A stretch of 64,000 bases of DNA from Planctomycetota bacterium (lineage in GTDB: Bacteria; Planctomycetota; Brocadiia; JAADGH01), in assembly GCA_013152475.1 (NCBI GenBank), contig JAADGH010000239.1:62001-126000 (forward strand), given 5' to 3'. The translations under genes were made by a program, and so were the position numbers. Shown here piece by piece: positions 1 through 64,000 of the stretch (position 1 is its first letter; every line of letters starts with the position of its first letter). The notes under the pieces were generated by a model, which was not told where the DNA came from, did not search any database, and was given only the letters and a program-made list of their open reading frames with translations.

Positions 1-560
1 TAACTTCCGACCCGAACATTGTCTGCCAGGATTCGGTCCATCATATCATTGAACGCCGTGGGCCAATCAGCGCTTCCCTCCATGACGTTGTTCGGCCAGA
101 CATAGCCGAAGCGCTCCCCTTGGATGTCGTGCAGCTCGCGCACAAACTCCCCCAGTTTCCGAACGATCCCTTGCTGCTGCCGACCACTGAGGGTATGCCA
201 CACCTCCCCCATTGTCCGGCCCGGCATCGCCGACATGATGATGCAGTCCGTGCCGATGACTTCATGGCTGTCATCGTAGCACAGAACATCGGGAAGGGGC
301 ACGCTCGTACGCTCGCGGACAAGCGGGTGGAGAAACGCCTCGACCTTCATCATGCCCTTCTCGTAATACAGAAGGCCATCGTCCTGCGGAGGAGCGACGC
401 GCAGAACCATGTCCCGGCCATCCGTTTCGATCCAGAACGATGTGTTAAAATGACCTGTCGGAATCGGTGAAACAGATCGCACCTTCACACCACCCGGAAA
501 GCACTTTTCCAGGACTGCCGGGATGCTCTGCCGCAGTGTCCTCGTCTCAACTCGACTCAC
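1..560 (-). CDS. Aminoglycoside phosphotransferase (APH)-family kinase, 3' end outside window
   Basis: The reading frame opens at a GTG (560-558) that overlaps the stop codon of the upstream thioesterase gene, so the two are probably translationally coupled. About 186 codons are visible before the window ends. The visible part resembles the N-terminal lobe and hinge of APH/choline-kinase-like enzymes: a beta-strand pair with PIPTGHFNTSFWIETDG and VLRVAPP, an acidic helix (EKGMMKVEAFLHPLVRER), then a hinge-like strand (GTDCIIMSAMPG) and a helix ending RELHDIQGERFGYVWPN. The catalytic HGD..N loop would lie beyond position 1 and cannot be checked. Such proteins phosphorylate small molecules; the substrate cannot be predicted and resistance should not be assumed. 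The genuine coding strand is minus; long plus-strand frames here are shadows. Confidence 0.75.
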   Translation of the reverse strand, partial: MSRVETRTLRQSIPAVLEKCFPGGVKVRSVSPIPTGHFNTSFWIETDGRDMVLRVAPPQDDGLLYYEKGMMKVEAFLHPLVRERTSVPLPDVLCYDDSHEVIGTDCIIMSAMPGRTMGEVWHTLSGRQQQGIVRKLGEFVRELHDIQGERFGYVWPNNVMEGSADWPTAFNDMMDRILADNVRVGS

Positions 561-1032
561 GGCCCGGTCCTTTCAGAATGCTCTCCTGGCCTTTGGGATA
601 GGATAGATATTCGTCCACCTCGCGGCTGGCCTTGGCCGACATGGGCATATATTTCCCCCGCGCGCGGGCATACACAGTGCCCTGCTCGTCGACCAGTTCG
701 CCCTCGGTTTCCCATACGCGCCCACGATCGCGCTTCAGCCGACCCGTGACCGCAACCGATATGCCGACGGGGACCGGCTCCATGAACCGAACCGAGAGGT
801 CGGCACACAAACAAAACCGATGCTTGACGAGCGTCGCCGCCCAGCCCATGGTTTCGTCAAGGAGCGCCGAGATGATGCCGCCGTGCACCACGCCGCGGAA
901 GCCCATCACTCCTTCGTCGAGATAGGCCGTGACTCGAACCATCCCCTCGTCGGCGACGAAACGCAGATTCATGCCTCTGGGGTTCTCGGGGCCGCAAATG
1001 AAGCACTTGGCGTAGTTTGGGAGAACGTGCAC
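547..1032 (-). CDS. PaaI-type hotdog-fold thioesterase
   Basis: Predicted 161-residue cytosolic acyl-CoA thioesterase-like protein. It begins with a cysteine pair and CFICGPENPRGMNLRF, the usual N-terminal signature of this hotdog subgroup, followed by the hotdog helix motif HGGIISALLDETMGWAA and the strands RFMEPVPVG and GRLKRDRGRVW. An in-frame ATG at 1104 would add 24 residues, but it lies upstream of a near-perfect promoter (-10 at 1069-1074), so the GTG at 1032, preceded by AGAGAG, is preferred. It is followed by an overlapping APH-type kinase gene. Known relatives hydrolyse aryl- or acyl-CoA; substrate unknown here. Confidence 0.8.
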   Translation of the reverse strand: MHVLPNYAKCFICGPENPRGMNLRFVADEGMVRVTAYLDEGVMGFRGVVHGGIISALLDETMGWAATLVKHRFCLCADLSVRFMEPVPVGISVAVTGRLKRDRGRVWETEGELVDEQGTVYARARGKYMPMSAKASREVDEYLSYPKGQESILKGPGRESS

Positions 1033-1068
1033 CGGCTCTCTTTCTGCGCAAGCTGTGAAACAACCGTC

Positions 1069-1097
1069 ATTATAGTTCCGGCCAGCGGGAAATGCAA
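1069..1097 (-). promoter_or_regulatory. Sigma-70-type promoter of the thioesterase/APH unit
   Basis: On the minus strand a -35 TTGCAT (1097-1092) and -10 TATAAT (1074-1069) are separated by 17 bp. The start point would be near 1062, some 30 bases upstream of the GTG at 1032. Confidence 0.7.
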
Positions 1098-1230
1098 GGC
1101 GCAATCGGCGATGCGTTGCTCACGCCGTCCACTGCCATTGTGGCAGGGGAAGTCCCCGGCGCCATACACGGTACGTATCATAACATTTGATTCGAGCTGA
1201 GGTTACAATGATCACACGTCTGTCATGATT

Positions 1231-1246
1231 TGGCACGATCTTTGCT
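1231..1246 (+). promoter_or_regulatory. -24/-12 sigma-54 promoter
   Basis: TGGCACGATCTTTGCT matches the sigma-54 consensus TGGCAC-N5-TTGCW exactly, with the preceding pyrimidine and following G also as in the extended consensus. It lies about 40 bases upstream of the pseudo-receiver gene starting at 1289, in the same direction. Two sigma-54 activator proteins are encoded elsewhere in the window. Confidence 0.75.
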
Positions 1247-1288
1247 CAGTCCATTATTGAAAGGGGGTTGGATGGAGGAATGGCAGCG

Positions 1289-1696
1289 ATGAAACCGCCC
1301 ATACTTATCGTCGTCGAGCAAAACGGCAGTCTGGCGGATGAAACACTCCGTCTCGTGCGGGCGCAGGGCCTATCGGTGCGTATCACCCAGCACCTCCAGG
1401 AGGCCTGCGAGCTGCTTTCACAACGCCTTGATATCGTGCTCCTGACCGCCCCCGCCGCAGCGGCAGCCGTCCGAAGCGCCTTATTCCAGCTCAAGCAGCC
1501 CCACCCCGGCATTCTGGTTGTGGTAAGTGAAAGAAATTCAAAGGAGGCCCTGCTGGAGCTGTTGGAGGCGGGCGCGTTCTCATTCATGCGCCAGCCACGC
1601 ACGGCGACCTCCATCCTGAAAGAGCTGCACCGCATACGGAGACTGCTGAAGACGTGGGCCGCCCCAACCAGATACCCCCTCCGAAAGGCAGGGTGA
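1289..1696 (+). CDS. Degenerate response-regulator receiver (pseudo-receiver) protein
   Basis: Predicted 135-residue single-domain protein with the alternating strand/helix pattern of a CheY-like receiver (ILIVVEQN, DIVLLTAP, GILVVVSER, GAFSFMRQP). The normal landmarks are missing: the acidic pair after strand 1 is EQ, the phospho-acceptor position after strand 3 reads LLTAP with no Asp, and the conserved Lys-Pro becomes RQP. It therefore probably cannot be phosphorylated in the usual way. The start at 1289 has GGAGGA about 9 bases upstream; ATG at 1280 and TTG at 1268 are in frame but too close to their Shine-Dalgarno-like sequences. It stands alone behind a sigma-54 promoter. Role unknown. 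Confidence 0.65.
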   Translation: MKPPILIVVEQNGSLADETLRLVRAQGLSVRITQHLQEACELLSQRLDIVLLTAPAAAAAVRSALFQLKQPHPGILVVVSERNSKEALLELLEAGAFSFMRQPRTATSILKELHRIRRLLKTWAAPTRYPLRKAG

Positions 1697-1712
1697 CCAT
1701 GCGGTCACCTTT
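1692..1712 (+). terminator. Possible hairpin terminator after the pseudo-receiver gene
   Basis: GGTGACC-ATGC-GGTCACC forms a perfect 7-bp stem with a 4-base loop, followed by TTTC. The gene's stop codon lies inside the left arm. The short T-run makes it a weak intrinsic terminator. Confidence 0.45.
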
Positions 1713-1820
1713 CAATCTGCACAGGCTTCCATTCTACCCCATGCAGACAACAACATAACTTTCCCCAGAATGTGGAAAGTCCTGCCAGATTTGCGAAAGA
1801 CAGAAGAAGACGGATTTTGA

Positions 1821-1849
1821 TTGATCCACAAAATAATGCAGATTATAAT
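1821..1849 (+). promoter_or_regulatory. Sigma-70-type promoter of the ispG operon
   Basis: -35 TTGATC (1821-1826), 17-bp spacer, -10 TATAAT (1844-1849), in an AT-rich stretch 57 bases before the ispG start. Confidence 0.65.
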
Positions 1850-1905
1850 CAGCCCAATAAGCGGGAGCGGATATGGATTCATAATCTCTTGAACAAGACA
1901 GGGTT

Positions 1906-2970
1906 ATGATTCGGCGAAGAAAAACACGGCCGGTTTGGATCGGGAAAGTCGAGGTCGGCGGCAGGGCGCCGATAACGGTACAGTCGATGACGAACACCGA
2001 TACCGAGGATGTTCGACGGACCGTGCGACAGATTCGTTGCCTCGAAAAGGCCGGCTGTGAGATCATTCGTGTTGCCGTCCCGACCGTGCGTGCGGCACGG
2101 GCGCTTGCCGCGATCAAAAAACGCATATCGATCCCGCTGGTTGCCGATATTCACTTTCGGCATACCCTCGCCCTTGAGTCCATCGCACAGGGCGTAGACG
2201 CCGTCCGCCTGAATCCGGGAAACATCCGCAATCCGAAGCAGGTGCGACGTGTCGTGCGCGCCGCGAAGGAAGCCGGCATCCCGATTCGCATTGGCGTAAA
2301 TTCCGGTTCGATCCGAAGGCCGGGGGGCAGGGAAAAGGACCTCGTCAGACTGATGGTGCGACGGACCCTGTCCTACTGCACGCAGTTCGAACGGCTGGGC
2401 TTCCGCGACATCATCCTTTCGCTGAAGGCGTCGAACTGCATGGAGACGATGGAGGCCTATCGGACGGTCGCCGGCCGGTGCGACTACCCCCTGCACGTGG
2501 GCGTGACGGCGGCGGGTCCGCCGGAGACGGCCATCGTGAAATCGGCCATCGCCATTGGGGGCCTGGTTTCGGAGGGGGTCGGCGATACGATCCGCGTCTC
2601 TCTCTCTGGCCCGCCCGTGGCGGAGGTGGAGGCGGGGATCGAAATTTTGAAGGCGCTGGGGCTTCGCCCCGCAGGAATTGAGATCATCTCGTGCCCCACG
2701 TGCGGGCGGACGCAGATCGATCTGGTGCGGCTTGTGAGGGACATCCGGCGGCGAACGAAGGGCATGCCGGGGGACCTGAAGGTTGCCATCATGGGGTGCG
2801 TGGTGAATGGTCCGGGCGAGGCGCGGGAAGCGGACGTGGGCATTGCCGGGGGGAAGGGATTCGGGTATCTGTTCAAGAACGGGAAGAAGATTCGAAAGGT
2901 TCCCGAGGTGCAGTTTGCGGACGTGTTAATGAAGGAAATCGAGCGTCTGCTCCAAAAGCGAGGGAGATGA
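1906..2970 (+). CDS. ispG: 4-hydroxy-3-methylbut-2-enyl diphosphate synthase (IspG/GcpE)
   Basis: 354-residue cytosolic iron-sulfur enzyme of the MEP isoprenoid pathway, converting MEcPP to HMBPP. The N-terminal TIM-barrel part shows VQSMTNTDTEDV, VADIHFRHTLAL and VRLNPGNIRN; the C-terminal part carries the cluster cysteines in SCPTCGRTQIDL (two Cys, about residues 262-266) and MGCVVNGPGEAREADVG (one Cys, near residue 298). It is the short bacterial form without the plant/chlamydial insert. It heads a tight operon with a solute-binding protein, an ABC ATPase and a prenyltransferase; the link to the prenyltransferase is biochemically sensible (isoprenoid supply). Confidence 0.95.
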   Translation: MIRRRKTRPVWIGKVEVGGRAPITVQSMTNTDTEDVRRTVRQIRCLEKAGCEIIRVAVPTVRAARALAAIKKRISIPLVADIHFRHTLALESIAQGVDAVRLNPGNIRNPKQVRRVVRAAKEAGIPIRIGVNSGSIRRPGGREKDLVRLMVRRTLSYCTQFERLGFRDIILSLKASNCMETMEAYRTVAGRCDYPLHVGVTAAGPPETAIVKSAIAIGGLVSEGVGDTIRVSLSGPPVAEVEAGIEILKALGLRPAGIEIISCPTCGRTQIDLVRLVRDIRRRTKGMPGDLKVAIMGCVVNGPGEAREADVGIAGGKGFGYLFKNGKKIRKVPEVQFADVLMKEIERLLQKRGR

Positions 2971-2972
2971 GC

Positions 2973-4331
2973 ATGTCTCGCAGTATTCAGTATCTGTTGA
3001 GCGCCGTGGTTCTGGTGGGGGTCGTTGCGTTGCTGATTGTGGGATTGGGGAAGCGGAAGACCAGGGAGCCGCGCGAGGGCAATGTGCTGGTGGTCATCTC
3101 TCCGCATCAGGACTACATCCAGTCGGAGTTTTTCGAGGCATTCAAGACGTGGTATCGGAAACAGACGGGCAAGACATGCTCCGTCCGGCCGAAGGAGATC
3201 AGCGCTGGCACCCAGGGGCAGTTGCGGTACATCGTGGAGCTGTTCGATCAGCAGCCGAACGGCATCGGCATCGACATCTTCTGGGGCGGCGGGGTAGACC
3301 CGTATGTCGAGCTCAAGGCGAGAAACCTGCTCCACACATACAAGGTTCCGGATAATATCCTGAAGCACATCCCCGCAACCTGTGCCGGCCAGCCGACCTA
3401 CGACCCGGCGTATCAGTGGTACGGCGCGGCGATCTCGGGCTTTGGCATTATTTATAATAAAAAATATCAGCAGCAGGCGAAGTTGCCCGTACCGGAGACA
3501 TGGGAGGACCTCGCGCGGCCGGATCTGTTCGGAAAGGTGTCCATGGCCGACCCGCGCAAGAGCGGGGTGGCCCACACGCTCTGCGAGATCGTGATCCAGG
3601 CCTATGGCTGGGAGAAGGGTTTTGAGATATTGACGAAGATGGCGGGCAACTGCAAGATGATCGTCGACGCGAGCAGCCGCGTACCGGGCGATGTTTCCCT
3701 GGGCGAGGTGATCTACGGTCCGACGATCGACTTCTACGCCTGGGCGCGGATTGCAATCGACGGGGCCGAGACAATCGGCTTCGTGCTGCCGAAAGGCCTG
3801 ACGGTCATCAACCCCGACGCCATGGGTATTCTGAAGGGCGCGCCGAACGTCGACCTGGCGGAGGCCTTCCTGCGCTTCATCTTGTCCGAGGACGGACAGA
3901 AGCTCCTGATCCTGCCGAAGGGTGCCCCGGGCGGGCCGAAGGAGCGCACCATCGGCCGGATTAGTGTCATCCCCGATCTGATGAAGAAGTATGCGAAGGA
4001 GTGTGTGGTCCCCGTGAATCTCGCCGACCTGAAAGGGGGCTTCGAGTATGACTCGGCCAAGGCATCCGTCAGGCAGGGGATCCTGAACGACCTGCTCGGT
4101 GCGATTCTGGTGGATACGCACGACGATCTCGCCAGGGCGTGGGGAGCGGTGGCTGCGGGGAAGATCAAAGGCGACAACGCGGCCAGGGAGCTCGGATCAG
4201 TCCCCATCTCCGAGGGTGAGCTAATGAGGCTGGCGGGGGAGAAGTGGCAGGACGAACGTTTCCGGAATGCGAAAATTTCTGAGTGGATAAAATTCGCCAA
4301 GGCGAAATACGAGAACGTCCTGTCAAGGTAA
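2973..4331 (+). CDS. Membrane-anchored ABC transporter solute-binding protein
   Basis: About 452 residues. A short cytoplasmic start and one hydrophobic segment (IQYLLSAVVLVGVVALLIVG, residues 5-24) anchor a periplasmic type-2 binding-protein fold like the iron/polyamine/thiamine-type extracellular solute-binding proteins (VLVVISPHQDYIQSEFFEAF; WGGGVDPYVELKARNLL; GFGIIYNKKYQQQAKLPVPETWEDLA). ATGs at 2967 and 2973 are both possible; AGGGAG ends at 2966, favouring 2973. It follows ispG within 2 bases and precedes an ABC ATPase by 9. No permease gene lies between or beside them, so the transporter is incomplete locally. Ligand unknown; an iron or organic-ion role is only a family-level guess. 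Confidence 0.8.
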   Translation: MSRSIQYLLSAVVLVGVVALLIVGLGKRKTREPREGNVLVVISPHQDYIQSEFFEAFKTWYRKQTGKTCSVRPKEISAGTQGQLRYIVELFDQQPNGIGIDIFWGGGVDPYVELKARNLLHTYKVPDNILKHIPATCAGQPTYDPAYQWYGAAISGFGIIYNKKYQQQAKLPVPETWEDLARPDLFGKVSMADPRKSGVAHTLCEIVIQAYGWEKGFEILTKMAGNCKMIVDASSRVPGDVSLGEVIYGPTIDFYAWARIAIDGAETIGFVLPKGLTVINPDAMGILKGAPNVDLAEAFLRFILSEDGQKLLILPKGAPGGPKERTIGRISVIPDLMKKYAKECVVPVNLADLKGGFEYDSAKASVRQGILNDLLGAILVDTHDDLARAWGAVAAGKIKGDNAARELGSVPISEGELMRLAGEKWQDERFRNAKISEWIKFAKAKYENVLSR

Positions 4332-4340
4332 GGAACGGCT

Positions 4341-5402
4341 GTGGTTGACATTCGGATCAAAAACCTGACAAAGCGATACGGCGACATTGCTGCCGTTGAC
4401 GACATCTCCATCGATGTCGAAGAGGGGGAATTGTTCTTCCTTCTGGGGCCGTCGGGATGCGGGAAGACCACGATCCTTCGGTCCATCGCTGGCTTTTGTA
4501 CGCCGGATGGAGGGGAAATATACTTCGGCGAGCGCCGCATCGATGCCCTGCCGCCGCACGAGCGCAACACGGGGATGGTCTTCCAGAACTACGCCCTTTG
4601 GCCCCACCTGAGTGTACGGGAGAACCTTCAGTACGGGCTGGACGTCCGGAAGATCCCCAAAAAGGAGAAGCGGGAACGGGTGGATGCCGCGCTGGCCATG
4701 GTGCGCATGAGCGACCAGGCCGGGAAGCGGCCGAACCAGCTCTCGGGCGGTCAACAGCAGCGGGTGGCCCTTGCCCGTGCGCTGGTGATCAACCCGGACG
4801 TAGTGCTCTTGGACGAGCCGTTGAGCAATCTCGACGCGAAACTGCGGGGCGAGATGCGGGGCGAGATTCATCGCATTCACGAACAAACGAAAATCACCAC
4901 CATCTACGTCACCCACGATCAGAAAGAGGCGCTCTCCCTGGCTGACCGCATTGCGGTCATGAACGCGGGACATATCGAGCGTATCGGGCGGCCCCGCGAT
5001 ATCTATGACAATCCAACCAACAGATTCGTTGCCGAGTTTATCGGCGAGACGAATCTGATTCCGGGAAAGATCAAAGCCATCCATGAGGGGTTGATTCGAA
5101 TCGAGACGGCCATCGGGGATCTCGTCTCTACTCGACCGTGCACGCGCAAGGAAGGTGAGCCGGTCACGTGTTCCGTGCGACATGAGGCGGTGCAGATCGC
5201 TTCGCAGGTGTCCGGGCCGAATGTCTTTCATGCCAGAGTGACCAGCCACACGTACCTTGGCGAGGTGGAACAGTTCGAGTTTGACGTCCTTGGCCGGACG
5301 CTCAGAGGCATCTCGGTGGGGCACCACCCCGAGGTCGAGCGCGGCGGCGAGGTGCGCATCGCCATCGCCCAGGAAGACGTTGTCGTCCTTGACGACGCAT
5401 AG
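4341..5402 (+). CDS. ABC transporter ATP-binding protein (PotA/UgpC/FbpC type)
   Basis: 353-residue nucleotide-binding subunit, GTG start. All motifs are present: Walker A GPSGCGKTT (36-44), Q-loop in VFQNYALWPHL, signature LSGGQQQR, Walker B VVLLDEPLSNLD and switch histidine in YVTHDQ. After the ATPase domain, about residues 235-350 form a TOBE-type regulatory region (FIGETNLIPGKI; SVRHEAVQI). This domain layout is typical of importers for sugars, polyamines, iron or phosphonates. It is 9 bases downstream of the solute-binding protein. The cognate permease is missing from this operon. Confidence 0.9.
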   Translation: MVDIRIKNLTKRYGDIAAVDDISIDVEEGELFFLLGPSGCGKTTILRSIAGFCTPDGGEIYFGERRIDALPPHERNTGMVFQNYALWPHLSVRENLQYGLDVRKIPKKEKRERVDAALAMVRMSDQAGKRPNQLSGGQQQRVALARALVINPDVVLLDEPLSNLDAKLRGEMRGEIHRIHEQTKITTIYVTHDQKEALSLADRIAVMNAGHIERIGRPRDIYDNPTNRFVAEFIGETNLIPGKIKAIHEGLIRIETAIGDLVSTRPCTRKEGEPVTCSVRHEAVQIASQVSGPNVFHARVTSHTYLGEVEQFEFDVLGRTLRGISVGHHPEVERGGEVRIAIAQEDVVVLDDA

Positions 5403-5411
5403 GGGGCAACG

Positions 5412-6266
5412 ATGCTGAACAAGATCGTCGAGCTGCTCGACATGATCAAATTTCAGCACACGGTCTTCGCCTTGCCCTTTGCTCTCTTGAGCGCTTTCCT
5501 GGCGGCGGGCGGGCTGCCTCCCGGTCGCGTTTTGTTCTTCATTCTCGCTGCCATGGTTACGGCGAGAAGCTGCGCTATGGCATTCAACCGGATCATCGAT
5601 GCGCGGTTTGATGCGCAGAACCCCCGGACGGCCGCGCGCTCGGTTCCGGCGGGTAGGATTGGATTGGGGGCGGCATGGACTTTCACAATTGTGATGGCTG
5701 TCCTGTTTGTTGCGAGCGCGTGGGCGCTCAATCGGCTGTGCCTCTACTTGGCCCCCGTGGCGCTGGGAATTGTCCTGGGCTATTCGTTCACGAAGCGGTT
5801 CACGAATCTTTCGCACCTGGTTCTTGGTCTCGCGCTCTCCGTGGCGCCGGTGGGGGCGTGGCTTGCTGTTACGGGTGCCTTCGCATTCCCGCCGCTTCTG
5901 CTGGCAGCGGCGGTGTTATGCTGGACCGCTGGGTTTGACATTATCTATGCCTGCCAGGATATCGAGTTCGACCGGCGGGCGGGGCTTTATTCCATCCCGA
6001 AGGCCCTGGGCGTGGTGTGGGCGCTGCGCATCTCCACCGTGCTGCACGCGGCGATGGCCGGGCTTCTGCTCGGCATGCCCCTGTGCAGCGACCTCGGCAT
6101 GCCTTTTGTTGTCGGCGTGATCGCGGTGGCGGTCCTGCTTGCCTACGAGCATTGGCTGGTCAAGCCGGACGACCTGTCGCGCGTCAGCACGGCGTTTTTC
6201 ACGATCAACGGGATGGTGAGCGTCGCGCTGGCGTGCGTCGGTATTGCCGACATTCTGCTTACGTAA
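5412..6266 (+). CDS. UbiA-family prenyltransferase (4-hydroxybenzoate polyprenyltransferase/MqnP-like)
   Basis: 284-residue integral membrane protein with about eight hydrophobic helices. The first aspartate-rich motif is NRIIDARFD (starting N59) and the second region reads DIIYACQDIEFDRRAGLYSIP, both involved in Mg-prenyl-diphosphate binding. The sequence style (LLDMIKFQHTVFALPFAL; RTAARSVPAGRI) is that of the subgroup annotated as putative 4-hydroxybenzoate polyprenyltransferase, which in futalosine-pathway organisms is proposed as MqnP for menaquinone synthesis. Last gene of the ispG operon, 9 bases after the ABC ATPase. Other mqn or ubi genes are not in view, so the quinone type is undetermined. 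Confidence 0.85.
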   Translation: MLNKIVELLDMIKFQHTVFALPFALLSAFLAAGGLPPGRVLFFILAAMVTARSCAMAFNRIIDARFDAQNPRTAARSVPAGRIGLGAAWTFTIVMAVLFVASAWALNRLCLYLAPVALGIVLGYSFTKRFTNLSHLVLGLALSVAPVGAWLAVTGAFAFPPLLLAAAVLCWTAGFDIIYACQDIEFDRRAGLYSIPKALGVVWALRISTVLHAAMAGLLLGMPLCSDLGMPFVVGVIAVAVLLAYEHWLVKPDDLSRVSTAFFTINGMVSVALACVGIADILLT

Positions 6267-6460
6267 CGTGGTGTTGCAGCCCTGCGAGATAGACGGGCAA
6301 GGAAAACCACAGCCGCCGCGATGTGGAACTCCTGCGGGTCCCCAGGTCCGCCATGCCCAGCGACGGTCAGGTCCAATTTCCCCGGGGCTGTGTCTTTCTC
6401 GCCGAAGTCGAACCTCGCCCGGACCCGTTTGATGCGTAAGCGGAGTTGATCCGCATTCAT
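6143..6460 (-). CDS. Possible small ORF coupled to the dehydrogenase gene
   Basis: An ATG at 6460 overlaps the TGA of the dehydrogenase gene (ATGA). The frame runs about 105 codons and reads MNADQLRLRIKRV at its start. Its first 65 codons fill the otherwise empty 190-base gap and are GC-rich at third positions, like the neighbours. The last 40 codons, however, run antisense through the 3' end of the prenyltransferase gene, which is unusual. I recognise no family. It could be a genuine small gene, a decayed remnant or chance. Confidence 0.25.
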   Translation of the reverse strand: MNADQLRLRIKRVRARFDFGEKDTAPGKLDLTVAGHGGPGDPQEFHIAAAVVFLARLSRRAATPRYVSRMSAIPTHASATLTIPLIVKNAVLTRDRSSGLTSQCS

Positions 6461-7362
6461 TTCTTTTTCGCGCGAATCTTTGTCCGTGCCATATCCTCCT
6501 GCAGCGTCACCAGCGCGGAGGTGTCCAGATCGCCGCGCCCGGCCGAGAGGATGGCGCGGTAGTATTCGTTGACCACAGCCGTGACCGGGAGGGGCACACC
6601 CACCTCCTTGCCCGTGGCCAGAGCGATATTCAGGTCCTTGTGCTGGAGTTTGGCCATGAAGCCGGGTTTGAAGTTCCCCTTCAGGACCTCCGGCGTCCGC
6701 ACCTCCAGCGCCCAGCAGCGCGCCGCACCGGCACTGATCGCCTCGAGCATCTTCGCCGGATCGACGCCCGCCTTCGCACCGAGGGTCATGCCCTCGCCGA
6801 TGGCCTGCCAGGTGATCGCGCATACGATCTGGTTGGCGCACTTGGTGAACTGGCCCGCGCCGCTCTTGCCCACGTGGACGATCTTCTTCCCCATAGCCTT
6901 GAGGACCGGCATGGCCTTCTTCACGGCCTTTGCATCACCGCCGATCATGATCGACAGCGTCCCGGCGATCGCACCGTTCTGCCCACCGCTCACCGGCGCG
7001 TCGAGGAAGGCCACTTCCTGTTTCTTCGCCTTTCCCGCAATTCCCTGCGCAGCGACCGGGGAGATGGTGCTGTGGTCGATGATGACGAGGCCGCGCTTCG
7101 CCCCGTCGAGGAGGCCGCCTTTTCCGAGTACGACTTTCTCCACATCAGGCGTGTCCGGCAGGCACGTGACGACGACATCGGACTTGGCCGCGACCGCTGC
7201 AGGAGTATCGACGACCGTCACCTCTTTCCTGCTTGCCAGTTTCTTGAGCGCCGCCTTGGCGTGGCCGCCTACTACAATCAGGTTGAACCTGGCCTTCAGC
7301 ACGTTCAGCGCCATCGGCTCACCCATGATACCGAGACCGATAAATCCGACATGGTTCCTCAT
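6457..7362 (-). CDS. 3-hydroxyisobutyrate/tartronate semialdehyde dehydrogenase-family oxidoreductase
   Basis: 301-residue NAD(P)-dependent beta-hydroxyacid dehydrogenase. N-terminal Rossmann motif GFIGLGIMGEPMA, substrate loop DAPVSGGQNGAIAGTLSIM, catalytic Lys region GAGQFTKCANQIV, and C-terminal helix LNIALATGKEVGVPLPVT match the family (GarR/GlxR/MmsB). The ATG at 7362 is chosen because GGGAGGAAACG precedes it; an upstream in-frame start at 7440 would fall on the promoter. Family members reduce tartronate semialdehyde or oxidise 3-hydroxyisobutyrate; the sequence alone does not decide. Single-gene unit, convergent with the ispG operon. Confidence 0.88.
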   Translation of the reverse strand: MRNHVGFIGLGIMGEPMALNVLKARFNLIVVGGHAKAALKKLASRKEVTVVDTPAAVAAKSDVVVTCLPDTPDVEKVVLGKGGLLDGAKRGLVIIDHSTISPVAAQGIAGKAKKQEVAFLDAPVSGGQNGAIAGTLSIMIGGDAKAVKKAMPVLKAMGKKIVHVGKSGAGQFTKCANQIVCAITWQAIGEGMTLGAKAGVDPAKMLEAISAGAARCWALEVRTPEVLKGNFKPGFMAKLQHKDLNIALATGKEVGVPLPVTAVVNEYYRAILSAGRGDLDTSALVTLQEDMARTKIRAKKK

Positions 7363-7411
7363 CGTTTCCTCCCATGGAATGAACGGAGAGTGGTCCTTTT
7401 TTGCGAAGGAC

Positions 7412-7440
7412 CTTATACCACAAGACGGGACGTGGTTCAA
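7412..7440 (-). promoter_or_regulatory. Promoter of the beta-hydroxyacid dehydrogenase gene
   Basis: Minus-strand -35 TTGAAC (7440-7435), 17-bp spacer, -10 TATAAG (7417-7412). Immediately downstream, 7392-7412 holds an inverted repeat GGTCCTT/AAGGACC with a 7-base loop at the expected transcript start, a possible operator or 5' hairpin. Confidence 0.6.
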
Positions 7441-7460
7441 TGGCAGGCCCAGGTGCGTCG

Positions 7461-7489
7461 TTGACAGAGCGACTCAAATCTGGTCTCAT
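7461..7489 (+). promoter_or_regulatory. Promoter of the cupin/nnrE/MBL operon
   Basis: -35 TTGACA (7461-7466), 17-bp spacer, weak -10 TCTCAT (7484-7489), placed 35 bases before the cupin start and divergent to the dehydrogenase promoter. Confidence 0.45.
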
Positions 7490-7524
7490 GTGCGAAAGCA
7501 AACTCAGTAGAGGAGGGATGATCT

Positions 7525-7863
7525 ATGGAGAAGGTGAACGAGCACGAGTTGGAGTATCGCGGCGGTGATTCGGGACCGAAGTATCTGTTCCGCGGGCCGA
7601 ACATCGACTGGGGCGTCCTTCGCTTCCTCCCGGGACAGGAGCTGGGGTATCACATCCACGAGCGCGTCGAGGAGACCTTCTATTTCACGAGGGGCGCGCC
7701 GAAGATGATTGTGAACGGCGAGGAATATCGCGTGAAGGCAGGTGATGCGTTCCGCTGCGAACCCGGCGACAAGCACAACATCATCAACGACACCGACGGG
7801 CCCATCGACGCTGTTTTCATCAAACACATCTACGACCCGAAGGACAAGAAGGACGTCGAGTGA
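7525..7863 (+). CDS. Single-domain cupin protein
   Basis: 112-residue small beta-barrel protein of the cupin_2 type. Motif 1 is GYHIHERVEETFYFTRG (two His and a Glu of the usual metal set) and motif 2 is GDAFRCEPGDKHNIIN (second-motif His). GGAGGG lies about 7 bases before the ATG. First gene of a three-gene unit; the downstream epimerase start overlaps its stop codon. Cupins of this size serve as isomerases, dioxygenases or sugar-binding sensors; no specific substrate can be inferred. Confidence 0.85.
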   Translation: MEKVNEHELEYRGGDSGPKYLFRGPNIDWGVLRFLPGQELGYHIHERVEETFYFTRGAPKMIVNGEEYRVKAGDAFRCEPGDKHNIINDTDGPIDAVFIKHIYDPKDKKDVE

Positions 7864-8540
7864 GGCACGCCACCCGTGAAGAAATGCGCGAGATGGACCG
7901 CCGTGCTATCGAGGACTATGGCATTCCGGGCATGGTTCTGATGGAGAACGCCGGGCGTGCGACTGCCGAAGAGGTCCGTAAGATGCTCCCGGCGCCCGGC
8001 GACGGGACGGTCGTCATCCTCTGCGGCAAGGGGAACAATGGAGGCGACGGCCTCGTCGTGGCGCGTCACCTTCACAATCACGGCGTCGAGGTCCAGACGT
8101 TCGTAGCGTTCAGGATGGATGACGTTACGGAGGCCCAGGGCGATGCGGCAACGAACCTGCGGATCGTGGTAAATATGAAGCTGCCTATATCGGAACTGGT
8201 GAGCGCCGCCGATCTCCCCGACCTGACGCAGGCGGACGTGATTGTGGACGCTCTCCTCGGCACGGGCCTGTCGGGGGACGTACGCGAGCCGCTGCGCGGC
8301 ATCATCGAGGCGATCAACGCGAGCGGGGTCCCTGTGGTCGCTGTGGACATCCCATCGGGGCTGTGTGCGAACACGGGCGCGATGCTCGGTGCGGCGGTCC
8401 GGGCGAAGAAGACGGTCACCTTTGCCTGCCCGAAGAAGGGATTCCAACTGGCCGACGGGCCAAATTGCGTGGGTGAAGTCGTCGTTGCCGAGATCAGTAT
8501 TCCGCGCGAGCTGGTGGAGACCTATTGGAAAAAGGCTTAG
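7860..8540 (+). CDS. nnrE: NAD(P)H-hydrate epimerase (YjeF N-terminal domain)
   Basis: 226-residue protein corresponding only to the epimerase half of the two-domain E. coli protein; the ADP/ATP-dependent dehydratase half (NnrD) is not fused and not nearby. The family fingerprints are clear: EEMREMDRRAIEDYGIPGMVLMENAG is split here into the start helix and the MENAGR motif, followed by CGKGNNGGDGLVVARHL and VDALLGTGLSGDVREP. It repairs damaged NADHX/NADPHX by epimerising the R form. GTG start overlaps the cupin stop codon, so coupling is likely. Confidence 0.9.
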   Translation: MRHATREEMREMDRRAIEDYGIPGMVLMENAGRATAEEVRKMLPAPGDGTVVILCGKGNNGGDGLVVARHLHNHGVEVQTFVAFRMDDVTEAQGDAATNLRIVVNMKLPISELVSAADLPDLTQADVIVDALLGTGLSGDVREPLRGIIEAINASGVPVVAVDIPSGLCANTGAMLGAAVRAKKTVTFACPKKGFQLADGPNCVGEVVVAEISIPRELVETYWKKA

Positions 8541-8559
8541 GGACGAAGAAGACACACGA

Positions 8560-9321
8560 ATGCGAATTACCGTTTTAGGTTCAGGCACGTCCCATGGCGT
8601 GCCTATGCCGGTCTGCAAGTGTGCGGTGTGCACGTCGAAGGACCCGAAGAACAAGCGCACGCGGGCGTCTGTCCTGATCGAATACAACGACCGTGCGATT
8701 CTTGTGGACACGGCCACCGATTTCCGCCAGCAGGCGTTGGACAACGACATTCAGCGGGTCGACGCGATTCTGTTCACTCATGGCCACGCCGATCACATCC
8801 ACGGCCTCGACGACATCCGCCTCTACTGCTATTACCGCCGCCGCGCGATTCCGGCCTACGCCAACCCCTCGACGGCGCGGGTCATCAGGCAATCCTTCGC
8901 CTACGTCTTCCGGGGTGTCAATGAGGGTGGGGGGATACCTAAGATCGACCTGCGGGTGATCGACGGGCGCTTCACGCTGTATGGGCGCAAGGTGATCCCC
9001 GTGCCTCTCTGGCACGGCAAGCGGAAGATCCTGGGCTTTCGGATCGGTCGTTTCGCATATGCAACGGATTGCAGCGGCATCCCGAAGAGATCGATGGAAC
9101 TGCTGCGCGGGTTGGACGTCCTCCTCATCACCGGTCTGCGCCCGACGCCGCACCGGACACATTTCAGCGTCGACCAAGCACTGGAGATGATCAACGAATT
9201 GAAGCCCAGGCACGCCTACCTGACGCATATCACGCACCTGCTGGACCACGAGAAAACGAACGCGGCGCTGCCGGGCCACGTCAACCTGGCCTACGATGGC
9301 TTGGTCATCGAATCGCGGTAG
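8560..9321 (+). CDS. MBL-fold metal-dependent hydrolase (PhnP-like subgroup)
   Basis: 253-residue cytosolic hydrolase. The opening ITVLGSGTSHGVPMPVCKC with clustered cysteines, the metal motif THGHADHIHGLDDIR (HxHxDH), YATDCSGIP and the late histidines TPHRTHFS and LTHITHL match the PhnP/Zn-phosphodiesterase branch of the metallo-beta-lactamase superfamily. Relatives cleave cyclic phosphodiesters. No phn genes are nearby, so phosphonate metabolism is not implied. It ends 6 bases before the convergent endonuclease gene. Confidence 0.87.
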   Translation: MRITVLGSGTSHGVPMPVCKCAVCTSKDPKNKRTRASVLIEYNDRAILVDTATDFRQQALDNDIQRVDAILFTHGHADHIHGLDDIRLYCYYRRRAIPAYANPSTARVIRQSFAYVFRGVNEGGGIPKIDLRVIDGRFTLYGRKVIPVPLWHGKRKILGFRIGRFAYATDCSGIPKRSMELLRGLDVLLITGLRPTPHRTHFSVDQALEMINELKPRHAYLTHITHLLDHEKTNAALPGHVNLAYDGLVIESR

Positions 9322-9327
9322 CGCCAG

Positions 9328-10182
9328 CTATTCTTGGACCAGGCGGCGCAGCGTCCCGAGGTTCCGTCGGTCCCAGTAATAGCTCTTCCCCTTGGGCGTC
9401 TCCAGGTACATGGGATGGTTGGCAAAGCGGGGATCGTTCAAGAGATGGCGGAACGCATTGAGGCCGAGCTTCCCCCTCCCGATATGCTCGTGTCGGTCGA
9501 GTCGGCTGCCGAGATCGCCCTTCGAATCGTTCAGGTGGATGGCCCTGAGGTAGTCCAGGCCGATGACGCGGTCAAACTCCTGCATGACCTGGCGGTAGCC
9601 CTTTCTTGTGCGGAGGTCATAGCCGGCGGCAAAGGTATGGCAGGTGTCGTAGCAGACTCCGAGGCGCCTCTCGCCGTCCTTTGTTTCTTCGATGATCTCC
9701 CGGAGTTGTTCGAATCGATAGCCAAGGACCGTCCCCATCCCGGCGGTGGTCTCCAGAAGAATTTTGACGTTTGCGTTTTTCGTATGTGCGTGAATCGTGG
9801 TCAGCGCATCGGCGATCCTCTTCAGCCCTTCGCTTTCTCCGCGTCCGCCGTGTGCGCCGGGGTGCATGATGAGGTAGGGCAGGCCGAGAACGTCCGCCCG
9901 GCGGACCTCGTCCTCCAGGGCGGCCATCGACCTTCGGTAGGTCGTTTCATTGGTTGAGCAAAGGTTGATGAGGTAGCAGTCGTGCGCTACCGCGAGATCG
10001 ATGCCCGTCTCCCTCTGGGCCTTTTCGAACAGCCGCACGTCGTCAACGCTAATCTCCTTCGCGCGCCAGTTGACGTTTGGGCGGGTGAAGATCTGAATTG
10101 TGTCACACCGGACGTCATGTCCGCGTTCGAGCGCCTTGTGGAGGCCGCCGGCGATTGACATGTGCGCGCCGAGGAGGGGCAT
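9328..10182 (-). CDS. nfo: Endonuclease IV (AP endonuclease)
   Basis: 284-residue DNA-repair enzyme that incises abasic sites using three zinc ions. The full ligand set is visible: MHPGAHGG, LLETTAGMG, CYDTCHTFAAGYD, HLNDSKGDLGSRLDRHEHIG and a late YLETPKG. Start GAHMSIAGGLHKA is the canonical N-terminus. It is last in a four-gene minus-strand operon, 9 bases after dsbD, following the diadenylate cyclase and universal stress protein. The context suggests an oxidative-damage or stress-response unit (inference). Confidence 0.95.
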   Translation of the reverse strand: MPLLGAHMSIAGGLHKALERGHDVRCDTIQIFTRPNVNWRAKEISVDDVRLFEKAQRETGIDLAVAHDCYLINLCSTNETTYRRSMAALEDEVRRADVLGLPYLIMHPGAHGGRGESEGLKRIADALTTIHAHTKNANVKILLETTAGMGTVLGYRFEQLREIIEETKDGERRLGVCYDTCHTFAAGYDLRTRKGYRQVMQEFDRVIGLDYLRAIHLNDSKGDLGSRLDRHEHIGRGKLGLNAFRHLLNDPRFANHPMYLETPKGKSYYWDRRNLGTLRRLVQE

Positions 10183-10191
10183 GGGGGGTCC

Positions 10192-11973
10192 CTACTTGAC
10201 TTGCCGCATTCGCTTGAGCATCTCCTCTGGGGAGATGTAGTCATGAACGGTGAGGTCCTTTTGAAGCTCGCCGTTGCGGTCCATAAAGAGCACGGTGGGG
10301 AGCTGCTGAATGCCGTATTCCTGTTTCCACTTTTCAACCTGTGGCGATTTGGTGTCGGAGAAGTCGAGCTTGACGGGGATGAAACGCTTTATTTCCTCAA
10401 CGACGCGTGGATCGCGAAATGTGGTTTGTGCGAGTTCCTCGCACTTCACACACCAATCTGCCCAGACGTCGATGAGGATTGGCTTCTGTTCGGTGATGGA
10501 TCGCGACTCGGCCTCCATGACGGAGTTCATCCACGGGATCGGCGACGCGTCTTCCGTCTTGGCCGTTGGGGTGGGCTTCGGCGTCCCGATCCAAAGCCCT
10601 GCCAGGATGCCGAGGAGGATCGTTATCACACTTAGGGCGAGAAGGCCCTTCGGCGCCTTGAGGCCCTGTTTCAAAATCTCACTGAGATAAATACCCGACA
10701 TGATTGCGGCCACGACGATGACGGATGGGAAGGCGTTCGGCCGGATGAGAATGCGTCCGTACCAGAGCGCCCCGGCGATGAGGGCCACACCCATGGCCTT
10801 CTTGATTACTTCCATCCAGCCTCCGGATCTGGGTAACGAGGCCAGGACGCCGGAGAAAGTTCCGATGATGATAAAGAGAATCCCCAAGCCCAAGGCCATG
10901 GCGAAGAACACAATGAAACCGAGGAACACATTGCCCGTCTGGCTTACGTAGGCGAGGGCCGCGAAGATAACCGGTGCACCGCACGGTGAAACGACGACGC
11001 CACCGAGGAAGCCCATCAGGAACACGCCCACAATTCCGGCGCCCTTCTTGCCGCCGAATTTCCCGACGAGGGCCGGCGGCAGTTGCAGCTCGAATGCCCC
11101 CATCATTGCGAAGCCGAGGACGACAAATAAGGCGGTCAGTGGAGCAACGAATTTCGGGTTGCCCGCCGCCTGGCCGAAGATGCTGCCCGTGGCGCCGGCA
11201 ATCACGCCGAGCGTCGAGAACATGGTGGCGATTCCGAGGACGTAGACGAGGGACAGGACGAAGCCCCGGCTGCGGCTCCCGCCCGCGCCTGTGCCGATGA
11301 TGCCGATCGTAATGGGGATCATTGGATAGACGCAGGGGGTGAGACTCAATAGGATCCCTGCGAGGAAGGCGAGCATTGCGGCGGCGCCGTAACTTCCGGC
11401 CCCAAGGGCTTTTGAGAAGCGTGCCGTCAGGCTGCGGTCCTTCTTGACATCGGGTTTCGACGGCTCGGCCGAGGGCACAGGTCGGGTCTGTGGAACCGTC
11501 CCGGCTTGCACCGTAAGATGAAGTGTGAATTCCTTTTCGGCCGGAAGGAAGCATGCCGTCCGCGAGCAGCCCTGATAGACGAGTTTGACCTTGATCTCCT
11601 TTTCACCCGGGGAGGCGGTGCCGGCAATGTGGAGCGGTACGATGAACGTGCCCTTGCCCTCGTAAGACTCGACCTCGCCACCGAGAGCCGGCAGGTTCCG
11701 GCGCTTGGTGGCCGGTTCGATGATCTTGCCGCTTTGGACCCCCTTGGGAGCGTCAACGGAGACCTTCGTCTGATTCTTGGTCAGGTGGTATCCCTCTTTG
11801 ATCTCGACGGTCACCTGTGCGTTGACCGTTTCGCCGGGACGGACCTGTTCCCTGTCCAGGCTGCACGAGGTCTTGATCCACTCTTTATCCTGGGCAGCGG
11901 CAGGGGTCTGCGCCGGCAGCGCGATGCAAAGGAGGAGGAGGAATAGGCGAGAAGCGTGGAGACGAGTTGGCAT
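10192..11973 (-). CDS. dsbD: Thiol:disulfide interchange protein DsbD
   Basis: 593-residue inner-membrane electron carrier passing cytosolic thioredoxin electrons to the periplasm. All three modules are present: a signal peptide and N-terminal periplasmic immunoglobulin-like domain with the CSRTAC pair; a central eight-helix domain with SLTPCVYPMIPITIG and VSPCGAPVIFAA (one Cys each); and a C-terminal thioredoxin domain with WADWCVKCEEL. The ATG at 11973 has GAGGAAC upstream; the adjacent TTG at 11976 is less likely. It follows the universal stress protein by 30 bases. Confidence 0.93.
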   Translation of the reverse strand: MPTRLHASRLFLLLLCIALPAQTPAAAQDKEWIKTSCSLDREQVRPGETVNAQVTVEIKEGYHLTKNQTKVSVDAPKGVQSGKIIEPATKRRNLPALGGEVESYEGKGTFIVPLHIAGTASPGEKEIKVKLVYQGCSRTACFLPAEKEFTLHLTVQAGTVPQTRPVPSAEPSKPDVKKDRSLTARFSKALGAGSYGAAAMLAFLAGILLSLTPCVYPMIPITIGIIGTGAGGSRSRGFVLSLVYVLGIATMFSTLGVIAGATGSIFGQAAGNPKFVAPLTALFVVLGFAMMGAFELQLPPALVGKFGGKKGAGIVGVFLMGFLGGVVVSPCGAPVIFAALAYVSQTGNVFLGFIVFFAMALGLGILFIIIGTFSGVLASLPRSGGWMEVIKKAMGVALIAGALWYGRILIRPNAFPSVIVVAAIMSGIYLSEILKQGLKAPKGLLALSVITILLGILAGLWIGTPKPTPTAKTEDASPIPWMNSVMEAESRSITEQKPILIDVWADWCVKCEELAQTTFRDPRVVEEIKRFIPVKLDFSDTKSPQVEKWKQEYGIQQLPTVLFMDRNGELQKDLTVHDYISPEEMLKRMRQVK

Positions 11974-12003
11974 CAATAGTTCCTCTGTGCGGATCGCTTG
12001 CGA

Positions 12004-12786
12004 TTACCAGTACACCAGCAGAGACGAATGGGCGTTGTCGACGAGCGTGGTCGCCGTGCTGCCGAAGAGGAGGTCCTTGATCGTACCGTGGCCGGTGGCG
12101 CCAATGGCGATGAGGTCGCAATTGCGGACCTCAGCGACATCGAGGATAACCTCCGCCGGGTCGCCTTCGATGAGCATGGACGTCGAGTTCACGTTGTAGT
12201 TCTCGAGATATCCTTTTGCGGAGGAGAGGATCGGCCCGCCCTTGGCCGGATCGGACGATACGTTAAGCAGGAGTATTTCCGCGCCGAGTTTTTCGGCGAT
12301 GATCGCCACAATCTCGAGAGCATGCCCGGCCCGGCTGCTGCCGTCGCACCCGATGAGGATTTTCTTGATCTGCTCGTGCCCGGGACGCACAACGAAGACC
12401 GGCTTCTTGGACTGCTTGATGGCCTTGCGCGCGGCGTCAGCGCGAGCATCGTTCTCGCCGGCATGCTCCAGCGGCGGGGCGCCCAGGATGATCAAATCGG
12501 TTTTTTCGCCTTCAATACTAATCTCTTCGACAAAGTCGCCGACGAGCAGGCTGGTTCTACATTCGACGCCCCATTCCTCGCATTGTTTTTCCAGGCCGAT
12601 GAGGGCCTCGCGCTTGGTCTCCTCAAGGGTCTGCACGGCCTGTGGGTTCTCGCCCAGCGAGCTTTCGTCGAGCACGCTTATGCCGAGGATGCGCGCGTGA
12701 AGCGATTCGGCCAGGTTCTTGGCCACGTCCAAGGCCGCCCGGTCGTATTCGTTACCCCCGTATCTGAGCAGTAGGCTGCGCACCAT
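12004..12786 (-). CDS. Tandem-domain universal stress protein
   Basis: 260 residues with two UspA-like domains. The second contains the ATP-binding signature GATGHGTIKDLLFGSTA (G-2x-G-9x-G-S/T form) after ILIGCDGS; the first has DLIILGAPPLEH but lacks a clear G-rich loop and is probably degenerate. Start ATG follows AGGGAG at good spacing. It sits 35 bases after the diadenylate cyclase gene and before dsbD. USP-fold domains can bind ATP, AMP or, as in KdpD, c-di-AMP, so a functional link with the cyclase is possible but unproven. Confidence 0.85.
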   Translation of the reverse strand: MVRSLLLRYGGNEYDRAALDVAKNLAESLHARILGISVLDESSLGENPQAVQTLEETKREALIGLEKQCEEWGVECRTSLLVGDFVEEISIEGEKTDLIILGAPPLEHAGENDARADAARKAIKQSKKPVFVVRPGHEQIKKILIGCDGSSRAGHALEIVAIIAEKLGAEILLLNVSSDPAKGGPILSSAKGYLENYNVNSTSMLIEGDPAEVILDVAEVRNCDLIAIGATGHGTIKDLLFGSTATTLVDNAHSSLLVYW

Positions 12787-12821
12787 TCCGATCTCCCTGA
12801 AATCTCAACGAAACGTACATG

Positions 12822-13730
12822 TCACTTAGAGTTTATTTTTCCCGCAAGGGTTTCGTCAGGCGCTTCGCGCGGTTTTTCGATCTCCATAACGATCTTTCCG
12901 GCGCGAAAGGTCGTGACGGTCCCCGTTGATTCCGAGATCGTAACGGCGATGGCCCGAGTGCTTGCCGTGACGGACGCCGCGGCCTCGTGGCGGGCGCCCA
13001 GCCCTTGAGGTAGCTTGTCCCCCCGCTTGCCGGGCTGGAGGTAAGTCCCGGCGGACATGATCACGCCGTCGCTTCGAATGACGAACGCGCCATCGAGCGC
13101 GGAAAACTCCTTGATCGTTTCTTCGAGCCGCTCGTCAAGGATATTGCGCTCCTCTTCGGGATAGCCGCGGAATGGATTGATGACGAGCTGCGAGCAGTAC
13201 TCGGCAACCTTGTCGGTATCCCCGATGACGAACAGCGCCCCCACGGGCTTGCCCTCGCGGCCCTCGACGGCCAGTTCGGTTGCCAGTTGCACCACCCGCT
13301 CGAATACCTCCGGGTTCACGCTCTCTGTCAGGCGGTAGTCGGCGGCCGACTTGAATAGCTCGGATTCCTCCCCGACCTGGAGGACCACGACCGTATCGAG
13401 GATATTTGAACCCGCGATGCCCGACAGACAGACGATGTGGTCGCCGGGCTGAATCAATTCCTTGCTGAGCGCGATGAGCAGTGCGATCTTGATCTGGCCC
13501 ATGCGGGTGAGGCTGAAGGGGGGGACCTGGAGGACCGTTTGTGCAACATCTTCCGCCTGATCGGTTTCGATCTGTTCTTTGCTCACGATCACCAGCTTGG
13601 CCTCACGGGCAATACTGCGAATCTGGTGGAGGTCGGGAAAGACGTCGGCATAGACGAAAATCGCCTTCGCATCAATGTCCTTTGCGACCTGCTCTGCGTG
13701 GCGCAGGATGCTTTCCGTTAAGATTTCCAT
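12822..13730 (-). CDS. DacZ-like diadenylate cyclase
   Basis: 302 residues. The C-terminal half is a DAC (DisA_N) domain with the catalytic DGAF motif (D213) and GLGARHEAAASVT carrying the RH pair (about 246-247), followed by AIAVTISESTGTVTTF. The N-terminal half (LRHAEQVAKDIDAKAIFVYAD, KLVIVSK) resembles the pyruvate-kinase-C-like domain found in archaeal-type DacZ rather than the membrane helices of CdaA or the DNA-binding part of DisA. The expected reaction is 2 ATP to c-di-AMP in the cytosol. First gene of a four-gene operon with its own promoter and an attenuator-like leader. Confidence 0.82.
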   Translation of the reverse strand: MEILTESILRHAEQVAKDIDAKAIFVYADVFPDLHQIRSIAREAKLVIVSKEQIETDQAEDVAQTVLQVPPFSLTRMGQIKIALLIALSKELIQPGDHIVCLSGIAGSNILDTVVVLQVGEESELFKSAADYRLTESVNPEVFERVVQLATELAVEGREGKPVGALFVIGDTDKVAEYCSQLVINPFRGYPEEERNILDERLEETIKEFSALDGAFVIRSDGVIMSAGTYLQPGKRGDKLPQGLGARHEAAASVTASTRAIAVTISESTGTVTTFRAGKIVMEIEKPREAPDETLAGKINSK

Positions 13731-13743
13731 AGGCTCTTCTCAC

Positions 13744-13773
13744 AAAAAAAGACGCTGGCCCTATCCCAGGGCC
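13744..13773 (-). terminator. Hairpin plus T7 tract in the diadenylate cyclase leader
   Basis: On the minus strand GGCCCT-GGGAT-AGGGCC (13773-13757) is followed after six bases by seven T residues (13750-13744), between the promoter and the start codon. It resembles a leader terminator/attenuator, although the gap between stem and T-run is longer than ideal. Confidence 0.4.
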
Positions 13774-13781
13774 TGTAATGA

Positions 13782-13811
13782 AGTGTAGTCGGTTGCCGGG
13801 TGTGTTGTCAA
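13782..13811 (-). promoter_or_regulatory. Promoter of the diadenylate cyclase-usp-dsbD-nfo operon
   Basis: Minus-strand -35 TTGACA (13811-13806), 18-bp spacer, -10 TACACT (13787-13782). Confidence 0.6.
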
Positions 13812-14055
13812 TCCTTATTATCTGAGGAGTTTCTCCATCACCTTTACCGTGTCATCGCGAGGCGCCTCGGGACGGCATAGCCATTCGGCTCCGCCTCTTT
13901 GCTGCGAAAGGAGTCCGACAGGGCCTGACGGATGACCCGTTCCGAGGCAGAGCCTCGGAACGAGAAACGACGCGATCTCGCACGCTCAATCACCGTCGAT
14001 TCGCCAGATTGCTTCGTCGTCACGCGAAGCGCGTGACTCCTCGCAAATCTGAACC
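13812..14055. repeat. REP-like intergenic region with two perfect hairpins
   Basis: No gene is supported here. Two strong inverted repeats stand out: CGTTCCGAGGC/GCCTCGGAACG (13938-13948 and 13952-13962, 3-base loop) and GTCACGCG/CGCGTGAC (14019-14026 and 14030-14037, loop AAG). The outer sequences GTCATCGCGAGG and CCAGATTGCTTCGTCG...CTCCTCGCAA resemble the widespread intergenic repeat family with the core TCATTGCGAGGAGC...GAAGCAATCTGG. This looks like dispersed REP/MITE-type DNA. Confidence 0.55.
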
Positions 14056-14084
14056 TTGACATGTCGCATCCACAGGGGTACCAT
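14056..14084 (+). promoter_or_regulatory. Promoter of the secreted beta-sandwich protein gene
   Basis: -35 TTGACA (14056-14061), 17-bp spacer, -10 TACCAT (14079-14084), about 40 bases before the start codon. Confidence 0.5.
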
Positions 14085-14125
14085 ACAGACAAGAAGTTTG
14101 CATTGCGCTCTCCGCCTGATTGACC

Positions 14126-16060
14126 ATGGTCCACATGAAAATCATGCTTCCGGCCCGATTCGCAACTGCGATGCTCGCATCCATCCTGGCGCTCACGGCG
14201 ACTGCGCCTGTTGCGCGAGCCGACGCCAGACGCCTGGTTTCGTTCGGAACGGAGTGGCGTTACCAGGACAAGGGGGAGGACCTCGGAACCGAGTGGCGCA
14301 GTCCCGAGTTCACGTACGCCGCGTGGCCCGTGGGGAAGTCGCCCCTCGCCTACGGCGAGATCGGTGCGGCAACGAAACTCTCGTTTGGGGAGGATCCCAA
14401 GAACAAACCCATCACCACTTACTTCCGGAAGTATTTCATCCTCGATCAAATCCCCAAGGACAACGAACTGACGCTGAACATCAAGTATGCCGACGGGTTC
14501 GCGCTCTATCTCAACGGCAAGCTCCTCAAGGCCGCAAATCTGCCGGACAAGTTTGATTCCAAGACCCCCGCGCTGAAGCCCCATGATTTCGCCGTGCCGG
14601 AGATATTTGAGGCCATGCCCACCACTCTCCTGCGCGAAGGAAAAAACTACTTGGCGGTCGAGGTGCACCTGCACAGTCCTGCCAGCCAAAAACTGGGCCT
14701 CAACATGGAACTCAAGATCAGCCCCATCAGCGATCGGCTTCGGATCAAGCCGGCCGTCGATGCCCCGGCGATCAAGGAATGGCTCGTAAGCGATGTCTTC
14801 CCCAACGACGATCAATCCACCCGGCTCAAGAGAGACTACCTGAATGGCGAAGCGGCGGCGCTGCCTGATCCGTCATCCAAACTCGGGGCGAAGGTGTGGC
14901 GGGCCTATTCCAGCCCGGACGGCTGCATGGATTTCACGGATGAGAGATTCAAACTGAGCCGAAAGACCAACATTGCGATCTACGCACACACGTATGTCTA
15001 CTCGCCCATCGAGCAGGGAGCGCTCCTCATTATGGGCAGCGACGACGGCTGCGCCGCATGGCTGAACGGGCATCGCGTGCACTTCAACGACATCTATCGC
15101 GGCTTCGTGGCCGACAAGGACGAGGCGCCTGTCCACCTCTTGGCCGGATGGAACCGACTGCTCGTGAAGGTAAGCCAAGGCGGCGGCAGCTGGAAGCTTC
15201 AGGCGAAGCTCGCTCACATCGACGGCAAAGGCATCAAGGGCCTCAACTACTCCATCAAGAACCCCTTGTCCCCCCAGGAGTGGGCCGCCCGGCGCTCGAC
15301 CGCGACGATGGACATCATGCGGGGCAAGACGATGGCCTACGTGAACAACGGCCGGCTCGCACTGTGGATCGGCCAGTCGCAGGACAGCATGGTGAACATC
15401 CTGGTCGATGGGAAACGCGCGGGGAGCCTGCGGGCGGCCGTCGCGCAATTCGAGAAGAGGGGCGTCGGATATCGCAAGACGGGGGTGGGTTGGTGCGAAG
15501 CAAACAAGGTGAAGGACATCAAGATTGACTCGACGGACCCCAAGGTTTGCGCCGCCGACGTCACCGTTGAGCGAACCGATTCAAAGGAAACGCAGCGGAA
15601 GTTCGAGGCGACCTATCGCTTCACCATCCGCCTGAACCAGCCGTGGTTCGAAAGCCGCCTGCTCAGACTCAAGAACACCGATACCGTGGAATACCTCGTG
15701 TGCGGCTACTGGCACAAGCTCCAGCCGCCGTTCAGCGACGCTGAGCCTCATTGTTGCCAGTGGATTGCCGCGTGGGCGTCCGACGCCGGCGGCGTTGGCG
15801 CATTCGTCCAGGACGAGGACGCTGTCGTCCTTGCGCTGCGAAGCCACGATGGCCGACCATACGGAGACATCACCCGGACTCTCGGCAGGCGAATCGCACC
15901 GGGTTTTGGAATCTCACTCGACGAGCCGGCCGTGATTATCTTCGTCACGGAGAAACGCCAGCCGGACGGCATCCTCAAGGAGGGCGCGCTCATACGCCTG
16001 AGGCGCTACGGCTGGGGCGATGTTCAGGCCGCGCCTACTCCGCAAGGGCAAGGGAGCTGA
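14126..16060 (+). CDS. Secreted protein with carbohydrate-binding-like beta-sandwich domains
   Basis: About 644 residues with a signal peptide (hydrophobic LPARFATAMLASILALTATA ending near ARADA). No Shine-Dalgarno singles out the start: ATGs at 14126 and 14135 are both possible. Residues about 25-215 and 240-380 each look like galactose-binding-domain-type jelly rolls, with recurring cues: TYFRKYFIL...YADGFALYLNGK...EGKNYLAVEVHLHS, and later MGSDDGCAAWLNGHRV...LLAGWNRLLVKVSQGGG. The C-terminal 250 residues (GRLALWIGQSQDSMVNILVDG; VFVTEKRQPDG) are unassigned. Such modules occur in large numbers in Planctomycetes-like genomes. Exported; function unknown. Isolated transcription unit. Confidence 0.75.
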   Translation: MVHMKIMLPARFATAMLASILALTATAPVARADARRLVSFGTEWRYQDKGEDLGTEWRSPEFTYAAWPVGKSPLAYGEIGAATKLSFGEDPKNKPITTYFRKYFILDQIPKDNELTLNIKYADGFALYLNGKLLKAANLPDKFDSKTPALKPHDFAVPEIFEAMPTTLLREGKNYLAVEVHLHSPASQKLGLNMELKISPISDRLRIKPAVDAPAIKEWLVSDVFPNDDQSTRLKRDYLNGEAAALPDPSSKLGAKVWRAYSSPDGCMDFTDERFKLSRKTNIAIYAHTYVYSPIEQGALLIMGSDDGCAAWLNGHRVHFNDIYRGFVADKDEAPVHLLAGWNRLLVKVSQGGGSWKLQAKLAHIDGKGIKGLNYSIKNPLSPQEWAARRSTATMDIMRGKTMAYVNNGRLALWIGQSQDSMVNILVDGKRAGSLRAAVAQFEKRGVGYRKTGVGWCEANKVKDIKIDSTDPKVCAADVTVERTDSKETQRKFEATYRFTIRLNQPWFESRLLRLKNTDTVEYLVCGYWHKLQPPFSDAEPHCCQWIAAWASDAGGVGAFVQDEDAVVLALRSHDGRPYGDITRTLGRRIAPGFGISLDEPAVIIFVTEKRQPDGILKEGALIRLRRYGWGDVQAAPTPQGQGS

Positions 16061-16175
16061 ACAACACGGGGCCCTGGACTCGTCAATCCAGAACCGGGGA
16101 CTGTGGTGGGGAAATCCCGCCTCCAGGCGATGACCTGCTCCTCCACGTGCCTGGCCGCCGCCAGGGCCTCCTGTA

Positions 16176-17036
16176 TCAGCGCCGGTAGTTCCATTTGCTG
16201 TTGCCGTACTTCTGCTTCACGAGATCAACGGCGATCTTTTGCTCTTCCTCGGATAATTGCCCCCGCTCAAAGCTCACACCGAAGACGCTCTCGAAGGCCG
16301 TCGTCACCGCAGGCACCACGTCCTCAAACTTCACTTTCCTTTTCGCCTCACGGCGGACGGACGTCATTTGTCCGTCACAGGCGGTGTCTCTGATGGGCAT
16401 CGACCCGTGCTGGAGAATGGCTCTTCTCGACCGTCGCTGTGCACTGCCGAGGATCTTCTTCTCCCCCACCACAAGGTCCGCTTCCGCCTCGCGCCCCGAA
16501 CAGAAGAAAGGCGCCGGGGAGTGCCGGCTCTGCCACAGCGCCGCCATGGCCGTGCCAATCGCAGCGAGGTCGTCCCCCTCACCCTGGATTCCACCTGCGC
16601 CCATCGCAACCTGCCCGGCCTTTGTCCTGGGCGCGGTCCCGTTGATGTCGATGGGTGAGTCCTCGCGCTTAGCGACCCATCGCGGCTTTGCCGCCACATT
16701 CAATTGGTGCAGCGCGTTGGACATGGCCTCGTGAATCGCATTGTAGAGGGAAGGCCGGGTGATCGAATCGCCCCTGCCCACCACGACCGAGTAGGTGAAG
16801 TCCCCGTCGTGACAGATCGCTCCCCCGCCGGTAATCCGCCGAAAGACGGGATAGTCGGGAACCGCTGCCGAGTGGGCCGGCTGGAAGTATCCGATCGAGA
16901 TCGCAGCGGGACTCCAGCCATACAGCCGAAGCGTCGGCAGCTCGAAGGCCGGGTCAAAGCACATCAGCATGGCCTCGTCGACGGCCATGTTCTGCGCGGG
17001 CGTCCCCTTCTCGTCGATTAGCAGTCGCCATTTCAT
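16176..17036 (-). CDS. lplA: Lipoate-protein ligase A family protein
   Basis: 286 residues. The lipoyl/biotinyl ligase fold is shown by PTLRLYGWSPAAISIGYFQ, the RRITGGGAICHDGDFTYSV lipoyl-AMP loop and the catalytic lysine segment VVGEKKILGSAQRRSRRAILQHGS. ATG 17036 has GAGAGGT upstream; an earlier frame start adds 11 implausible residues. It ends the operon that encodes the glycine cleavage system, whose H protein needs lipoylation, giving a direct functional reason for the linkage. It could use free lipoate or transfer octanoate (LipM-like); the sequence does not decide. Confidence 0.88.
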   Translation of the reverse strand: MKWRLLIDEKGTPAQNMAVDEAMLMCFDPAFELPTLRLYGWSPAAISIGYFQPAHSAAVPDYPVFRRITGGGAICHDGDFTYSVVVGRGDSITRPSLYNAIHEAMSNALHQLNVAAKPRWVAKREDSPIDINGTAPRTKAGQVAMGAGGIQGEGDDLAAIGTAMAALWQSRHSPAPFFCSGREAEADLVVGEKKILGSAQRRSRRAILQHGSMPIRDTACDGQMTSVRREAKRKVKFEDVVPAVTTAFESVFGVSFERGQLSEEEQKIAVDLVKQKYGNSKWNYRR

Positions 17037-17049
17037 GATGATATACCTC

Positions 17050-18642
17050 TCAGGTCCCCCGCGCCTCACTGCAAGACCTCACAAAGCGTCCCGGCATCTC
17101 GCCGGTCGCCCGCCCGTTCTCAATTACAACTTGTCCCCCGATGATAACATGCGTGATCCCCGCCGGATACTGAGCCGGGTCCTCGTAGGTCGCACGGTCA
17201 ATGATCGTATCCGGATCAAAGATCACAATGTCCCCCCGCTTGCCCGGTTCGATGCGCCCCCGGTCCGATAGCCCCAGACGGTCTGCCGGATTGGACGTCA
17301 TCTTCCGGATGGCCAGTTCGAGCGGAAGCACGTTCTCCTGCCGGACATACCTGCCCAGGATACGCGGGAACGTCCCGTAGAGCCGGGGATGGCACTTGCC
17401 GCCGTGGATGCCATCAGTACCGACCATACCAAAGGGCGCCTTCATTATCAAGCGAACGGACTCCTCGCTCATGGAGAACGCAACCATCCCCGCGCGCCCG
17501 TGCTCCTCGACCAATACGTCGAACACGGCATCTACCGGGTCGCACCCGCGGATTCGGGCGATCTCTTCAATGGTCTTGCCCTCGATCCCCTTGTTCGCCT
17601 CCGAGGCCACCGAGCTGAGGAGCACCTTGTCCCAGGAGTATTTCAGCATGTTCTCGCCGCCTCGCGCCATTTCCCCTGCAACGCGCTGCCGCGTGCCCGC
17701 GTCTTGCAGACGGGCCAGCATCGTCTCCAGACCGCCTTCACGGACCCAGTTCGGGATCAGGGCGGAGAGACCGGTGCTGCCGGCGGTGTAGGGGTACTGG
17801 TCGAAGGTCACATCCAGGCCCTGCTCGCGGGCCTCGTAGATCCGCCCCAGCGCTCGCTCGATGAGCGGGTAATTTTCCTCGCCTGTAACCTTCAGATGGA
17901 CGATGTGCAAGGGCGCGCCGGACCGCTCCGCAATCCCAATGCTCTCTTCGACGGCCTCGATCAGTCGCACGCCCTCGTTCCGCATGTGCGTGGCGTAGAT
18001 CCCGCCATATTGAGCGACCACCTTGCAGAGCTCGGACAGCTCGTCGGCATTGGCGTACAACCCCGGCGTATAGATCAGGCCGCTGGACATGCCAAACGCC
18101 CCGGCCTCCATCCCCTCGCGCACGTAGTCTTTCATCCGCCCAAGCGCGGCGTCGGTCACCTCGACATTTCCCATCCCCAGCACGGCGATGCGGATGGTGT
18201 TGTGGCCGATGAGGCCGCCGACGTTGTGGGCAAAGGGGGTCGCCTCCATCCGCGAGACCAAGTCGCCGTAGCTGCGCCAGGACCAGTCCAGGTCGGCCTC
18301 GCCCAGGACACCGGAGTTCTTGAGCTCGGGGATCACGTGCTCCGTCAACGGAGCAAGGGAAAAGCCACATCCGCCGATCAGCTCCGTAGTCACCCCCTGT
18401 CGCGTTTTCGCGATTGGGAAGGGATCGGCAAGAATCATAAGATCGGAGTGACTGTGGATGTCGATGAACCCGGGGGCCGCCACACAGCCGGAGGCATCGA
18501 TCACGACCGCATCCGCCGGCGGCTGGACTTCACCCACAGCTTCTATGCGGTCGCCGACGACCAGCACATCCGCACGAAATCCCTTCTCCCCCGAGCCGTC
18601 TATAACTGTGCCGTCTTTGATATGGAGTTTCGTTTGGTTCAC
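17050..18642 (-). CDS. N-acyl-D-amino-acid deacylase (D-aminoacylase family)
   Basis: 530-residue amidohydrolase. N-terminal metal motif GFIDIHSHSD, active-site Cys region IGGCGFSLAP, MSSGLIYTPG, ATHMRNEG, LHIVHLKVTGEENYP and the late GTDGIHGGKCHPRLYGTFP match D-aminoacylases and the related N-acyl-D-glutamate/aspartate deacylases. It sits between gcvPB (16-base gap) and lplA (13-base gap), an unusual position for this enzyme. It would release D-amino acids from N-acyl forms or process dipeptides; the actual substrate is unknown. Confidence 0.88.
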   Translation of the reverse strand: MNQTKLHIKDGTVIDGSGEKGFRADVLVVGDRIEAVGEVQPPADAVVIDASGCVAAPGFIDIHSHSDLMILADPFPIAKTRQGVTTELIGGCGFSLAPLTEHVIPELKNSGVLGEADLDWSWRSYGDLVSRMEATPFAHNVGGLIGHNTIRIAVLGMGNVEVTDAALGRMKDYVREGMEAGAFGMSSGLIYTPGLYANADELSELCKVVAQYGGIYATHMRNEGVRLIEAVEESIGIAERSGAPLHIVHLKVTGEENYPLIERALGRIYEAREQGLDVTFDQYPYTAGSTGLSALIPNWVREGGLETMLARLQDAGTRQRVAGEMARGGENMLKYSWDKVLLSSVASEANKGIEGKTIEEIARIRGCDPVDAVFDVLVEEHGRAGMVAFSMSEESVRLIMKAPFGMVGTDGIHGGKCHPRLYGTFPRILGRYVRQENVLPLELAIRKMTSNPADRLGLSDRGRIEPGKRGDIVIFDPDTIIDRATYEDPAQYPAGITHVIIGGQVVIENGRATGEMPGRFVRSCSEARGT

Positions 18643-18658
18643 TGCGGGTCCTCGGCTG

Positions 18659-20119
18659 CTACGTGGCGGTGTGAATGGGATAGCTCATCCAGCGCAGGTC
18701 CAGTTGCCGTGCGGCTCGGACCTCGTCCAGTCGTCGCACGCACTGGCTGCGCGGGGCGTCCAGGACGTTCCGGGGGTCTTCGTCGATCTCCTCCGCAATC
18801 GCGCGCAACGCGTCGGCAAAGGCGTCAAGGGTCTGCTTCGACTCGGTCTCGGTCGGCTCGATCATCAGTGCTTCCGGCACAATCAGGGGGAAGTAGACGG
18901 TCGGGGGATGGAAGCCAAAATCAAGCAGGCGTTTCGCAATGTCCAGCGCCCGGGCGCCGGTTTTCTTCTGCGGGGATGCGGAAATGACGAACTCGTGCAT
19001 ACACCGATGGCCGTAGGGTATTTCATAAACATCCTTCAGGCGATACAGGAGGTAGTTCGCGTTGAGGATGGCATTCTCGGAGACGCGCCGCAGCCCGTCC
19101 GGGCCCTGCATCAGGATGTAGGTATAGGCCCGAATCAGGACGCCGATGTTGCCCCAGAAGCAGCGGACCTTGCCGATGGCCTTCGGCCGGTCCCAGTTGA
19201 GGCGATATTTGTTGCCCTCCTTCTCGACCACGGGCACGGGAAGGAAAGACGCCAGCCGCTCGCACACGGCGATCGGCCCCGCACCCGGGCCGCCTCCACC
19301 GTGGGGAGTTGAGAAGGTCTTGTGGGGGTTGTAGTGCATCACATCCACCCCAAAGTCGCCCGGGCGGACGATCCCGAGGATGGCATTCATGTTCGCCCCA
19401 TCGAGGTAGACCAACCCACCCGCCTCGTGGACCCGATCCGTGATCTGCTTGATGTTCCGGTCGAAGAGACCGAGGGTGTTCGGGTTGGTGATCATCAGCG
19501 CGGCGACGTCGTCGCTGAGCAGTTTCTCCAGGTGCCGAAGGTCCACGCCGCCGTCCGAGTCGGACTTGAGTTGGACGGTTTCATAGCCGCAGATGACGCT
19601 GCTGGCGGGGTTGGTGCCATGCGCGGAGTCGGGGATCAGTATCTTCGTGGGTCTCCGGCCTTGGTCGTCGTGGTATGCCTTGATGACCATCAAGCTCGTC
19701 AGCTCACCATGCGCGCCGGCGGCGGGCTGAAGGGAGACCGAGTGCAGCCCCGCAATCTCGGCAAGGAAGCGCTCCAGTTCGTAGAGCAATTGCAACATGC
19801 CCTGCGCGGAGGAGTCGGGCTGGTACGGGTGCAACTCGGCAAAGGAGGGTAGGGATGCGGCGACTTCGTTCACCTTGGGGTTGTATTTCATCGTGCACGA
19901 GCCGAGGGGGTAGAATGTCGAGTCGACCCCGAAGTTGCGCCCCGAGAGTTCGGTGAAATGGCGCACAACATCCAGCTCGCCGAGGCACGGAAGGTTCGGC
20001 GGCGCGGGACGAAGAAACTTCTCCGGGATCCTCTCGCCAACCGGTCCGGCCGGCACGTCGCACTTCGGCAACGACCAGCCTTTTCGTCCCGGGCGACTTT
20101 TTTCGAAGATAACGTCCAT
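18659..20119 (-). CDS. gcvPB: Glycine dehydrogenase (decarboxylating) subunit 2
   Basis: 486-residue PLP-binding half of the split P protein. The internal aldimine lysine is K267 in HYNPHKTFSTPHGGGGPG; other family blocks are YPLGSCTMKYNPK and PAAGAHGELT. It pairs with GcvPA to decarboxylate glycine and load aminomethyl groups onto GcvH. The two-gene form is typical of many Firmicutes, Thermotogae, archaea and PVC/candidate-phylum bacteria. 15 bases downstream of gcvPA. Confidence 0.95.
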   Translation of the reverse strand: MDVIFEKSRPGRKGWSLPKCDVPAGPVGERIPEKFLRPAPPNLPCLGELDVVRHFTELSGRNFGVDSTFYPLGSCTMKYNPKVNEVAASLPSFAELHPYQPDSSAQGMLQLLYELERFLAEIAGLHSVSLQPAAGAHGELTSLMVIKAYHDDQGRRPTKILIPDSAHGTNPASSVICGYETVQLKSDSDGGVDLRHLEKLLSDDVAALMITNPNTLGLFDRNIKQITDRVHEAGGLVYLDGANMNAILGIVRPGDFGVDVMHYNPHKTFSTPHGGGGPGAGPIAVCERLASFLPVPVVEKEGNKYRLNWDRPKAIGKVRCFWGNIGVLIRAYTYILMQGPDGLRRVSENAILNANYLLYRLKDVYEIPYGHRCMHEFVISASPQKKTGARALDIAKRLLDFGFHPPTVYFPLIVPEALMIEPTETESKQTLDAFADALRAIAEEIDEDPRNVLDAPRSQCVRRLDEVRAARQLDLRWMSYPIHTAT

Positions 20120-20134
20120 TCGTCTCTCGCTGTG

Positions 20135-21475
20135 CTACTTCACATCGGCCAGCGCCGTCGCCAGCGCATCGATCTCATTTCGGGTGCGCTTTTCCGTAAC
20201 GGAGACAAGGAGGCAGTCCTTCATTTTGGAATCAAATCGGCCCAGCGGCAGACCCGCCAGGATGCCTTTGGCCAAGAGCACCTCGCACACATCCCTGGCA
20301 TCCATGGGACAGCGGATGACAAACTCCTTGAAGAACGCCGCGGAAAACACCGGCTCGAAACCCTCAATCCCCGCGATCCGCTCGCAGGCATAGTGGCTCT
20401 TCTGAAGACAGAGTTCTGCCACCTCCCGCAGGCCCTCCGGCCCCATGAGGCACAGGTATACCGTCGCGCGCAGGGCGTTCAGCGCGTGATTGGTACAGAT
20501 GTTCGACGTCGCCTTCTCCCGGCGGATGTGCTGCTCTCGCGTCTGGAGCGTAAGCACAAAACCAGGGGCCCGGTCCACGTCCACCGTCCGGCCGATGATG
20601 CGGCCGGGCATCTTGCGAACGTAATTCTTATGGCACGCCATGAAGCCGAACGACGGGCCGCCGTAGCACTGGGGAATCCCCAGGGGTTGCCCATCGCCGA
20701 CAACGATGTCGGCATGGCACTCGCCGGGTGGAAGCAGAAGGGCCAGAGAGATTGGATCGACGCACGCGATGCAGAGCGCTCCGAGTCTGTGCGCCGCCGC
20801 CGCAACCGCCTTAACGTCCTCGACACACCCGAGGAAGTTCGGGCTCTGCACGACTACAGATGACACGTCCTGTTCGTCTCCGTCCGTGACGGCCGCCGGA
20901 TCGCAAACACCGCCCTTCATCGGAATGGTGTGGATCGTCATGCCCGAATTCTTCAGGTAGGTGGCAAGCACCTGCCGGTATTCGGGATGCAGCGTCGCGG
21001 GAACGAGGACCTTCGTGCGCTCGTTGATGCTCCGCCCCATGAGGACGGCCTCGGCCACGGCACTGGCGCCGTCGTACATGGAGGCGTTCGACACATCCAT
21101 CGCCGTGAGGTCACAGATCAAGCTCTGGTATTCGTAGAAGGCCTGAAGCAGCCCTTGGCTGGCCTCGGGTTGGTACGGCGTGTAGGCGGTATAGAACTCC
21201 GAGCGCATGACGATCTTGTCAATCGCAGCGGGGATGAAGTGATCCCAGCATCCGCCACCGAGGAATGAGATCAGTCCCTGCGCGGACTGGTTTCGGCGGC
21301 CGAGTCGGTCGAGATGCTTCAGAACCTCAAATTCGGACAGGGCCTCCGGCAGGTTCAGCGCGCCATCCAGTTTCAGGTCGGCGGGGATGTCAGCGAACAG
21401 GTCCCCGATCGCCTCGACGCCGATGGCATCGAGCATGGCCTTCTGGTCGTCCGGGGTGTTGAGGATGTAAGGCAT
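20135..21475 (-). CDS. gcvPA: Glycine dehydrogenase (decarboxylating) subunit 1
   Basis: 446-residue non-PLP half of the split glycine decarboxylase. Start YILNTPDDQKAMLDAIG is the family N-terminus; also visible are FLGGGCWDHFIP, TAYTPYQPEASQG, DVSNASMYDGASAVAEA and the C-terminal cofactor-facing segment TSNICTNHALNAL. Normal length. Follows gcvH by 30 bases. Confidence 0.95.
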   Translation of the reverse strand: MPYILNTPDDQKAMLDAIGVEAIGDLFADIPADLKLDGALNLPEALSEFEVLKHLDRLGRRNQSAQGLISFLGGGCWDHFIPAAIDKIVMRSEFYTAYTPYQPEASQGLLQAFYEYQSLICDLTAMDVSNASMYDGASAVAEAVLMGRSINERTKVLVPATLHPEYRQVLATYLKNSGMTIHTIPMKGGVCDPAAVTDGDEQDVSSVVVQSPNFLGCVEDVKAVAAAAHRLGALCIACVDPISLALLLPPGECHADIVVGDGQPLGIPQCYGGPSFGFMACHKNYVRKMPGRIIGRTVDVDRAPGFVLTLQTREQHIRREKATSNICTNHALNALRATVYLCLMGPEGLREVAELCLQKSHYACERIAGIEGFEPVFSAAFFKEFVIRCPMDARDVCEVLLAKGILAGLPLGRFDSKMKDCLLVSVTEKRTRNEIDALATALADVK

Positions 21476-21505
21476 TGAAGTGGACCCGGCCTCTTCCGGC
21501 GATCC

Positions 21506-21892
21506 TTACGAGCTTTCCGATTCGGTCTTCTTCTCGTATTCCTCGGCCGTCATAAGAGAATCAAGCTGACTCAAATCGGTCGCTTCAATCTTGACCATCC
21601 ATCCGGACTGATAGGAATCTTTGCTGATGGGATCGAGGTCGTCGTTGAGGTCCGTGTTCACCTCGACCACCTTCCCATCCACGGGAGACACGAGTTCGGA
21701 CACGGCCTTGACAGACTCGATCTCGCCAAAAGCCTGCCCCGCCGTCACCTCTGCGCCGACCTCCGGCAACTCGATATAAACGAGGTCCGTCAGCTCATCG
21801 ACGGCATGCTGCGTGATGCCAATGGTCACCGTGTTGCCCTCTGCGCGGGCCCACTCATGGCTCTCTGCGTATCTCCGATCGTTGGGGTTCAT
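21506..21892 (-). CDS. gcvH: Glycine cleavage system H protein
   Basis: 128-residue lipoyl carrier. The lipoylated lysine is K62 in GEIESVKAVSELVSPVDG. Its ATG overlaps the gcvT stop codon by four bases (translational coupling). The final acidic tail (EKKTESESS) is short. It shuttles aminomethyl and reducing equivalents between P, T and L proteins; an L protein gene is not in this window. Confidence 0.95.
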   Translation of the reverse strand: MNPNDRRYAESHEWARAEGNTVTIGITQHAVDELTDLVYIELPEVGAEVTAGQAFGEIESVKAVSELVSPVDGKVVEVNTDLNDDLDPISKDSYQSGWMVKIEATDLSQLDSLMTAEEYEKKTESESS

Positions 21893-22962
21893 CGGGTCCT
21901 CCTGTAGAAAGGAATCGGCACGACCGTCGCTGGAACGTTTGACCCGCGTATGTCCACGACAAGCTCCGTGCCCTCGACAGCGAACTTCGTTTCCACTCTT
22001 GCCAGGGCAATGGTCTTCTCTAACGTCGGGGAGAAGGTGCCACTGGTCACTGTTCCTACCTTGCGCATATCCTTCAGTACCGGCATGTTCTCACGCGCAA
22101 TCTTGCGACCTTCGATCTCCAGCCCCACGACCTTTCGAATGGGTCCGTCAGCGGCAACGAGACGCATCCGGGCCGCGCCCAGGCAGTTTCGCCCTTCCAG
22201 ATCGACGGCCCATTCCAGTCCCGCCTCGAAGGGGTTTGTGTCGAGGCCCAGCTCGTGGCCGTAAAGCGGCAGGCCGGCCTCGATGCGCAGCGTGTCCCGG
22301 GCCCCCAGGCCTGTGGGAGCGGCGCCGAAGTCGATAAGACGGTCCCAAATCTCGTTGACATGCCCCTTGTCCACAAGGATCTCGAACCCGTCTTCACCGG
22401 TGTACCCCGTGCGCGCAATCAGCGCCCGCGTCTCGCCAACCTTGGCCGAACCGAAGGCAAACCGTTTCAGATCCGCCACCTTCGGACTGCACATCTTGCG
22501 CAAAATGCCTGCCGATACGGGCCCTTGCAGCGCTATCATCGCCAGATCGAACGTGAGGTCTTCGACCGTCACGTCCATGCCCTGCCGCTGTTCGTCGAGA
22601 ACGGCCACAACATTCTCACGATTCGACGCATTGACGACCAACAGGAAATAATCGGTGGATGCATAGACGATCAGATCATCCACGACCCCGGCCTTTTCGT
22701 TGCAGAGCAGGGAGTAGCGCGCCCGGCCCGGTTTCAGGCCCTTGATGCTCCGTGTCAGGATTCGTTCGAGCAGCCCCCCCCCATCCGAACCGGTGATGCG
22801 CAGCCGCCCCATGTGGCTCACATCGAAGACCCCCGCGTGCATACGCACATTCTTGTGCTCTTCGATAATGTTGCTGAAGAGCAGAGGCATGCTCCAGCCA
22901 TGGAAATCCACCATCCGCGCACCCCGGCGGATGTGGCTCTGGCTAAGGGGAGTTTCGCTCAT
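21889..22962 (-). CDS. gcvT: Glycine cleavage system T protein (aminomethyltransferase)
   Basis: 357 residues, full length. N-terminal MVDFHGWSMPLLF and DVSHMGRLRITG, the folate/aminomethyl site around TGYTGEDGFEILVD, and ARDTLRIEAGLPLYGHEL are diagnostic. It transfers the methylene to tetrahydrofolate and releases ammonia. First gene of the operon gcvT-H-PA-PB-dan-lplA. The leader after the promoter is only about 45 bases, leaving no room for a glycine riboswitch. Confidence 0.95.
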   Translation of the reverse strand: MSETPLSQSHIRRGARMVDFHGWSMPLLFSNIIEEHKNVRMHAGVFDVSHMGRLRITGSDGGGLLERILTRSIKGLKPGRARYSLLCNEKAGVVDDLIVYASTDYFLLVVNASNRENVVAVLDEQRQGMDVTVEDLTFDLAMIALQGPVSAGILRKMCSPKVADLKRFAFGSAKVGETRALIARTGYTGEDGFEILVDKGHVNEIWDRLIDFGAAPTGLGARDTLRIEAGLPLYGHELGLDTNPFEAGLEWAVDLEGRNCLGAARMRLVAADGPIRKVVGLEIEGRKIARENMPVLKDMRKVGTVTSGTFSPTLEKTIALARVETKFAVEGTELVVDIRGSNVPATVVPIPFYRRTR

Positions 22963-23012
22963 CGGTGATCCTCTGAAGTCATCTGCGGCGCCCCAGCTAA
23001 CGCAAAGGCGCT

Positions 23013-23042
23013 TTTATAGCACACATCAAGGCATCGTGTCAA
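23013..23042 (-). promoter_or_regulatory. Promoter of the gcv operon
   Basis: Minus-strand -35 TTGACA (23042-23037), 18-bp spacer, -10 TATAAA (23018-23013), start near 23006. Confidence 0.65.
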
Positions 23043-23302
23043 CTGCAAACTTCTGAGCGCGTGACCAGGGGTATGGGGCGAACACGAACGGGCCGCAAGG
23101 CCCAGGGACCCATGTGTCCGCCTCTGAGTGCGTGGGCCGACCCTACACCCCACTGAAGCGGGATCGGGAACATCCCCCAATGATGAGAAGATATGAGAAA
23201 ATTGTGGACGCACCCCCTGCCGGTGTGCCACGGCTTGCTTGCACGCCGTGCAAAGCCGCCGCCCATGGGGCCTTGCTGTAGCTTTTGCACGCGGCCGCCA
23301 TA
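23043..23302. other. Intergenic region between divergent gcv and sigma-54 activator units
   Basis: No convincing gene. It contains small hairpins (GGGCC-GCAA-GGCCC at 23090-23103; CACGGC...GCCGTG near 23229-23250) and text such as GGTGTAGGGTCGGCCCACGCACTCAGAGGCGG on the minus strand that resembles common noncoding intergenic repeats. Frames through it are low-complexity shadows. Confidence 0.45.
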
Positions 23303-23318
23303 TGTCGAAATTACGACA
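23303..23318. promoter_or_regulatory. Upstream copy of a TGTCGAAA-type palindrome
   Basis: TGTCGAAATTACGACA has perfect TGTCG/CGACA arms. It lies 33 bases upstream of the -35 box of the sigma-54 activator gene and matches the downstream copy at 13 of 16 positions. Confidence 0.5.
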
Positions 23319-23350
23319 CCTTCCCGCCGGCCCAGGACACGGCTTTCCGC

Positions 23351-23378
23351 TTGACATTTAGGCGAAAATGGCTATAAT
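23351..23378 (+). promoter_or_regulatory. Consensus sigma-70 promoter of the membrane sigma-54 activator gene
   Basis: Perfect -35 TTGACA (23351-23356) and perfect -10 TATAAT (23373-23378) with a 16-bp spacer. Confidence 0.75.
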
Positions 23379-23387
23379 CTGAATTTG

Positions 23388-23403
23388 TGTCGAAACTTCG
23401 ACG
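23388..23403. promoter_or_regulatory. Downstream copy of the palindrome, at the transcript start
   Basis: TGTCGAAACTTCGACG contains the perfect palindrome GTCGAA-AC-TTCGAC (23389-23402). Its position just after the -10 box suits a repressor operator. Confidence 0.5.
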
Positions 23404-23430
23404 AGTGGATGGGACGAGAGCCAAAATATC

Positions 23431-26244
23431 ATGCCTGTGTACCGACATAGGATCACGACCGCAGCCCTGTTCCTCTGCGCCTTGGGTGTGTTCATCTACT
23501 CCTGTCTCGTCTTCTACCAGGTGCTGACGCACAACTTCAAGGGCTTCTATGTCTTTACGAACAAACGCGTGATCCAGGTGATGCCCCAAAGCAAGGCTGC
23601 AGAGAACGGCCTGCGCGTGGGTGATGTCGTCATGTCGATCGACGGGAGCCCGACCAGGAGCCTGGTCGACTACCTGTTTGAGTCACGAAGTCTCCGCATC
23701 GGCCAGGATGTCGAGGTCGTCGTCGCTCGGCAAGGAAAACTCATCCCGATCATCGCCAGGGTTACCCGCCACCCCTTCCCCTTCTCCGCACTCATTTGGC
23801 TCATCGTGGGAATGGGCGCCGTGGCCGCGGGCTTTGCGGTTTACATAAAACACCCCGGGACAACCGGCGCACCGTTGTTCTGTCTCATCTCTGCCTTTAC
23901 CGTAAGCGCCTTTGTTGGTGGAGCGAACTGGTACATTATCATTGACAACGTCGGGCTGCTCTCGGTGTTCATTGTCACGGGAACTCTCCTCACCCCCATG
24001 GCCCTCCACTTTTGCCTTGTCTTTCCCACCCGCAAAGAAATCACACAGCGGCATCGCTGGTTGATCCCCGCCCTCTACGTCCCTCACCTCGCTTTCCTCG
24101 GCTGTTTCGAGGGCTACAACATCCGCGCGTATCTCAAGTATCTGGACGGCGATTCGCTGCGCCACGCCTTTGAGATTATTTACGCGCTCGCAGGTTGGTA
24201 CTTTGCCCTCGTGGCGATCTATCTTCTTGTGGGACTTGTCTCCATTGTCCATTCCTACCGTGCACGCACGGCGTCGCAGGCGGGAAAGCAACTGAAATGG
24301 ATTTTCTGGGCCGCCGCAGCCGCCACGGTCCCCGTGTGCATCACCGTGTATGTGGCCGCCGCCGACTTTCCCAGCTTCGCCTTCGGCCGGGCCACGCCCT
24401 GGGTGCTCCTTGCGTCCATCCTGATGATCATGGGACAGGCATTCGCAATTACGAAATATCGTCTCTCGGACGTGGACGTCGTCCTCAGCCGGAGCATCGG
24501 ATACTTCCTTGTAAGCGGCGTCGCCGTGGGCGGGTACTACTGCCTCGTGTTTCTCTGCGGGTTCCTGCTCACGGTGGTCGCGGGCGAGAACTCCCCGGCG
24601 GTAACCGTGGTCTCCATCTTGGCGATCGCGATTATCTTTCGCCCGGCCAGCGAATTGATCCAGACACTGGTCGACAAGCGGTTCCATCGGGACAAGTATC
24701 GCTACGAGCAGACCATCCTCGAGGTCAGCACCGCTGTCATCTCCATCCTCGACATGGATGAGCTTTTGGCAAAGATCGCCGATACCGTCACCGAAAAGCT
24801 GCGCGTCAACAGCGTGTTCATCATGCTCAGGAACAAAAAGCCCCAACGGTTCGAAGTGAAAGTAAGCCGCGGCAACCCACCCCTGCCGCATACCTTCAAC
24901 GGCCAATCGCTCGCCGCTGCGTTGGAAGAGCACCGGGACGCTCTCATCGCCCCTGCAGATATCCCGGAGGAGGGCCTCCAGTCCCATGCGATCAAGGAAA
25001 TGGCATCGGCGGGTGCGGCCATCGCCCTTCCCCTGCTGTATGAAGACCGTCTGATCGGCATCTTCTGCCTCGGCGAGAAGGTTTCCCGAGAGATCTACTC
25101 GACGGACGAGATCCGCCTGCTTCGCGCCCTGGCCAACGAGGCGGCCATCGCCATTCGAAATGCGCTCTCATACAATACGATCCAGGAACTCAACATAGAC
25201 CTGGCCGAAAAGGTCAAACGCATCGAACAGCAGCGCGTGCAGATTGCGTCGCTCCAAAGGCAACTCGTCAACGAGAACAGATACCTCCGCGAACAGATTC
25301 GCGAGCGATACAACTTCCGCGAAGTCGTCGGCTCCAGCAAGATCATGCACGATGTGCTTGAGATGACGGCCAAAGTGGCCCGGTCCACATCGGCCGTCCT
25401 GATCCGCGGCGAGAGTGGAACGGGCAAGGAACTCATTGCGCGCGCGATCCACTTCAACAGTGACCGACGGAATAAGCCTTTCGTGAAAGTCAACTGCGCC
25501 GCCCTGTCGGAAGGCGTCCTGGAAAGCGAGCTCTTCGGACACGAACGCGGTTCCTTTACCGGCGCGATTCGCCAAAAAGTGGGCCGGTTCGAGCTGGCCG
25601 ACGGCGGGACGATTTTTCTCGACGAGATCGGCGACATTCCACTAAAGACACAGGTCCGCCTGCTCCGTGTGCTCCAGGAAAAGGAGTTCGAGCGCGTCGG
25701 CGGCAACGAAACCGTGAACGTTGATGTGCGCGTCATCGCATCCACCCACCGGGACATCGCGGCGCTGATCCAGGACAACCATTTTCGCGAGGACCTGTTT
25801 TACCGCCTCAATGTCATCACCGTCCGTGTTCCTCCCCTGCGTGACCGTCGCGAGGACATCTCGGAGCTGGCCATTCACTTCCTCAACAAGTTCAACCGCG
25901 AACTGGGCAAAAACGTGCGCCACATCGAGAGTGACGCGCTGCAGCGGCTTATTGAATACAACTGGCCGGGCAACGTTCGCGAGCTCGAGAACATGGTGGA
26001 GCGCGCCGTCGTGCTGGCCGAGGGGCAAACCATTACCGTCAAAGACCTCCCCATCGAACAGTCGGCGGAGGCAATACCCTCTCCCGCCGCCTCCGCGCTT
26101 CCGGAAATGCTCGACTCCCTGGAGCAAGAGCGCCTTCGGACCGCCCTTGAGAGATCGAATGGAAACAAGTCCCAAGCCGCTCGCACCCTTGGTCTCAAGC
26201 GAACCACTTTCCTGAGCAAGCTGCGCAAGTTCAACATCGCGTGA
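23431..26244 (+). CDS. Membrane-embedded PDZ-GAF-AAA+-Fis sigma-54 transcriptional activator
   Basis: 937 residues. Order: one helix (about 8-28); a PDZ-like domain (about 44-112; VIQVMPQSKAAENGLRVGDV, VMSIDGSP) expected outside the membrane; a block of about eight further hydrophobic helices (about 118-415); a GAF domain (about 430-580); a coiled coil (585-625); a sigma-54 AAA+ domain with Walker A GESGTGKE (about 660-667), loop GSFTGA (about 706-711), Walker B IFLDEIGDIP and WPGNVRELEN; and a C-terminal Fis-type helix-turn-helix (GNKSQAARTLGLKRTTFLSK). All parts needed for ATPase, sigma-54 contact and DNA binding are present. The membrane PDZ input is unusual; it could sense envelope peptides or proteins. 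Its own promoter is sigma-70-like and flanked by palindromes. Confidence 0.88.
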   Translation: MPVYRHRITTAALFLCALGVFIYSCLVFYQVLTHNFKGFYVFTNKRVIQVMPQSKAAENGLRVGDVVMSIDGSPTRSLVDYLFESRSLRIGQDVEVVVARQGKLIPIIARVTRHPFPFSALIWLIVGMGAVAAGFAVYIKHPGTTGAPLFCLISAFTVSAFVGGANWYIIIDNVGLLSVFIVTGTLLTPMALHFCLVFPTRKEITQRHRWLIPALYVPHLAFLGCFEGYNIRAYLKYLDGDSLRHAFEIIYALAGWYFALVAIYLLVGLVSIVHSYRARTASQAGKQLKWIFWAAAAATVPVCITVYVAAADFPSFAFGRATPWVLLASILMIMGQAFAITKYRLSDVDVVLSRSIGYFLVSGVAVGGYYCLVFLCGFLLTVVAGENSPAVTVVSILAIAIIFRPASELIQTLVDKRFHRDKYRYEQTILEVSTAVISILDMDELLAKIADTVTEKLRVNSVFIMLRNKKPQRFEVKVSRGNPPLPHTFNGQSLAAALEEHRDALIAPADIPEEGLQSHAIKEMASAGAAIALPLLYEDRLIGIFCLGEKVSREIYSTDEIRLLRALANEAAIAIRNALSYNTIQELNIDLAEKVKRIEQQRVQIASLQRQLVNENRYLREQIRERYNFREVVGSSKIMHDVLEMTAKVARSTSAVLIRGESGTGKELIARAIHFNSDRRNKPFVKVNCAALSEGVLESELFGHERGSFTGAIRQKVGRFELADGGTIFLDEIGDIPLKTQVRLLRVLQEKEFERVGGNETVNVDVRVIASTHRDIAALIQDNHFREDLFYRLNVITVRVPPLRDRREDISELAIHFLNKFNRELGKNVRHIESDALQRLIEYNWPGNVRELENMVERAVVLAEGQTITVKDLPIEQSAEAIPSPAASALPEMLDSLEQERLRTALERSNGNKSQAARTLGLKRTTFLSKLRKFNIA

Positions 26245-26262
26245 GGGAGATCGAAAAAAGGT

Positions 26263-26292
26263 TTGACAGTCAAGGAAACCTGCGGATATAAT
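26263..26292 (+). promoter_or_regulatory. Promoter of the foldase-alaC-rnf operon
   Basis: -35 TTGACA (26263-26268), 18-bp spacer, -10 TATAAT (26287-26292). The transcript would begin near 26299, ruling out the GTG at 26294 as a start codon. Confidence 0.7.
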
Positions 26293-26335
26293 AGTGGTTT
26301 TTCCGCGAAAGAAACATAGTTCTGGAGGACTCTTG

Positions 26336-27271
26336 TTGGGTTTCCGACTCCCCCACAGCAGAGCACTGGGCGCGAGCGTATGGCTCGTTTCCCTGCTGCT
26401 GCACACGACCGTTTGGGCACAGGCCGACGGGCATATCGCCACAAGGCTGCCAGAGGACATTGTGGCGAGAGTCAACGGCGAAAAGATCACGCGTAGGGAG
26501 CTTGCGGATGAACTGATCCATATCCTTGGGAAGCGGGCGCTCGAGCGCATGATCCGTCTCAAGCTCATCGAGCAGGAGGCCCGGAAGTACAGCATCGATG
26601 CCACGCCGGGCGAGGTCAGCAGCCGGCTGGATGCCCTCGTCAATGACATGATTCGCCGGCAGATCGCCGCAAACCGGCTTAACAGCGAGGAGGAGTTTGA
26701 TAAATTCCTCCGGCGGACCCGCGGCATCACGCTGGAGACCGTGAAGGACCAGACGAAAGCCGAGCTCCGGATGCTCGTGCGGGCGGAGGTGCTGAGCGAG
26801 AAAATCCTTGCAAAGATCGTTACCGTATCGCCCGAAGACGTGCGGGCGGCGTACGACAAGAAGTATGGCACAACGATCCGGGCCCGGCAAATTGTGCTGC
26901 AAACACAGGCGGATGCAAAAGCCATGCTTGCGAAACTGAAAGCCGGCGCCGATTTTGAGCTCCTTGCACGGGAGAAATCCATCGACGTGGCCACCCGCGC
27001 ACGGGGAGGCGAAATGCGGCCCCTCTCGACCCACAGCAAACTGGGCGCGGCGGTGAAAAATGTACAGCCCGGCGGGCTGAGCGACATTGTGAGAACGGAC
27101 GATGGCTATCACATCCTGAAAGTCATTGAGCGAAACGAAAAGAAAAAGGTCCCTTTCGAGCAAGTCAAGGACTCTCTGCGCAAGGCCATTCTAAAACGGC
27201 GCATCGATGAACGGAAGGCCAGTTGGCAGGCGAAACTCTTTGAGCAGGCCGAAATTGAAAAATTCCTGTAG
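26336..27271 (+). CDS. Exported peptidyl-prolyl isomerase, PrsA/SurA-like foldase
   Basis: About 311 residues. Chosen start is TTG 26336 (7 bases after GGAGG; TTG 26333 also possible), giving the signal peptide GFRLPHSRALGASVWLVSLLLH...VWAQA. Next comes a SurA_N-like helical chaperone region (VARVNGEKITRRELADEL; EQEARKYSIDATPGEVSSRL) and a parvulin domain (about 180-275: IRARQIVLQTQADAKAMLAKL, GGEMRPLS, SDIVRTDDGYHILKVIER). It would help fold envelope proteins. First gene of a run including an aminotransferase and Rnf subunits, 11 bases before the former. Confidence 0.85.
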   Translation: MGFRLPHSRALGASVWLVSLLLHTTVWAQADGHIATRLPEDIVARVNGEKITRRELADELIHILGKRALERMIRLKLIEQEARKYSIDATPGEVSSRLDALVNDMIRRQIAANRLNSEEEFDKFLRRTRGITLETVKDQTKAELRMLVRAEVLSEKILAKIVTVSPEDVRAAYDKKYGTTIRARQIVLQTQADAKAMLAKLKAGADFELLAREKSIDVATRARGGEMRPLSTHSKLGAAVKNVQPGGLSDIVRTDDGYHILKVIERNEKKKVPFEQVKDSLRKAILKRRIDERKASWQAKLFEQAEIEKFL

Positions 27272-27282
27272 GTAACGCAGTC

Positions 27283-28506
27283 GTGACGTCCAAGGACACT
27301 ACCGTGACGCCGGAACGCGCGGGGCGCCTTCCCGTCGAACTTTCCCCCCGGATGAAAAAACTCCCCCCCTACCTCTTCGGCAGGCTGAATGCCGTAAAGT
27401 ACGAAAAGCGCAGGGCGGGCATCGACATCATCGATCTGGGCATGGGCAATCCGAATGATCCCGCCCCCGCGCCGATCGTGGACAAGATATGCGAAGCCGT
27501 CCAGGACCCCCGCAACCATCGATACTCCCAGGCCACCGGGCTGCTCAATCTCCGCAAAGAGGTCGCGAGGCAATACGAGAACCGTTACGGCGTCCATATT
27601 GACCCCGAAACCGAAGTGCTCTGCGTCATCGGCTCCAAAGAGGGGCTGTCACACCTCTGCCTGGCGCTGCTCGGCCCGGGTGACTCCGTGGTCGTGGCCG
27701 AGCCTGCCTTTCCGGTCCATGTCTATGGCCCGGCGCTGGCCGGCGCCAATGTCATTACGGTCCAGCTTGCGGAGGGCGAGACCCTGCTGCGCGAGCTGCA
27801 CGAGGTCATCGCACACCAGCGCCCCAAGCCCAAGGCGATCATCCTGAACTATCCGCACAACCCGACCGGGGCGACGGTCGATATTCAGTTCTTCGAGGAA
27901 GTCGTCCGCTTTGCGAAGAAACACGAGGTACTCATCCTGCACGACTTCGCCTACTGCGATATTGTTTTCGACGGTTACGAAGCCCCGAGTTTCCTCCAGG
28001 CCCCCGGCGCAAAGGACGTGGGCGTCGAGTTCACCACCATGTCCAAATCCTACAATATGGCCGGTTGGCGCTGTGGCTTCTGTGTCGGGCATCGCGACGT
28101 CATTGCTGCCTTGTCAGGGGTGAAGGGATATTACGATTACGGCATCTTTCAACCCGTACAGATCGCGGCCATCATCGCGATGCGCCACTGCCGCAAGTAC
28201 GTGATAGAACAGGCGAAAGTCTACCAGGAGAGACGGGACGTGCTGTGCGACGGGCTGGCGCGGATCGGCTGGCCGGTCGAGCGCCCCCGCGCTTCCATGT
28301 TCGTGTGGACGCCCGTCCCGGAGAAATATCGAGGCATGAGCTCCATCGACTTTGCATTCGAGCTGATGGAAAAGGCCGAGGTGGCCGTTGCCCCGGGTCG
28401 GGGCTTCGGCGAGGGCGGCGAAGGCTACCTGCGCCTGGCTCTGGTGGAGAACGAGCTCCGGCTCAAACAGGCCGTTCGCCAGATCGGAAGGGCCTTCCCC
28501 GGCTGA
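27283..28506 (+). CDS. Class I/II aminotransferase, AlaC/LL-DAP aminotransferase-like
   Basis: 407-residue PLP enzyme, GTG start. The lysine is in TTMSKSYNMAGWRCGF; other landmarks are LGMGNPNDPAP, YSQATGLLNLRKEVA, LNYPHNPTGAT and HDFAYCDIVFDGY. The sequence style (PPYLFGRLNAVKYEKR) is that of E. coli AlaC and its relatives, which make alanine from pyruvate; an LL-diaminopimelate or glutamate-linked role is possible. It directly precedes rnfC. Confidence 0.87.
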   Translation: MTSKDTTVTPERAGRLPVELSPRMKKLPPYLFGRLNAVKYEKRRAGIDIIDLGMGNPNDPAPAPIVDKICEAVQDPRNHRYSQATGLLNLRKEVARQYENRYGVHIDPETEVLCVIGSKEGLSHLCLALLGPGDSVVVAEPAFPVHVYGPALAGANVITVQLAEGETLLRELHEVIAHQRPKPKAIILNYPHNPTGATVDIQFFEEVVRFAKKHEVLILHDFAYCDIVFDGYEAPSFLQAPGAKDVGVEFTTMSKSYNMAGWRCGFCVGHRDVIAALSGVKGYYDYGIFQPVQIAAIIAMRHCRKYVIEQAKVYQERRDVLCDGLARIGWPVERPRASMFVWTPVPEKYRGMSSIDFAFELMEKAEVAVAPGRGFGEGGEGYLRLALVENELRLKQAVRQIGRAFPG

Positions 28507-28560
28507 GAGGCGAAGGGTATCCAGGTGCAACCACTGCAGATCAACGACGGAAACAGACAC

Positions 28561-29907
28561 ATGCTGAAGACGTTCAAGGGGGGGATCCATCCCCACGACA
28601 TGAAGGAACTCAGCAAGGATGCGGAGATCGAAACCCTCCCCCTCCCCGATCATGTTCATATCCTCATGTCCCAGCACATCGGCGCGCCATGTCAGCCCTG
28701 TGTGCAGAAGGGTGACAAGGTGAAGACCGGTCAGGTTGTCGGGGAGGCCAAGGGCTTCGTCTCCGCTCCGGTCCACGCATCCATCACCGGGACGGTCACG
28801 GCGGTCGAGGACCGCACCCTTCCCGTCACGGGCGTCCCCTGCCCTGCCGTGCGCATTGAGCGTGAAAGCGACGAGGACGAGTGGGCCGAGGGCATGAACA
28901 AGGCGTGCGATATTGCCTCATTGGGTGCAGAGGAGATCAAGGAAAGGATCCAGACGGCGGGAATCGTGGGCCTGGGCGGGGCAACCTTCCCCACACACGT
29001 CAAGCTCTCCCCGCCCGACAACGGTAAGATCGATGCGGTCATCCTCAACGGCGCAGAGTGCGAACCGTACCTTACCTGTGACTATCGGCTCATGCTCCGC
29101 AGCCCCGGCGAAATCATCGAGGGCATGAAGCTCATCATGAAAGTCCTTGACTGTCCGAACGGCTACATCGGCATTGAAGCCAACAAACCGGACTGCTATC
29201 AAGCCCTTGCCGAGGCCGCCAAGGCGGAGGAGAACATCTCCGCCGAGATGCTGGCTGTCCGTTACCCCCAGGGCGCAGAACACCAACTCATCCATGCCCT
29301 CCTGGGGCGAGAGGTGCCCTCGGGCGGCCTGCCCATGGCCGTTGGGTGCGTGGTCCAGAACGTAGCCACGGCCTACGCGATTTATGAGGCCGTCAATCTC
29401 AACAAGCCCATCGTGGAACGCATCGTGACCATTACTGGCAATGGTGTGGAACGACCCTGCAATGTGCTGACGCGAATCGGCACTCCACTCGAGCGACTTC
29501 TGACCCATGCCGGCCTCAAGGACGAGGCGCGGCGGGTGATTCTCGGCGGCCCAATGATGGGACTCGCCGTGGGCACGCTCGACCTCTCCACCATCAAAGG
29601 GACGAGCGGCGTCCTCGTGCTGACCGACCCGACCACATGGGAGCCCGGGCCGTGCATCCGATGCGGCGAGTGCGTGCGCCACTGTCCCATGCGGCTGGTG
29701 CCGTCCGAGCTCAGCCTCCTTCTCGATGCGCGGGACTTCGAGGCCGCCCTCACCGCAAATATCATGGACTGTAAGGAGTGCGGGTGCTGTTCCTATGTCT
29801 GCCCGGCCAAGCGCCCCATTGTTCAGCAAATCAAGTATGGCAAGGCCGAGCTTGGGGCCATGAAAAAGAAGCAGGAAGAACGAGCAAAGAAGAAAGCAGA
29901 ACCGTAA
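28561..29907 (+). CDS. rnfC: Electron transport complex subunit RnfC
   Basis: About 448 residues. N-terminal LKTFKGGIHPHDMKE is the standard start, which favours ATG 28561; GTG 28525 would add 12 residues and has an AGGG upstream. It contains the NADH/FMN-binding Rossmann part (GLGGATFPTHVKL, NGAECEPYLTCDYRLM) and two 4Fe-4S motifs near the C-terminus (CIRCGECVRHCPM and CKECGCCSYVCPAKRP). RnfC accepts electrons from NADH/ferredoxin at the cytoplasmic face of the ion-pumping Rnf complex. Followed only by rnfD. Confidence 0.92.
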   Translation: MLKTFKGGIHPHDMKELSKDAEIETLPLPDHVHILMSQHIGAPCQPCVQKGDKVKTGQVVGEAKGFVSAPVHASITGTVTAVEDRTLPVTGVPCPAVRIERESDEDEWAEGMNKACDIASLGAEEIKERIQTAGIVGLGGATFPTHVKLSPPDNGKIDAVILNGAECEPYLTCDYRLMLRSPGEIIEGMKLIMKVLDCPNGYIGIEANKPDCYQALAEAAKAEENISAEMLAVRYPQGAEHQLIHALLGREVPSGGLPMAVGCVVQNVATAYAIYEAVNLNKPIVERIVTITGNGVERPCNVLTRIGTPLERLLTHAGLKDEARRVILGGPMMGLAVGTLDLSTIKGTSGVLVLTDPTTWEPGPCIRCGECVRHCPMRLVPSELSLLLDARDFEAALTANIMDCKECGCCSYVCPAKRPIVQQIKYGKAELGAMKKKQEERAKKKAEP

Positions 29908-29925
29908 AAGGCCGCAATTCGACCC

Positions 29926-30939
29926 ATGGAACAAACCGATCTTATCGTCAGCGCGTCTCCACACATCCGGTCGCCGGAGAATGTGTCCCGGATCATGTGG
30001 ACCGTCGCCGCGACGTTGGCGCCGGCCGGCCTGTGGGCGTGGTATTGGTTCGGCTTCGCGGCGCTGCGCGTCGTGGCGTTCAGCGTGATTGCCGCCATGG
30101 GAACGGAGCTGGTTATCCAGAAGCTCATGCGCCGGACCGAAGTGACATTAAGCGACGGAAGCGCCGTCGTCACCGGGCTCTTGCTCGCGTATGTCCTCCC
30201 CGCCAACGCGCCGTGGTATGTCCCGGTTGTCGGCTCCTTCGTGGCCATCAGCATAGGCAAGCAGGCCTTCGGCGGGTTGGGCTATAACATCTGGAACCCC
30301 GCCCTGGTCGGCCGGGCCTTCGTCCAATTCGCCTACCCCCAGGCGGTCAGTCTGAGCCAGTGGCCCACGCATCCCGACGGGGCAACCCACGCGTCGCCGC
30401 TCATGAGAAAGATCGCCGAGGGCGCGGGCGCCGGCGGCTGGAATCTCGGCGACCTCTTTCTGGGCCGGGTACCCGGGTGCATCGGTGAGGTCTCCGCCCT
30501 GCTGCTGCTCCTTGGCGGACTGTTTCTGATCTGGCGCGGCTACGTGCGATGGCAGATGCCGGCGTCGTATCTTATTACCGCATACGTACTTACGATCATC
30601 CTCCCATCGAAGGCCGGCATGATGCCCTTTACCGGCACGGTGGCCGAAAGCGGGCGAACCGCCTACCAGATGTTTGGCGAGGGGCTCTACCATGTTTTCG
30701 CCGGCGGCCTGATTATTGGCGCGTTTTTTATGGCCAGCGATATGGTGACCACGCCGCTTACCATCAAAGGTCAGATCATCTTCGGGGCCGGGGCTGGCCT
30801 GCTCACGATACTGATCCGATTGTACGGCGGCTATCCAGAGGGCGTGTGCTATTCCATCCTGCTGATGAACACAGCAGTACCCATAATCGACCGGTATACC
30901 AAGCCAAGAAAATACGGTTTCGTGAAAAAACAGGAGTGA
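29926..30939 (+). CDS. rnfD: Electron transport complex subunit RnfD
   Basis: 337-residue integral membrane protein with about nine to ten helices. Blocks such as SASPHIRSPENVSRIMW, FGGLGYNIWNPALVGRAF and the C-terminal GGYPEGVCYSILLMNTAVP..DRYTKPRKYG are characteristic. The periplasmic flavinylation region reads PDGATHASPL, with Thr/Ser candidates for covalent FMN. It follows rnfC by 18 bases. The expected rnfG, E, A and B do not follow; the next gene is scpB. Confidence 0.92.
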   Translation: MEQTDLIVSASPHIRSPENVSRIMWTVAATLAPAGLWAWYWFGFAALRVVAFSVIAAMGTELVIQKLMRRTEVTLSDGSAVVTGLLLAYVLPANAPWYVPVVGSFVAISIGKQAFGGLGYNIWNPALVGRAFVQFAYPQAVSLSQWPTHPDGATHASPLMRKIAEGAGAGGWNLGDLFLGRVPGCIGEVSALLLLLGGLFLIWRGYVRWQMPASYLITAYVLTIILPSKAGMMPFTGTVAESGRTAYQMFGEGLYHVFAGGLIIGAFFMASDMVTTPLTIKGQIIFGAGAGLLTILIRLYGGYPEGVCYSILLMNTAVPIIDRYTKPRKYGFVKKQE

Positions 30940-31012
30940 CCGCTCCTCCCGTTCCCGATGCCGATGCGCCGGGACCGTCGTAACCTCGTACAACGTCGAA
31001 TTATATATCCCC

Positions 31013-31675
31013 ATGGCAAAGCCAAGAAAATCCGAAGAAGAAATCAAGCCGTACGTGGAAGCGATCCTGTTCGCCGCCGACCGCCCCATCCCTCCCGCCA
31101 AGATCTCGCGGGCCATCGAGGGCGCTGACGTGCGATCGGTTCGAAAATGTATCGGCCAGCTTAATCGGGAATATGAAGAGAGCCGCCGCTCGTTTCAGAT
31201 CGAGGAAATCGCCGAGGGCTACCAGGTGCTCACCCGCCCGGAGTTCTGGAAGGTCGTCAGCAAGATTCGCCAGACCCGGACCGAGAGCAAACTCTCACCG
31301 GCTTCCTTGGAGACCTTGGCCATCGTGGCCTACAAGCAGCCCGTGCTGCGGGCCGACATCGAGGCCATCCGCGGCGTCCAATCCGGCGAGCTCCTCCGGG
31401 GCCTCTTGGAGCGCGGTTTTGTGAAGATCGTCGGCCGACTGGACACGATCGGTCGACCCATCCTCTACGGCACAACACGCAGGTTCCTTGAACAGCTTGG
31501 GCTGAGCACCATCAAGCACCTGCCCCGCGCCGAACAGCTTCGGCCGCATCCCCAAGCCGATAGCGCCGCGTCGAGCCCGATCGATGCATCGCCGGAGCCG
31601 CCCCCTGCGACAGCCGAGGGGCCTCAACCGGAAGACAATGAAGAGGATGTACCAAATTCAGAGGCCGAGTCATAA
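31013..31675 (+). CDS. scpB: Segregation and condensation protein B
   Basis: 220 residues. Two winged-helix domains (IKPYVEAILFAADRPIPPAKI; SLETLAIVAYKQPVLRADIEAIRGV) match ScpB, the kleisin-associated subunit of bacterial SMC condensin. The last 50 residues are a low-complexity Pro/Ala/Glu-rich tail. scpA, normally next door, is absent here. It begins 73 bases after rnfD with an AT-rich TATATA stretch before it. Confidence 0.92.
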   Translation: MAKPRKSEEEIKPYVEAILFAADRPIPPAKISRAIEGADVRSVRKCIGQLNREYEESRRSFQIEEIAEGYQVLTRPEFWKVVSKIRQTRTESKLSPASLETLAIVAYKQPVLRADIEAIRGVQSGELLRGLLERGFVKIVGRLDTIGRPILYGTTRRFLEQLGLSTIKHLPRAEQLRPHPQADSAASSPIDASPEPPPATAEGPQPEDNEEDVPNSEAES

Positions 31676-31714
31676 TTTGCAAACGGTCGAAATCCGATTC
31701 AACTGCGGGAACAA

Positions 31715-32077
31715 ATGATGGATGAGCTTTCAGTAAAACGCGAAGACATGGGGAAAATAACTGTTCTGTATCTGCGTGGGGAGATCGGCATCGACGAAAT
31801 CCCCCCTCTGCGCACGCGCTTCAATGACCTGGTCGACACGGGCAGAATATGGCTCATCCTCGATATGGAAGAAACCACCTACCTGGGCAGCAGCGGCCTT
31901 GGCCTGCTTCTCGCCCTCTACAACGGCGTCAAGGAGCGGAATGGCGAGATCAAACTCGCGTCCCCAAACCAACTCACGCGGGATGCAATGCACTTCTTCG
32001 GTCTTATCCCCATCCTCGAGGTGCACGACTCCACGGAAGCCGCCCTTGCCGCCTTCCCCGACGACCTCAAGTCATGA
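31715..32077 (+). CDS. STAS-domain anti-sigma-factor antagonist
   Basis: 120-residue SpoIIAA/RsbV-like protein: KITVLYLRGEIGIDEIPPL strand region and DMEETTYLGSSGLGLLLAL, with the usual phosphorylatable Ser in YLGSSGLG. Such proteins bind RsbW-type kinases and free sigma factors. No RsbW-like kinase or alternative sigma gene is adjacent. Two ATGs (31715, 31718) start it; 39 bases after scpB. Confidence 0.87.
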   Translation: MMDELSVKREDMGKITVLYLRGEIGIDEIPPLRTRFNDLVDTGRIWLILDMEETTYLGSSGLGLLLALYNGVKERNGEIKLASPNQLTRDAMHFFGLIPILEVHDSTEAALAAFPDDLKS

Positions 32078-32096
32078 GCACTGCCGGTATCGCTTC

Positions 32097-33047
32097 CTAA
32101 AATGACACCGATCCGTTGTTCTTTTTTTGAAACTCAAGGACCTCTTCGAGCGTCTTCACGCCCGCAGTGCACCCAATAGCCTGGACGCAGTGGGCGGCGG
32201 CGGCGTTGCCGAACTTCGCTGCCTTCTCCACATCCCATCCGTTGATGACGCCCGTGAGGAAACCCGCAATCCAGCAGTCGCCCGCGCCGGAGGAGTCGAT
32301 GGTTTCCACTTTGTAGATCGGGACCTTCACTTCGACGTCACCCGTCCGGACATAACACCCTTCTCGACCAAGCTTTAAGCCAACGTTCCTGCACCCGTTG
32401 TCGCGGAAGAACTCTGCAATATCCTTGGGCGTCTTCTTCCCGGAGATGCGTTCGGCCTCCTCGATGGATGGAACAAAATAGTCGATGTAAGGGAAACTCG
32501 GCTTGATGACGCCAAGCCAGTCGTCGAGGCGATCGTTATATGCCGTGTCGAGCGAGGTCGTCACACCGGCCTCTTTCGCCTGCCTCAGCACCTCGGCCGT
32601 TTGGGCCCCATCGAACGTGGACATCAGGTAGCTGCCCGCGACGTGGAGCAGCTTCGCCTCTTTCACAATGTCCATATTCACATCGTCGATGCAGAAGGTG
32701 GCGTTGGCGCCCATGGTGTGCAGGAAGCGACGTTCACCGTCCGACGCGATCATGATGAATGTGAACGAGGTGCTTGCCTCCTTGTCGCGGACCACACCGC
32801 GCGTGTCCACACCGGCCGACTGCAGTTCCTTGATGAGGAAATCCCCGAATCCGTCGTCGCCCACCTTGCCGATCACGCCTACGTCCGTTCCGAGTTTGGC
32901 CATGGCGATCCCGGTGTTAACGGCGCAGCCCCCGGTATGCAGCTCCATGCGGTCGAACAGTTGAAGGCGCGCTTTCTCCGGGATCGTATCGATCGGCCGC
33001 CCAAGCGCGTCGGCCACAAAAATTCCGAGGCAAACCACATCGCTCAT
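32097..33047 (-). CDS. PfkB-family sugar/nucleoside kinase
   Basis: 316 residues, ribokinase fold. N-terminal GGCAVNTGIAMAKLG matches PfkB signature 1 and IDSSGAGDCWIAGFLTGV signature 2, with the catalytic Asp of GAGD. AGGAGGAACAAAA precedes the ATG. It is transcribed alone and converges on the STAS gene with 19 bases between. Substrate cannot be told; fructose, ribose or adenosine-like sugars are typical. Confidence 0.87.
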   Translation of the reverse strand: MSDVVCLGIFVADALGRPIDTIPEKARLQLFDRMELHTGGCAVNTGIAMAKLGTDVGVIGKVGDDGFGDFLIKELQSAGVDTRGVVRDKEASTSFTFIMIASDGERRFLHTMGANATFCIDDVNMDIVKEAKLLHVAGSYLMSTFDGAQTAEVLRQAKEAGVTTSLDTAYNDRLDDWLGVIKPSFPYIDYFVPSIEEAERISGKKTPKDIAEFFRDNGCRNVGLKLGREGCYVRTGDVEVKVPIYKVETIDSSGAGDCWIAGFLTGVINGWDVEKAAKFGNAAAAHCVQAIGCTAGVKTLEEVLEFQKKNNGSVSF

Positions 33048-33340
33048 TTTTGTTCCTCCTGAAATCTACCTCTGTTCATCTGATTTCAGACCCGTGCCCT
33101 CTGCGACCGCTGTCAAGGCGCCTGGATTGCTGATGACGCCGTGAGAGACATTTTTCAGGGCGAGCGTGACGCCGGCGCGAGCGCCGCTCCGGAGGCGACG
33201 GAGACTGAAATGCGCCGGCGGAAGTCTCGTCGTGAAAGGGCCATGTTTCCCCGAACTCTCTTTCGCGTTACACGACGACGCAGCTTGCACCGTCACGGCG
33301 AGTATCGTATCAGACCAGTCAATGCTGCGCAAGAGTTTCC
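33048..33340. other. Intergenic region between divergent PfkB kinase and prepilin peptidase genes
   Basis: About 290 bases without a supportable gene. It holds the kinase's ribosome-binding site (AGGAGG) at its left end and a small GC hairpin (CGGCGC/GCGCCG, 33173-33186). Short frames on both strands lack start signals and family resemblance. Confidence 0.5.
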
Positions 33341-33369
33341 TTGAATTGGACCGGGGGGCGTGATATAAT
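33341..33369 (+). promoter_or_regulatory. Promoter of the prepilin peptidase operon
   Basis: -35 TTGAAT (33341-33346), 17-bp spacer, -10 TATAAT (33364-33369). The TTG at 33376 would coincide with the transcript start, so it is not the start codon. Confidence 0.65.
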
Positions 33370-33411
33370 ACAATTTTGTTTAGCAGCCAACAGCACGCGA
33401 CGAGGGACTTT

Positions 33412-34290
33412 GTGGCGTTACCAAGTCAAGCGTTCGTTTTGGTGATTCTCTTTTCCTTCGGCGCTATTTTGGGCAGTTTTTTTAACGTTTGCATTTACCG
33501 CTTGCCGGAAGACAAGTCTATTGTGCGGCCCCGATCGCAGTGCCCGAAGTGTGGGCATCCGATCGCGTGGTATGACAATATCCCGATTTTGAGCTATATC
33601 ATTCTTGGGGCCAAGTGCCGGCACTGCCGAGCGGAGATATCGATCCGATATCCCCTTGTGGAGATGCTTACGGCTGTTCTGTTTGCAGTGACCGGACATG
33701 TATTGCTGTCCCGTGGGGAGCCGACTGCGGTCCTTATTGTTTACCTCGCGTTCGTGGGCGCGCTGATTGTGCTGAGCTTTATCGACTTGGACCACATGCT
33801 CCTTCCGGACGACATCACGATCCCCGGAATGGTCCTGGTTGTGGTTCTGAGCGGCGTGTTTCCCACGTTGCAGGAGTTCCCCGGCGGCGGCCGATATGCC
33901 ATTGCCGTGGTGTCGAACGCCCGGCTCAACGCCGTGGCAAACTCGCTGATCGGCATGGCCGTGGGCGCAGGATTGATTTACCTCACCGGCGTCCTTGGGA
34001 AACTCGCCTTCAGAAAAGAGGCCATGGGGTTCGGGGACGTGAAGCTGATGGGTCTGATGGGCGGACTCATGGGCACGTGGTTTGTGATCCTGATTTACTT
34101 TGTGGGCCCGATCTTCGGAGTGGTATTTGGGGTCATCGTCCTGTTGACCAAGGGGGAGCATCACATTCCGTACGGACCGTTTCTGTCCATGGCGGCAATG
34201 ACGATGGTGCTCTGGGGGCCGCAGATCATTGAATGGGTGTATGGGCGCTTCCGCCCCGTTTTCCAGTTGATGGGCGCGGTAGGCCCCTGA
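33412..34290 (+). CDS. pilD: Type IV prepilin leader peptidase/N-methyltransferase
   Basis: 292-residue polytopic aspartic protease. GTG 33412 follows GAGGG by 5 bases. ILGSFFNVCIYRLP opens the methyltransferase region, which has two CxxC pairs (CPKCGHP and CRHCRAEI). Catalytic aspartates are in SFIDLDHMLLPDD and GFGDVKLMGLMGG. It processes prepilins for type IV pili or type II secretion; pilus ATPases and PilC lie 4 kb downstream, but no pilin gene is seen. First of pilD-ompA-hisH-hisA. Confidence 0.92.
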   Translation: MALPSQAFVLVILFSFGAILGSFFNVCIYRLPEDKSIVRPRSQCPKCGHPIAWYDNIPILSYIILGAKCRHCRAEISIRYPLVEMLTAVLFAVTGHVLLSRGEPTAVLIVYLAFVGALIVLSFIDLDHMLLPDDITIPGMVLVVVLSGVFPTLQEFPGGGRYAIAVVSNARLNAVANSLIGMAVGAGLIYLTGVLGKLAFRKEAMGFGDVKLMGLMGGLMGTWFVILIYFVGPIFGVVFGVIVLLTKGEHHIPYGPFLSMAAMTMVLWGPQIIEWVYGRFRPVFQLMGAVGP

Positions 34291-34348
34291 GAGGGGTGCG
34301 GCAAACGATAGACCGGTAGATGAAGACATGAGCAAGGGAGGGTACCTG

Positions 34349-34990
34349 ATGAAATGCCTGGCACAACCGGTGCTTGTGGTGGCTGTGTTGGCGATGGCCT
34401 GCGGGGCCGGCTGCAAAGAAGAGGAACTACAGCAGCAGGTCGAGCAGCAGCGGGAAATTATCCGCAGCCTGCAGAATGAAAACGGCCGACTGAAGCAAGA
34501 GACTGACGGTCTTCGATCACAACTCAGCGCGACGCAGCAGGCCAAGACGAGCATTGAGACCGAACGCGCCGCGCTGGAAAGTAAACTTCGAGGCGCCGGC
34601 GTGAATGTTGGTGTGCGTGAGGGTAGACTGGCCGTGATTCTGCCTTCGAAGATATTCTTCAACCCCGGCAAGGCATCGCTCTCGCGCAAGGGTTTCGGGG
34701 CCCTCCGGAAGATCGCCAAGGTCCTCAACAGCGACGTGGCCGGAAAGGTCATCCGTGTCGAAGGTCATACCGACAACACGCCAATCCGCAAGTCGGGGTA
34801 TAAGAGCAATCTCGAGCTGTCGAACCACCGCGCGGAGACCGTGTGGCACTATCTGGTCGAGCACGGCGGCATCAATCCACGCAAAATCTACACGGCGGGG
34901 TTTGCGCAGTACCGGCCCATCGCATCGAACAAGACCGCATCCGGCCGCCAGCAGAATCGCCGCGTCGAGCTGGTGGTCATCCAGGAATAG
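34349..34990 (+). CDS. OmpA-family lipoprotein with coiled coil
   Basis: 213 residues. Lipobox LAMACGAGC follows a short hydrophobic signal; ATG 34349 has GGGAGGGTACCTG upstream and is preferred over 34328. Residues about 25-90 form a Gln/Glu-rich coiled coil (EEELQQQVEQQREIIRSLQN). The C-terminal OmpA/MotB domain has VEGHTDNTPIRKSG, SNHRAETVWHYLV and RRVELVVIQ, the peptidoglycan-binding pattern. Likely an outer-membrane-anchored, peptidoglycan-tethering or MotB-like lipoprotein. Confidence 0.87.
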   Translation: MKCLAQPVLVVAVLAMACGAGCKEEELQQQVEQQREIIRSLQNENGRLKQETDGLRSQLSATQQAKTSIETERAALESKLRGAGVNVGVREGRLAVILPSKIFFNPGKASLSRKGFGALRKIAKVLNSDVAGKVIRVEGHTDNTPIRKSGYKSNLELSNHRAETVWHYLVEHGGINPRKIYTAGFAQYRPIASNKTASGRQQNRRVELVVIQE

Positions 34991-35003
34991 ACGGACATCA
35001 CTA

Positions 35004-35606
35004 ATGATCGCCATTATTGATTACGGCACCGGCAATCTCCGGAGCGTGCAGAAGGCGTTCGAGAAAATCGGCGCAACAGCCCTCATTGCCACCGATCCCA
35101 CATCCCTTCGCAGGGCCGAAAAGATCGTCCTGCCCGGCGTGAGTGCCTTCAAGGACGCCATGGACGGTCTTGTCCAGCTCGGCCTCGTGGAGACCATCAA
35201 AGAGCAGATCGCCGACGGAAAGCCATTCCTCGGCATCTGCATCGGCCTCCAACTCCTGTTCACCAAGAGCTACGAGGACGGTGAACATGACGGCCTCGAT
35301 GTGATTCCCGGCGAGGTCGTCCGCTTTTCCTCCGCAGGCATTAAAGTGCCTCATATGGGCTGGAACGGACTTCAACAGAAGACCGGCGCCCCCCTGCTGG
35401 CCGGAATCCCCGACGGGGCGCATATGTACTTCGCGCACTCCTACCACGGAGTTCCCGCCGACTCCGGGGTGCTGGCAACGGAGACGGAGCACGGGGTGCG
35501 CTTCGCTTCGTCGGTGTGGACGGGCAACGTCTTTGCCACACAGTTTCATCCGGAGAAGAGCCAGCGGTATGGATTGCGGCTCCTGAGGAACTTCGTGGAA
35601 GCGTAG
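35004..35606 (+). CDS. hisH: Imidazole glycerol phosphate synthase subunit HisH
   Basis: 200-residue glutamine amidotransferase. Start IAIIDYGTGNLRSVQKA; nucleophile Cys in FLGICIGLQLL; His-Glu pair in ATQFHPEKSQ. It supplies ammonia to HisF in histidine synthesis. Begins 13 bases after the OmpA gene and is followed 5 bases later by hisA; hisF is not in the window. Confidence 0.95.
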   Translation: MIAIIDYGTGNLRSVQKAFEKIGATALIATDPTSLRRAEKIVLPGVSAFKDAMDGLVQLGLVETIKEQIADGKPFLGICIGLQLLFTKSYEDGEHDGLDVIPGEVVRFSSAGIKVPHMGWNGLQQKTGAPLLAGIPDGAHMYFAHSYHGVPADSGVLATETEHGVRFASSVWTGNVFATQFHPEKSQRYGLRLLRNFVEA

Positions 35607-35611
35607 GGCAA

Positions 35612-36328
35612 ATGCTTATCATTCCCGCTGTGGACATCAAAGGCGGCAAGTGTGTTCGTCTCGCGCAAGGCAAGGCCGATCGAGAGACCGTCTATGCCGA
35701 CGATGCGGTTTCCATGGCCAAACGGTGGGAAGACGAGGGAGCCGAGCTCCTCCACGTGGTGGATCTCGACGGAGCCTTTGAGGGCAAGCCGGTCAATACG
35801 GTCCTCATAAAGGCTATCGTGTCGGCCACGAACCTGCGCGTCGAGGTGGGCGGAGGCATCCGAACCGACGAGGCGGTGCAGGAGTTGCTGGCGGCAGGTG
35901 TCGAGCGCGTAGTCATCGGCACGAAGGCGCTCGAGTCTCCAGGCTGGATCGCCAACCTCTGCGCCAGGCATCCCGGCCATATCGTGCTTGGGGTTGACGC
36001 ACAGGACGGGCTTGTGGCCGTAAAAGGATGGACCCGCGTGAGCAAAGTCCCGGCCGCGCAGTTCGCCGCGCAGTTCGATGGATACAACCTGGCGGCGACC
36101 ATCTTTACCGACATCTCGCGCGATGGCATGCTCACAGGACCGAACATTGAAAGTCTCAAGGAATTCATGGCGGCCACCCGTCACCCCGTGGTGGCGTCGG
36201 GAGGCATTTCGTCCCTTGCGGATGTAAAGAGCCTTACCACTCTTTCCATTGCTGGGATGATTATCGGCAAGGCGCTTTACGCCGGAAAGCTGTCCCTCGC
36301 CGCCGCGATATCCGCCTGCCGGCCATAG
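35612..36328 (+). CDS. hisA: ProFAR isomerase HisA
   Basis: 238-residue TIM barrel: LIIPAVDIKGGKCVRLAQG (catalytic Asp near the start), EVGGGIRTDEAV, GVDAQDGLVAVKGW and TDISRDGMLTGPN (second catalytic Asp), with phosphate loops VASGGISS and MIIGKALYAG. Converts ProFAR to PRFAR, the substrate of HisF/HisH. Last gene of its operon. Confidence 0.95.
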   Translation: MLIIPAVDIKGGKCVRLAQGKADRETVYADDAVSMAKRWEDEGAELLHVVDLDGAFEGKPVNTVLIKAIVSATNLRVEVGGGIRTDEAVQELLAAGVERVVIGTKALESPGWIANLCARHPGHIVLGVDAQDGLVAVKGWTRVSKVPAAQFAAQFDGYNLAATIFTDISRDGMLTGPNIESLKEFMAATRHPVVASGGISSLADVKSLTTLSIAGMIIGKALYAGKLSLAAAISACRP

Positions 36329-36405
36329 CCCAACAACCGGCGCCCCCATTTGTGCATATTTGTGCGCAGAATGCGTGATTCGGGGGAAAATTCGACGGAT
36401 AATCC

Positions 36406-36434
36406 TTGCCATTTGGTTCATTGGGGTTTATAAT
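36406..36434 (+). promoter_or_regulatory. Promoter upstream of the EF-G-like gene and pilus cluster
   Basis: -35 TTGCCA (36406-36411), 17-bp spacer, -10 TATAAT (36429-36434), giving a leader of about 100 bases before 36543. Nothing else clear is seen in the 214-base gap. Confidence 0.6.
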
Positions 36435-36542
36435 GTTTTGTGCGCCAAAAAGCATGTACCAATCGTGAATCAGGTCCATTTCCAGAGTGGGCGGAAATGC
36501 AATGAAAGAGAAGTGTATGGTCTTCTCGTAAAGTGAGGAAGG

Positions 36543-38588
36543 ATGGCGAAATACGTAACAGCGGACATTCGTAACATTGTGCTCGTCGGGCACGCAGGCA
36601 CCGGCAAGACGACCTTGGCCGACATGATGCTCCACAAAGCCGGTGTGACACCCAAACCGGGCAAGCCAAGTGAGGGATCGTCCCTCTTTGATTTTCTTCC
36701 CGAGGAACAGGACAAGGGCTCGGCCGCCGCCGCAATCGCTCACTGCACCTGGAAAGGCAGAGAGATCAACATCATTGATACGGCCGGCCGCTTGGACTTC
36801 ATCGGCACAGTCGTCTCTTCCCTCGCGGCCGCCGAGACAGCCGTCATCGTCATCTCGGCCACGGCAGGTATCGAGGTGAACACGCGCCGCGCGTGGGAGC
36901 GGGCCCAGAACGCAGGGGTGGCCAAGATCATTGCTTTGAACAAGATGGATGGGGAGAACGTCGACCTCTCCGCCCTGATCGCTGATATACAGAGACAGTT
37001 CGGGAAGCAATGCGCGCCGCTCACGCTTCCCGTCGGCACCGGTGCGCAGTTCTCCGGCGTTGTGAATGTGCTCACGGCCGACAGCATTCCCGATGGGGTG
37101 GTCGGGGACACCAAAGACGCGAAGCAGACCGTAATGGAGGCCGTTGTCGAGGCCGACGACGCCCTGCTCGAAAAATACCTTGCCGAGGAAGAGATCTCCG
37201 CCGAGGAGATCAACGCGGCATTCGTTCGGGCGCTGACCGCCGGAACATGTGTTCCCATAATTTGCTGCTCAGCGGAGACGGGGGAAGGCGTCACGGAACT
37301 GATGGATATCATCGCGAGTTTCGCCCCCTCCCCTGCGGAAGGCGTCCACAGGAAGATCGCTTCCCCCGAGGGAGAAGAGGCTGCGGAAAGCGCCCCCATC
37401 AGCGACGGCGTTTTTCGGGCCCAGGCGTTCAAGACCATCATCGATGACTATGCAGGAAAGATCGTTTTCTTCCGCGTCCATTCCGGGACGCTCTCCGGCG
37501 GCACCAATGTGTTCGTCACCCGGAACGGAGAGAGCGTGAAGATCGCCCAATTGCTGCGCCCTATGGGCAAGGACATGGATCCGGTGGAGACAGCGATTGA
37601 GGGAGACATCGTAGCCGCCACCAAGCTCGACGAGGTGTCTGTGAGCGACACGCTGAGCGCGAAACGAGAACCGCTGGCCTTTGCGGCGATTGACTTTCCC
37701 CTGCCCATGGTCGGCCTCGCGGTTGAGCCCGAAACCCAAAAGGACGAGCAAAAGATCAGCGGCGCCCTGGCAAAGCTGGCCGAAGAAGACCCGACCTTTG
37801 CGGTGGAGCGCAACGCACAGACGCACGAGATGGTCATCTCCGGCATGAGCAACCTGCATTTGATACTCATGCTCAACCGGATGAAGAACCGCTTCCAGGT
37901 CGGGGTGATTACCAAGGATCCCAAGATTTCCTACCGAGAGACCGTCACCACACTGGGGAACGGAAAGTATCGCCACAAGAAGCAGACGGGCGGCCGCGGC
38001 CAGTTCGGGGAAGTCTGGCTCAAGGTGGAGCCCCTGGAGCGCGGAAACCGCTTCGAGTTTGTGGATGAGATATACGGCGGCGCCATTCCAAACCAGTACC
38101 TGCCCGCCGTGCAAAAGGGTGTTCTGGAGGCCATGGAAAAGGGGATCGTCGCGGGTTACCCCGTCCATGACGTCCGGGTCCGTGTCTACGACGGAAAGCA
38201 CCACGCGGTGGACTCGTCGGAGGCGGCCTTTAAGATCGCCGCTGCGAGGGCCTTTAAGGCGGCGTTTCTCGCCGCGAAGCCCATGCTCCTCGAACCTATT
38301 GTCATGGCGGAAATCACGGTGCCGAATAAGTTCACAGGGGACATCCTGGGCGATTTGAACAGCAGGCGGGGGCGCATCCAGAACCAGACGGCCTTGGGCG
38401 ATATGCAGGTCATCACGGCGGAAATTCCAATGGCCGAAATGGCAAAGTACTCAACCCAGCTCGACTCCGTGACCGGCGGGCAGGGGACGTATACGATGGA
38501 GTTTTCCCACTATGACTTCGTTCCACAGCGCATCGCCGACGGCATCATCGCCAAGGCGAAGCCCTCAGCGGGGGACGATGACGAGTAG
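36543..38588 (+). CDS. EF-G-like translation factor GTPase (paralogue)
   Basis: 681 residues with the five-domain EF-G layout. G1 is GHAGTGKT (16-23), G4 is NKMD. G3 reads DTAGRLDF (79-86) rather than DTPGHVDF: the catalytic His of classical EF-G is Arg83, and the switch I region is much altered. Domain IV (RGQFGEVWLKVEP, FVDEIYGGAIP) and domain V (NSRRGRIQ) are well kept. This resembles the secondary EF-G-like factors seen in many non-proteobacterial genomes rather than the housekeeping enzyme. Begins 40 bases before pilB in the same direction and may be cotranscribed with it. Confidence 0.88.
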   Translation: MAKYVTADIRNIVLVGHAGTGKTTLADMMLHKAGVTPKPGKPSEGSSLFDFLPEEQDKGSAAAAIAHCTWKGREINIIDTAGRLDFIGTVVSSLAAAETAVIVISATAGIEVNTRRAWERAQNAGVAKIIALNKMDGENVDLSALIADIQRQFGKQCAPLTLPVGTGAQFSGVVNVLTADSIPDGVVGDTKDAKQTVMEAVVEADDALLEKYLAEEEISAEEINAAFVRALTAGTCVPIICCSAETGEGVTELMDIIASFAPSPAEGVHRKIASPEGEEAAESAPISDGVFRAQAFKTIIDDYAGKIVFFRVHSGTLSGGTNVFVTRNGESVKIAQLLRPMGKDMDPVETAIEGDIVAATKLDEVSVSDTLSAKREPLAFAAIDFPLPMVGLAVEPETQKDEQKISGALAKLAEEDPTFAVERNAQTHEMVISGMSNLHLILMLNRMKNRFQVGVITKDPKISYRETVTTLGNGKYRHKKQTGGRGQFGEVWLKVEPLERGNRFEFVDEIYGGAIPNQYLPAVQKGVLEAMEKGIVAGYPVHDVRVRVYDGKHHAVDSSEAAFKIAAARAFKAAFLAAKPMLLEPIVMAEITVPNKFTGDILGDLNSRRGRIQNQTALGDMQVITAEIPMAEMAKYSTQLDSVTGGQGTYTMEFSHYDFVPQRIADGIIAKAKPSAGDDDE

Positions 38589-38627
38589 CGCCCACATCGC
38601 GCAAGCGACGAATAGAGGACGATCGGC

Positions 38628-40340
38628 ATGGCCAAATTCGACAGCCGGCTCAAAAAGATCCTGGTGACACGCGGCGTCATCACCGACGAACAGGGCGAAC
38701 AATATCTCGGGGAAGCCGAAAATCAGGACAAGTCCTTCAGTGAAGTGCTGATGGCCCAAGGTGTGTCCGAGAGGGACATTATCGGCTCGATATCGAGTGA
38801 AATGAATATCCCACCCCTCGACATATCGAAGGTGCAGATCACCGGCGAGGTCCTTGACTCCCTTCCGGAAGAGCTGGCCAATAACTACGGAGTGATGCCC
38901 ATCGCGCGCATCGGCAAGATTCTTACGGTGGCCGTGGCCAATCCCTTCGACATTCTGAAGCTCGATGACATCCAGCTTGTGACCCATTGTGAGCTGCGCC
39001 CCGTCCTCAGCACAGACGTCAGCATCCGCGACGCCATCACGCGCTGCTATCATGCCGAGGAAGAGGCCGTCGCTGAACTGCTGGAGACAGAGGAGGCCGA
39101 CGGCATCGAGGAAGTTGAGCAAGAGCTGGACGAGGGCATTCTGGACATCACATCCCTCCAGAGCGGCGGAGATTCCCCTGTCATCAAACTCGTCAACCTG
39201 CTCATCGTCAAGGCGCTCAAAGCCAAGGCCGCTGACATCCATATCGAACCTTTCGAAAAACATACACGCGTCCGGTTCCGGGTGGACGGCGTCTTGCACG
39301 AAGAGATGTGCCCGCCGAAGCGCCTCCATAACTCGGTGGTCTCTCGTATCAAGATCATGGGAGGCATGGATATTGCCGAACGGAAACTGCCGCAGGACGG
39401 GAAGTTCCAGCTCAAGGTCGAGGGCCGACAAGTGGACTTCCGCGTGTCCATCCTCCCCGTCGTGCATGGTGAAAAGGCCGTTATGCGTATTCTGGACAAA
39501 TCCAACCTGGCTCTGCAGCTCGAGGACCTCGGCTGGGAGCCCGGCACCCTGGCCTCCTTCCGAGAGGCGATCACCTCGCCCTGGGGCATGATCATGTGCG
39601 TCGGGCCCACGGGTTGTGGCAAAACCACCACGCTCTATTCGGGGTTGCAGGAGGTCACGAGCCCCGAAGACAACCTCATTACAGTCGAGGACCCGGTGGA
39701 GTACGAACTCGATGGGATCAATCAAGTCCAGGTAAACCCCAAGCGGGGTCGGACATTCGCCGCCGTCCTGCGCTCCATCTTGCGTCAGGACCCGGATACG
39801 GTCATGGTCGGCGAGATCCGCGATCTGGAGACAGCCGAAATATCCATCCAAGCGGCCCTCACGGGGCACCTGGTGCTCAGCACGCTCCACACAAACGATG
39901 CACCCTCGACCATTACCCGTATGGTGGACATGGGCATCGACCCCTTCATGGTGGCGGCATCGGTCATCCTGGTTGTGGGACAGCGCCTCTGCCGCAAGCT
40001 GTGCGACAACTGTAAGCAGGCCGAGGAGTATCCGAAGGACGTTCTGCAGCGGATCGGGTTCCTTCCCGAAGAACTGGAGGACGCCCATCTGTTTAAGACC
40101 CGAGAAGAAGGTTGCAACCTGTGCACTGCAGGGTACAAGGGGCGATTCGCCGTGGTGGAATCACTCCCCCTCACGGAGGACATCAAGCGGCTGATCCTCG
40201 ACGGCGCCTCCGCTATCGACCTGAAGAACGCGGCCCTGGAGGGGGGCGAGTTCTTGACAATGCGACGGACGGCAATCATCAATTCACTGCGAGGCAAGAC
40301 ATCGCTGGAAGAAGTCGAACGGGTGACGATGGAAGACTAA
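38628..40340 (+). CDS. pilB: Type IV pilus/type II secretion assembly ATPase, copy 1
   Basis: 570 residues. N-terminal MshEN-type region (KKILVTRGVITDEQGEQYL; PPLDISKVQI), then the GspE/PilB ATPase: Walker A GPTGCGKTT (326-334), Asp-box LRSILRQDPD, Walker B MVGEIRDLETAE, His-box LSTLHTNDAP. A zinc tetracysteine motif follows (CRKLCDNCKQ ... GCNLC). It hydrolyses ATP on the cytoplasmic side to drive pilus extension or pseudopilus assembly. The next gene is a full-length paralogue; its stop codon sits in the direct repeat that flanks an inserted element. Confidence 0.92.
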   Translation: MAKFDSRLKKILVTRGVITDEQGEQYLGEAENQDKSFSEVLMAQGVSERDIIGSISSEMNIPPLDISKVQITGEVLDSLPEELANNYGVMPIARIGKILTVAVANPFDILKLDDIQLVTHCELRPVLSTDVSIRDAITRCYHAEEEAVAELLETEEADGIEEVEQELDEGILDITSLQSGGDSPVIKLVNLLIVKALKAKAADIHIEPFEKHTRVRFRVDGVLHEEMCPPKRLHNSVVSRIKIMGGMDIAERKLPQDGKFQLKVEGRQVDFRVSILPVVHGEKAVMRILDKSNLALQLEDLGWEPGTLASFREAITSPWGMIMCVGPTGCGKTTTLYSGLQEVTSPEDNLITVEDPVEYELDGINQVQVNPKRGRTFAAVLRSILRQDPDTVMVGEIRDLETAEISIQAALTGHLVLSTLHTNDAPSTITRMVDMGIDPFMVAASVILVVGQRLCRKLCDNCKQAEEYPKDVLQRIGFLPEELEDAHLFKTREEGCNLCTAGYKGRFAVVESLPLTEDIKRLILDGASAIDLKNAALEGGEFLTMRRTAIINSLRGKTSLEEVERVTMED

Positions 40341-40345
40341 GGGCA
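40336..40345. repeat. Left flanking direct repeat of the inserted element
   Basis: ACTAAGGGCA, identical to 40508-40517. It includes the stop codon of the first pilB-like gene. Fits a target-site duplication. Confidence 0.55.
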
Positions 40346-40507
40346 GCATTTCATAAGTTTGTATAGGGTTAGGGCAGTACAGAAGGCTGTTTGTAGTAAG
40401 TACTTTAGTGCTTTCTTCATTGCGGAGATCGCCGAAAGAACGGACTGAAGTCCGCACTACAAACGAGTCGCCGCTTTCCATCTCTATACGAACTTGTGAA
40501 ATGGAGT
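40346..40507. mobile_element. MITE-like element between the two pilB-like genes
   Basis: About 162 bases, without coding capacity. Terminal inverted repeats CATTTCATAAGTTTGTATAG (40347-40366) and CTATACGAACTTGTGAAATG (40484-40503) match at 18 of 20 positions. Inside, GTTTGTAGTAAGTACTTTAG... and ...GAAGTCCGCACTACAAAC (around 40389-40475) form a second imperfect inverted repeat with the palindrome CGGACTGAAGTCCG at 40441-40454. Removing the element and one flanking repeat restores a 20-base gap between the genes. The inner motif resembles the dispersed GTAGT...GGACTTCAGTCC-type repeats common in uncultured bacterial genomes. Confidence 0.6.
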
Positions 40508-40517
40508 ACTAAGGGCA
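40508..40517. repeat. Right flanking direct repeat of the inserted element
   Basis: ACTAAGGGCA, perfect copy of 40336-40345. Confidence 0.55.
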
Positions 40518-40532
40518 AGCCGGAGACCGTCG

Positions 40533-42239
40533 ATGGCAAAATTTGATCGCAAGCTGCGCAAAATTCTTACGAAATATGGCCTGCTTAGCGAAGAGCAGGG
40601 CAACGAGGCTATGGAGACGTCCGAAAAGGAAGGCAAATCCCTTTCAGCCGTTCTGACAGAGAAGAAAATCGTTGCGGAAAAAGATATCATTGCCTCGGTG
40701 TCCGCAGAGATGAGAGTCCCGCCCATTGATCTCAGCAAGGTCCAGTTCATTCCCGAAGTGATCGACTCCCTTTCGCAGGAACGCGCCAAGCAATTCGGCG
40801 TCCTGCCGATTGCGCGAATCGGGAACATCCTTACCGTCGCAGTGGCCAACCCCTTTGACATCCTCAAACTGGACGACATCCAGTTGATCACCAAATGCGA
40901 GCTGCGACCCGTCATCAGCACGGACGTCGCCATCGAGATCGCCATCCAGCGGGCGTACAATCCTGGCGAAGAGGCCATGGAAGATCTTCTTTCCTCCGAG
41001 CTGGGAGAAAACGTCGAGGAGGTCGAGGCGGAAGAAGACCAAGAGCTTAACCTCGCTTCACTCGAGGCCGGGGCCACCGAGTCCCCTATTGTCAAGCTGG
41101 TAAACCTGATTATCATCAAGGCCCTCCAGAGCAAGGCCAGCGACATCCACATCGAGCCCTTCCCGAGACAGATTCGCGTGCGATATCGCCAGGATGGCAT
41201 CCTGCACGAAACCATCAACCCGCCCAAGAAGATGCAAAATGCCTTGATCTCACGACTCAAGATCATGTCCGCCATGGACATCGCCGAGAATGCCCGCCCC
41301 CAGGACGGCAAGATACAGCTTCGCTTCGAGGGACGACAGATTGACTTTCGTGTCTCCATTCTGCCCGTCGTTCACGGCGAGAAATGCGTGCTCCGAATCC
41401 TTGACTCCTCAAACCTGACATTGCAGTTGGACTCGATGGGGTGGGAGCCGCAAACGCTCGATCAGTTTAGAAAGGCCATCAACAGTCCCTGGGGGATGAT
41501 CCTGATCACCGGCCCGACAGGCAGCGGAAAGAGCACGACGCTCTACTCGGGCCTGCGCGAAATATTGTCCGTCGAGGACAATCTCGTTACGGTGGAAGAG
41601 CCTGTCGAGTACCAGTTGGAGGGGATTAACCAAGTGCAGGTGAGCACCAAACGGGGCCTCACGTTTGCCGCTGCGCTTCGCTCCATTCTCCGGCAGTCCC
41701 CTGACAAAATCATGATTGGCGAGACCCGCGACCTTGAGACGGCGGAAATCGCCATCCAGGCATCTCTCACTGGTCACCTGGTCCTGACCACGCTTCACAC
41801 CAACGATGCGCCCTCCGCCATGACCCGACTGGTCGACATGGGAATCGACCCGTTCATGGTCGCATCGTCTGTCGTCCTCGTCCTGGCCCAGCGTCTCTGC
41901 CGAAAACTCTGCGAGATTTGCAAGGACGAGTCGGACATACCCAAAGATAGACTGCTTTCCCTCGGCTTTACTGAGGAAGAGGCCAACACGGCAACCCTCT
42001 ACAAAGCCAAGGAGTGCGACAAGTGCGCATCCGGATACAAGGGGCGATTTGCCATCGTCGAATCTTTTCCATTGACCGAAGACATCCGCCGCCTTATCCT
42101 CGACGGCGGTTCGGCGCTTGACCTCAAGCGCAAGGCGGTCGACGACGGCATGATCACGCTCCGGCGATGCGCCATCCTAAACACCATGCGGGGAAAGACG
42201 TCTCTGGAGGAAGTGGTTCGAGTCACCATGGGAGATTAA
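40533..42239 (+). CDS. pilB: Type IV pilus/type II secretion assembly ATPase, copy 2
   Basis: 568 residues, similar to copy 1 along its whole length, clearly a tandem duplicate. N-terminal MshEN-like region (RKILTKYGLLSEEQGNEAM; PPIDLSKVQFIPEV), Walker A GPTGSGKST (327-335), His-box TTLHTNDAP and cysteines CRKLCEICKD ... CDKCASGYKG. It differs at the Asp-box (RQSPDK instead of RQDPDT) and at Walker B (IGETRD instead of VGEIRD). It may be a specialised extension ATPase or power a second machine. Followed 28 bases later by pilC. Confidence 0.92.
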   Translation: MAKFDRKLRKILTKYGLLSEEQGNEAMETSEKEGKSLSAVLTEKKIVAEKDIIASVSAEMRVPPIDLSKVQFIPEVIDSLSQERAKQFGVLPIARIGNILTVAVANPFDILKLDDIQLITKCELRPVISTDVAIEIAIQRAYNPGEEAMEDLLSSELGENVEEVEAEEDQELNLASLEAGATESPIVKLVNLIIIKALQSKASDIHIEPFPRQIRVRYRQDGILHETINPPKKMQNALISRLKIMSAMDIAENARPQDGKIQLRFEGRQIDFRVSILPVVHGEKCVLRILDSSNLTLQLDSMGWEPQTLDQFRKAINSPWGMILITGPTGSGKSTTLYSGLREILSVEDNLVTVEEPVEYQLEGINQVQVSTKRGLTFAAALRSILRQSPDKIMIGETRDLETAEIAIQASLTGHLVLTTLHTNDAPSAMTRLVDMGIDPFMVASSVVLVLAQRLCRKLCEICKDESDIPKDRLLSLGFTEEEANTATLYKAKECDKCASGYKGRFAIVESFPLTEDIRRLILDGGSALDLKRKAVDDGMITLRRCAILNTMRGKTSLEEVVRVTMGD

Positions 42240-42267
42240 GTTTCCTCTAACAGAAAGCGGAAGGACA

Positions 42268-43491
42268 ATGCCAACCTTCAAATACTCGGCCAAAAACAGC
42301 GCCGGGGGCGCCGTAACCGGGACTCTGGATGCGCGCACCGACGTGGACGCGATGAACCAACTTCGCATGCAGAACTTTGTTGACATCGACATCAGCGAAG
42401 ATGTGCCTTGGTACAAGCGCAGCCTCGGCTCATCACGGACGCCGAGGGCGAGGGTAAGCGGCGAGGACATCGTCGTATTCACACGCCAGATTTCGACCAT
42501 GATCTCGGCAGGCATCCCACTTCTGGAGGCCCTCGATATCATGTCCGAGCAAGTCGAGGACGCCGGCTTCCAGCACGTCCTGCAAGGCATCTCCGACAAG
42601 GTTCGAAGCGGAACGGACTTTTCCGACGCTCTGGGCGAGCACCCGAAAATCTTCAGCGACATCTACATCAACATGGTCCGCGCCGGCGAGGCATCCGGTG
42701 AGCTCGACACGATCCTTGTTCGCCTGGCCGAATACCAGGAGTCCGCTATCGCCCTGAAGCGCGAGATCAAGTCGGCCATGACCTACCCGGTCGTATCTCT
42801 GGTACTGGTTATAGGCATCACCATTTTTCTGCTGACATGTATTGTCCCGAAGTTCATCCCGATCTTCGATTCGCTCAACGTGCCTTTGCCCACACCCACA
42901 CGAATCCTGATGGCCATCAGTCTATGGATGCAGTCAAATGCCATCTACTGGGGGGGCGCCTCTATCGCCCTGGTCTTCGGCGGGGTCATGTATCGACGCA
43001 CGGCAATCGGGCGCTGGCAGTTCGATTGGATGATGCTGCATCTGCCCATCTTCGGCGCGCTCCTGCAAAAGGTCTGCATCTCGCGATTCAGCCGAACATT
43101 CGCTACATTGATCCAGTCCGGCGTGCCCATTTTGGGTGCTCTCGAGATCGTCGCCTTGACCGCCGGCAACAAGATTATCGAGGACTGTGTCCTCGCCGCT
43201 ATGGAAAACGTCCGTCAGGGCGAGACACTGGCGGAACCATTGTCCAAGAGCGGGATATTCCCGCCCATGGTCACCCGCATGATCTCTGTAGGCGAGCGCT
43301 CCGGTGCGCTGGAGCAGCTACTCGAAAAGATTTCCGAGTTCTATGACCAGCAGGTGAAGGCCACCGTCGAGAGTCTGACATCCCTTATCGAGCCGTTGAT
43401 GATCGGCTTCATGGGACTCATGGTTGGAAGCATCGTCCTCTCGATCTTCCTGCCGATCTTCAAGATCCAGCAGGTGTTGACCAACCACTAA
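42268..43491 (+). CDS. pilC: Type IV pilus inner-membrane platform protein PilC/GspF
   Basis: 407 residues. N-terminal FKYSAKNSAGGAVTGTLDAR and two homologous T2SSF domains, each with the pattern FTRQISTMISAGIPLLEALDI / FSRTFATLIQSGVPILGALEI followed by a transmembrane helix; C-terminal SLIEPLMIGFMGLMVGSIVLSIFLPIF. It forms the membrane platform on which PilB acts. Confidence 0.93.
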   Translation: MPTFKYSAKNSAGGAVTGTLDARTDVDAMNQLRMQNFVDIDISEDVPWYKRSLGSSRTPRARVSGEDIVVFTRQISTMISAGIPLLEALDIMSEQVEDAGFQHVLQGISDKVRSGTDFSDALGEHPKIFSDIYINMVRAGEASGELDTILVRLAEYQESAIALKREIKSAMTYPVVSLVLVIGITIFLLTCIVPKFIPIFDSLNVPLPTPTRILMAISLWMQSNAIYWGGASIALVFGGVMYRRTAIGRWQFDWMMLHLPIFGALLQKVCISRFSRTFATLIQSGVPILGALEIVALTAGNKIIEDCVLAAMENVRQGETLAEPLSKSGIFPPMVTRMISVGERSGALEQLLEKISEFYDQQVKATVESLTSLIEPLMIGFMGLMVGSIVLSIFLPIFKIQQVLTNH

Positions 43492-43554
43492 TCAACGGCG
43501 ACCTCATTGCTGGCGTCGCGGCGCGAACTACCGCAGCAGTTCTCCAGGTGGACG

Positions 43555-45243
43555 ATGAGTGCCAAGCTGATCACCGAGCACAGGCAGGCCTGGTCACGCA
43601 TGAGATGGCTTCTCTGTGGGCGTCTTCTCGTGGCGGTCACCTGTATGGCTGTGATCGTAGCCAAGGAGCGGGGCAGTCTCCTCCTGCGCTGGGCAGGTTG
43701 GCAGTTCACCTCTCCTCTCTCTTGGGCGTATGCCCTCCTCGTTTCGCTCTGTGTCCTCAATGTCTGCTACTTGTTTCTGACAAAGTACGTCAAGCAGCCC
43801 GCCCGCTTTGCGTTCATCCAAATTCTTGTCGATGTGATCGTGCTCTCCGGCCTGATTTACTGCACCGGGGGCATTGAGAGCTATTTCAACGTGCTCTACT
43901 TCGCGTGCATCCTCGCCGCCAGCATCGTGGTCTCAGGGCGGAGCAGTATCTTCTTCGCGTCCCTTTCCACCGTACTGCTCTCCATCGTCTGCACCGCATA
44001 TTTCGTGGCCGCCAAGGGATGGGGGCTGCCTTTCGTCCACGAAAGCTGGCTGAAGGACATCACAGTGCGCCGCTTCAATGAGGTATACACATACCTCGTG
44101 CTGCAGGGACTGGCGTTTCACGGCGTCGCCTTCCTCAGCAACAGCCTTGCGTCTCGCCTGGGCCGGGCCAATATCATTCGCGAGGCCCTCCTCCGCGACA
44201 TGTCCGAGGGCGTGATCGCGATCGATACAACCGGCACGCTCATCTTCGTCAACGAAAAGGCCAAGACCATGCTGGGCTTCTCGGAAGACGCGACCCTGAC
44301 CGGCAAGCGCTGGGACGAAGTCTTCAAGCGGCAGTCGGACAGCGTCCTTAAGGATGTCCTCCTCTCCGATTCCAGGGGGGAACACGAGATCGAGATTGAA
44401 ACGCCGGCGGGAACCGTCCTCGTAAATGTACGCACGTCCGTCCTCTACGACGATCACAGGCAACGTATCGGGATTCTGGGCGATCTCACCCCCCGAGTTC
44501 GCATGGAGCAAGCCGAGAAACGCGCCGACTACATGGAGGAAATCGCGGAGCTCGCCGCAGGCATCGCCCATGAGATTCGCAACCCTCTCGCGTCGATCCG
44601 ATCCTGCGTACAGGAACTGAGCCAGATGGAGACCACCGACCCCGACAGCAGACAACTGATGGATATTGTCTGCAGCGAGTCGGATCGGCTCGATGGGATC
44701 ATCTCCGACTTCCTCCAGTTTGCACGGATGCGACCCGCGAATCCGAAACGATGCGAGATCGGAGCCGTCCTGGAGGACTTCGTGGTCCTTCTTGAGAAGC
44801 ATATTGGCGACAACCCGGTGGAAATCCGGTATGAAAGCAACGGGTCCCTCTATTGTATGGGAGATGAGGAGCAACTCAAGCAGGTGTTCCTCAACCTCGG
44901 CGTGAATGCCATTGACGCCATGCTTGACGGCGGAAAGCTTACGATTAAGGCCGACATGCAGACGCGGGAAGGAATCCGTGACGGCGTGGAAATCACATTC
45001 ACCGATACCGGCGGTGGAATCTCGCCCGACAGAATATCGCGCATCTTCTCTCCGTTCTTCACCACCAAACCCGCAGGGACCGGCATGGGGTTGCCTGTCG
45101 TCAGACGCATTGTACGCGCTCACGGCGGAGAGGTAAGCGTGGAAAGTACACCGGGCGTCGGCACCACATTCCGGGTGTGGGTGCCATGCTCTCTCGCATC
45201 GCCCACGGCGGACCTGCCCGAACGATCACCGCAGGGGGCCTAA
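43555..45243 (+). CDS. pilS: PilS-like membrane sensor histidine kinase
   Basis: 562 residues. About six N-terminal helices (15-170), a PAS domain (about 205-320; LRDMSEGVIAIDTTGTLIF), a HisKA domain with the phospho-His in ELAAGIAHEIRNPLASI, and HATPase motifs (NLGVNAIDAM, FTDTGGGISPD, GTGMGLPVVRRIV). ATG 43555 follows AGGTGG; the earlier TTG 43507 adds 16 unlikely residues. Its stop overlaps the pilR start by one base. PilS/PilR pairs typically control pilin transcription through sigma-54. Confidence 0.9.
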   Translation: MSAKLITEHRQAWSRMRWLLCGRLLVAVTCMAVIVAKERGSLLLRWAGWQFTSPLSWAYALLVSLCVLNVCYLFLTKYVKQPARFAFIQILVDVIVLSGLIYCTGGIESYFNVLYFACILAASIVVSGRSSIFFASLSTVLLSIVCTAYFVAAKGWGLPFVHESWLKDITVRRFNEVYTYLVLQGLAFHGVAFLSNSLASRLGRANIIREALLRDMSEGVIAIDTTGTLIFVNEKAKTMLGFSEDATLTGKRWDEVFKRQSDSVLKDVLLSDSRGEHEIEIETPAGTVLVNVRTSVLYDDHRQRIGILGDLTPRVRMEQAEKRADYMEEIAELAAGIAHEIRNPLASIRSCVQELSQMETTDPDSRQLMDIVCSESDRLDGIISDFLQFARMRPANPKRCEIGAVLEDFVVLLEKHIGDNPVEIRYESNGSLYCMGDEEQLKQVFLNLGVNAIDAMLDGGKLTIKADMQTREGIRDGVEITFTDTGGGISPDRISRIFSPFFTTKPAGTGMGLPVVRRIVRAHGGEVSVESTPGVGTTFRVWVPCSLASPTADLPERSPQGA

Positions 45244-46646
45244 TGGAACAACAAGCCGGCAAACTCCTCATCGTCGACGACGAAAAGAGCCTTCGCACCA
45301 CCCTGTCGATCATCCTCAAAAAGGAAGGATACGAAACCCAGGTGGCCGCCGATGGCAATGAAGCCCTCGCCATCTTCCGCAACGACGGCGCCGACGTGGT
45401 CCTCGCGGACCTCAACATGCCAAACATGGACGGCATCACACTCCTCAAAGAGCTGAAGAACATCGACCCCCATCTCATGGTCATCATCATGACAGCCTTC
45501 TCCACATGGGACTCGGCTGTCACCGCCATGCGGCTCGGCGCCTACGACTATCTCAAAAAACCCTTCGACAACGAGAACATGAAGGCCATCGTCGGGCGCG
45601 CCATCTCTCAAACCCGTCTCCTCCGAAGCAAGAAAAACGCCCGCGCCGGCGAGCGCCCCCCCATCAGCATGGTCGTCGGAAATACGGCACGTATGCAGGA
45701 GATTTGCGATACCGTCCGCCGTATTGCCCCCACCGACAGCACCGTCCTGATCCAGGGCGAGAGCGGCACCGGCAAGGAACTCATCGCAAAACTCGTTCAT
45801 TTCAGTTCACTCCGCGCACACCACAACTTTATCGCCGTGAGCTGCGGCGCCTTTCCCGAATCCCTCCTCGAAAGCGAACTCTTCGGCCACGTAAAGGGCG
45901 CCTTCACCAGCGCCATCGCCGATAAGAAAGGGCTCCTTGAGGTCGCCGATGGCGGCACGTTCTTCCTCGACGAGGTGGGCGAATTGAGCGCGCAAATTCA
46001 GGTGAAACTCCTCCGCGTACTCGAAGAGCGCGAATTCAAACCTGTCGGAAGCACTATCACGAAGAAGGTCGACGTCCGTTTCATCACCGCCACAAACCGG
46101 AACCTTGAAGAGGAGGTCGAGAAAGGCAATTTCCGTGAGGACCTCTTCTTCCGCTTGAACGTTATCCCCATTACGCTTCCCCCACTGAAGGATCGGAAAC
46201 AGGATATCCCCCTACTCGCAGGCCATTTCCTCGCACGGTACGGCAAGGCCATGAACAAGGAGATCACATCGATCGCACCCGAAACGATGCAGGCCCTCCT
46301 CGTCCACGATTGGCCGGGGAATATTCGCGAGCTCGAAAACACAATCCAGCGAGCCGTCGCCCTCGCCCGCAGCGACACCATCCTCCTCGAAGACCTGCCC
46401 CCAAAACTCCAAGTCACCCGCGAACCCGACGCATGGCAATTGCGCGATATCCCCCCCCAGGGCATCAATCTCGATGAAGAAGTCGGAAAAATCGAAAAGC
46501 ACTTCGTCCGTTCCGCCCTCGAAAAGGCGAACTGGAACATGACCAAAGCCGCCGAGCTTCTTGGTCTGACCTTCCGCTCCATCCGTTACAAAGTCGAGAA
46601 ATACGAGATCACCAGACCCGGAACATCCGATGGAGACGATGCATAG
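45243..46646 (+). CDS. pilR: PilR-like sigma-54-dependent response regulator
   Basis: 467 residues: receiver with phospho-Asp D56 (LADLNMPNMDG) and KKPF; AAA+ domain with GESGTGKE, FFLDEVGELS and WPGNIRELEN; C-terminal Fis-type helix-turn-helix (NMTKAAELLGLTFRSIRYKV). The sigma-54 contact loop reads GAFTSA (219-224) rather than GAFTGA. Translationally coupled to pilS. The target promoter may be outside this window; one perfect -24/-12 site lies at 1231-1246. Confidence 0.9.
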   Translation: MEQQAGKLLIVDDEKSLRTTLSIILKKEGYETQVAADGNEALAIFRNDGADVVLADLNMPNMDGITLLKELKNIDPHLMVIIMTAFSTWDSAVTAMRLGAYDYLKKPFDNENMKAIVGRAISQTRLLRSKKNARAGERPPISMVVGNTARMQEICDTVRRIAPTDSTVLIQGESGTGKELIAKLVHFSSLRAHHNFIAVSCGAFPESLLESELFGHVKGAFTSAIADKKGLLEVADGGTFFLDEVGELSAQIQVKLLRVLEEREFKPVGSTITKKVDVRFITATNRNLEEEVEKGNFREDLFFRLNVIPITLPPLKDRKQDIPLLAGHFLARYGKAMNKEITSIAPETMQALLVHDWPGNIRELENTIQRAVALARSDTILLEDLPPKLQVTREPDAWQLRDIPPQGINLDEEVGKIEKHFVRSALEKANWNMTKAAELLGLTFRSIRYKVEKYEITRPGTSDGDDA

Positions 46647-46652
46647 CCCCAC

Positions 46653-47666
46653 ATGAGCGAAACGACCGATCTCACCATCATTGCTCCCATGTTCAACGAA
46701 GAAGAGAATGTGCAGCGAACGGTCGACCGCATTAAGGAGGAACTGGAAGACTTTGCCGGGCAGTGGGAGTTCATCATGGTCGACGACGGCAGCACCGATC
46801 GCACCCGCAAGGTGGCGGAGCAATCTGCCCAAGGCGACCCCAGGCTCAGGGTTGTGGGCTACTCCCAAAACATGGGCCGGGGCAAGGCCCTCCGTACGGG
46901 CATGGCCGCCGCCAGGGGCCGCATTGTTGTCACAACCGACTTCGACCTGAGCTACCACCCGAATCACATTCGCAAGATCTATGACGAGATGAACGCCGAC
47001 CCGCAGGTCGATGTCGTCCTTGGCTCCGCCTACATGCCCGGCGGCTCCACAGAGGGGGTCCCGTGGTTCCGGCTTTTCGTGAGCAAAACCGGAAACCGGA
47101 TTCTCCGCCATGCCATGGGGGGCAGGTATTGGACCATCACATGCGTCCTTCGCGGGTACCGCGATCATGTTCTGAAGGCCCTGGAGCTGGAGTCCGACGG
47201 CAAGGAAATCCATCTTGAAATCCTGTCGAAGGTCACCGCATTGGGCTATCACGTGAAGGAAATCCCAGCGCACCTCCAATCCCGAAAGATGGGAAAATCA
47301 AAGTTCCGTTTTCGCGCCACATCGTTTTCTCACATAATTTTTGGGATATTCGAAAGACCCATGGTCCTTTTCGGGGGCCTCGGCATTCTGTTCCTCCTAA
47401 TCGGGTTTCTCGTCGGCGCCTATCTGTTGCACGCCTACTCGCGCGGCACGCTCAACCCTGACCGTCCCCTGATGACCGTCCTTGTGGTCATGCTTCTGGG
47501 CGGCGTTCAAATGCTCTGCTTTGGCTTTCTCGCCCTCCAGATACTCTTCCTCCGCAGGCAAATCTATATCGTCCAAAAGGAAAACCGCCAGTTGCAGGCC
47601 CAGCTCTCGAACCGCGCAGCCCCGACCCCTGACCGCCCACGAAAAGCAGATGACGGAACTCTCTGA
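46653..47666 (+). CDS. Family 2 glycosyltransferase (dolichyl-phosphate mannose synthase-like) with C-terminal helices
   Basis: 337 residues. GT-A core with LTIIAPMFNEEENVQRTVD, VDDGSTDRT and the metal-binding TTDFDLSYHP; then two to three C-terminal transmembrane helices (GGLGILFLLIGFLVGAYLL; VLVVMLLGGVQMLCFGFLAL) and a coiled tail. Expected product is a polyprenyl-phosphate-linked sugar used as donor by GT-C enzymes. The next gene, overlapping by 17 bases, is such a GT-C candidate. Confidence 0.88.
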   Translation: MSETTDLTIIAPMFNEEENVQRTVDRIKEELEDFAGQWEFIMVDDGSTDRTRKVAEQSAQGDPRLRVVGYSQNMGRGKALRTGMAAARGRIVVTTDFDLSYHPNHIRKIYDEMNADPQVDVVLGSAYMPGGSTEGVPWFRLFVSKTGNRILRHAMGGRYWTITCVLRGYRDHVLKALELESDGKEIHLEILSKVTALGYHVKEIPAHLQSRKMGKSKFRFRATSFSHIIFGIFERPMVLFGGLGILFLLIGFLVGAYLLHAYSRGTLNPDRPLMTVLVVMLLGGVQMLCFGFLALQILFLRRQIYIVQKENRQLQAQLSNRAAPTPDRPRKADDGTL

Positions 47667-50022
47667 AACGAAACAATCCCCGTGTTCGCAGGATGTCGCG
47701 GCGTGCCTTGCAGTCGCTCTTCTTGCCATCATCGTCAATGTCAATGCCGTCTGGAGTCTGTGCCCCCTCGGCAAACCCCACGGATTTGTTTTTGATGACT
47801 ACGTTCTGGTCGTTGACGAACCCGCGATCCAAAGCCTTTCACCCGGCAACATCCTTCACATCTTTACGACTCCCCTCCGTGACGCATACCGGCCCCTTCG
47901 CGTCGTCTCCTACGCCATCGACTTCGCCCTGTGGGGACTGAACCCCGTCGGCTACCACCTGGTAAACATCCTGCTCCATGCCGTCAACTGCGCGCTTGTG
48001 TACCTCCTCATTCGCACGCTCGGCGGAGAACTTCGCTGGGCCGCCCTCGCCGCCCTTCTCTTTGCGGTCCATCCGGTAAACACCGAATCCGTCGCGGGTA
48101 TCGCGGGAAGAAAGGACGTCCTGGGCGCCGCGCTCGCCCTGTCCTCACTCGTCGTCTACGTGACCGCAGGCAGACGGTCGCGCCCTGTGCTGTTTTACGC
48201 CCTCTCGCTTCTCCTCTTCCTGCTTGCGTTTTTCACCAAAGAAGTCATGGTAGCTTTGCTCGGCCCCATGGCAGCATACGAGTTCTGCTTTGAGCGCAAA
48301 CACTGGCTGCGCAACATCCTTCGCCGCCAGGTCCCCTTCCTGCTGACAGCGATCGCAGGATTCATCCTCTGGCGCAGTATAACCCATGGACACGGAACGC
48401 TGACAAAGCATTTCGGCCTGCCCTTTGCGATCAAGGGCCTCGGGGGCTACCTGCGTCTCGCCTTCTTCCCCGTGCGACTGAGCATTGACTACAACGCCCT
48501 GCCCATCCCAGGCTCGTTCCTCGACACAACCGTCCTCGCCTCGCTGCTGGCGCTCTTTGCCCTGGCGGCCCTTGCAGTCGCGGCGGTGCGAAAGCATGGC
48601 TGGCTCACGTTCGCGATTGTCTGGTTCTTCGCCATGCTCTTGCCGCTGTCCAATCTCCTCATTCCCATCGGGGCAAGACTTTCCGAACGTTACCTATATG
48701 CGCCGCTGATCGGGTGGTGCATCGGCGTCGGCGGAGTGCTCGCCGGCATGATCGGCCACGCAGAGCGGGGTGGCAGGGCCGCACGTCAGCTCGTGTGTGC
48801 CCTCGTTGCCACCCTGATCATCTTCTTTGCCCTGGGCACCTTGGCGCGCAATCGGGTATGGCGCAACGATCGCACGCTGTGGTCGGACAGCGTTCAAAAC
48901 AACTACGATTCGTGGCTGTCGCAGAATGGCTGCGGAGAGATCTATGCCACCTACCTCAAACCCATCCACCGCGCGTGGTACCGCTTCGCAACCCCGCACT
49001 TTCTCCGCTCCGCCGCGTCGTGGCCGAAGGCCCTATCGAGCCTTGTGGATGTGGCCATCCTCCGCAAGGATTGGAAACGGGCCGGGCACTTCGCGCAGGA
49101 ATACACAGAGCGCCAGCCCGACGAAGGCCCCGCCTGGGCCGCGTTGGGCAAGGTCTACGCACGACAGGGCAAATGGGACGAAGCGCTGGGTTATTACCAA
49201 AAGGCGGTGGACCTTTCGCCATGGGAAGGCTGCTTTTGGTGGGACATCGGTCTGATTTACTCGCACAAGGGCGATTACGACACGGCGCTGAAGTATTATT
49301 CCAAGGCATCACACGTGACCCCGACACTTCAGGACCGTATCGCCGCCGACATGGGCGCGGCCTATCTCGCCAAGGCCGCGTATACCCAAGCGATCCCTCC
49401 ACTCAAACAGGCCCTTGCCGCCGACCCGTCGAATGCCAAGATTGCCGGTTGGCTTGCCCTTGCCTACGAGGACCTCGGCCGATACAGTGAAGCCATTGCC
49501 GTGTGCACTCAGACCATGAACGCCTCGCCCAAAGCGCGCGCCGCCCTCCTCCCGCAGGCCGTTCTGATCCAGTCAAAACTCGCTCTGAAGAACTCCGGCC
49601 CATCCACGGAGCTGTTCGCCCGCATGGGCAACGCCGCCCTGACACTCGGCCGAACGGACACCGCGATCGATTATTTGCACAAGGCCGTCACCCGCGAACC
49701 GAAAAACGTGGGCCTCAAGTGCTTTCTGGCCAACGCGTATATGGCAAAAAGAGATTTCAAGAACGCAGAGGACCAGTTGGCGCAAGCGGCCACACTCAAT
49801 CCCAAAGATGCCTCTGTATGGCTGGGGTATGCCATTCTTTACGCGACGCAAGACAAGCCCGACGATGCTCTGGAGAACCTGCGGAAGGCCATTGACATCG
49901 GCGGCGACAGCATCCGCAACTACGCCCGGGACCTGCCACAGTTCCGCCGCCTTCAGAAAGACAAACGATTTGGGGATATCATTGGCGCCAAGGCCCCCCC
50001 CCCTGCGCGACCGAGTGAGTAG
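47650..50022 (+). CDS. TMTC-like GT-C glycosyltransferase with C-terminal TPRs
   Basis: 790 residues. N-terminal half has about ten transmembrane helices with an early acidic FDDYVLVVDEP loop, RPLRVVSYAID, LLFAVHPVNTESVAGIAGRKD and LSNLLIPIGARLSERYLYAP, all characteristic of TMTC/PMT-like membrane O-mannosyltransferases. From about residue 480 there are several tetratricopeptide repeats (GPAWAALGKVYARQGKWDEA; WWDIGLIYSHKGDYDTALKY), predicted on the outer side. The start overlaps the GT2 gene, so the pair likely makes donor and transfers sugar, perhaps to exported proteins such as pilins (inference from position). Confidence 0.85.
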   Translation: MTELSETKQSPCSQDVAACLAVALLAIIVNVNAVWSLCPLGKPHGFVFDDYVLVVDEPAIQSLSPGNILHIFTTPLRDAYRPLRVVSYAIDFALWGLNPVGYHLVNILLHAVNCALVYLLIRTLGGELRWAALAALLFAVHPVNTESVAGIAGRKDVLGAALALSSLVVYVTAGRRSRPVLFYALSLLLFLLAFFTKEVMVALLGPMAAYEFCFERKHWLRNILRRQVPFLLTAIAGFILWRSITHGHGTLTKHFGLPFAIKGLGGYLRLAFFPVRLSIDYNALPIPGSFLDTTVLASLLALFALAALAVAAVRKHGWLTFAIVWFFAMLLPLSNLLIPIGARLSERYLYAPLIGWCIGVGGVLAGMIGHAERGGRAARQLVCALVATLIIFFALGTLARNRVWRNDRTLWSDSVQNNYDSWLSQNGCGEIYATYLKPIHRAWYRFATPHFLRSAASWPKALSSLVDVAILRKDWKRAGHFAQEYTERQPDEGPAWAALGKVYARQGKWDEALGYYQKAVDLSPWEGCFWWDIGLIYSHKGDYDTALKYYSKASHVTPTLQDRIAADMGAAYLAKAAYTQAIPPLKQALAADPSNAKIAGWLALAYEDLGRYSEAIAVCTQTMNASPKARAALLPQAVLIQSKLALKNSGPSTELFARMGNAALTLGRTDTAIDYLHKAVTREPKNVGLKCFLANAYMAKRDFKNAEDQLAQAATLNPKDASVWLGYAILYATQDKPDDALENLRKAIDIGGDSIRNYARDLPQFRRLQKDKRFGDIIGAKAPPPARPSE

Positions 50023-50067
50023 GAAGTTCCGTCGTCCACGCTCCGCGCCATCATTGGCGAACGCCGT

Positions 50068-51273
50068 TCAATTCAGCGCCACTGTCACGGCCTCATCTCG
50101 ACCATCGAGATGGAACGTGCCTACACATCTCTTACCCGAGACTTCGGCCTCGACCTGATACTCCCCGAGATAGCCCATGAGGACGCACTCCCCGCGCGCA
50201 TCTGTTTCGATCGTGCACGCCGTCCGCCATTCGCGGTTGATGAGATTATCCAAGACCTCGAAGACAGGCCGCAGGCTGAAATCCTTGCGAACCAGTCCGC
50301 CGTTGCTCTGCCAGATCATCCCATCCCAGAGACCCCATACGGTGATCGCCTTGACGCTCGGATGAGCGAATGCGGTCCGGAAGAACATCTCGAAGTATTC
50401 TGCCTGCGCTTCTTCATCCCAGACCCCTCCCTCCGGCCTGCCCTTGATCGGCTGATTCTCCAATGGCACCGTAAGCTCTGTGATGTGGGCCTCCAATCCG
50501 AGCTCTCCGATCCGGTCGCAAGCCCGTGTGATCTCGTCGGCTCGGAGCCACCGGCTCCCCGGATGGGCCTGCAGGCCAACGCCATCAAGGGGTGCGCCCT
50601 GCTCCTGAAGGTCTTTGATCAAATCGACAAGCTGTTCCATTTCTCGATCAAAGCCGATGATATTGTACTCATTGATCAGCAGCTTGGCTTCCGGGTCGAC
50701 CTCTCGCACATAGTCCAGCACGTTCTTCATGTAGTCGGGACCGAGCTGTTCCTCAAACCACGTCGCATGGCACGGTTCGTTGATCACATCCCAATAGCGC
50801 AACCGCCCGGCGTATCGCTCCACAACCTTCTTCACGCGTTTGTGGAGATACCGTCCGATTTTTCTGCTTGGCTTGCTCAGCATCCACCTCGGGACGCCCG
50901 ATCCCTTCGGACCATTGCCCCAAACAAGAGGATGACCCTTGGCCACAATCCCGGCCGTCTCGGCCCAATCAATCATCCGATCTGCAGCTTTCCAGTTGAG
51001 TTGGCCTTTTCGCGGCTCGAGTGCACGCCACTTCAGCGCAGTCTCGGTGGTCATGCAATTGAACAGTATCCGGAAAAGTTCTTTAAAGCGGTCCTCTGAC
51101 TCTTGGTTGCCCCGATGCCAGGTGGGAAAAGCGCACCCAAACAGAAAATCGTGGCTGGTTTGCTGCAGGCTTACCTTGGCATTTCCGATGGGCTTTCCGC
51201 CATCGGTCACGAAAGTCAGCCGGACATCTGCCAACCTATTATCCGCACTTCGATTAGTCCTTCCCTGTGACAT
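50068..51273 (-). CDS. Glycoside hydrolase family 10 endo-1,4-beta-xylanase
   Basis: 401 residues. Acid/base Glu166 in YWDVINEPCHA and nucleophile Glu266 in AHITELTVP, with GHPLVWGN and VWGLWDGMIWQSNGG, define GH10. A short beta-domain lies ahead of the catalytic barrel (LTFVTDGGKPIGNAKVSL), a layout seen in many PVC/Bacteroidetes sequences, and a similar strand-rich tail follows it. There is no signal peptide, so it may act in the cytoplasm or have lost export. 48 bases downstream of the large hydrolase-like gene. Confidence 0.9.
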   Translation of the reverse strand: MSQGRTNRSADNRLADVRLTFVTDGGKPIGNAKVSLQQTSHDFLFGCAFPTWHRGNQESEDRFKELFRILFNCMTTETALKWRALEPRKGQLNWKAADRMIDWAETAGIVAKGHPLVWGNGPKGSGVPRWMLSKPSRKIGRYLHKRVKKVVERYAGRLRYWDVINEPCHATWFEEQLGPDYMKNVLDYVREVDPEAKLLINEYNIIGFDREMEQLVDLIKDLQEQGAPLDGVGLQAHPGSRWLRADEITRACDRIGELGLEAHITELTVPLENQPIKGRPEGGVWDEEAQAEYFEMFFRTAFAHPSVKAITVWGLWDGMIWQSNGGLVRKDFSLRPVFEVLDNLINREWRTACTIETDARGECVLMGYLGEYQVEAEVSGKRCVGTFHLDGRDEAVTVALN

Positions 51274-51321
51274 AGCTTACCTCCGTGATGCCGCGTCATG
51301 CACAGAAGCCCCGACTTGCCC

Positions 51322-54300
51322 TTATTCCTCCACGTCAATCGCAAGAACCGCGGACCGGCCGCTGACCACGTCCGTGAACTTCAGCCGCCAATTTCCCACA
51401 GGATCGTTCAACGCCAAGTTCAGCTTGCCCGTCACTCGTGGCGCATCCATCAAGATGTTCTCCGCGTAGTGGCGAACGGCCCGGCCCCTCGGATCCGTAA
51501 CTTCCAATCGAATACAGTGAAATGCTATCCCCTTCCCCGCGCTCGTGTCCAACGTCACCTCGTACTCTATCGCATCGCGACGTCGGCACTTCTTCGCTCG
51601 CGCGGTCGCGCGCAGTCGTTCAACCGTATAGGGCATCAAAGCAAAAATCTGCGGATCGCCCGGGGTGATTCGTGCCGTCACGCGGTCCGTTTCGCCCATG
51701 AGCTTCTTCCTGCGAACGTCGTAAATATATGTTTTAACGGGGAATATGACTTCGCACTCACGAACCCCCGGATCATCAATGTCGTCATCTTTCACAATCG
51801 ACACATAGTCGCACCGGCCCTTCTTGAATACTGCGATTTCGCACGCGTTCAATTCTCGCCCATCGGAGAGCACCTTGATGCGCCTCTCCACTCCCCCTTG
51901 CGCCAGGAGCTGGCACAGTAGGCTTCTGATCGGTCCCTCCTCGACCTTTTGCCGGAGGTTATAGTACGGTGCAAGCGGGAAGTTCAGCAGGATCGTCTTG
52001 CCCTTACCGACCTCATGAACAATCACGCAGGGCGCACCACTTTCAGAGCCCTTCGCCAACGCCTTTGCACCCGCAAGCGCAAGATTCGTATCATCTGGAG
52101 CAATCGGGATCGTTCCGCCCTCGACAGCCACCTTCTCCCCATCTCCGCCGGGCCGATGTTCTCCCTTACGACGGATTCCGAACAGATCGTCGAGCATACC
52201 GGCGGGCACGGGTTTGCAGTGTCCATCCATGATTCCGGGGCGAATATCCGCCAGCACCATTCCGCCCTGCTCTACAAACTTGCGTATCAGCCGAGCCTCT
52301 TCCGCCGAGATCGCAAATGACTCGGGCAGCACCAGCACCTTGTACCCGCTGAGCTTGCCCTTTGCAATCTGTTCGGTCGCGAGGAAATCAAACTGCATCC
52401 CCTGGTCCTCAACGGCGACAATCGCCGCGTCGTGCACGCTGCGCATCTTCTGTTTGAGCAAGGTATGCGCGTGCACGCTCGGCTGCGAGTAGTGGATGGC
52501 GATGCCGTCATTCAACCGATTCGCATTCATGAATAATTTGCCCAGGCCGCTCTTGATCTCGTCGTTCACCTCGGCCATCCACTTCAACTGCGGCGTCGGC
52601 CGGAGGTCCGGAAAGCACGTGGCGCACCCGCAGTTGAACGTGGTCCAGTACCACGAGCTGTTGAATCCGTGGAAGAGCAGGTGCCACGATACCCGCTTCG
52701 CCGAGATCTCGTCCGCGTTGCCGATCCGATTGTGCCACGCGCCCATCAAAGACCCCGGCTTCGCGAAGCAACGGAGATATTCAATCTGATTGAGACGCTG
52801 TCGGTACACTTGGCACAAGTCACAAGCCTGGCATAGGTTATAGAAATTGTATCCGTGCCAGCTATCCAGGCTGAAGACACCGTCAAAGCCAACCCTCGCC
52901 CGTCCGTCCACCTCCCGGATCGCCTTTCTCCCCAAGGCGTGGGCCCGTGTGAACACCTCCTCCATGTGCATGCGGTGGTCTGCCCATCGCGCGTACTGTT
53001 TCGTGTCTCGCGCCTTTTGCAGATGAATCGGTTCCACATCGTCCCATGCCTTGTAGGACGATCCCCACTCCTGGTTCAACGCGTCCAGCGTTCCGTATAT
53101 CTTGTGCAAATACGTGCGGAAATCCGCCTTGCAGGTTTCAGAGAAGCACACATCCAGCTTTCGGTGGACGAGGAAGTTTTCATCGCCCAGGGTGTAACCC
53201 AGCGGCCCGTATGGCGCCGCCCCCCGAGCGCGCTCCTTCAGCCCTTCAGTCCACTTTTTCAGGTACGTCGGGTCCGTGAGGCATGGCGTTCGAATATCGC
53301 CCGTTTCCTGCATCGACGCGATTCGAGTAATATAGGGAACGCTGCGCAGGCCGTGCCGCGCGGCATTGCGGCAGTACAACGCCGCCATCTCCGCATTACC
53401 GCCCGTGAGGCCCGTGTTGTCGATCGCGTCCACGCCCCATTGCGAATTGACATAATTGATGCCGTCCCGAACCACATTGTTCCCACCACTGCTCCACACA
53501 AGAAATGACCAGTCGTCCCAACGGCTGTCGGGAACCGGAACCTCCTGTTCCTTTTGATCCACAAGCCCCTTCTGGTCAACAAGCATGGCTCGCACTTTGT
53601 GCAGGATCGTCAGAGCCCGAGGCAGCTTGAACTCGAAAGGAATCTCCTTCGTGTTCCCATCCACGGCAGATTGAGCAACACGCAGCAACCGCCCGAGGTT
53701 GTCCCATAGCTCTACCCGCACCTTGCCCGCCGCAGGGGAGTTCCTGAGCAAGACACGCCCGGTGAGTTTCGCACCCTCCTTGCGTTCCCCGGGATTGATC
53801 TGTATCGAATCAATCGCGACGTCCGATTCGGTCACGAAATAGCCCGTGCCCCAGTCCAGGATCTTTCCATCTTTTCGCACAAAGACATCAAGAAAGTGCT
53901 CGCCCGGCTTCAACCGCGGAATTTTCACCCTGTGCACGCTCTGCCCTGTCGGCACGTCCACGTGCAGCTTTCCCGTCGCCTCCTCCAGCAAGCCGCGATC
54001 ATGGACCAGATAACTCAGATCGACCCCCTTCGCCACGCCCCCGGACTCGATGCAGACCCCGCCATCGGCTGCGATCGTCTTCACCCGCAGGTCTCCCTGT
54101 TTGCGGGCGGCCCACAATACGGCCTTTGCGACCATGGACTGGAAGTATTCATAGTCGGGCGGTTTGAATCCCTGGTCCGTCCCCACCGGCGGCGTGAGGT
54201 AGATGTTCCTGTATCTCCCTCCAGCGGGATAATTTGCAATCAACACGCGCCCCTTGCCATAGACGTACGAATCGAATAGGGCGTTTTTCGCGCCCGGTTC

Positions 54301-55803
54301 CTGCGAATAATCCTTGAGAACGGGCAAGTGATCGAGAGGCACACCTTGAACAATAAAGCTCTGGTCGGTGAGGCGTTTCCCGTCAAGGAGATCACGGAAC
54401 ATCTTTCCGCGGCCGGTGACAAGCAGCCCCATGCCGTCGGAAACCTTTTTCATCACGGTGTCGAAAAAATATCGCGGCAACAAGTCCATCTGAATCCCCC
54501 CGATGAGCATGCAGTCGTACTGACCCTCCTCCAGGGCCTTTCGCAGTCGGCTTAGCTCGGTCATCGCGGAACGCGGGGGGTATCCGTACAGCTCGTACGA
54601 GCCATAGATCTCCAGTTCGCGAGGATCATAGACCTGCGACGCCGAACTGAAGCAGATCGTGTCATGGTCGATGTCGAGACGTTGGGCCAGCTCGACCGTT
54701 TCTCTCTGGTCCCAGCGCGGGGCCAGCGCGAGGATCTTCAGCGTCCCCTTTGCATAGGGTTTCGCCCATTCGACATGAGGCGTTACCACCTCGTTCGTCA
54801 TCTTGTCGAAGGGGGTTGGCTCGATCTGGACCACGGGCTTAGTGAAACGTCCGTCGGGCAGCTTCGTCGTCATCTCGACGGCATTGCCCCAATTGCGCGA
54901 CGCGGCGAAGCGCAGGTCTTCCAGGAACGCCTGCCCGTTGCGCCTCAAGTAGGCGATGTTCTCCTCGTTGTCTCGGAACTCCGCGAAGTCGTACAAGGCC
55001 ACATGGAATGCGCGCGTCTGGGGCGGATAGTCCAGTACGGTCCAGATGGGATAGCCCGTAACATGAACGCTGGCGGCGCTCACTTCCTCCGGGAGATAGA
55101 GCAGCCCGCATGCCCCGACGGTCTTGTCGCCGGTAATGGCCTTGTCGTAGTAAACGACCCAGGGCTCCTTGGAGGGGTCGAGCTGCGCCTGGTTCGTGTG
55201 CTGCACCGACCTCACGGAGGTTGTAATCCATCGGTCCTTGTCCCCGTAAAACCCGTTCGGGTAGCAGAGCAGTCGCAGTTGGATCGATTTCGGCTTGGCC
55301 TTCGGCTCGATACCCACCTGCATCAGGAGTTTGTCGTCGCCGTCGCGAAGAAGGAAGCACGCCGTCACCTTGCCCTTCGGTGTATCCCATACGGCCTTCA
55401 GCATGGCATCCGGCCCTCCCCGCCGGACGATTTTGAACACTGCGGGGTATTCATGCAGCCCTTCTCCGTCGATAATCACGTCGAAAAACCCTTGCGCGTA
55501 CCAATTGCACGAGGCGGGACGCGTCATACCCAGCGTAGGCATCTTCTCCTTGAAAACCCACAAACGGGAGAAGCACTTGCCCTTGGGGGTTGAATCGGTA
55601 ATGGAGATGTCGTAGCTGAGCCGGAACCGGGCAATCGTCCCAAGAAAATCGAATGTGTCCCGGAGGTTCTTGCCTCCGTCGATTTTCTTCGTTTCCCTCT
55701 TTTCCTGGAGATAGGCAACACCCATATCGCCACAGGAACATGGAGGCGTTATGGTGAAAAGGATCAGAAGCGCAGCCAGAAAAGAAAACCAGCGTCGAGA
55801 CAT
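51322..55803 (-). CDS. Giant secreted clan GH-A protein, GH42 beta-galactosidase-like
   Basis: 1493 residues. Start ATG 55803 gives a signal peptide (RRWFSFLAALLILFTITPP). Residues about 25-620 are beta-rich plus a ThuA/glutamine-amidotransferase-like stretch (TLKILALAPRWDQRETVELA; YDCMLIGGIQMDLLPRYFF). About 760-1130 looks like a GH42-type barrel: YTLGDENFLVHRK, GTLDALNQEWGSSYKAWDDV and SWHLLFHGFNSSWYW, followed by a beta-galactosidase trimerisation-like domain (YKVLVLPESFAISAEEARLI, VEQGGMVLADIRPG) and a C-terminal beta domain. Residue identity at the catalytic Glu positions is uncertain (GDEN instead of NE-type). Likely extracellular glycan degradation. Confidence 0.75.
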   Translation of the reverse strand: MSRRWFSFLAALLILFTITPPCSCGDMGVAYLQEKRETKKIDGGKNLRDTFDFLGTIARFRLSYDISITDSTPKGKCFSRLWVFKEKMPTLGMTRPASCNWYAQGFFDVIIDGEGLHEYPAVFKIVRRGGPDAMLKAVWDTPKGKVTACFLLRDGDDKLLMQVGIEPKAKPKSIQLRLLCYPNGFYGDKDRWITTSVRSVQHTNQAQLDPSKEPWVVYYDKAITGDKTVGACGLLYLPEEVSAASVHVTGYPIWTVLDYPPQTRAFHVALYDFAEFRDNEENIAYLRRNGQAFLEDLRFAASRNWGNAVEMTTKLPDGRFTKPVVQIEPTPFDKMTNEVVTPHVEWAKPYAKGTLKILALAPRWDQRETVELAQRLDIDHDTICFSSASQVYDPRELEIYGSYELYGYPPRSAMTELSRLRKALEEGQYDCMLIGGIQMDLLPRYFFDTVMKKVSDGMGLLVTGRGKMFRDLLDGKRLTDQSFIVQGVPLDHLPVLKDYSQEPGAKNALFDSYVYGKGRVLIANYPAGGRYRNIYLTPPVGTDQGFKPPDYEYFQSMVAKAVLWAARKQGDLRVKTIAADGGVCIESGGVAKGVDLSYLVHDRGLLEEATGKLHVDVPTGQSVHRVKIPRLKPGEHFLDVFVRKDGKILDWGTGYFVTESDVAIDSIQINPGERKEGAKLTGRVLLRNSPAAGKVRVELWDNLGRLLRVAQSAVDGNTKEIPFEFKLPRALTILHKVRAMLVDQKGLVDQKEQEVPVPDSRWDDWSFLVWSSGGNNVVRDGINYVNSQWGVDAIDNTGLTGGNAEMAALYCRNAARHGLRSVPYITRIASMQETGDIRTPCLTDPTYLKKWTEGLKERARGAAPYGPLGYTLGDENFLVHRKLDVCFSETCKADFRTYLHKIYGTLDALNQEWGSSYKAWDDVEPIHLQKARDTKQYARWADHRMHMEEVFTRAHALGRKAIREVDGRARVGFDGVFSLDSWHGYNFYNLCQACDLCQVYRQRLNQIEYLRCFAKPGSLMGAWHNRIGNADEISAKRVSWHLLFHGFNSSWYWTTFNCGCATCFPDLRPTPQLKWMAEVNDEIKSGLGKLFMNANRLNDGIAIHYSQPSVHAHTLLKQKMRSVHDAAIVAVEDQGMQFDFLATEQIAKGKLSGYKVLVLPESFAISAEEARLIRKFVEQGGMVLADIRPGIMDGHCKPVPAGMLDDLFGIRRKGEHRPGGDGEKVAVEGGTIPIAPDDTNLALAGAKALAKGSESGAPCVIVHEVGKGKTILLNFPLAPYYNLRQKVEEGPIRSLLCQLLAQGGVERRIKVLSDGRELNACEIAVFKKGRCDYVSIVKDDDIDDPGVRECEVIFPVKTYIYDVRRKKLMGETDRVTARITPGDPQIFALMPYTVERLRATARAKKCRRRDAIEYEVTLDTSAGKGIAFHCIRLEVTDPRGRAVRHYAENILMDAPRVTGKLNLALNDPVGNWRLKFTDVVSGRSAVLAIDVEE

Positions 55804-56002
55804 TGGCGTACAATCCCCATGCAGTCCGGATTCATCACAGCGCATCAGCTTGATGATATACTATCCGTCAACGCAACGCAATCCCAAAAAACGCTCTCCC
55901 AAAGGCATGGCCAAAAACGCTTGCTATTGCTCCTCCCCCTTGGTAGGGTCATTTCCTTGCGATTCACAATATCATCCGCACATTTCGGAGAGGGAGGAAG
56001 TC

Positions 56003-57007
56003 ATGGCGAAGCTGTCCGTCGGAATCATCGGCTGCGGTCCCATGGGCCAGAGCTTGGCCAAGGGGTGTACAGCCCTTCAGCAAGTTGAAATCAAGGCCGC
56101 GAGTGACGTGAACCAGGAGTTATTGGACCAGTTCTGCTCCCAATTCGCCGCCAAAGGGTACGCGGACTACCGGGAAATGATTGATTCTGCAGGCCTGGAC
56201 GCTGCGATCGTCGCGTCACCGCCCTTTCTCCACAGAGAGATGGTGGAGGCCCTGGCTGATGCGGGGGTTCACGTCTTCTGTGAAAAGCCCATGGCGCCTA
56301 CGGTCGCCGACTGCGATGCCATGATCGAGGTGTGCGACAACAAGGATGTAAAGCTGATGATCGGCCAGGTCTGCCGCTACCATGCGATTCATTCAAAGGT
56401 GAAAGATGCGGTGGCAAGCGGCGATTTCGGCAAGCCCTTGTGCATGATCGTCCGCCGCCTGGGGGGCGGATTCGGCGGCATCTGGCGGAAGGAATGGCGG
56501 ACGAAACGCGCCATGAGCGGCGGGAACCTGATGGAGATCAATGCGCATGAGATCGACTTCATGCGATGGGTCTGCGGTGAGGTCGCCCGCGTGGGGGCCG
56601 TGGGCGTGGCCCACCCCGACTCAAAGAATGACTACCCTGACGCCGTCGTGGTCACAATGCACTTCCGGGATGGAGCCATCGGTTCGCTTCACTCCAGCTC
56701 GATCAGCCCCATCAGCGCATATGGCGGCCGCGTCGATTGCGAGGGGGGTAGTCTGCACTTCCCAAGCATCTGGGGTGAAGGCAGTGGCATTCATATCAAA
56801 AGGGAGGACGAAACATCGTTCATCGCGGCCTCCGAGATCAAAGTGGAGACGCCCGTGACGCACGAGTTGCGGGTATTTTTCGACTCCATCTTGAGCGACG
56901 AAACCCCACCCGTCACCGGCAAGGACGGACGGGCTGCGGTTGAGATTGCACAGGCAGCGTATCTGTCGATCGAGGAAAAACGGCTGGTCGAGCTGCCCCT
57001 GAGATGA
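56003..57007 (+). CDS. Gfo/Idh/MocA-family oxidoreductase
   Basis: 334 residues. N-terminal Rossmann motif VGIIGCGPMGQSLAKGC, the family signature CEKPMAPTVADCDAMIEVC, and a C-terminal substrate domain with GGNLMEINAHEIDFMRWVCG supplying the usual Asp/His. GGGAGGAAGTC precedes the ATG. Divergent from the glycoside hydrolase operon, so a role in sugar or sugar-acid oxidation is plausible. The 199-base upstream gap shows no strong promoter match. Confidence 0.88.
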   Translation: MAKLSVGIIGCGPMGQSLAKGCTALQQVEIKAASDVNQELLDQFCSQFAAKGYADYREMIDSAGLDAAIVASPPFLHREMVEALADAGVHVFCEKPMAPTVADCDAMIEVCDNKDVKLMIGQVCRYHAIHSKVKDAVASGDFGKPLCMIVRRLGGGFGGIWRKEWRTKRAMSGGNLMEINAHEIDFMRWVCGEVARVGAVGVAHPDSKNDYPDAVVVTMHFRDGAIGSLHSSSISPISAYGGRVDCEGGSLHFPSIWGEGSGIHIKREDETSFIAASEIKVETPVTHELRVFFDSILSDETPPVTGKDGRAAVEIAQAAYLSIEEKRLVELPLR

Positions 57008-57013
57008 GCCGGA

Positions 57014-58357
57014 TCAATACGATTGATCTTCGGCGAGGTCCCAGAGGAGTTCCTTGGGTACCTGATACCGATCATCCGGTTCCTTGGCCATGGCCTTCTC
57101 GATGATTCGGCAGAGGGAATCGGGGAACCCGCTCGCTATCTCTCGCGGCGGTTTCGGGCCCTTGGCGCGGACCTTGGGGGCCAAGTCCTTGAGATCGGCG
57201 GCCTCATAGGGGGGCCTGCCGGTCATCATGTGATAGAAGCACGCGCCCAGCGAGTACATATCCGATCGAAAGTCCAGGTCCTCTCCGTCACGGAAAAATT
57301 CCGGCGGACAGTAGATGAAGTTGGACAGGTCTCGCTCTCCTGCCGCAATGCCTTTCGGGGGCTTCGTGTTCAGCAGGACGCTTGTCCCAAAGCCTCCGAG
57401 TTTGGCGGTGCCGTTCTTGTCGTAAAGGATGTTTGCCGGCTTGATGTCCCGGTGTGGAATCTTGTGTTCGAAGGCATGCTCCACCGCCTGGGCAATCTGT
57501 GTCAACACACTCTTCGCCCGCGCGATCGGCAGGCTTTTCTGCTTTTTCAGAATCGCGTGCATGCTATCGCCATCGACATATTCCATGGCAATGTAGTGCA
57601 CGCCATCGGCTTCATCAATGTCATAGATAAGAAGAATGTTCGGATGGACCAATTGCCCGGCAAGGTTCGCCTCACGCAGATATGCCGCCAGCCACTTTTC
57701 GTCGCCCGTGGCCTTTTCGGACAGAATTTTCAGCGCGACTGTCCTGTGCATCGCGGTCTGTTCGGCCTTGTGCACAGGCCCAAGCTCCCCGTCCCCGATC
57801 TTCTCCACAATGCGATAGGGCCCGACCTCCTTCAGTTCCCCCGGTTTCGCTTCCTTCTTTGCCTTTTTCTTATCCTTCCTTTTCTCCCCTTCCTCCTTGC
57901 CCGCCCCCCGCAAGCGCCGGAGCACACCGCCGGCAAGGCAATCGCCGCAAATGAGCTTTTCACCGACCCAGGTTGCCTCCCCTTGCATGATTTCCTTGCC
58001 CGGCACGCTCCCGTCACACATGTCGCAGAATTTCATTGGGGGCAGATTCGGGAGTTCCTCCGGCTCGGGGTCCTGGAGCACTCGTAATGGCGTAAGCCCC
58101 ATCCCAATATGGTCCCCGTGCTGCAGGGCCTGTTCCGAGATACGTGTCCCGTTCACAAACGTTCCGTTCGTGCTGTTCAGATCGGTAATGATGCAGCCAT
58201 CCGATGTAAACTCGATCTGACAGTGGATGCGGGACAGTTTATGATCCCGGACCGTCACATCCGCTGTGGGACTGCGGCCCATCGTCGTAACGCCTTCGGC
58301 AATGGGGATCCTCTCCCCTTTTCTCTTGCCCGCGAGGTAGACGAGATGGTATGTCAT
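57014..58357 (-). CDS. FHA-zinc ribbon-Ser/Thr kinase with degenerate DFG motif
   Basis: 447 residues. FHA domain (about 20-95: TTMGRSPTADV, LSRIHCQIEF, LNSTNGTFVNGTRI), then a four-Cys zinc-ribbon-like segment (CDMCDGSVP ... CGDCL), a lysine-rich linker (KRKDKKKAKKEAKPG), and a kinase domain (about 178-445). The kinase has VALKIL, PHRDIKPANILYD and a PPE segment, but the metal-binding DFG reads GGFG and the Gly-rich loop is GDGELG. Mg binding and catalysis are therefore doubtful. ATG 58357 follows GAGGGG. It has its own promoter downstream of the HlyD cluster. A phosphopeptide-reading pseudokinase scaffold is possible. Confidence 0.85.
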   Translation of the reverse strand: MTYHLVYLAGKRKGERIPIAEGVTTMGRSPTADVTVRDHKLSRIHCQIEFTSDGCIITDLNSTNGTFVNGTRISEQALQHGDHIGMGLTPLRVLQDPEPEELPNLPPMKFCDMCDGSVPGKEIMQGEATWVGEKLICGDCLAGGVLRRLRGAGKEEGEKRKDKKKAKKEAKPGELKEVGPYRIVEKIGDGELGPVHKAEQTAMHRTVALKILSEKATGDEKWLAAYLREANLAGQLVHPNILLIYDIDEADGVHYIAMEYVDGDSMHAILKKQKSLPIARAKSVLTQIAQAVEHAFEHKIPHRDIKPANILYDKNGTAKLGGFGTSVLLNTKPPKGIAAGERDLSNFIYCPPEFFRDGEDLDFRSDMYSLGACFYHMMTGRPPYEAADLKDLAPKVRAKGPKPPREIASGFPDSLCRIIEKAMAKEPDDRYQVPKELLWDLAEDQSY

Positions 58358-58400
58358 AGAACCCCTCGCAACAGATTCACCCCGACCAGATACCGCCGTC

Positions 58401-58430
58401 AATATACCCGTCCATGTCCCCAAGTGTCAA
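58401..58430 (-). promoter_or_regulatory. Promoter of the FHA-kinase gene
   Basis: Minus-strand -35 TTGACA (58430-58425), 18-bp spacer, -10 TATATT (58406-58401). Confidence 0.6.
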
Positions 58431-58431
58431 T

Positions 58432-58449
58432 AGAATTCAATGGAATTCT
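58432..58449. promoter_or_regulatory. Palindrome abutting the FHA-kinase promoter
   Basis: AGAATTC-AATG-GAATTCT, a perfect 7-bp inverted repeat immediately upstream of the -35 box. It may be an operator; it lacks a T-run, so it is not a clear terminator. Confidence 0.4.
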
Positions 58450-58477
58450 GAACGGCCCGTCTTTTGCCCGGATTCCA

Positions 58478-60688
58478 TCAGACACGGAACATGGTCCGAA
58501 TCTTCGTCCACGCCCAGTTGCCGATCCGCTGGGCCATCGTCCTTTTGCCCACGTAAATCTTCGCTTCACCGGTCAGACCGGGACGCAGGCCCTCTGTTTC
58601 TCCCGTCGGCTTCAGTTCCGCCACATAATACACCAAAGCACTCTTGATACCTTGCTGTGTTCGGATGGCGGGAACGAGATGATAGACCTCCGCGTCCCTG
58701 ATGGCCTGATCACCCGCTTTCCCCTTTTCCTCCAAGCGGGCTTCGAACTCCTTGTCCGGGAAGGCAATCACCTTGGCCCGGGCCACGGCGCCCTCTTGGA
58801 TCTTACTCTGGTCCTCCTCCTCGATATAGGCGTACATCATCATTTCGTCAAGCTTCGCCACGATGCAGAGCACGTCGCCCGGCTTGTACTGCCGGCTCAT
58901 GATGAGGTTGCGATCCAATTCCTCCTTCGGCTCCGCACGAAGCACAACACCAGCGAACGGCGCCGTGATCGTCTCGCGCCGCACTTGCTCGTCGATCTGT
59001 ATGAGTCGCTTGCCGAGAGACTCGATCTCGATGTCGACCGCCTTCGCTTCGGCCGTCTTGCCGCTGCCTTCGGCAATACGCTTCCGTGTCTTGGCCCGGT
59101 CAATATCGTCGAGAATCTTCTGCCGCTCGCGCTCCACATCCTCGCAGTGCAGCTCAGCAATCACATCGCCCTTTTTCACGACCTGTCCCTCCTGGACGCG
59201 GAAGTCGGAGACGTATCCCTGGATCGTCGCCTTCATCTTCTCCATGGTCACAGGTTTGACGACGAACGGGCTGCGCACCCACGTGTCGAGGCGCACGAAA
59301 CACCCCACATAGAGGAAACCAAGCATAATCACACCGGTAATGGCCAGATTCCGCCTCTTCACTTTGACCTCCGTTCTGTGCTCGAACACAAAGACAAACA
59401 TCTTGCGTATGGGCATCACAAACATGCCGATGATCGTCGTCGCCGTAATCCAGAGCCCCAAGGCATAGAATTTATGGAGCATCACGGCGCAGATGCTGAA
59501 CATAAGCATCCAGATCCAGATGGTTGAGCCAAAGCCATAGACCAGATAGAGGGAGGCATCCTCCTCGCTAATTTGCGTCTTCGGCTGCTCGATGCCCAGG
59601 AATGTCTCCTTCAGATATCCGGCAAAGTATTGTGTCGACCGCGCACGCAGGTTCGGAATTTCCAGGTAGTCACTCAGCATGTAGTACCCGTCAAATTTCA
59701 TCAAGGGATTGGCGTTGAACAGGACCGTCGAGATGCTGCACAGGAGCATCATGCGATAGGCAAGCCCCTTGACAAGCGCGATATCGGAAAACGCCCAGAC
59801 AAGGCATGCCATGGCGGCCAGGATCAACTCCGTCACGATCCCCGCTGCGCTCACGAGAAGCCGCTGGTAGCGCTTTTTGAAGATCCATGCGTCGCTCACG
59901 TCACAGTACAAACACGGCATGAGGACGAGGAGCAGAAAGCCCATCTCGTGCACTTCGCCCCCGTAGTGTTTGCAGGTTACACCGTGCCCGATCTCGTGAC
60001 AGATTTTTGTAACGACAAAGACAATCCAAAAGTACATCAGGTTCCTCGGCTCCAGCGTAAAGAGCTGTTCCCAAGGAACGCGGTTTCCGAAGCGGTGGAA
60101 GAGTTCCCAGAACGCGAACCCGAAAAGCATGACGCAAAAGACCACAAAATAGCGCGTGAAGAAGATGCGCATGTACGGCCTCGACCACTCGAAGAAGCGG
60201 TCCGGGTCCACGAGGGCGAATTTGATAAACAGGATGTTTTTCAATTTCGCCCATAGCGTGAGCATCTTCTTCCGTTCTTGGGCGCGCTCGTAGAGCACAC
60301 GATCCTCCCGGGCAAAAACGCGCTCCAGGAAGTTGATGCTCTTCAACTGGTAGGCAAAGTTGAGAATGGTCTGGACGTCCAGCTCAACGTCGTCGAATTC
60401 CGCCTCGATCTTGGCCTTGATGTCGTCAACATTGCTCGTGCCGTCCATCAATTGGAAGACGCTGAACTCCAACTCGGACAGGCGAAAATAGCGGAGGGCC
60501 AAGGGGTCCTTGATGACGTAGAACTTCTCGCCGCGGTGCTCCTGCTCCGTAATCTCCAGATCGCGGCGAACCGTGAACTTCTGCTTCGTCAGCTCAAACT
60601 TCGGCTCGGTCTCCGGACCTTCTCTCCGGCGCGCCGGCTCCTTCTCCGGCCTTTGCTCCGCTTGTTTCTCGATTTCCTTGCTGTCCAC
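58478..60688 (-). CDS. PqqD-like/M50 metalloprotease/HlyD fusion membrane protein
   Basis: 736 residues, GTG start after GGGGAGGAAG. Residues about 40-115 resemble a PqqD/RRE peptide-binding domain (FYVIKDPLALRYFRLSELEF; LMDGTSNVDDI). A polytopic M50 (site-2-protease) domain follows with the zinc motif HEIGH (H231-H235) and the third ligand in NPLMKFDGYYMLSDYLE (D333). After more helices (to about 460) comes a HlyD-type adaptor: lipoyl-like half-motif IQGYVSDFRVQEGQVVKKGD, a helical hairpin and a beta-barrel (TAPFAGVVLRAEP; YKPGDVLCIV). The catalytic residues appear intact. Third gene of a cluster with two other HlyD proteins. Possibly peptide processing coupled to export. Confidence 0.85.
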   Translation of the reverse strand: MDSKEIEKQAEQRPEKEPARRREGPETEPKFELTKQKFTVRRDLEITEQEHRGEKFYVIKDPLALRYFRLSELEFSVFQLMDGTSNVDDIKAKIEAEFDDVELDVQTILNFAYQLKSINFLERVFAREDRVLYERAQERKKMLTLWAKLKNILFIKFALVDPDRFFEWSRPYMRIFFTRYFVVFCVMLFGFAFWELFHRFGNRVPWEQLFTLEPRNLMYFWIVFVVTKICHEIGHGVTCKHYGGEVHEMGFLLLVLMPCLYCDVSDAWIFKKRYQRLLVSAAGIVTELILAAMACLVWAFSDIALVKGLAYRMMLLCSISTVLFNANPLMKFDGYYMLSDYLEIPNLRARSTQYFAGYLKETFLGIEQPKTQISEEDASLYLVYGFGSTIWIWMLMFSICAVMLHKFYALGLWITATTIIGMFVMPIRKMFVFVFEHRTEVKVKRRNLAITGVIMLGFLYVGCFVRLDTWVRSPFVVKPVTMEKMKATIQGYVSDFRVQEGQVVKKGDVIAELHCEDVERERQKILDDIDRAKTRKRIAEGSGKTAEAKAVDIEIESLGKRLIQIDEQVRRETITAPFAGVVLRAEPKEELDRNLIMSRQYKPGDVLCIVAKLDEMMMYAYIEEEDQSKIQEGAVARAKVIAFPDKEFEARLEEKGKAGDQAIRDAEVYHLVPAIRTQQGIKSALVYYVAELKPTGETEGLRPGLTGEAKIYVGKRTMAQRIGNWAWTKIRTMFRV

Positions 60689-60708
60689 CGCAGGGACTTC
60701 CTCCCCCC

Positions 60709-62160
60709 CTACTCCGCCAGATTGGGAAATGTAACCTCCGCGTACAGCCCGGGGGCGATTTCATACTGCCGCTGAGCCACTTCCTTCTCCTGATACTTCA
60801 GAAGATAGTCTTCCGGGTTCGCAAACCCCGTGGCAACGGCCTCGCGTGCCCGCCAGTAGGTCTGATCGATGGTTCCCGACATCGTTGTTCGCGAGACGAT
60901 CAACGCCAGCGCTCTCGCCGCGCCCTGACCCACATCCTTCGACTCGCTTTCAACCGTCTTCGCAAGCGCGTCCAGCGACAACCTCCCCAAACACCCGAGG
61001 GAATTCTCCGCCCACCAACGAACGTCGGCGCTCTCGTCCTTGAGCGTCTGAATAAGCAGCTCAACAGATTTCTTACTCCGCACCCCTCCAAGGGCCCGAG
61101 CCGCAGCCGAACGCTCCTGAACGCTCCCATTCTTCAAGGCCCACACGATCCCCGGCAAGGCCCGCTCATCGCCCGCTTCCGCCACGGCAATCGAAAGCTC
61201 CAGCCGCGCAGCCGGCGTAAGCTTCTCCTGCGTCTCAAGCAGTTTCACAATCTCGTCCAGCGCAGGATTGCCATGCCGAACGGCGCCCTTGGCGCCATCT
61301 CGTGCCTTCTGGACATCGTTCAGTTGATAGATCCTCACCTTTTTCTTTTTCTTTTCCTTCACCACCGCCGGGTTCTTCACCTCGACACGCACAGGAAAGG
61401 TATTGGCCGTAGCATCGGCGATAGGACTTACAAACTCGACCCGGCCCTCATATTGCTTGTCCGGGGCAATGTCGAGCACCACCTTGGCCTTGTCGCCCTC
61501 CTTCACCTTCCCCAGATACTCAATGTCAAGGTCAAGGCGCACGAAGACCTTGTCCAGATTGACAATGTCCACGATCGGCGCCCCGCCCTGGGCGACCTCA
61601 CCCTCATCGAGTTGGGTTTGAACCACCACCCCGCTCAACGGCGAGATCACCAGCCGATCAGCAAGCTGCTTGGCCTGAAATTCCATCGTCATCGCAGCGG
61701 CCGTCTTCTGTGCATACAGGCCGGCAAGCTTCGATACATCCACTGCACGCTGGGCGATTGCCAGCTCCAGGTCCTTCCGCGAGCTGATCCCCTTCCGGAC
61801 CAGTTCCTCCGTCCGCCTGACCTCTGCATCACGCAGCACGACCACGTTTTCCTCACTGCGAATATCCGACTGGTCGTTGTAGCTCACCACCGACTGAATG
61901 AAGCTGAGGTGCGCCTCACGATCGTCGAGATGCACGAGCAACTGTCCCTCTTCCACATAGTCGCCCTTCTCCACAAGCATCTCGGTGATTTGGGCGCGGT
62001 CGGTCGTCCGCAAGGGACAGGAGACCGACACCACGGGGTTCGGCTCAATGGGACCCTTGAACGTCTTCAGCTTTTTTTTTGAATCTTGCGCGTTCCCCTC
62101 CCCCATGAGCACGCACAGCCCCAGGATCGTGGCCACGGCGCCTACACGGACTTTCCTCAT
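60709..62160 (-). CDS. Periplasmic HlyD-type adaptor with HEAT-like repeats
   Basis: About 483 residues. Start ATG 62160 yields a signal peptide (RKVRVGAVATILGLCVLMGEGNAQ) with GGAGAG upstream; in-frame ATGs at 62232 and 62262 (the latter overlapping the upstream stop) are alternatives. The RND/HlyD adaptor part (about 35-285) has MLVEKGDYVEEGQLLVHLDD, a hairpin, ISPLSGVVVQTQLDEGEV and a barrel. The C-terminal 180 residues form HEAT/PBS-like helical repeats (RSAAARALGGVRSKKSVELL; DVRWWAENSLGCLG), an unusual addition. 20 bases upstream of the M50 gene. Confidence 0.82.
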   Translation of the reverse strand: MRKVRVGAVATILGLCVLMGEGNAQDSKKKLKTFKGPIEPNPVVSVSCPLRTTDRAQITEMLVEKGDYVEEGQLLVHLDDREAHLSFIQSVVSYNDQSDIRSEENVVVLRDAEVRRTEELVRKGISSRKDLELAIAQRAVDVSKLAGLYAQKTAAAMTMEFQAKQLADRLVISPLSGVVVQTQLDEGEVAQGGAPIVDIVNLDKVFVRLDLDIEYLGKVKEGDKAKVVLDIAPDKQYEGRVEFVSPIADATANTFPVRVEVKNPAVVKEKKKKKVRIYQLNDVQKARDGAKGAVRHGNPALDEIVKLLETQEKLTPAARLELSIAVAEAGDERALPGIVWALKNGSVQERSAAARALGGVRSKKSVELLIQTLKDESADVRWWAENSLGCLGRLSLDALAKTVESESKDVGQGAARALALIVSRTTMSGTIDQTYWRAREAVATGFANPEDYLLKYQEKEVAQRQYEIAPGLYAEVTFPNLAE

Positions 62161-62261
62161 TGCATTCACTCTCCGCAAAACCAGATCGGACATGTATTGA
62201 ACATGAGTAACCCGAAAGCGGGCATCCCCCATGACGCCTCCATTCAGCCTTCTCCCCGTCA

Positions 62262-64000
62262 TCAGAAGAGGATGCGGGTCTTGACGAAGTTGATGACTCT
62301 ACGGAACAGGATGTACCACACGGGCTGTTGGTCGATATAGATATACGCCTGCCCCGTCATGTTGGGCAGCAGGCCCTTTGCCTGGCCGAGCTTCGCCGTG
62401 ACACGAAAGACGTTCTGCTTCTCGCGCGGCGTCGAGGCGGTTGAAATCTCGGCTACGGCCGACCGAATCTCCTCCGTCTCGGGCCGGATGAACTTCACTT
62501 CCTGACCCTTCTTGATGAACGAAATGTCCGACTCGTCCACGTAGAGCCACAGTTCCATCTTGGCCAGGTCCACAATCTCGCACAGGCGCGTCCCGCCGGT
62601 CACAGGAGTATTCAGCAGGCGCTGCTTCAGCTCGGGCGTCACCACCGTACCGCTCACCGGGGCCTTGATACTGCCGCGCTCGATCCGGTCCGCGTAGTAA
62701 TCCCGGTTTGCGCGAAACTTCTTGGCCTCTTCCTGCCAGTAGAGGCGCTCGGCGACGGTCTTGGCCATGCGCGCCTTCTGCTCGGCGCCTCTCGCCTCCG
62801 CATCCTGGATCTCATAATTTCTAATATCGGCTTGGTTCTGCACGACGAACAGCAACTTTCCCTTCTCTACACGGTCGTTCGTGTCCGCGTTGACCTTGCT
62901 GATAAGGCCGTCAATCGTCGTATACACCGCCCCATAGACCTCCGACGCCACTTGCGCCTCCGCAGGGATCCGGAAACTCCACGGGACGAACAGCACCGCG
63001 ATCAACCCAACCACGAGCGCCGCCTTGAAGGCCAGTTTCAGCTTCGACTGCTTCTGAAGGCTCTCCTTCCACTGCCCGACACGCTCCAGCGTCCGGACCA
63101 TCGGCAGCCGCTGGTACTTGATTGCGTTCTTCAGGACAATGAGCGAGTGGTTCGAGATGTTCTGGATGACGCTCATGTCCGTGCCATCGAAGGGCACGCC
63201 CTCCTTCCGCTCGAAGCACAGCACACCGATGGGTTTTCCATCGTCCTGCAGCGGAACACCTACGATCGCCGACATCGAGGCCGTCTCAAAATATCGTTCG
63301 AGAATGTTGCGCATCCGCTCGTCCTCGATCTCGTCGAGTCGTTCCTTGGTGAAGAGCTGCACCTCCCCCGTGCGCGCGATGCCCTTGCAAATCTCCGTGA
63401 GCATCTTCACCAGGCTGCTGCGGCGCTGGACCATATCCTGCCCCGAAATCGCATTGATCTCAGGACGCCCGCGTCTCATAAGCGCCACAAAGCAGCGATC
63501 CGCTCGCGCCACATCGGCCGACAGGTTGGCGATAGCGAAGCAAATCTCCTCCGGATTGAGCGTCGTGGATATCTCGCCGGATAGTTTTACGAGAGAATCC
63601 AAGCGCTCGGCACGGCCCGCCAATTGCCGGCACTTCCACCCCAGGCAGTAGGCCTTGAGATAGCTGGCAAGGCTCTTGAGGAGGAACACGTCGGTTCCGT
63701 CGAACCGGCGGAGGTTGCTGTCGGAATACAGAAAGATGGCCCCCGAGTTGTCCGCATCGATCTCGAAGGGCACACAGACCGCCGCCAGTGCGTCGATCCC
63801 CGCATCCTTTCCAAGGGCGCGGGCGAGCTCGCTGTCGGCCTGATCGGGCTGGACCACAATCGAGTTGTCGCTCTTCAGGGCGTTGCCGATTGTCTTCCCG
63901 ACGGTCTCAATGTCCGGCCCTCGGGGCCCCTGGCCTTCGGGGGGACTGCCATCCACGCGGCACATGAGGCGATCCGCATTGCTCTCGTAGAGCCATAGAG
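62262..64000 (-). CDS. GAF-domain/HlyD membrane protein, 5' end outside window
   Basis: At least 579 codons; the frame continues past 63965 to the window edge (LWLYESNADRLMCRV), so the true start is outside. Two GAF-like segments precede a membrane helix: an incomplete first one (LAAVCVPFEIDADNSGAIFLY) and a second (ISTTLNPEEICFAIANLSAD ... MSAIVGVPLQDDGKPIGVLC). After one transmembrane helix (KAALVVGLIAVLFVPWSFRI) comes a HlyD adaptor: VYTTIDGLISKVNADTNDRV, a coiled coil and SIKAPVSGTVVTPELKQRLL. Cytoplasmic sensing is thus fused to a periplasmic adaptor. First visible gene of the three-gene cluster. Confidence 0.85.
   Translation of the reverse strand, partial: LWLYESNADRLMCRVDGSPPEGQGPRGPDIETVGKTIGNALKSDNSIVVQPDQADSELARALGKDAGIDALAAVCVPFEIDADNSGAIFLYSDSNLRRFDGTDVFLLKSLASYLKAYCLGWKCRQLAGRAERLDSLVKLSGEISTTLNPEEICFAIANLSADVARADRCFVALMRRGRPEINAISGQDMVQRRSSLVKMLTEICKGIARTGEVQLFTKERLDEIEDERMRNILERYFETASMSAIVGVPLQDDGKPIGVLCFERKEGVPFDGTDMSVIQNISNHSLIVLKNAIKYQRLPMVRTLERVGQWKESLQKQSKLKLAFKAALVVGLIAVLFVPWSFRIPAEAQVASEVYGAVYTTIDGLISKVNADTNDRVEKGKLLFVVQNQADIRNYEIQDAEARGAEQKARMAKTVAERLYWQEEAKKFRANRDYYADRIERGSIKAPVSGTVVTPELKQRLLNTPVTGGTRLCEIVDLAKMELWLYVDESDISFIKKGQEVKFIRPETEEIRSAVAEISTASTPREKQNVFRVTAKLGQAKGLLPNMTGQAYIYIDQQPVWYILFRRVINFVKTRILF

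Follow-up and report, generated by a model that had tools for sequence, protein, structure and literature searches.

The locus at the end of the window (the whole 64,000-nucleotide stretch of DNA analysed here) raises the question of which machine is served by three adjacent HlyD adaptor proteins when the 5.5 kb from which they were read, as the initial annotation correctly stated, contains neither an ABC nor an RND gene. The three genes are consecutive and on the minus strand (Table 1), with an operon-like spacing in which the stop and start of GAF-HlyD and HlyD-HEAT overlap and 20 bp separate HlyD-HEAT from the M50 gene.

Table 1. Position and domain content of the trio and of the gene downstream (aa, amino acids).
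Feature	Position in the window	Strand	Description
PqqD/M50-HlyD	58478..60688	-	736 aa; PqqD-like domain (about 45-117), M50 intramembrane metallopeptidase, C-terminal periplasmic HlyD adaptor
HlyD-HEAT	60709..62262	-	517 aa ORF; periplasmic HlyD adaptor, C-terminal HEAT repeats
GAF-HlyD	62262..64000	-	642 aa; runs past the window end to window-equivalent 64190
FHA + Ser/Thr kinase	57014..58423	-	downstream of the M50 gene after a 54-bp gap; Pfam FHA, Pkinase

Domain architecture of the trio

Pfam matches placed HlyD in all three proteins and bore out the fusions to GAF (2e-13), HEAT (HEAT_2, 4e-11) and M50 (Peptidase_M50, 9e-8) modules that had been proposed for them. The complete GAF-HlyD ORF (contig C60 124262-126190, equal to L001 4263-6191) encodes GAF domains and a periplasmic HlyD adaptor, with one segment that probably spans the membrane (Pfam GAF, HlyD_3). 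The HlyD-HEAT protein, which matches HlyD_D23, HlyD_3 and HEAT_2, likely starts at the internal Met35, which precedes a hydrophobic segment that resembles a signal peptide by N-terminal hydropathy. HEAT repeats were discarded as a general feature of such loci, being absent from other loci, with WD40 repeats replacing them in the middle-HlyD slot of three (L056, L101 and L132). The FHA-kinase is a possible regulator of the trio and a putative member of it; similar ORFs are found near M50 only in loci L066, L068 and L069. A phage origin of the trio was rejected (0 matches among 50,697 phage records).

The HEIGH (residues 231-235) and FDGYY (residues 332-336, NANPLMKFDGYY) motifs of the M50 protein are intact, as first read, and H231, E232, H235, N325, P328 and D333 are invariant in an alignment of 28 homologues. 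The PqqD-like domain received mixed support. The Pfam match in the window's own protein is weak and below the cut-off (E=0.026), but 11 of the 28 homologues match at E<=0.01, the PqqD-M50 model of NCBIfam (NF041824) spans residues 47-429 (E=1e-60), and residues 45-117 form three strands and three helices with good confidence in the AlphaFold model of the protein (mean pLDDT 82.9). In a PDB fold search the HlyD part, with a fold match to MacA/MexA, dominated the matches, and nothing was returned on the PqqD domain.

The module in other genomes and its probable cargo

The trio does have a prior description, its module having been reported by Kamneva, Poudel and Ward in 2015 (PMC4452313). In that paper, HlyD, GAF and M50 proteins share gene clusters with a truncated "secondary SecA", a SecA_DEAD protein without SecA_SW, and in some cases an OEP protein of the outer membrane is nearby; the genes of the components can also be separate, and SecA is at times unlinked. 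The paper includes the operon META1p2399-2402 of Methylorubrum extorquens AM1. It names no cargo and calls the role of the module "completely unknown"; its available part yielded no mention of PqqD or LEPR. That the trio belongs to this module is well supported: both have a GAF-HlyD protein, an M50-HlyD membrane protein and a further HlyD protein, with a short SecA lacking SecA_SW in the genome, whereas the middle HlyD protein here carries HEAT repeats and the SecA is unlinked. A polymorphic-toxin paper (PMC3482391) was dropped as a prior description, the available part of its main text being without HlyD, M50 and PqqD.

The GAF-HlyD/HlyD/M50 core is conserved across the phylum, and the module is distributed over Planctomycetota, Verrucomicrobiota and Proteobacteria and also occurs on enterobacterial plasmids. 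Clusters of relatives include TolC/OEP and a truncated SecA-like ATPase; in about 20 clusters this is present as a short SecA (SecA_DEAD, PP_bind, P-loop), and the plasmid clusters hold TolC, DUF3467 and a dedicated giant protein. With the TolC/OEP protein and the ATPase of these relatives, the question of the pump finds its answer in a motor of neither the ABC nor the RND type; export, as one part of the sensed, protease-gated peptide apparatus imagined at the outset, is thereby supported, but the usual cargo would be very large proteins and not RiPPs. In the window's own genome the genes directly beside the trio include no SecA, TolC, DUF3467 or LEPR gene. The short SecA found there (C126:205-2082, 626 aa) is truncated when aligned with the 1004-aa housekeeping SecA, ending shortly after the second nucleotide-binding domain, without wing and two-helix finger. 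It sits on another contig than the trio, as do the OEP ORFs (four in the genome, none near the trio), and with 250 contigs and 6.9% contamination in the assembly the SecA contig could therefore be foreign.

In five proteobacterial plasmids the cluster adjoins a protein of 4,000-12,700 aa with an N-terminal LEPR-like motif, present in all five readable giant-protein N-termini. These are mostly without a Sec-like hydrophobic stretch, and hydropathy gave the same picture for most leaders. Many planctomycete and verrucomicrobial homologues likewise adjoin LEPR-motif proteins, and the leader-bearing proteins beside clusters measure 1,000-12,700 aa. At least 13 proteins of the window's genome share an EELExR[VI]AP leader near the N-terminus, among them a 7,725-aa protein encoded on the same contig as the trio, about 13 kb past it. 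They resemble the LEPR-XLL proteins (NF012209) in the short N-terminal LEPR motif on giant proteins, and in both the motif goes with the module, strongly so for LEPR-XLL; they differ in using the LExR[VI]AP form, under the model cut-off (17 bits; best E in this genome 0.278). Two of them gave 0 NCBIfam matches, and in three verrucomicrobial genomes NF012209 missed the AP form. A DNA pattern for LEPR[VI]AP was abandoned as a phylum-wide marker, being at chance level except in genomes G000 and G188.

Co-occurrence was counted in 294 genomes of the phylum, 68 of them M50-positive. LEPR-XLL carriers were M50-positive in 34 of 38 cases (nominal P 3e-21, shared ancestry ignored) and, among the matches listed, short-SecA carriers in 35 of 36 (nominal P 3e-25, shared ancestry again ignored); about half of the M50-positive genomes are without short SecA among the matches listed. 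Of 102 cases, 8 have LEPR no more than 8 kb away from M50 (0.66 expected), and leader type follows the M50 tree, with 4 changes vs 8.8 when shuffled. The association of LEPR proteins and short SecA with the module is well supported, and the comparative evidence suggests that LEPR proteins are its cargo. This cargo would mostly consist of surface proteins of very large size, with small peptides in one relative (L071), where five tandem 54-74-aa ORFs with the leader directly precede the M50 gene. This probable cargo is what is new with respect to the 2015 description.

A proposed export route and its alternatives

We consider it fairly likely that the trio provides the inner-membrane and periplasmic portion of a type-I-like secretion machine that has no ABC transporter and serves N-terminally tagged proteins, with a SecA-like motor and an M50/HlyD/TolC route. 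The tag would be short and centred on LExRx(L/A)(L/P), and would dock in the cytosol on the PqqD-like domain that the M50 protein carries. The truncated SecA-like ATPase, encoded elsewhere, might then push the unfolded chain, with the M50 membrane domain acting as a channel or as a peptidase that trims the tag. The three HlyD proteins could build a tube through the periplasm that leads to a TolC-family protein, and gating of the machine by a cytosolic signal may fall to the GAF domains. In the window's genome the cargo would be the leader proteins described above. More tentatively, and with somewhat less than even confidence, we propose a distinct pathway in which a truncated SecA, lacking the two-helix finger, moves proteins with the LEPR leader through a channel that the PqqD-M50-HlyD protein itself would form, not through SecYEG, and from the cytosol to the outside in one step via HlyD/TolC, the PqqD-like domain being the tag receptor.

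PqqD-like domains are common readers of RiPP leaders, and the hint that the initial annotation took from this domain proved useful, in that the presumed cargo has a common N-terminal leader and L071 has tandem small leader-bearing ORFs beside M50. The trio could then be a RiPP-like system in which PqqD/M50 matures small leader-bearing precursors, the HlyD parts export them and the large LEPR proteins are incidental, in line with the fit of its PqqD-M50 architecture to the daptide protease model. This is unlikely: the score of 205.9 bits stays under the equivalog cut-off of 300 bits, no modifying enzymes were noted among the genes read around the trio, small arrays occur in 1 locus of about 110, and the same leader also heads proteins of 1,000-12,700 aa next to clusters. 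M50 proteases also often cut anti-sigma factors, and the FHA-kinase gene just downstream would suit an envelope stress pathway with a site-2-type protease and HlyD and GAF sensors; yet no sigma/anti-sigma pair was noted at the trio, and three HlyD modules together with the SecA-like ATPase and TolC of relatives indicate transport, which leaves a regulatory role very improbable.

Conventional efflux, in which the trio would supply the adaptors for an RND or ABC pump from another locus, draws on the HlyD/RND-adaptor domains of all three proteins, on the MacA/MexA resemblance and on a TetR/adaptor/RND set that appeared about 4.5 kb past the GAF-HlyD start when the contig was extended beyond 64000. 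That set is encoded on the opposite strand and has an adaptor and a TetR regulator of its own, so that a partnership with it was ruled out. The pairing of homologous clusters with a SecA-like ATPase and giant proteins and the invariant M50 active site further make efflux hardly credible.

No published account was found of the way in which giant LEPR-tagged proteins exit the cell, and the 2015 description (PMC4452313) assigned neither a substrate nor a role to the SecA-associated HlyD/M50 module. Connecting them makes a single, testable export route out of a machine and a sequence tag that were both orphans. If the secretion reading is true, a SecA-type motor would operate outside the classical Sec channel context and a PqqD-like domain would read tags on very large proteins.

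Relation to known systems

The proposed machine shares with type I secretion (HlyB-HlyD-TolC) the HlyD adaptor, a TolC-family exit in relatives and very large repetitive cargo, but would use a SecA-like ATPase instead of an ABC transporter and an N-terminal tag instead of the usual C-terminal signal; the neighbouring ORFs read, from the end of the window to as far as 20 kb past it, included no HlyB-type ABC transporter. Nor is the trio co-transcribed with an RND pump, as an adaptor of RND tripartite efflux would be, since the RND set lies on the other strand. With the daptide M50 protease (NF041824) it has in common a PqqD-like domain fused to M50, whereas the 379 positions of that model match only the PqqD-M50 part, at a sub-equivalog score, and daptide genes were not seen here.

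The accessory Sec systems of Gram-positive bacteria employ SecA2, an additional SecA ATPase that is linked to large surface proteins. The likeness lies in this connection between a second SecA and large surface proteins; in contrast, the SecA considered here is without wing and two-helix finger and pairs with HlyD, M50 and TolC proteins.

Architecture and surroundings of the gene trio

The three genes at the end of the window are arranged head to tail, and GAF, HEAT, M50 and HlyD all score above their Pfam cut-offs, confirming the GAF-HlyD, HlyD-HEAT and PqqD-M50-HlyD cluster described in the initial annotation. The profile search upheld the M50 domain, whereas the PqqD match stayed below the Pfam cut-off in this protein, reaching E ≤ 0.01 in 11 of 28 homologues. 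Residues 47–429 are matched by the NCBIfam daptide PqqD-M50 model (E = 1e-60, under its 300-bit cut-off). The AlphaFold model (mean pLDDT 82.9) places three strands and three helices at residues 45–117, followed by predicted membrane helices and a MacA/MexA-like HlyD arm (PDB fold match). The metal-binding residues of M50 are identical in all 28 aligned homologues. Named relatives of the genome that carry this protein are mostly Planctomycetota.

Next downstream of the FHA-Ser/Thr kinase gene lie glycoside-hydrolase-type genes; FHA-kinase-like ORFs also occur near M50 in loci L066, L068 and L069. The GH42-like and 1,136-aa flanking ORFs have, as far as seen, no relation to the trio. Beyond the window a PilZ-like ORF lies on the opposite strand. 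The annotation had seen no pump serving the trio; an RND set with TetR is present past the window end, but it lies on the plus strand and has its own adaptor.

Coordinates of the features (C, contigs; L, loci examined; C60 carries the window at 62001-126000, C126 is from the same genome)
Feature	Location	Strand	Remarks
GAF-HlyD	62262 to window-equivalent 64190	minus	642 aa
HlyD-HEAT	60709-62262	minus	
PqqD/M50-HlyD	58478-60688	minus	
FHA + Ser/Thr kinase	window 57014-58423		54 bp downstream of M50 gene
GH42-like protein	window 51322-55845		1,507 aa; flanks trio on one side
1,136-aa ORF	L001 6823-10233		beyond window, other flank
Short SecA	C126:205-2082		
7,725-aa ORF	C60:139257-162434		start MKTDSRIHRRLWVEELEPRVAPA; repetitive (L001/L002/L072)
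1,142-aa ORF	C60:166900-170328		start MITRLHKLLHIEELEPRIAPV
Five tandem ORFs	L071 7146-8383 (relative G188:C14)		54-74 aa; directly before PqqD-M50-HlyD gene
Middle HlyD with WD40, not HEAT	L056 3633-5936; L101 5780-7963; L132 5474-8008		

Recurrence of the module

Of 294 genomes from the phylum, 68 encode the M50-HlyD protein, and the GAF-HlyD / HlyD / M50-HlyD gene order recurs widely. About 20 clusters encode a SecA-like ATPase of some 630–750 aa, with SecA_DEAD, SecA_PP_bind and P-loop_SecA domains and no wing/scaffold match in the three examples scanned. OEP/TolC and DUF3467 proteins are also recurrent, the latter being a possible chaperone or tag-binding factor; some 20 loci, among them L036, L089, L117 and L158, have a DUF3467 ORF (~110 aa) beside M50.

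The trio's own genome (6.5 Mb, 250 contigs, completeness 95%, contamination 6.9%) encodes a short SecA that, aligned with the 1004-aa housekeeping SecA, stops shortly past the second nucleotide-binding domain. This SecA, four OEP ORFs, the DUF3467 matches and the majority of the cargo candidates all lie away from the trio, and the SecA contig could be a contaminant.

LEPR-tagged proteins as probable cargo

On plasmids of Methylosinus, Pseudosulfitobacter, Thalassospira, E. coli and Azospirillum one giant gene adjoins the cluster, and all five readable N-termini carry a LEPR-like motif (DTLEPRVLLN, ETFEPRVLLS, EPIEPRILLS, FALESRQLFD, FALEPRFMFD); on a sixth (Rhodobacteraceae M382) the giant ORF is present, its start not reached. 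Enterobacterial plasmids such as E. coli NZ_CP081687.1 (L160) bear, beside an IS1 element, a cluster encoding a giant Ig-like protein, TolC, HlyD proteins and M50-HlyD; 18 Escherichia and 8 Citrobacter plasmid records contain M50 matches. In planctomycete and verrucomicrobial loci (L035, L036, L040, L048, L051, L056, L070, L117, L156 and others) LEPR-motif ORFs are adjacent to or a few genes from M50. This motif pattern was picked after the first examples were seen, and therefore tests with the independent curated LEPR-XLL model (NF012209) weigh more. Among the matches listed, 34 of 38 genomes over its cut-off are M50-positive (26 of 27 at ≥19 bits) against the background of 68/294, a nominal hypergeometric P of 3e-21 that ignores shared ancestry; for short SecA the figure is 35 of 36 among the matches listed (nominal P 3e-25, likewise ignoring ancestry). 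LEPR matches lie within 8 kb of an M50 gene in 8 of 102 cases (0.66 expected).

In the trio's own genome the ELExR[VI]AP DNA pattern gave 15 matches (reversed control, 1). In 13 cases the match falls close to the beginning of a long ORF, and almost all of these share the leader [R/K]-x-H-[R/K]-x-L-x-x-E-E-L-E-x-R-[VI]-A-P. Four of them, read from end to end, measure 7,725, 1,660, 1,621 and 1,142 aa; the true end of the longest is unsure because a run of 24 bases close to its 3' end is N. Since these proteins score below the LEPR-XLL cut-off, they are by that test an AP variant and not family members. With a more stringent DNA pattern, the variant stayed at chance level across the phylum except in this genome and G188.

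Each small ORF of L071 opens with M..K.L..E.LE[PE]RIAP[TS], and continues with a hydrophilic, variable stretch rich in G, N and P, so the motif looks like a tag and not a piece of the giant-protein fold; together the five ORFs resemble a peptide family with a common EELEPRIAP-type leader. Most LEPR N-termini have no hydrophobic stretch of the Sec signal peptide kind; L035, L036 and Azospirillum do show hydrophobic windows inside the ORF as delimited here, for which the start codon is uncertain. The adjacent leader type (AP, LL or FD) clusters on the M50 tree, with 4 changes against a shuffled mean of 8.8 (0 of 200 shuffles as low). Such clustering would fit an M50 protein reading the tag, and common descent could give the same pattern.

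Proposed export route and the described module

Co-location, co-occurrence and domain content were computed; each molecular step that follows we infer. The SecA-like motor would feed polypeptides bearing the LEPR tag into a conduit formed by M50, HlyD and TolC. Docking of the tag would be the task of the PqqD-like domain, and its trimming may fall to M50; the GAF domains may act as a gate, and the HEAT or WD40 repeats may retain cargo in the periplasm as it emerges. The sensed, protease-gated peptide processing/export apparatus considered conceivable at the outset is partly supported, with LEPR-tagged proteins as the probable cargo.

The passages of Kamneva et al. 2015 (PMC4452313) consulted do not deal with PqqD, LEPR proteins or a cargo. 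LEPR-XLL turns up in two papers of the mainly open-access journal literature searched, in one of them as a passing mention; within that scope the probable cargo appears new. The module itself, to which the trio belongs, is known but uncharacterised: PMC4452313 describes it, proposing SecA as the ATPase and M50 as a possible pore and calling its role completely unknown.
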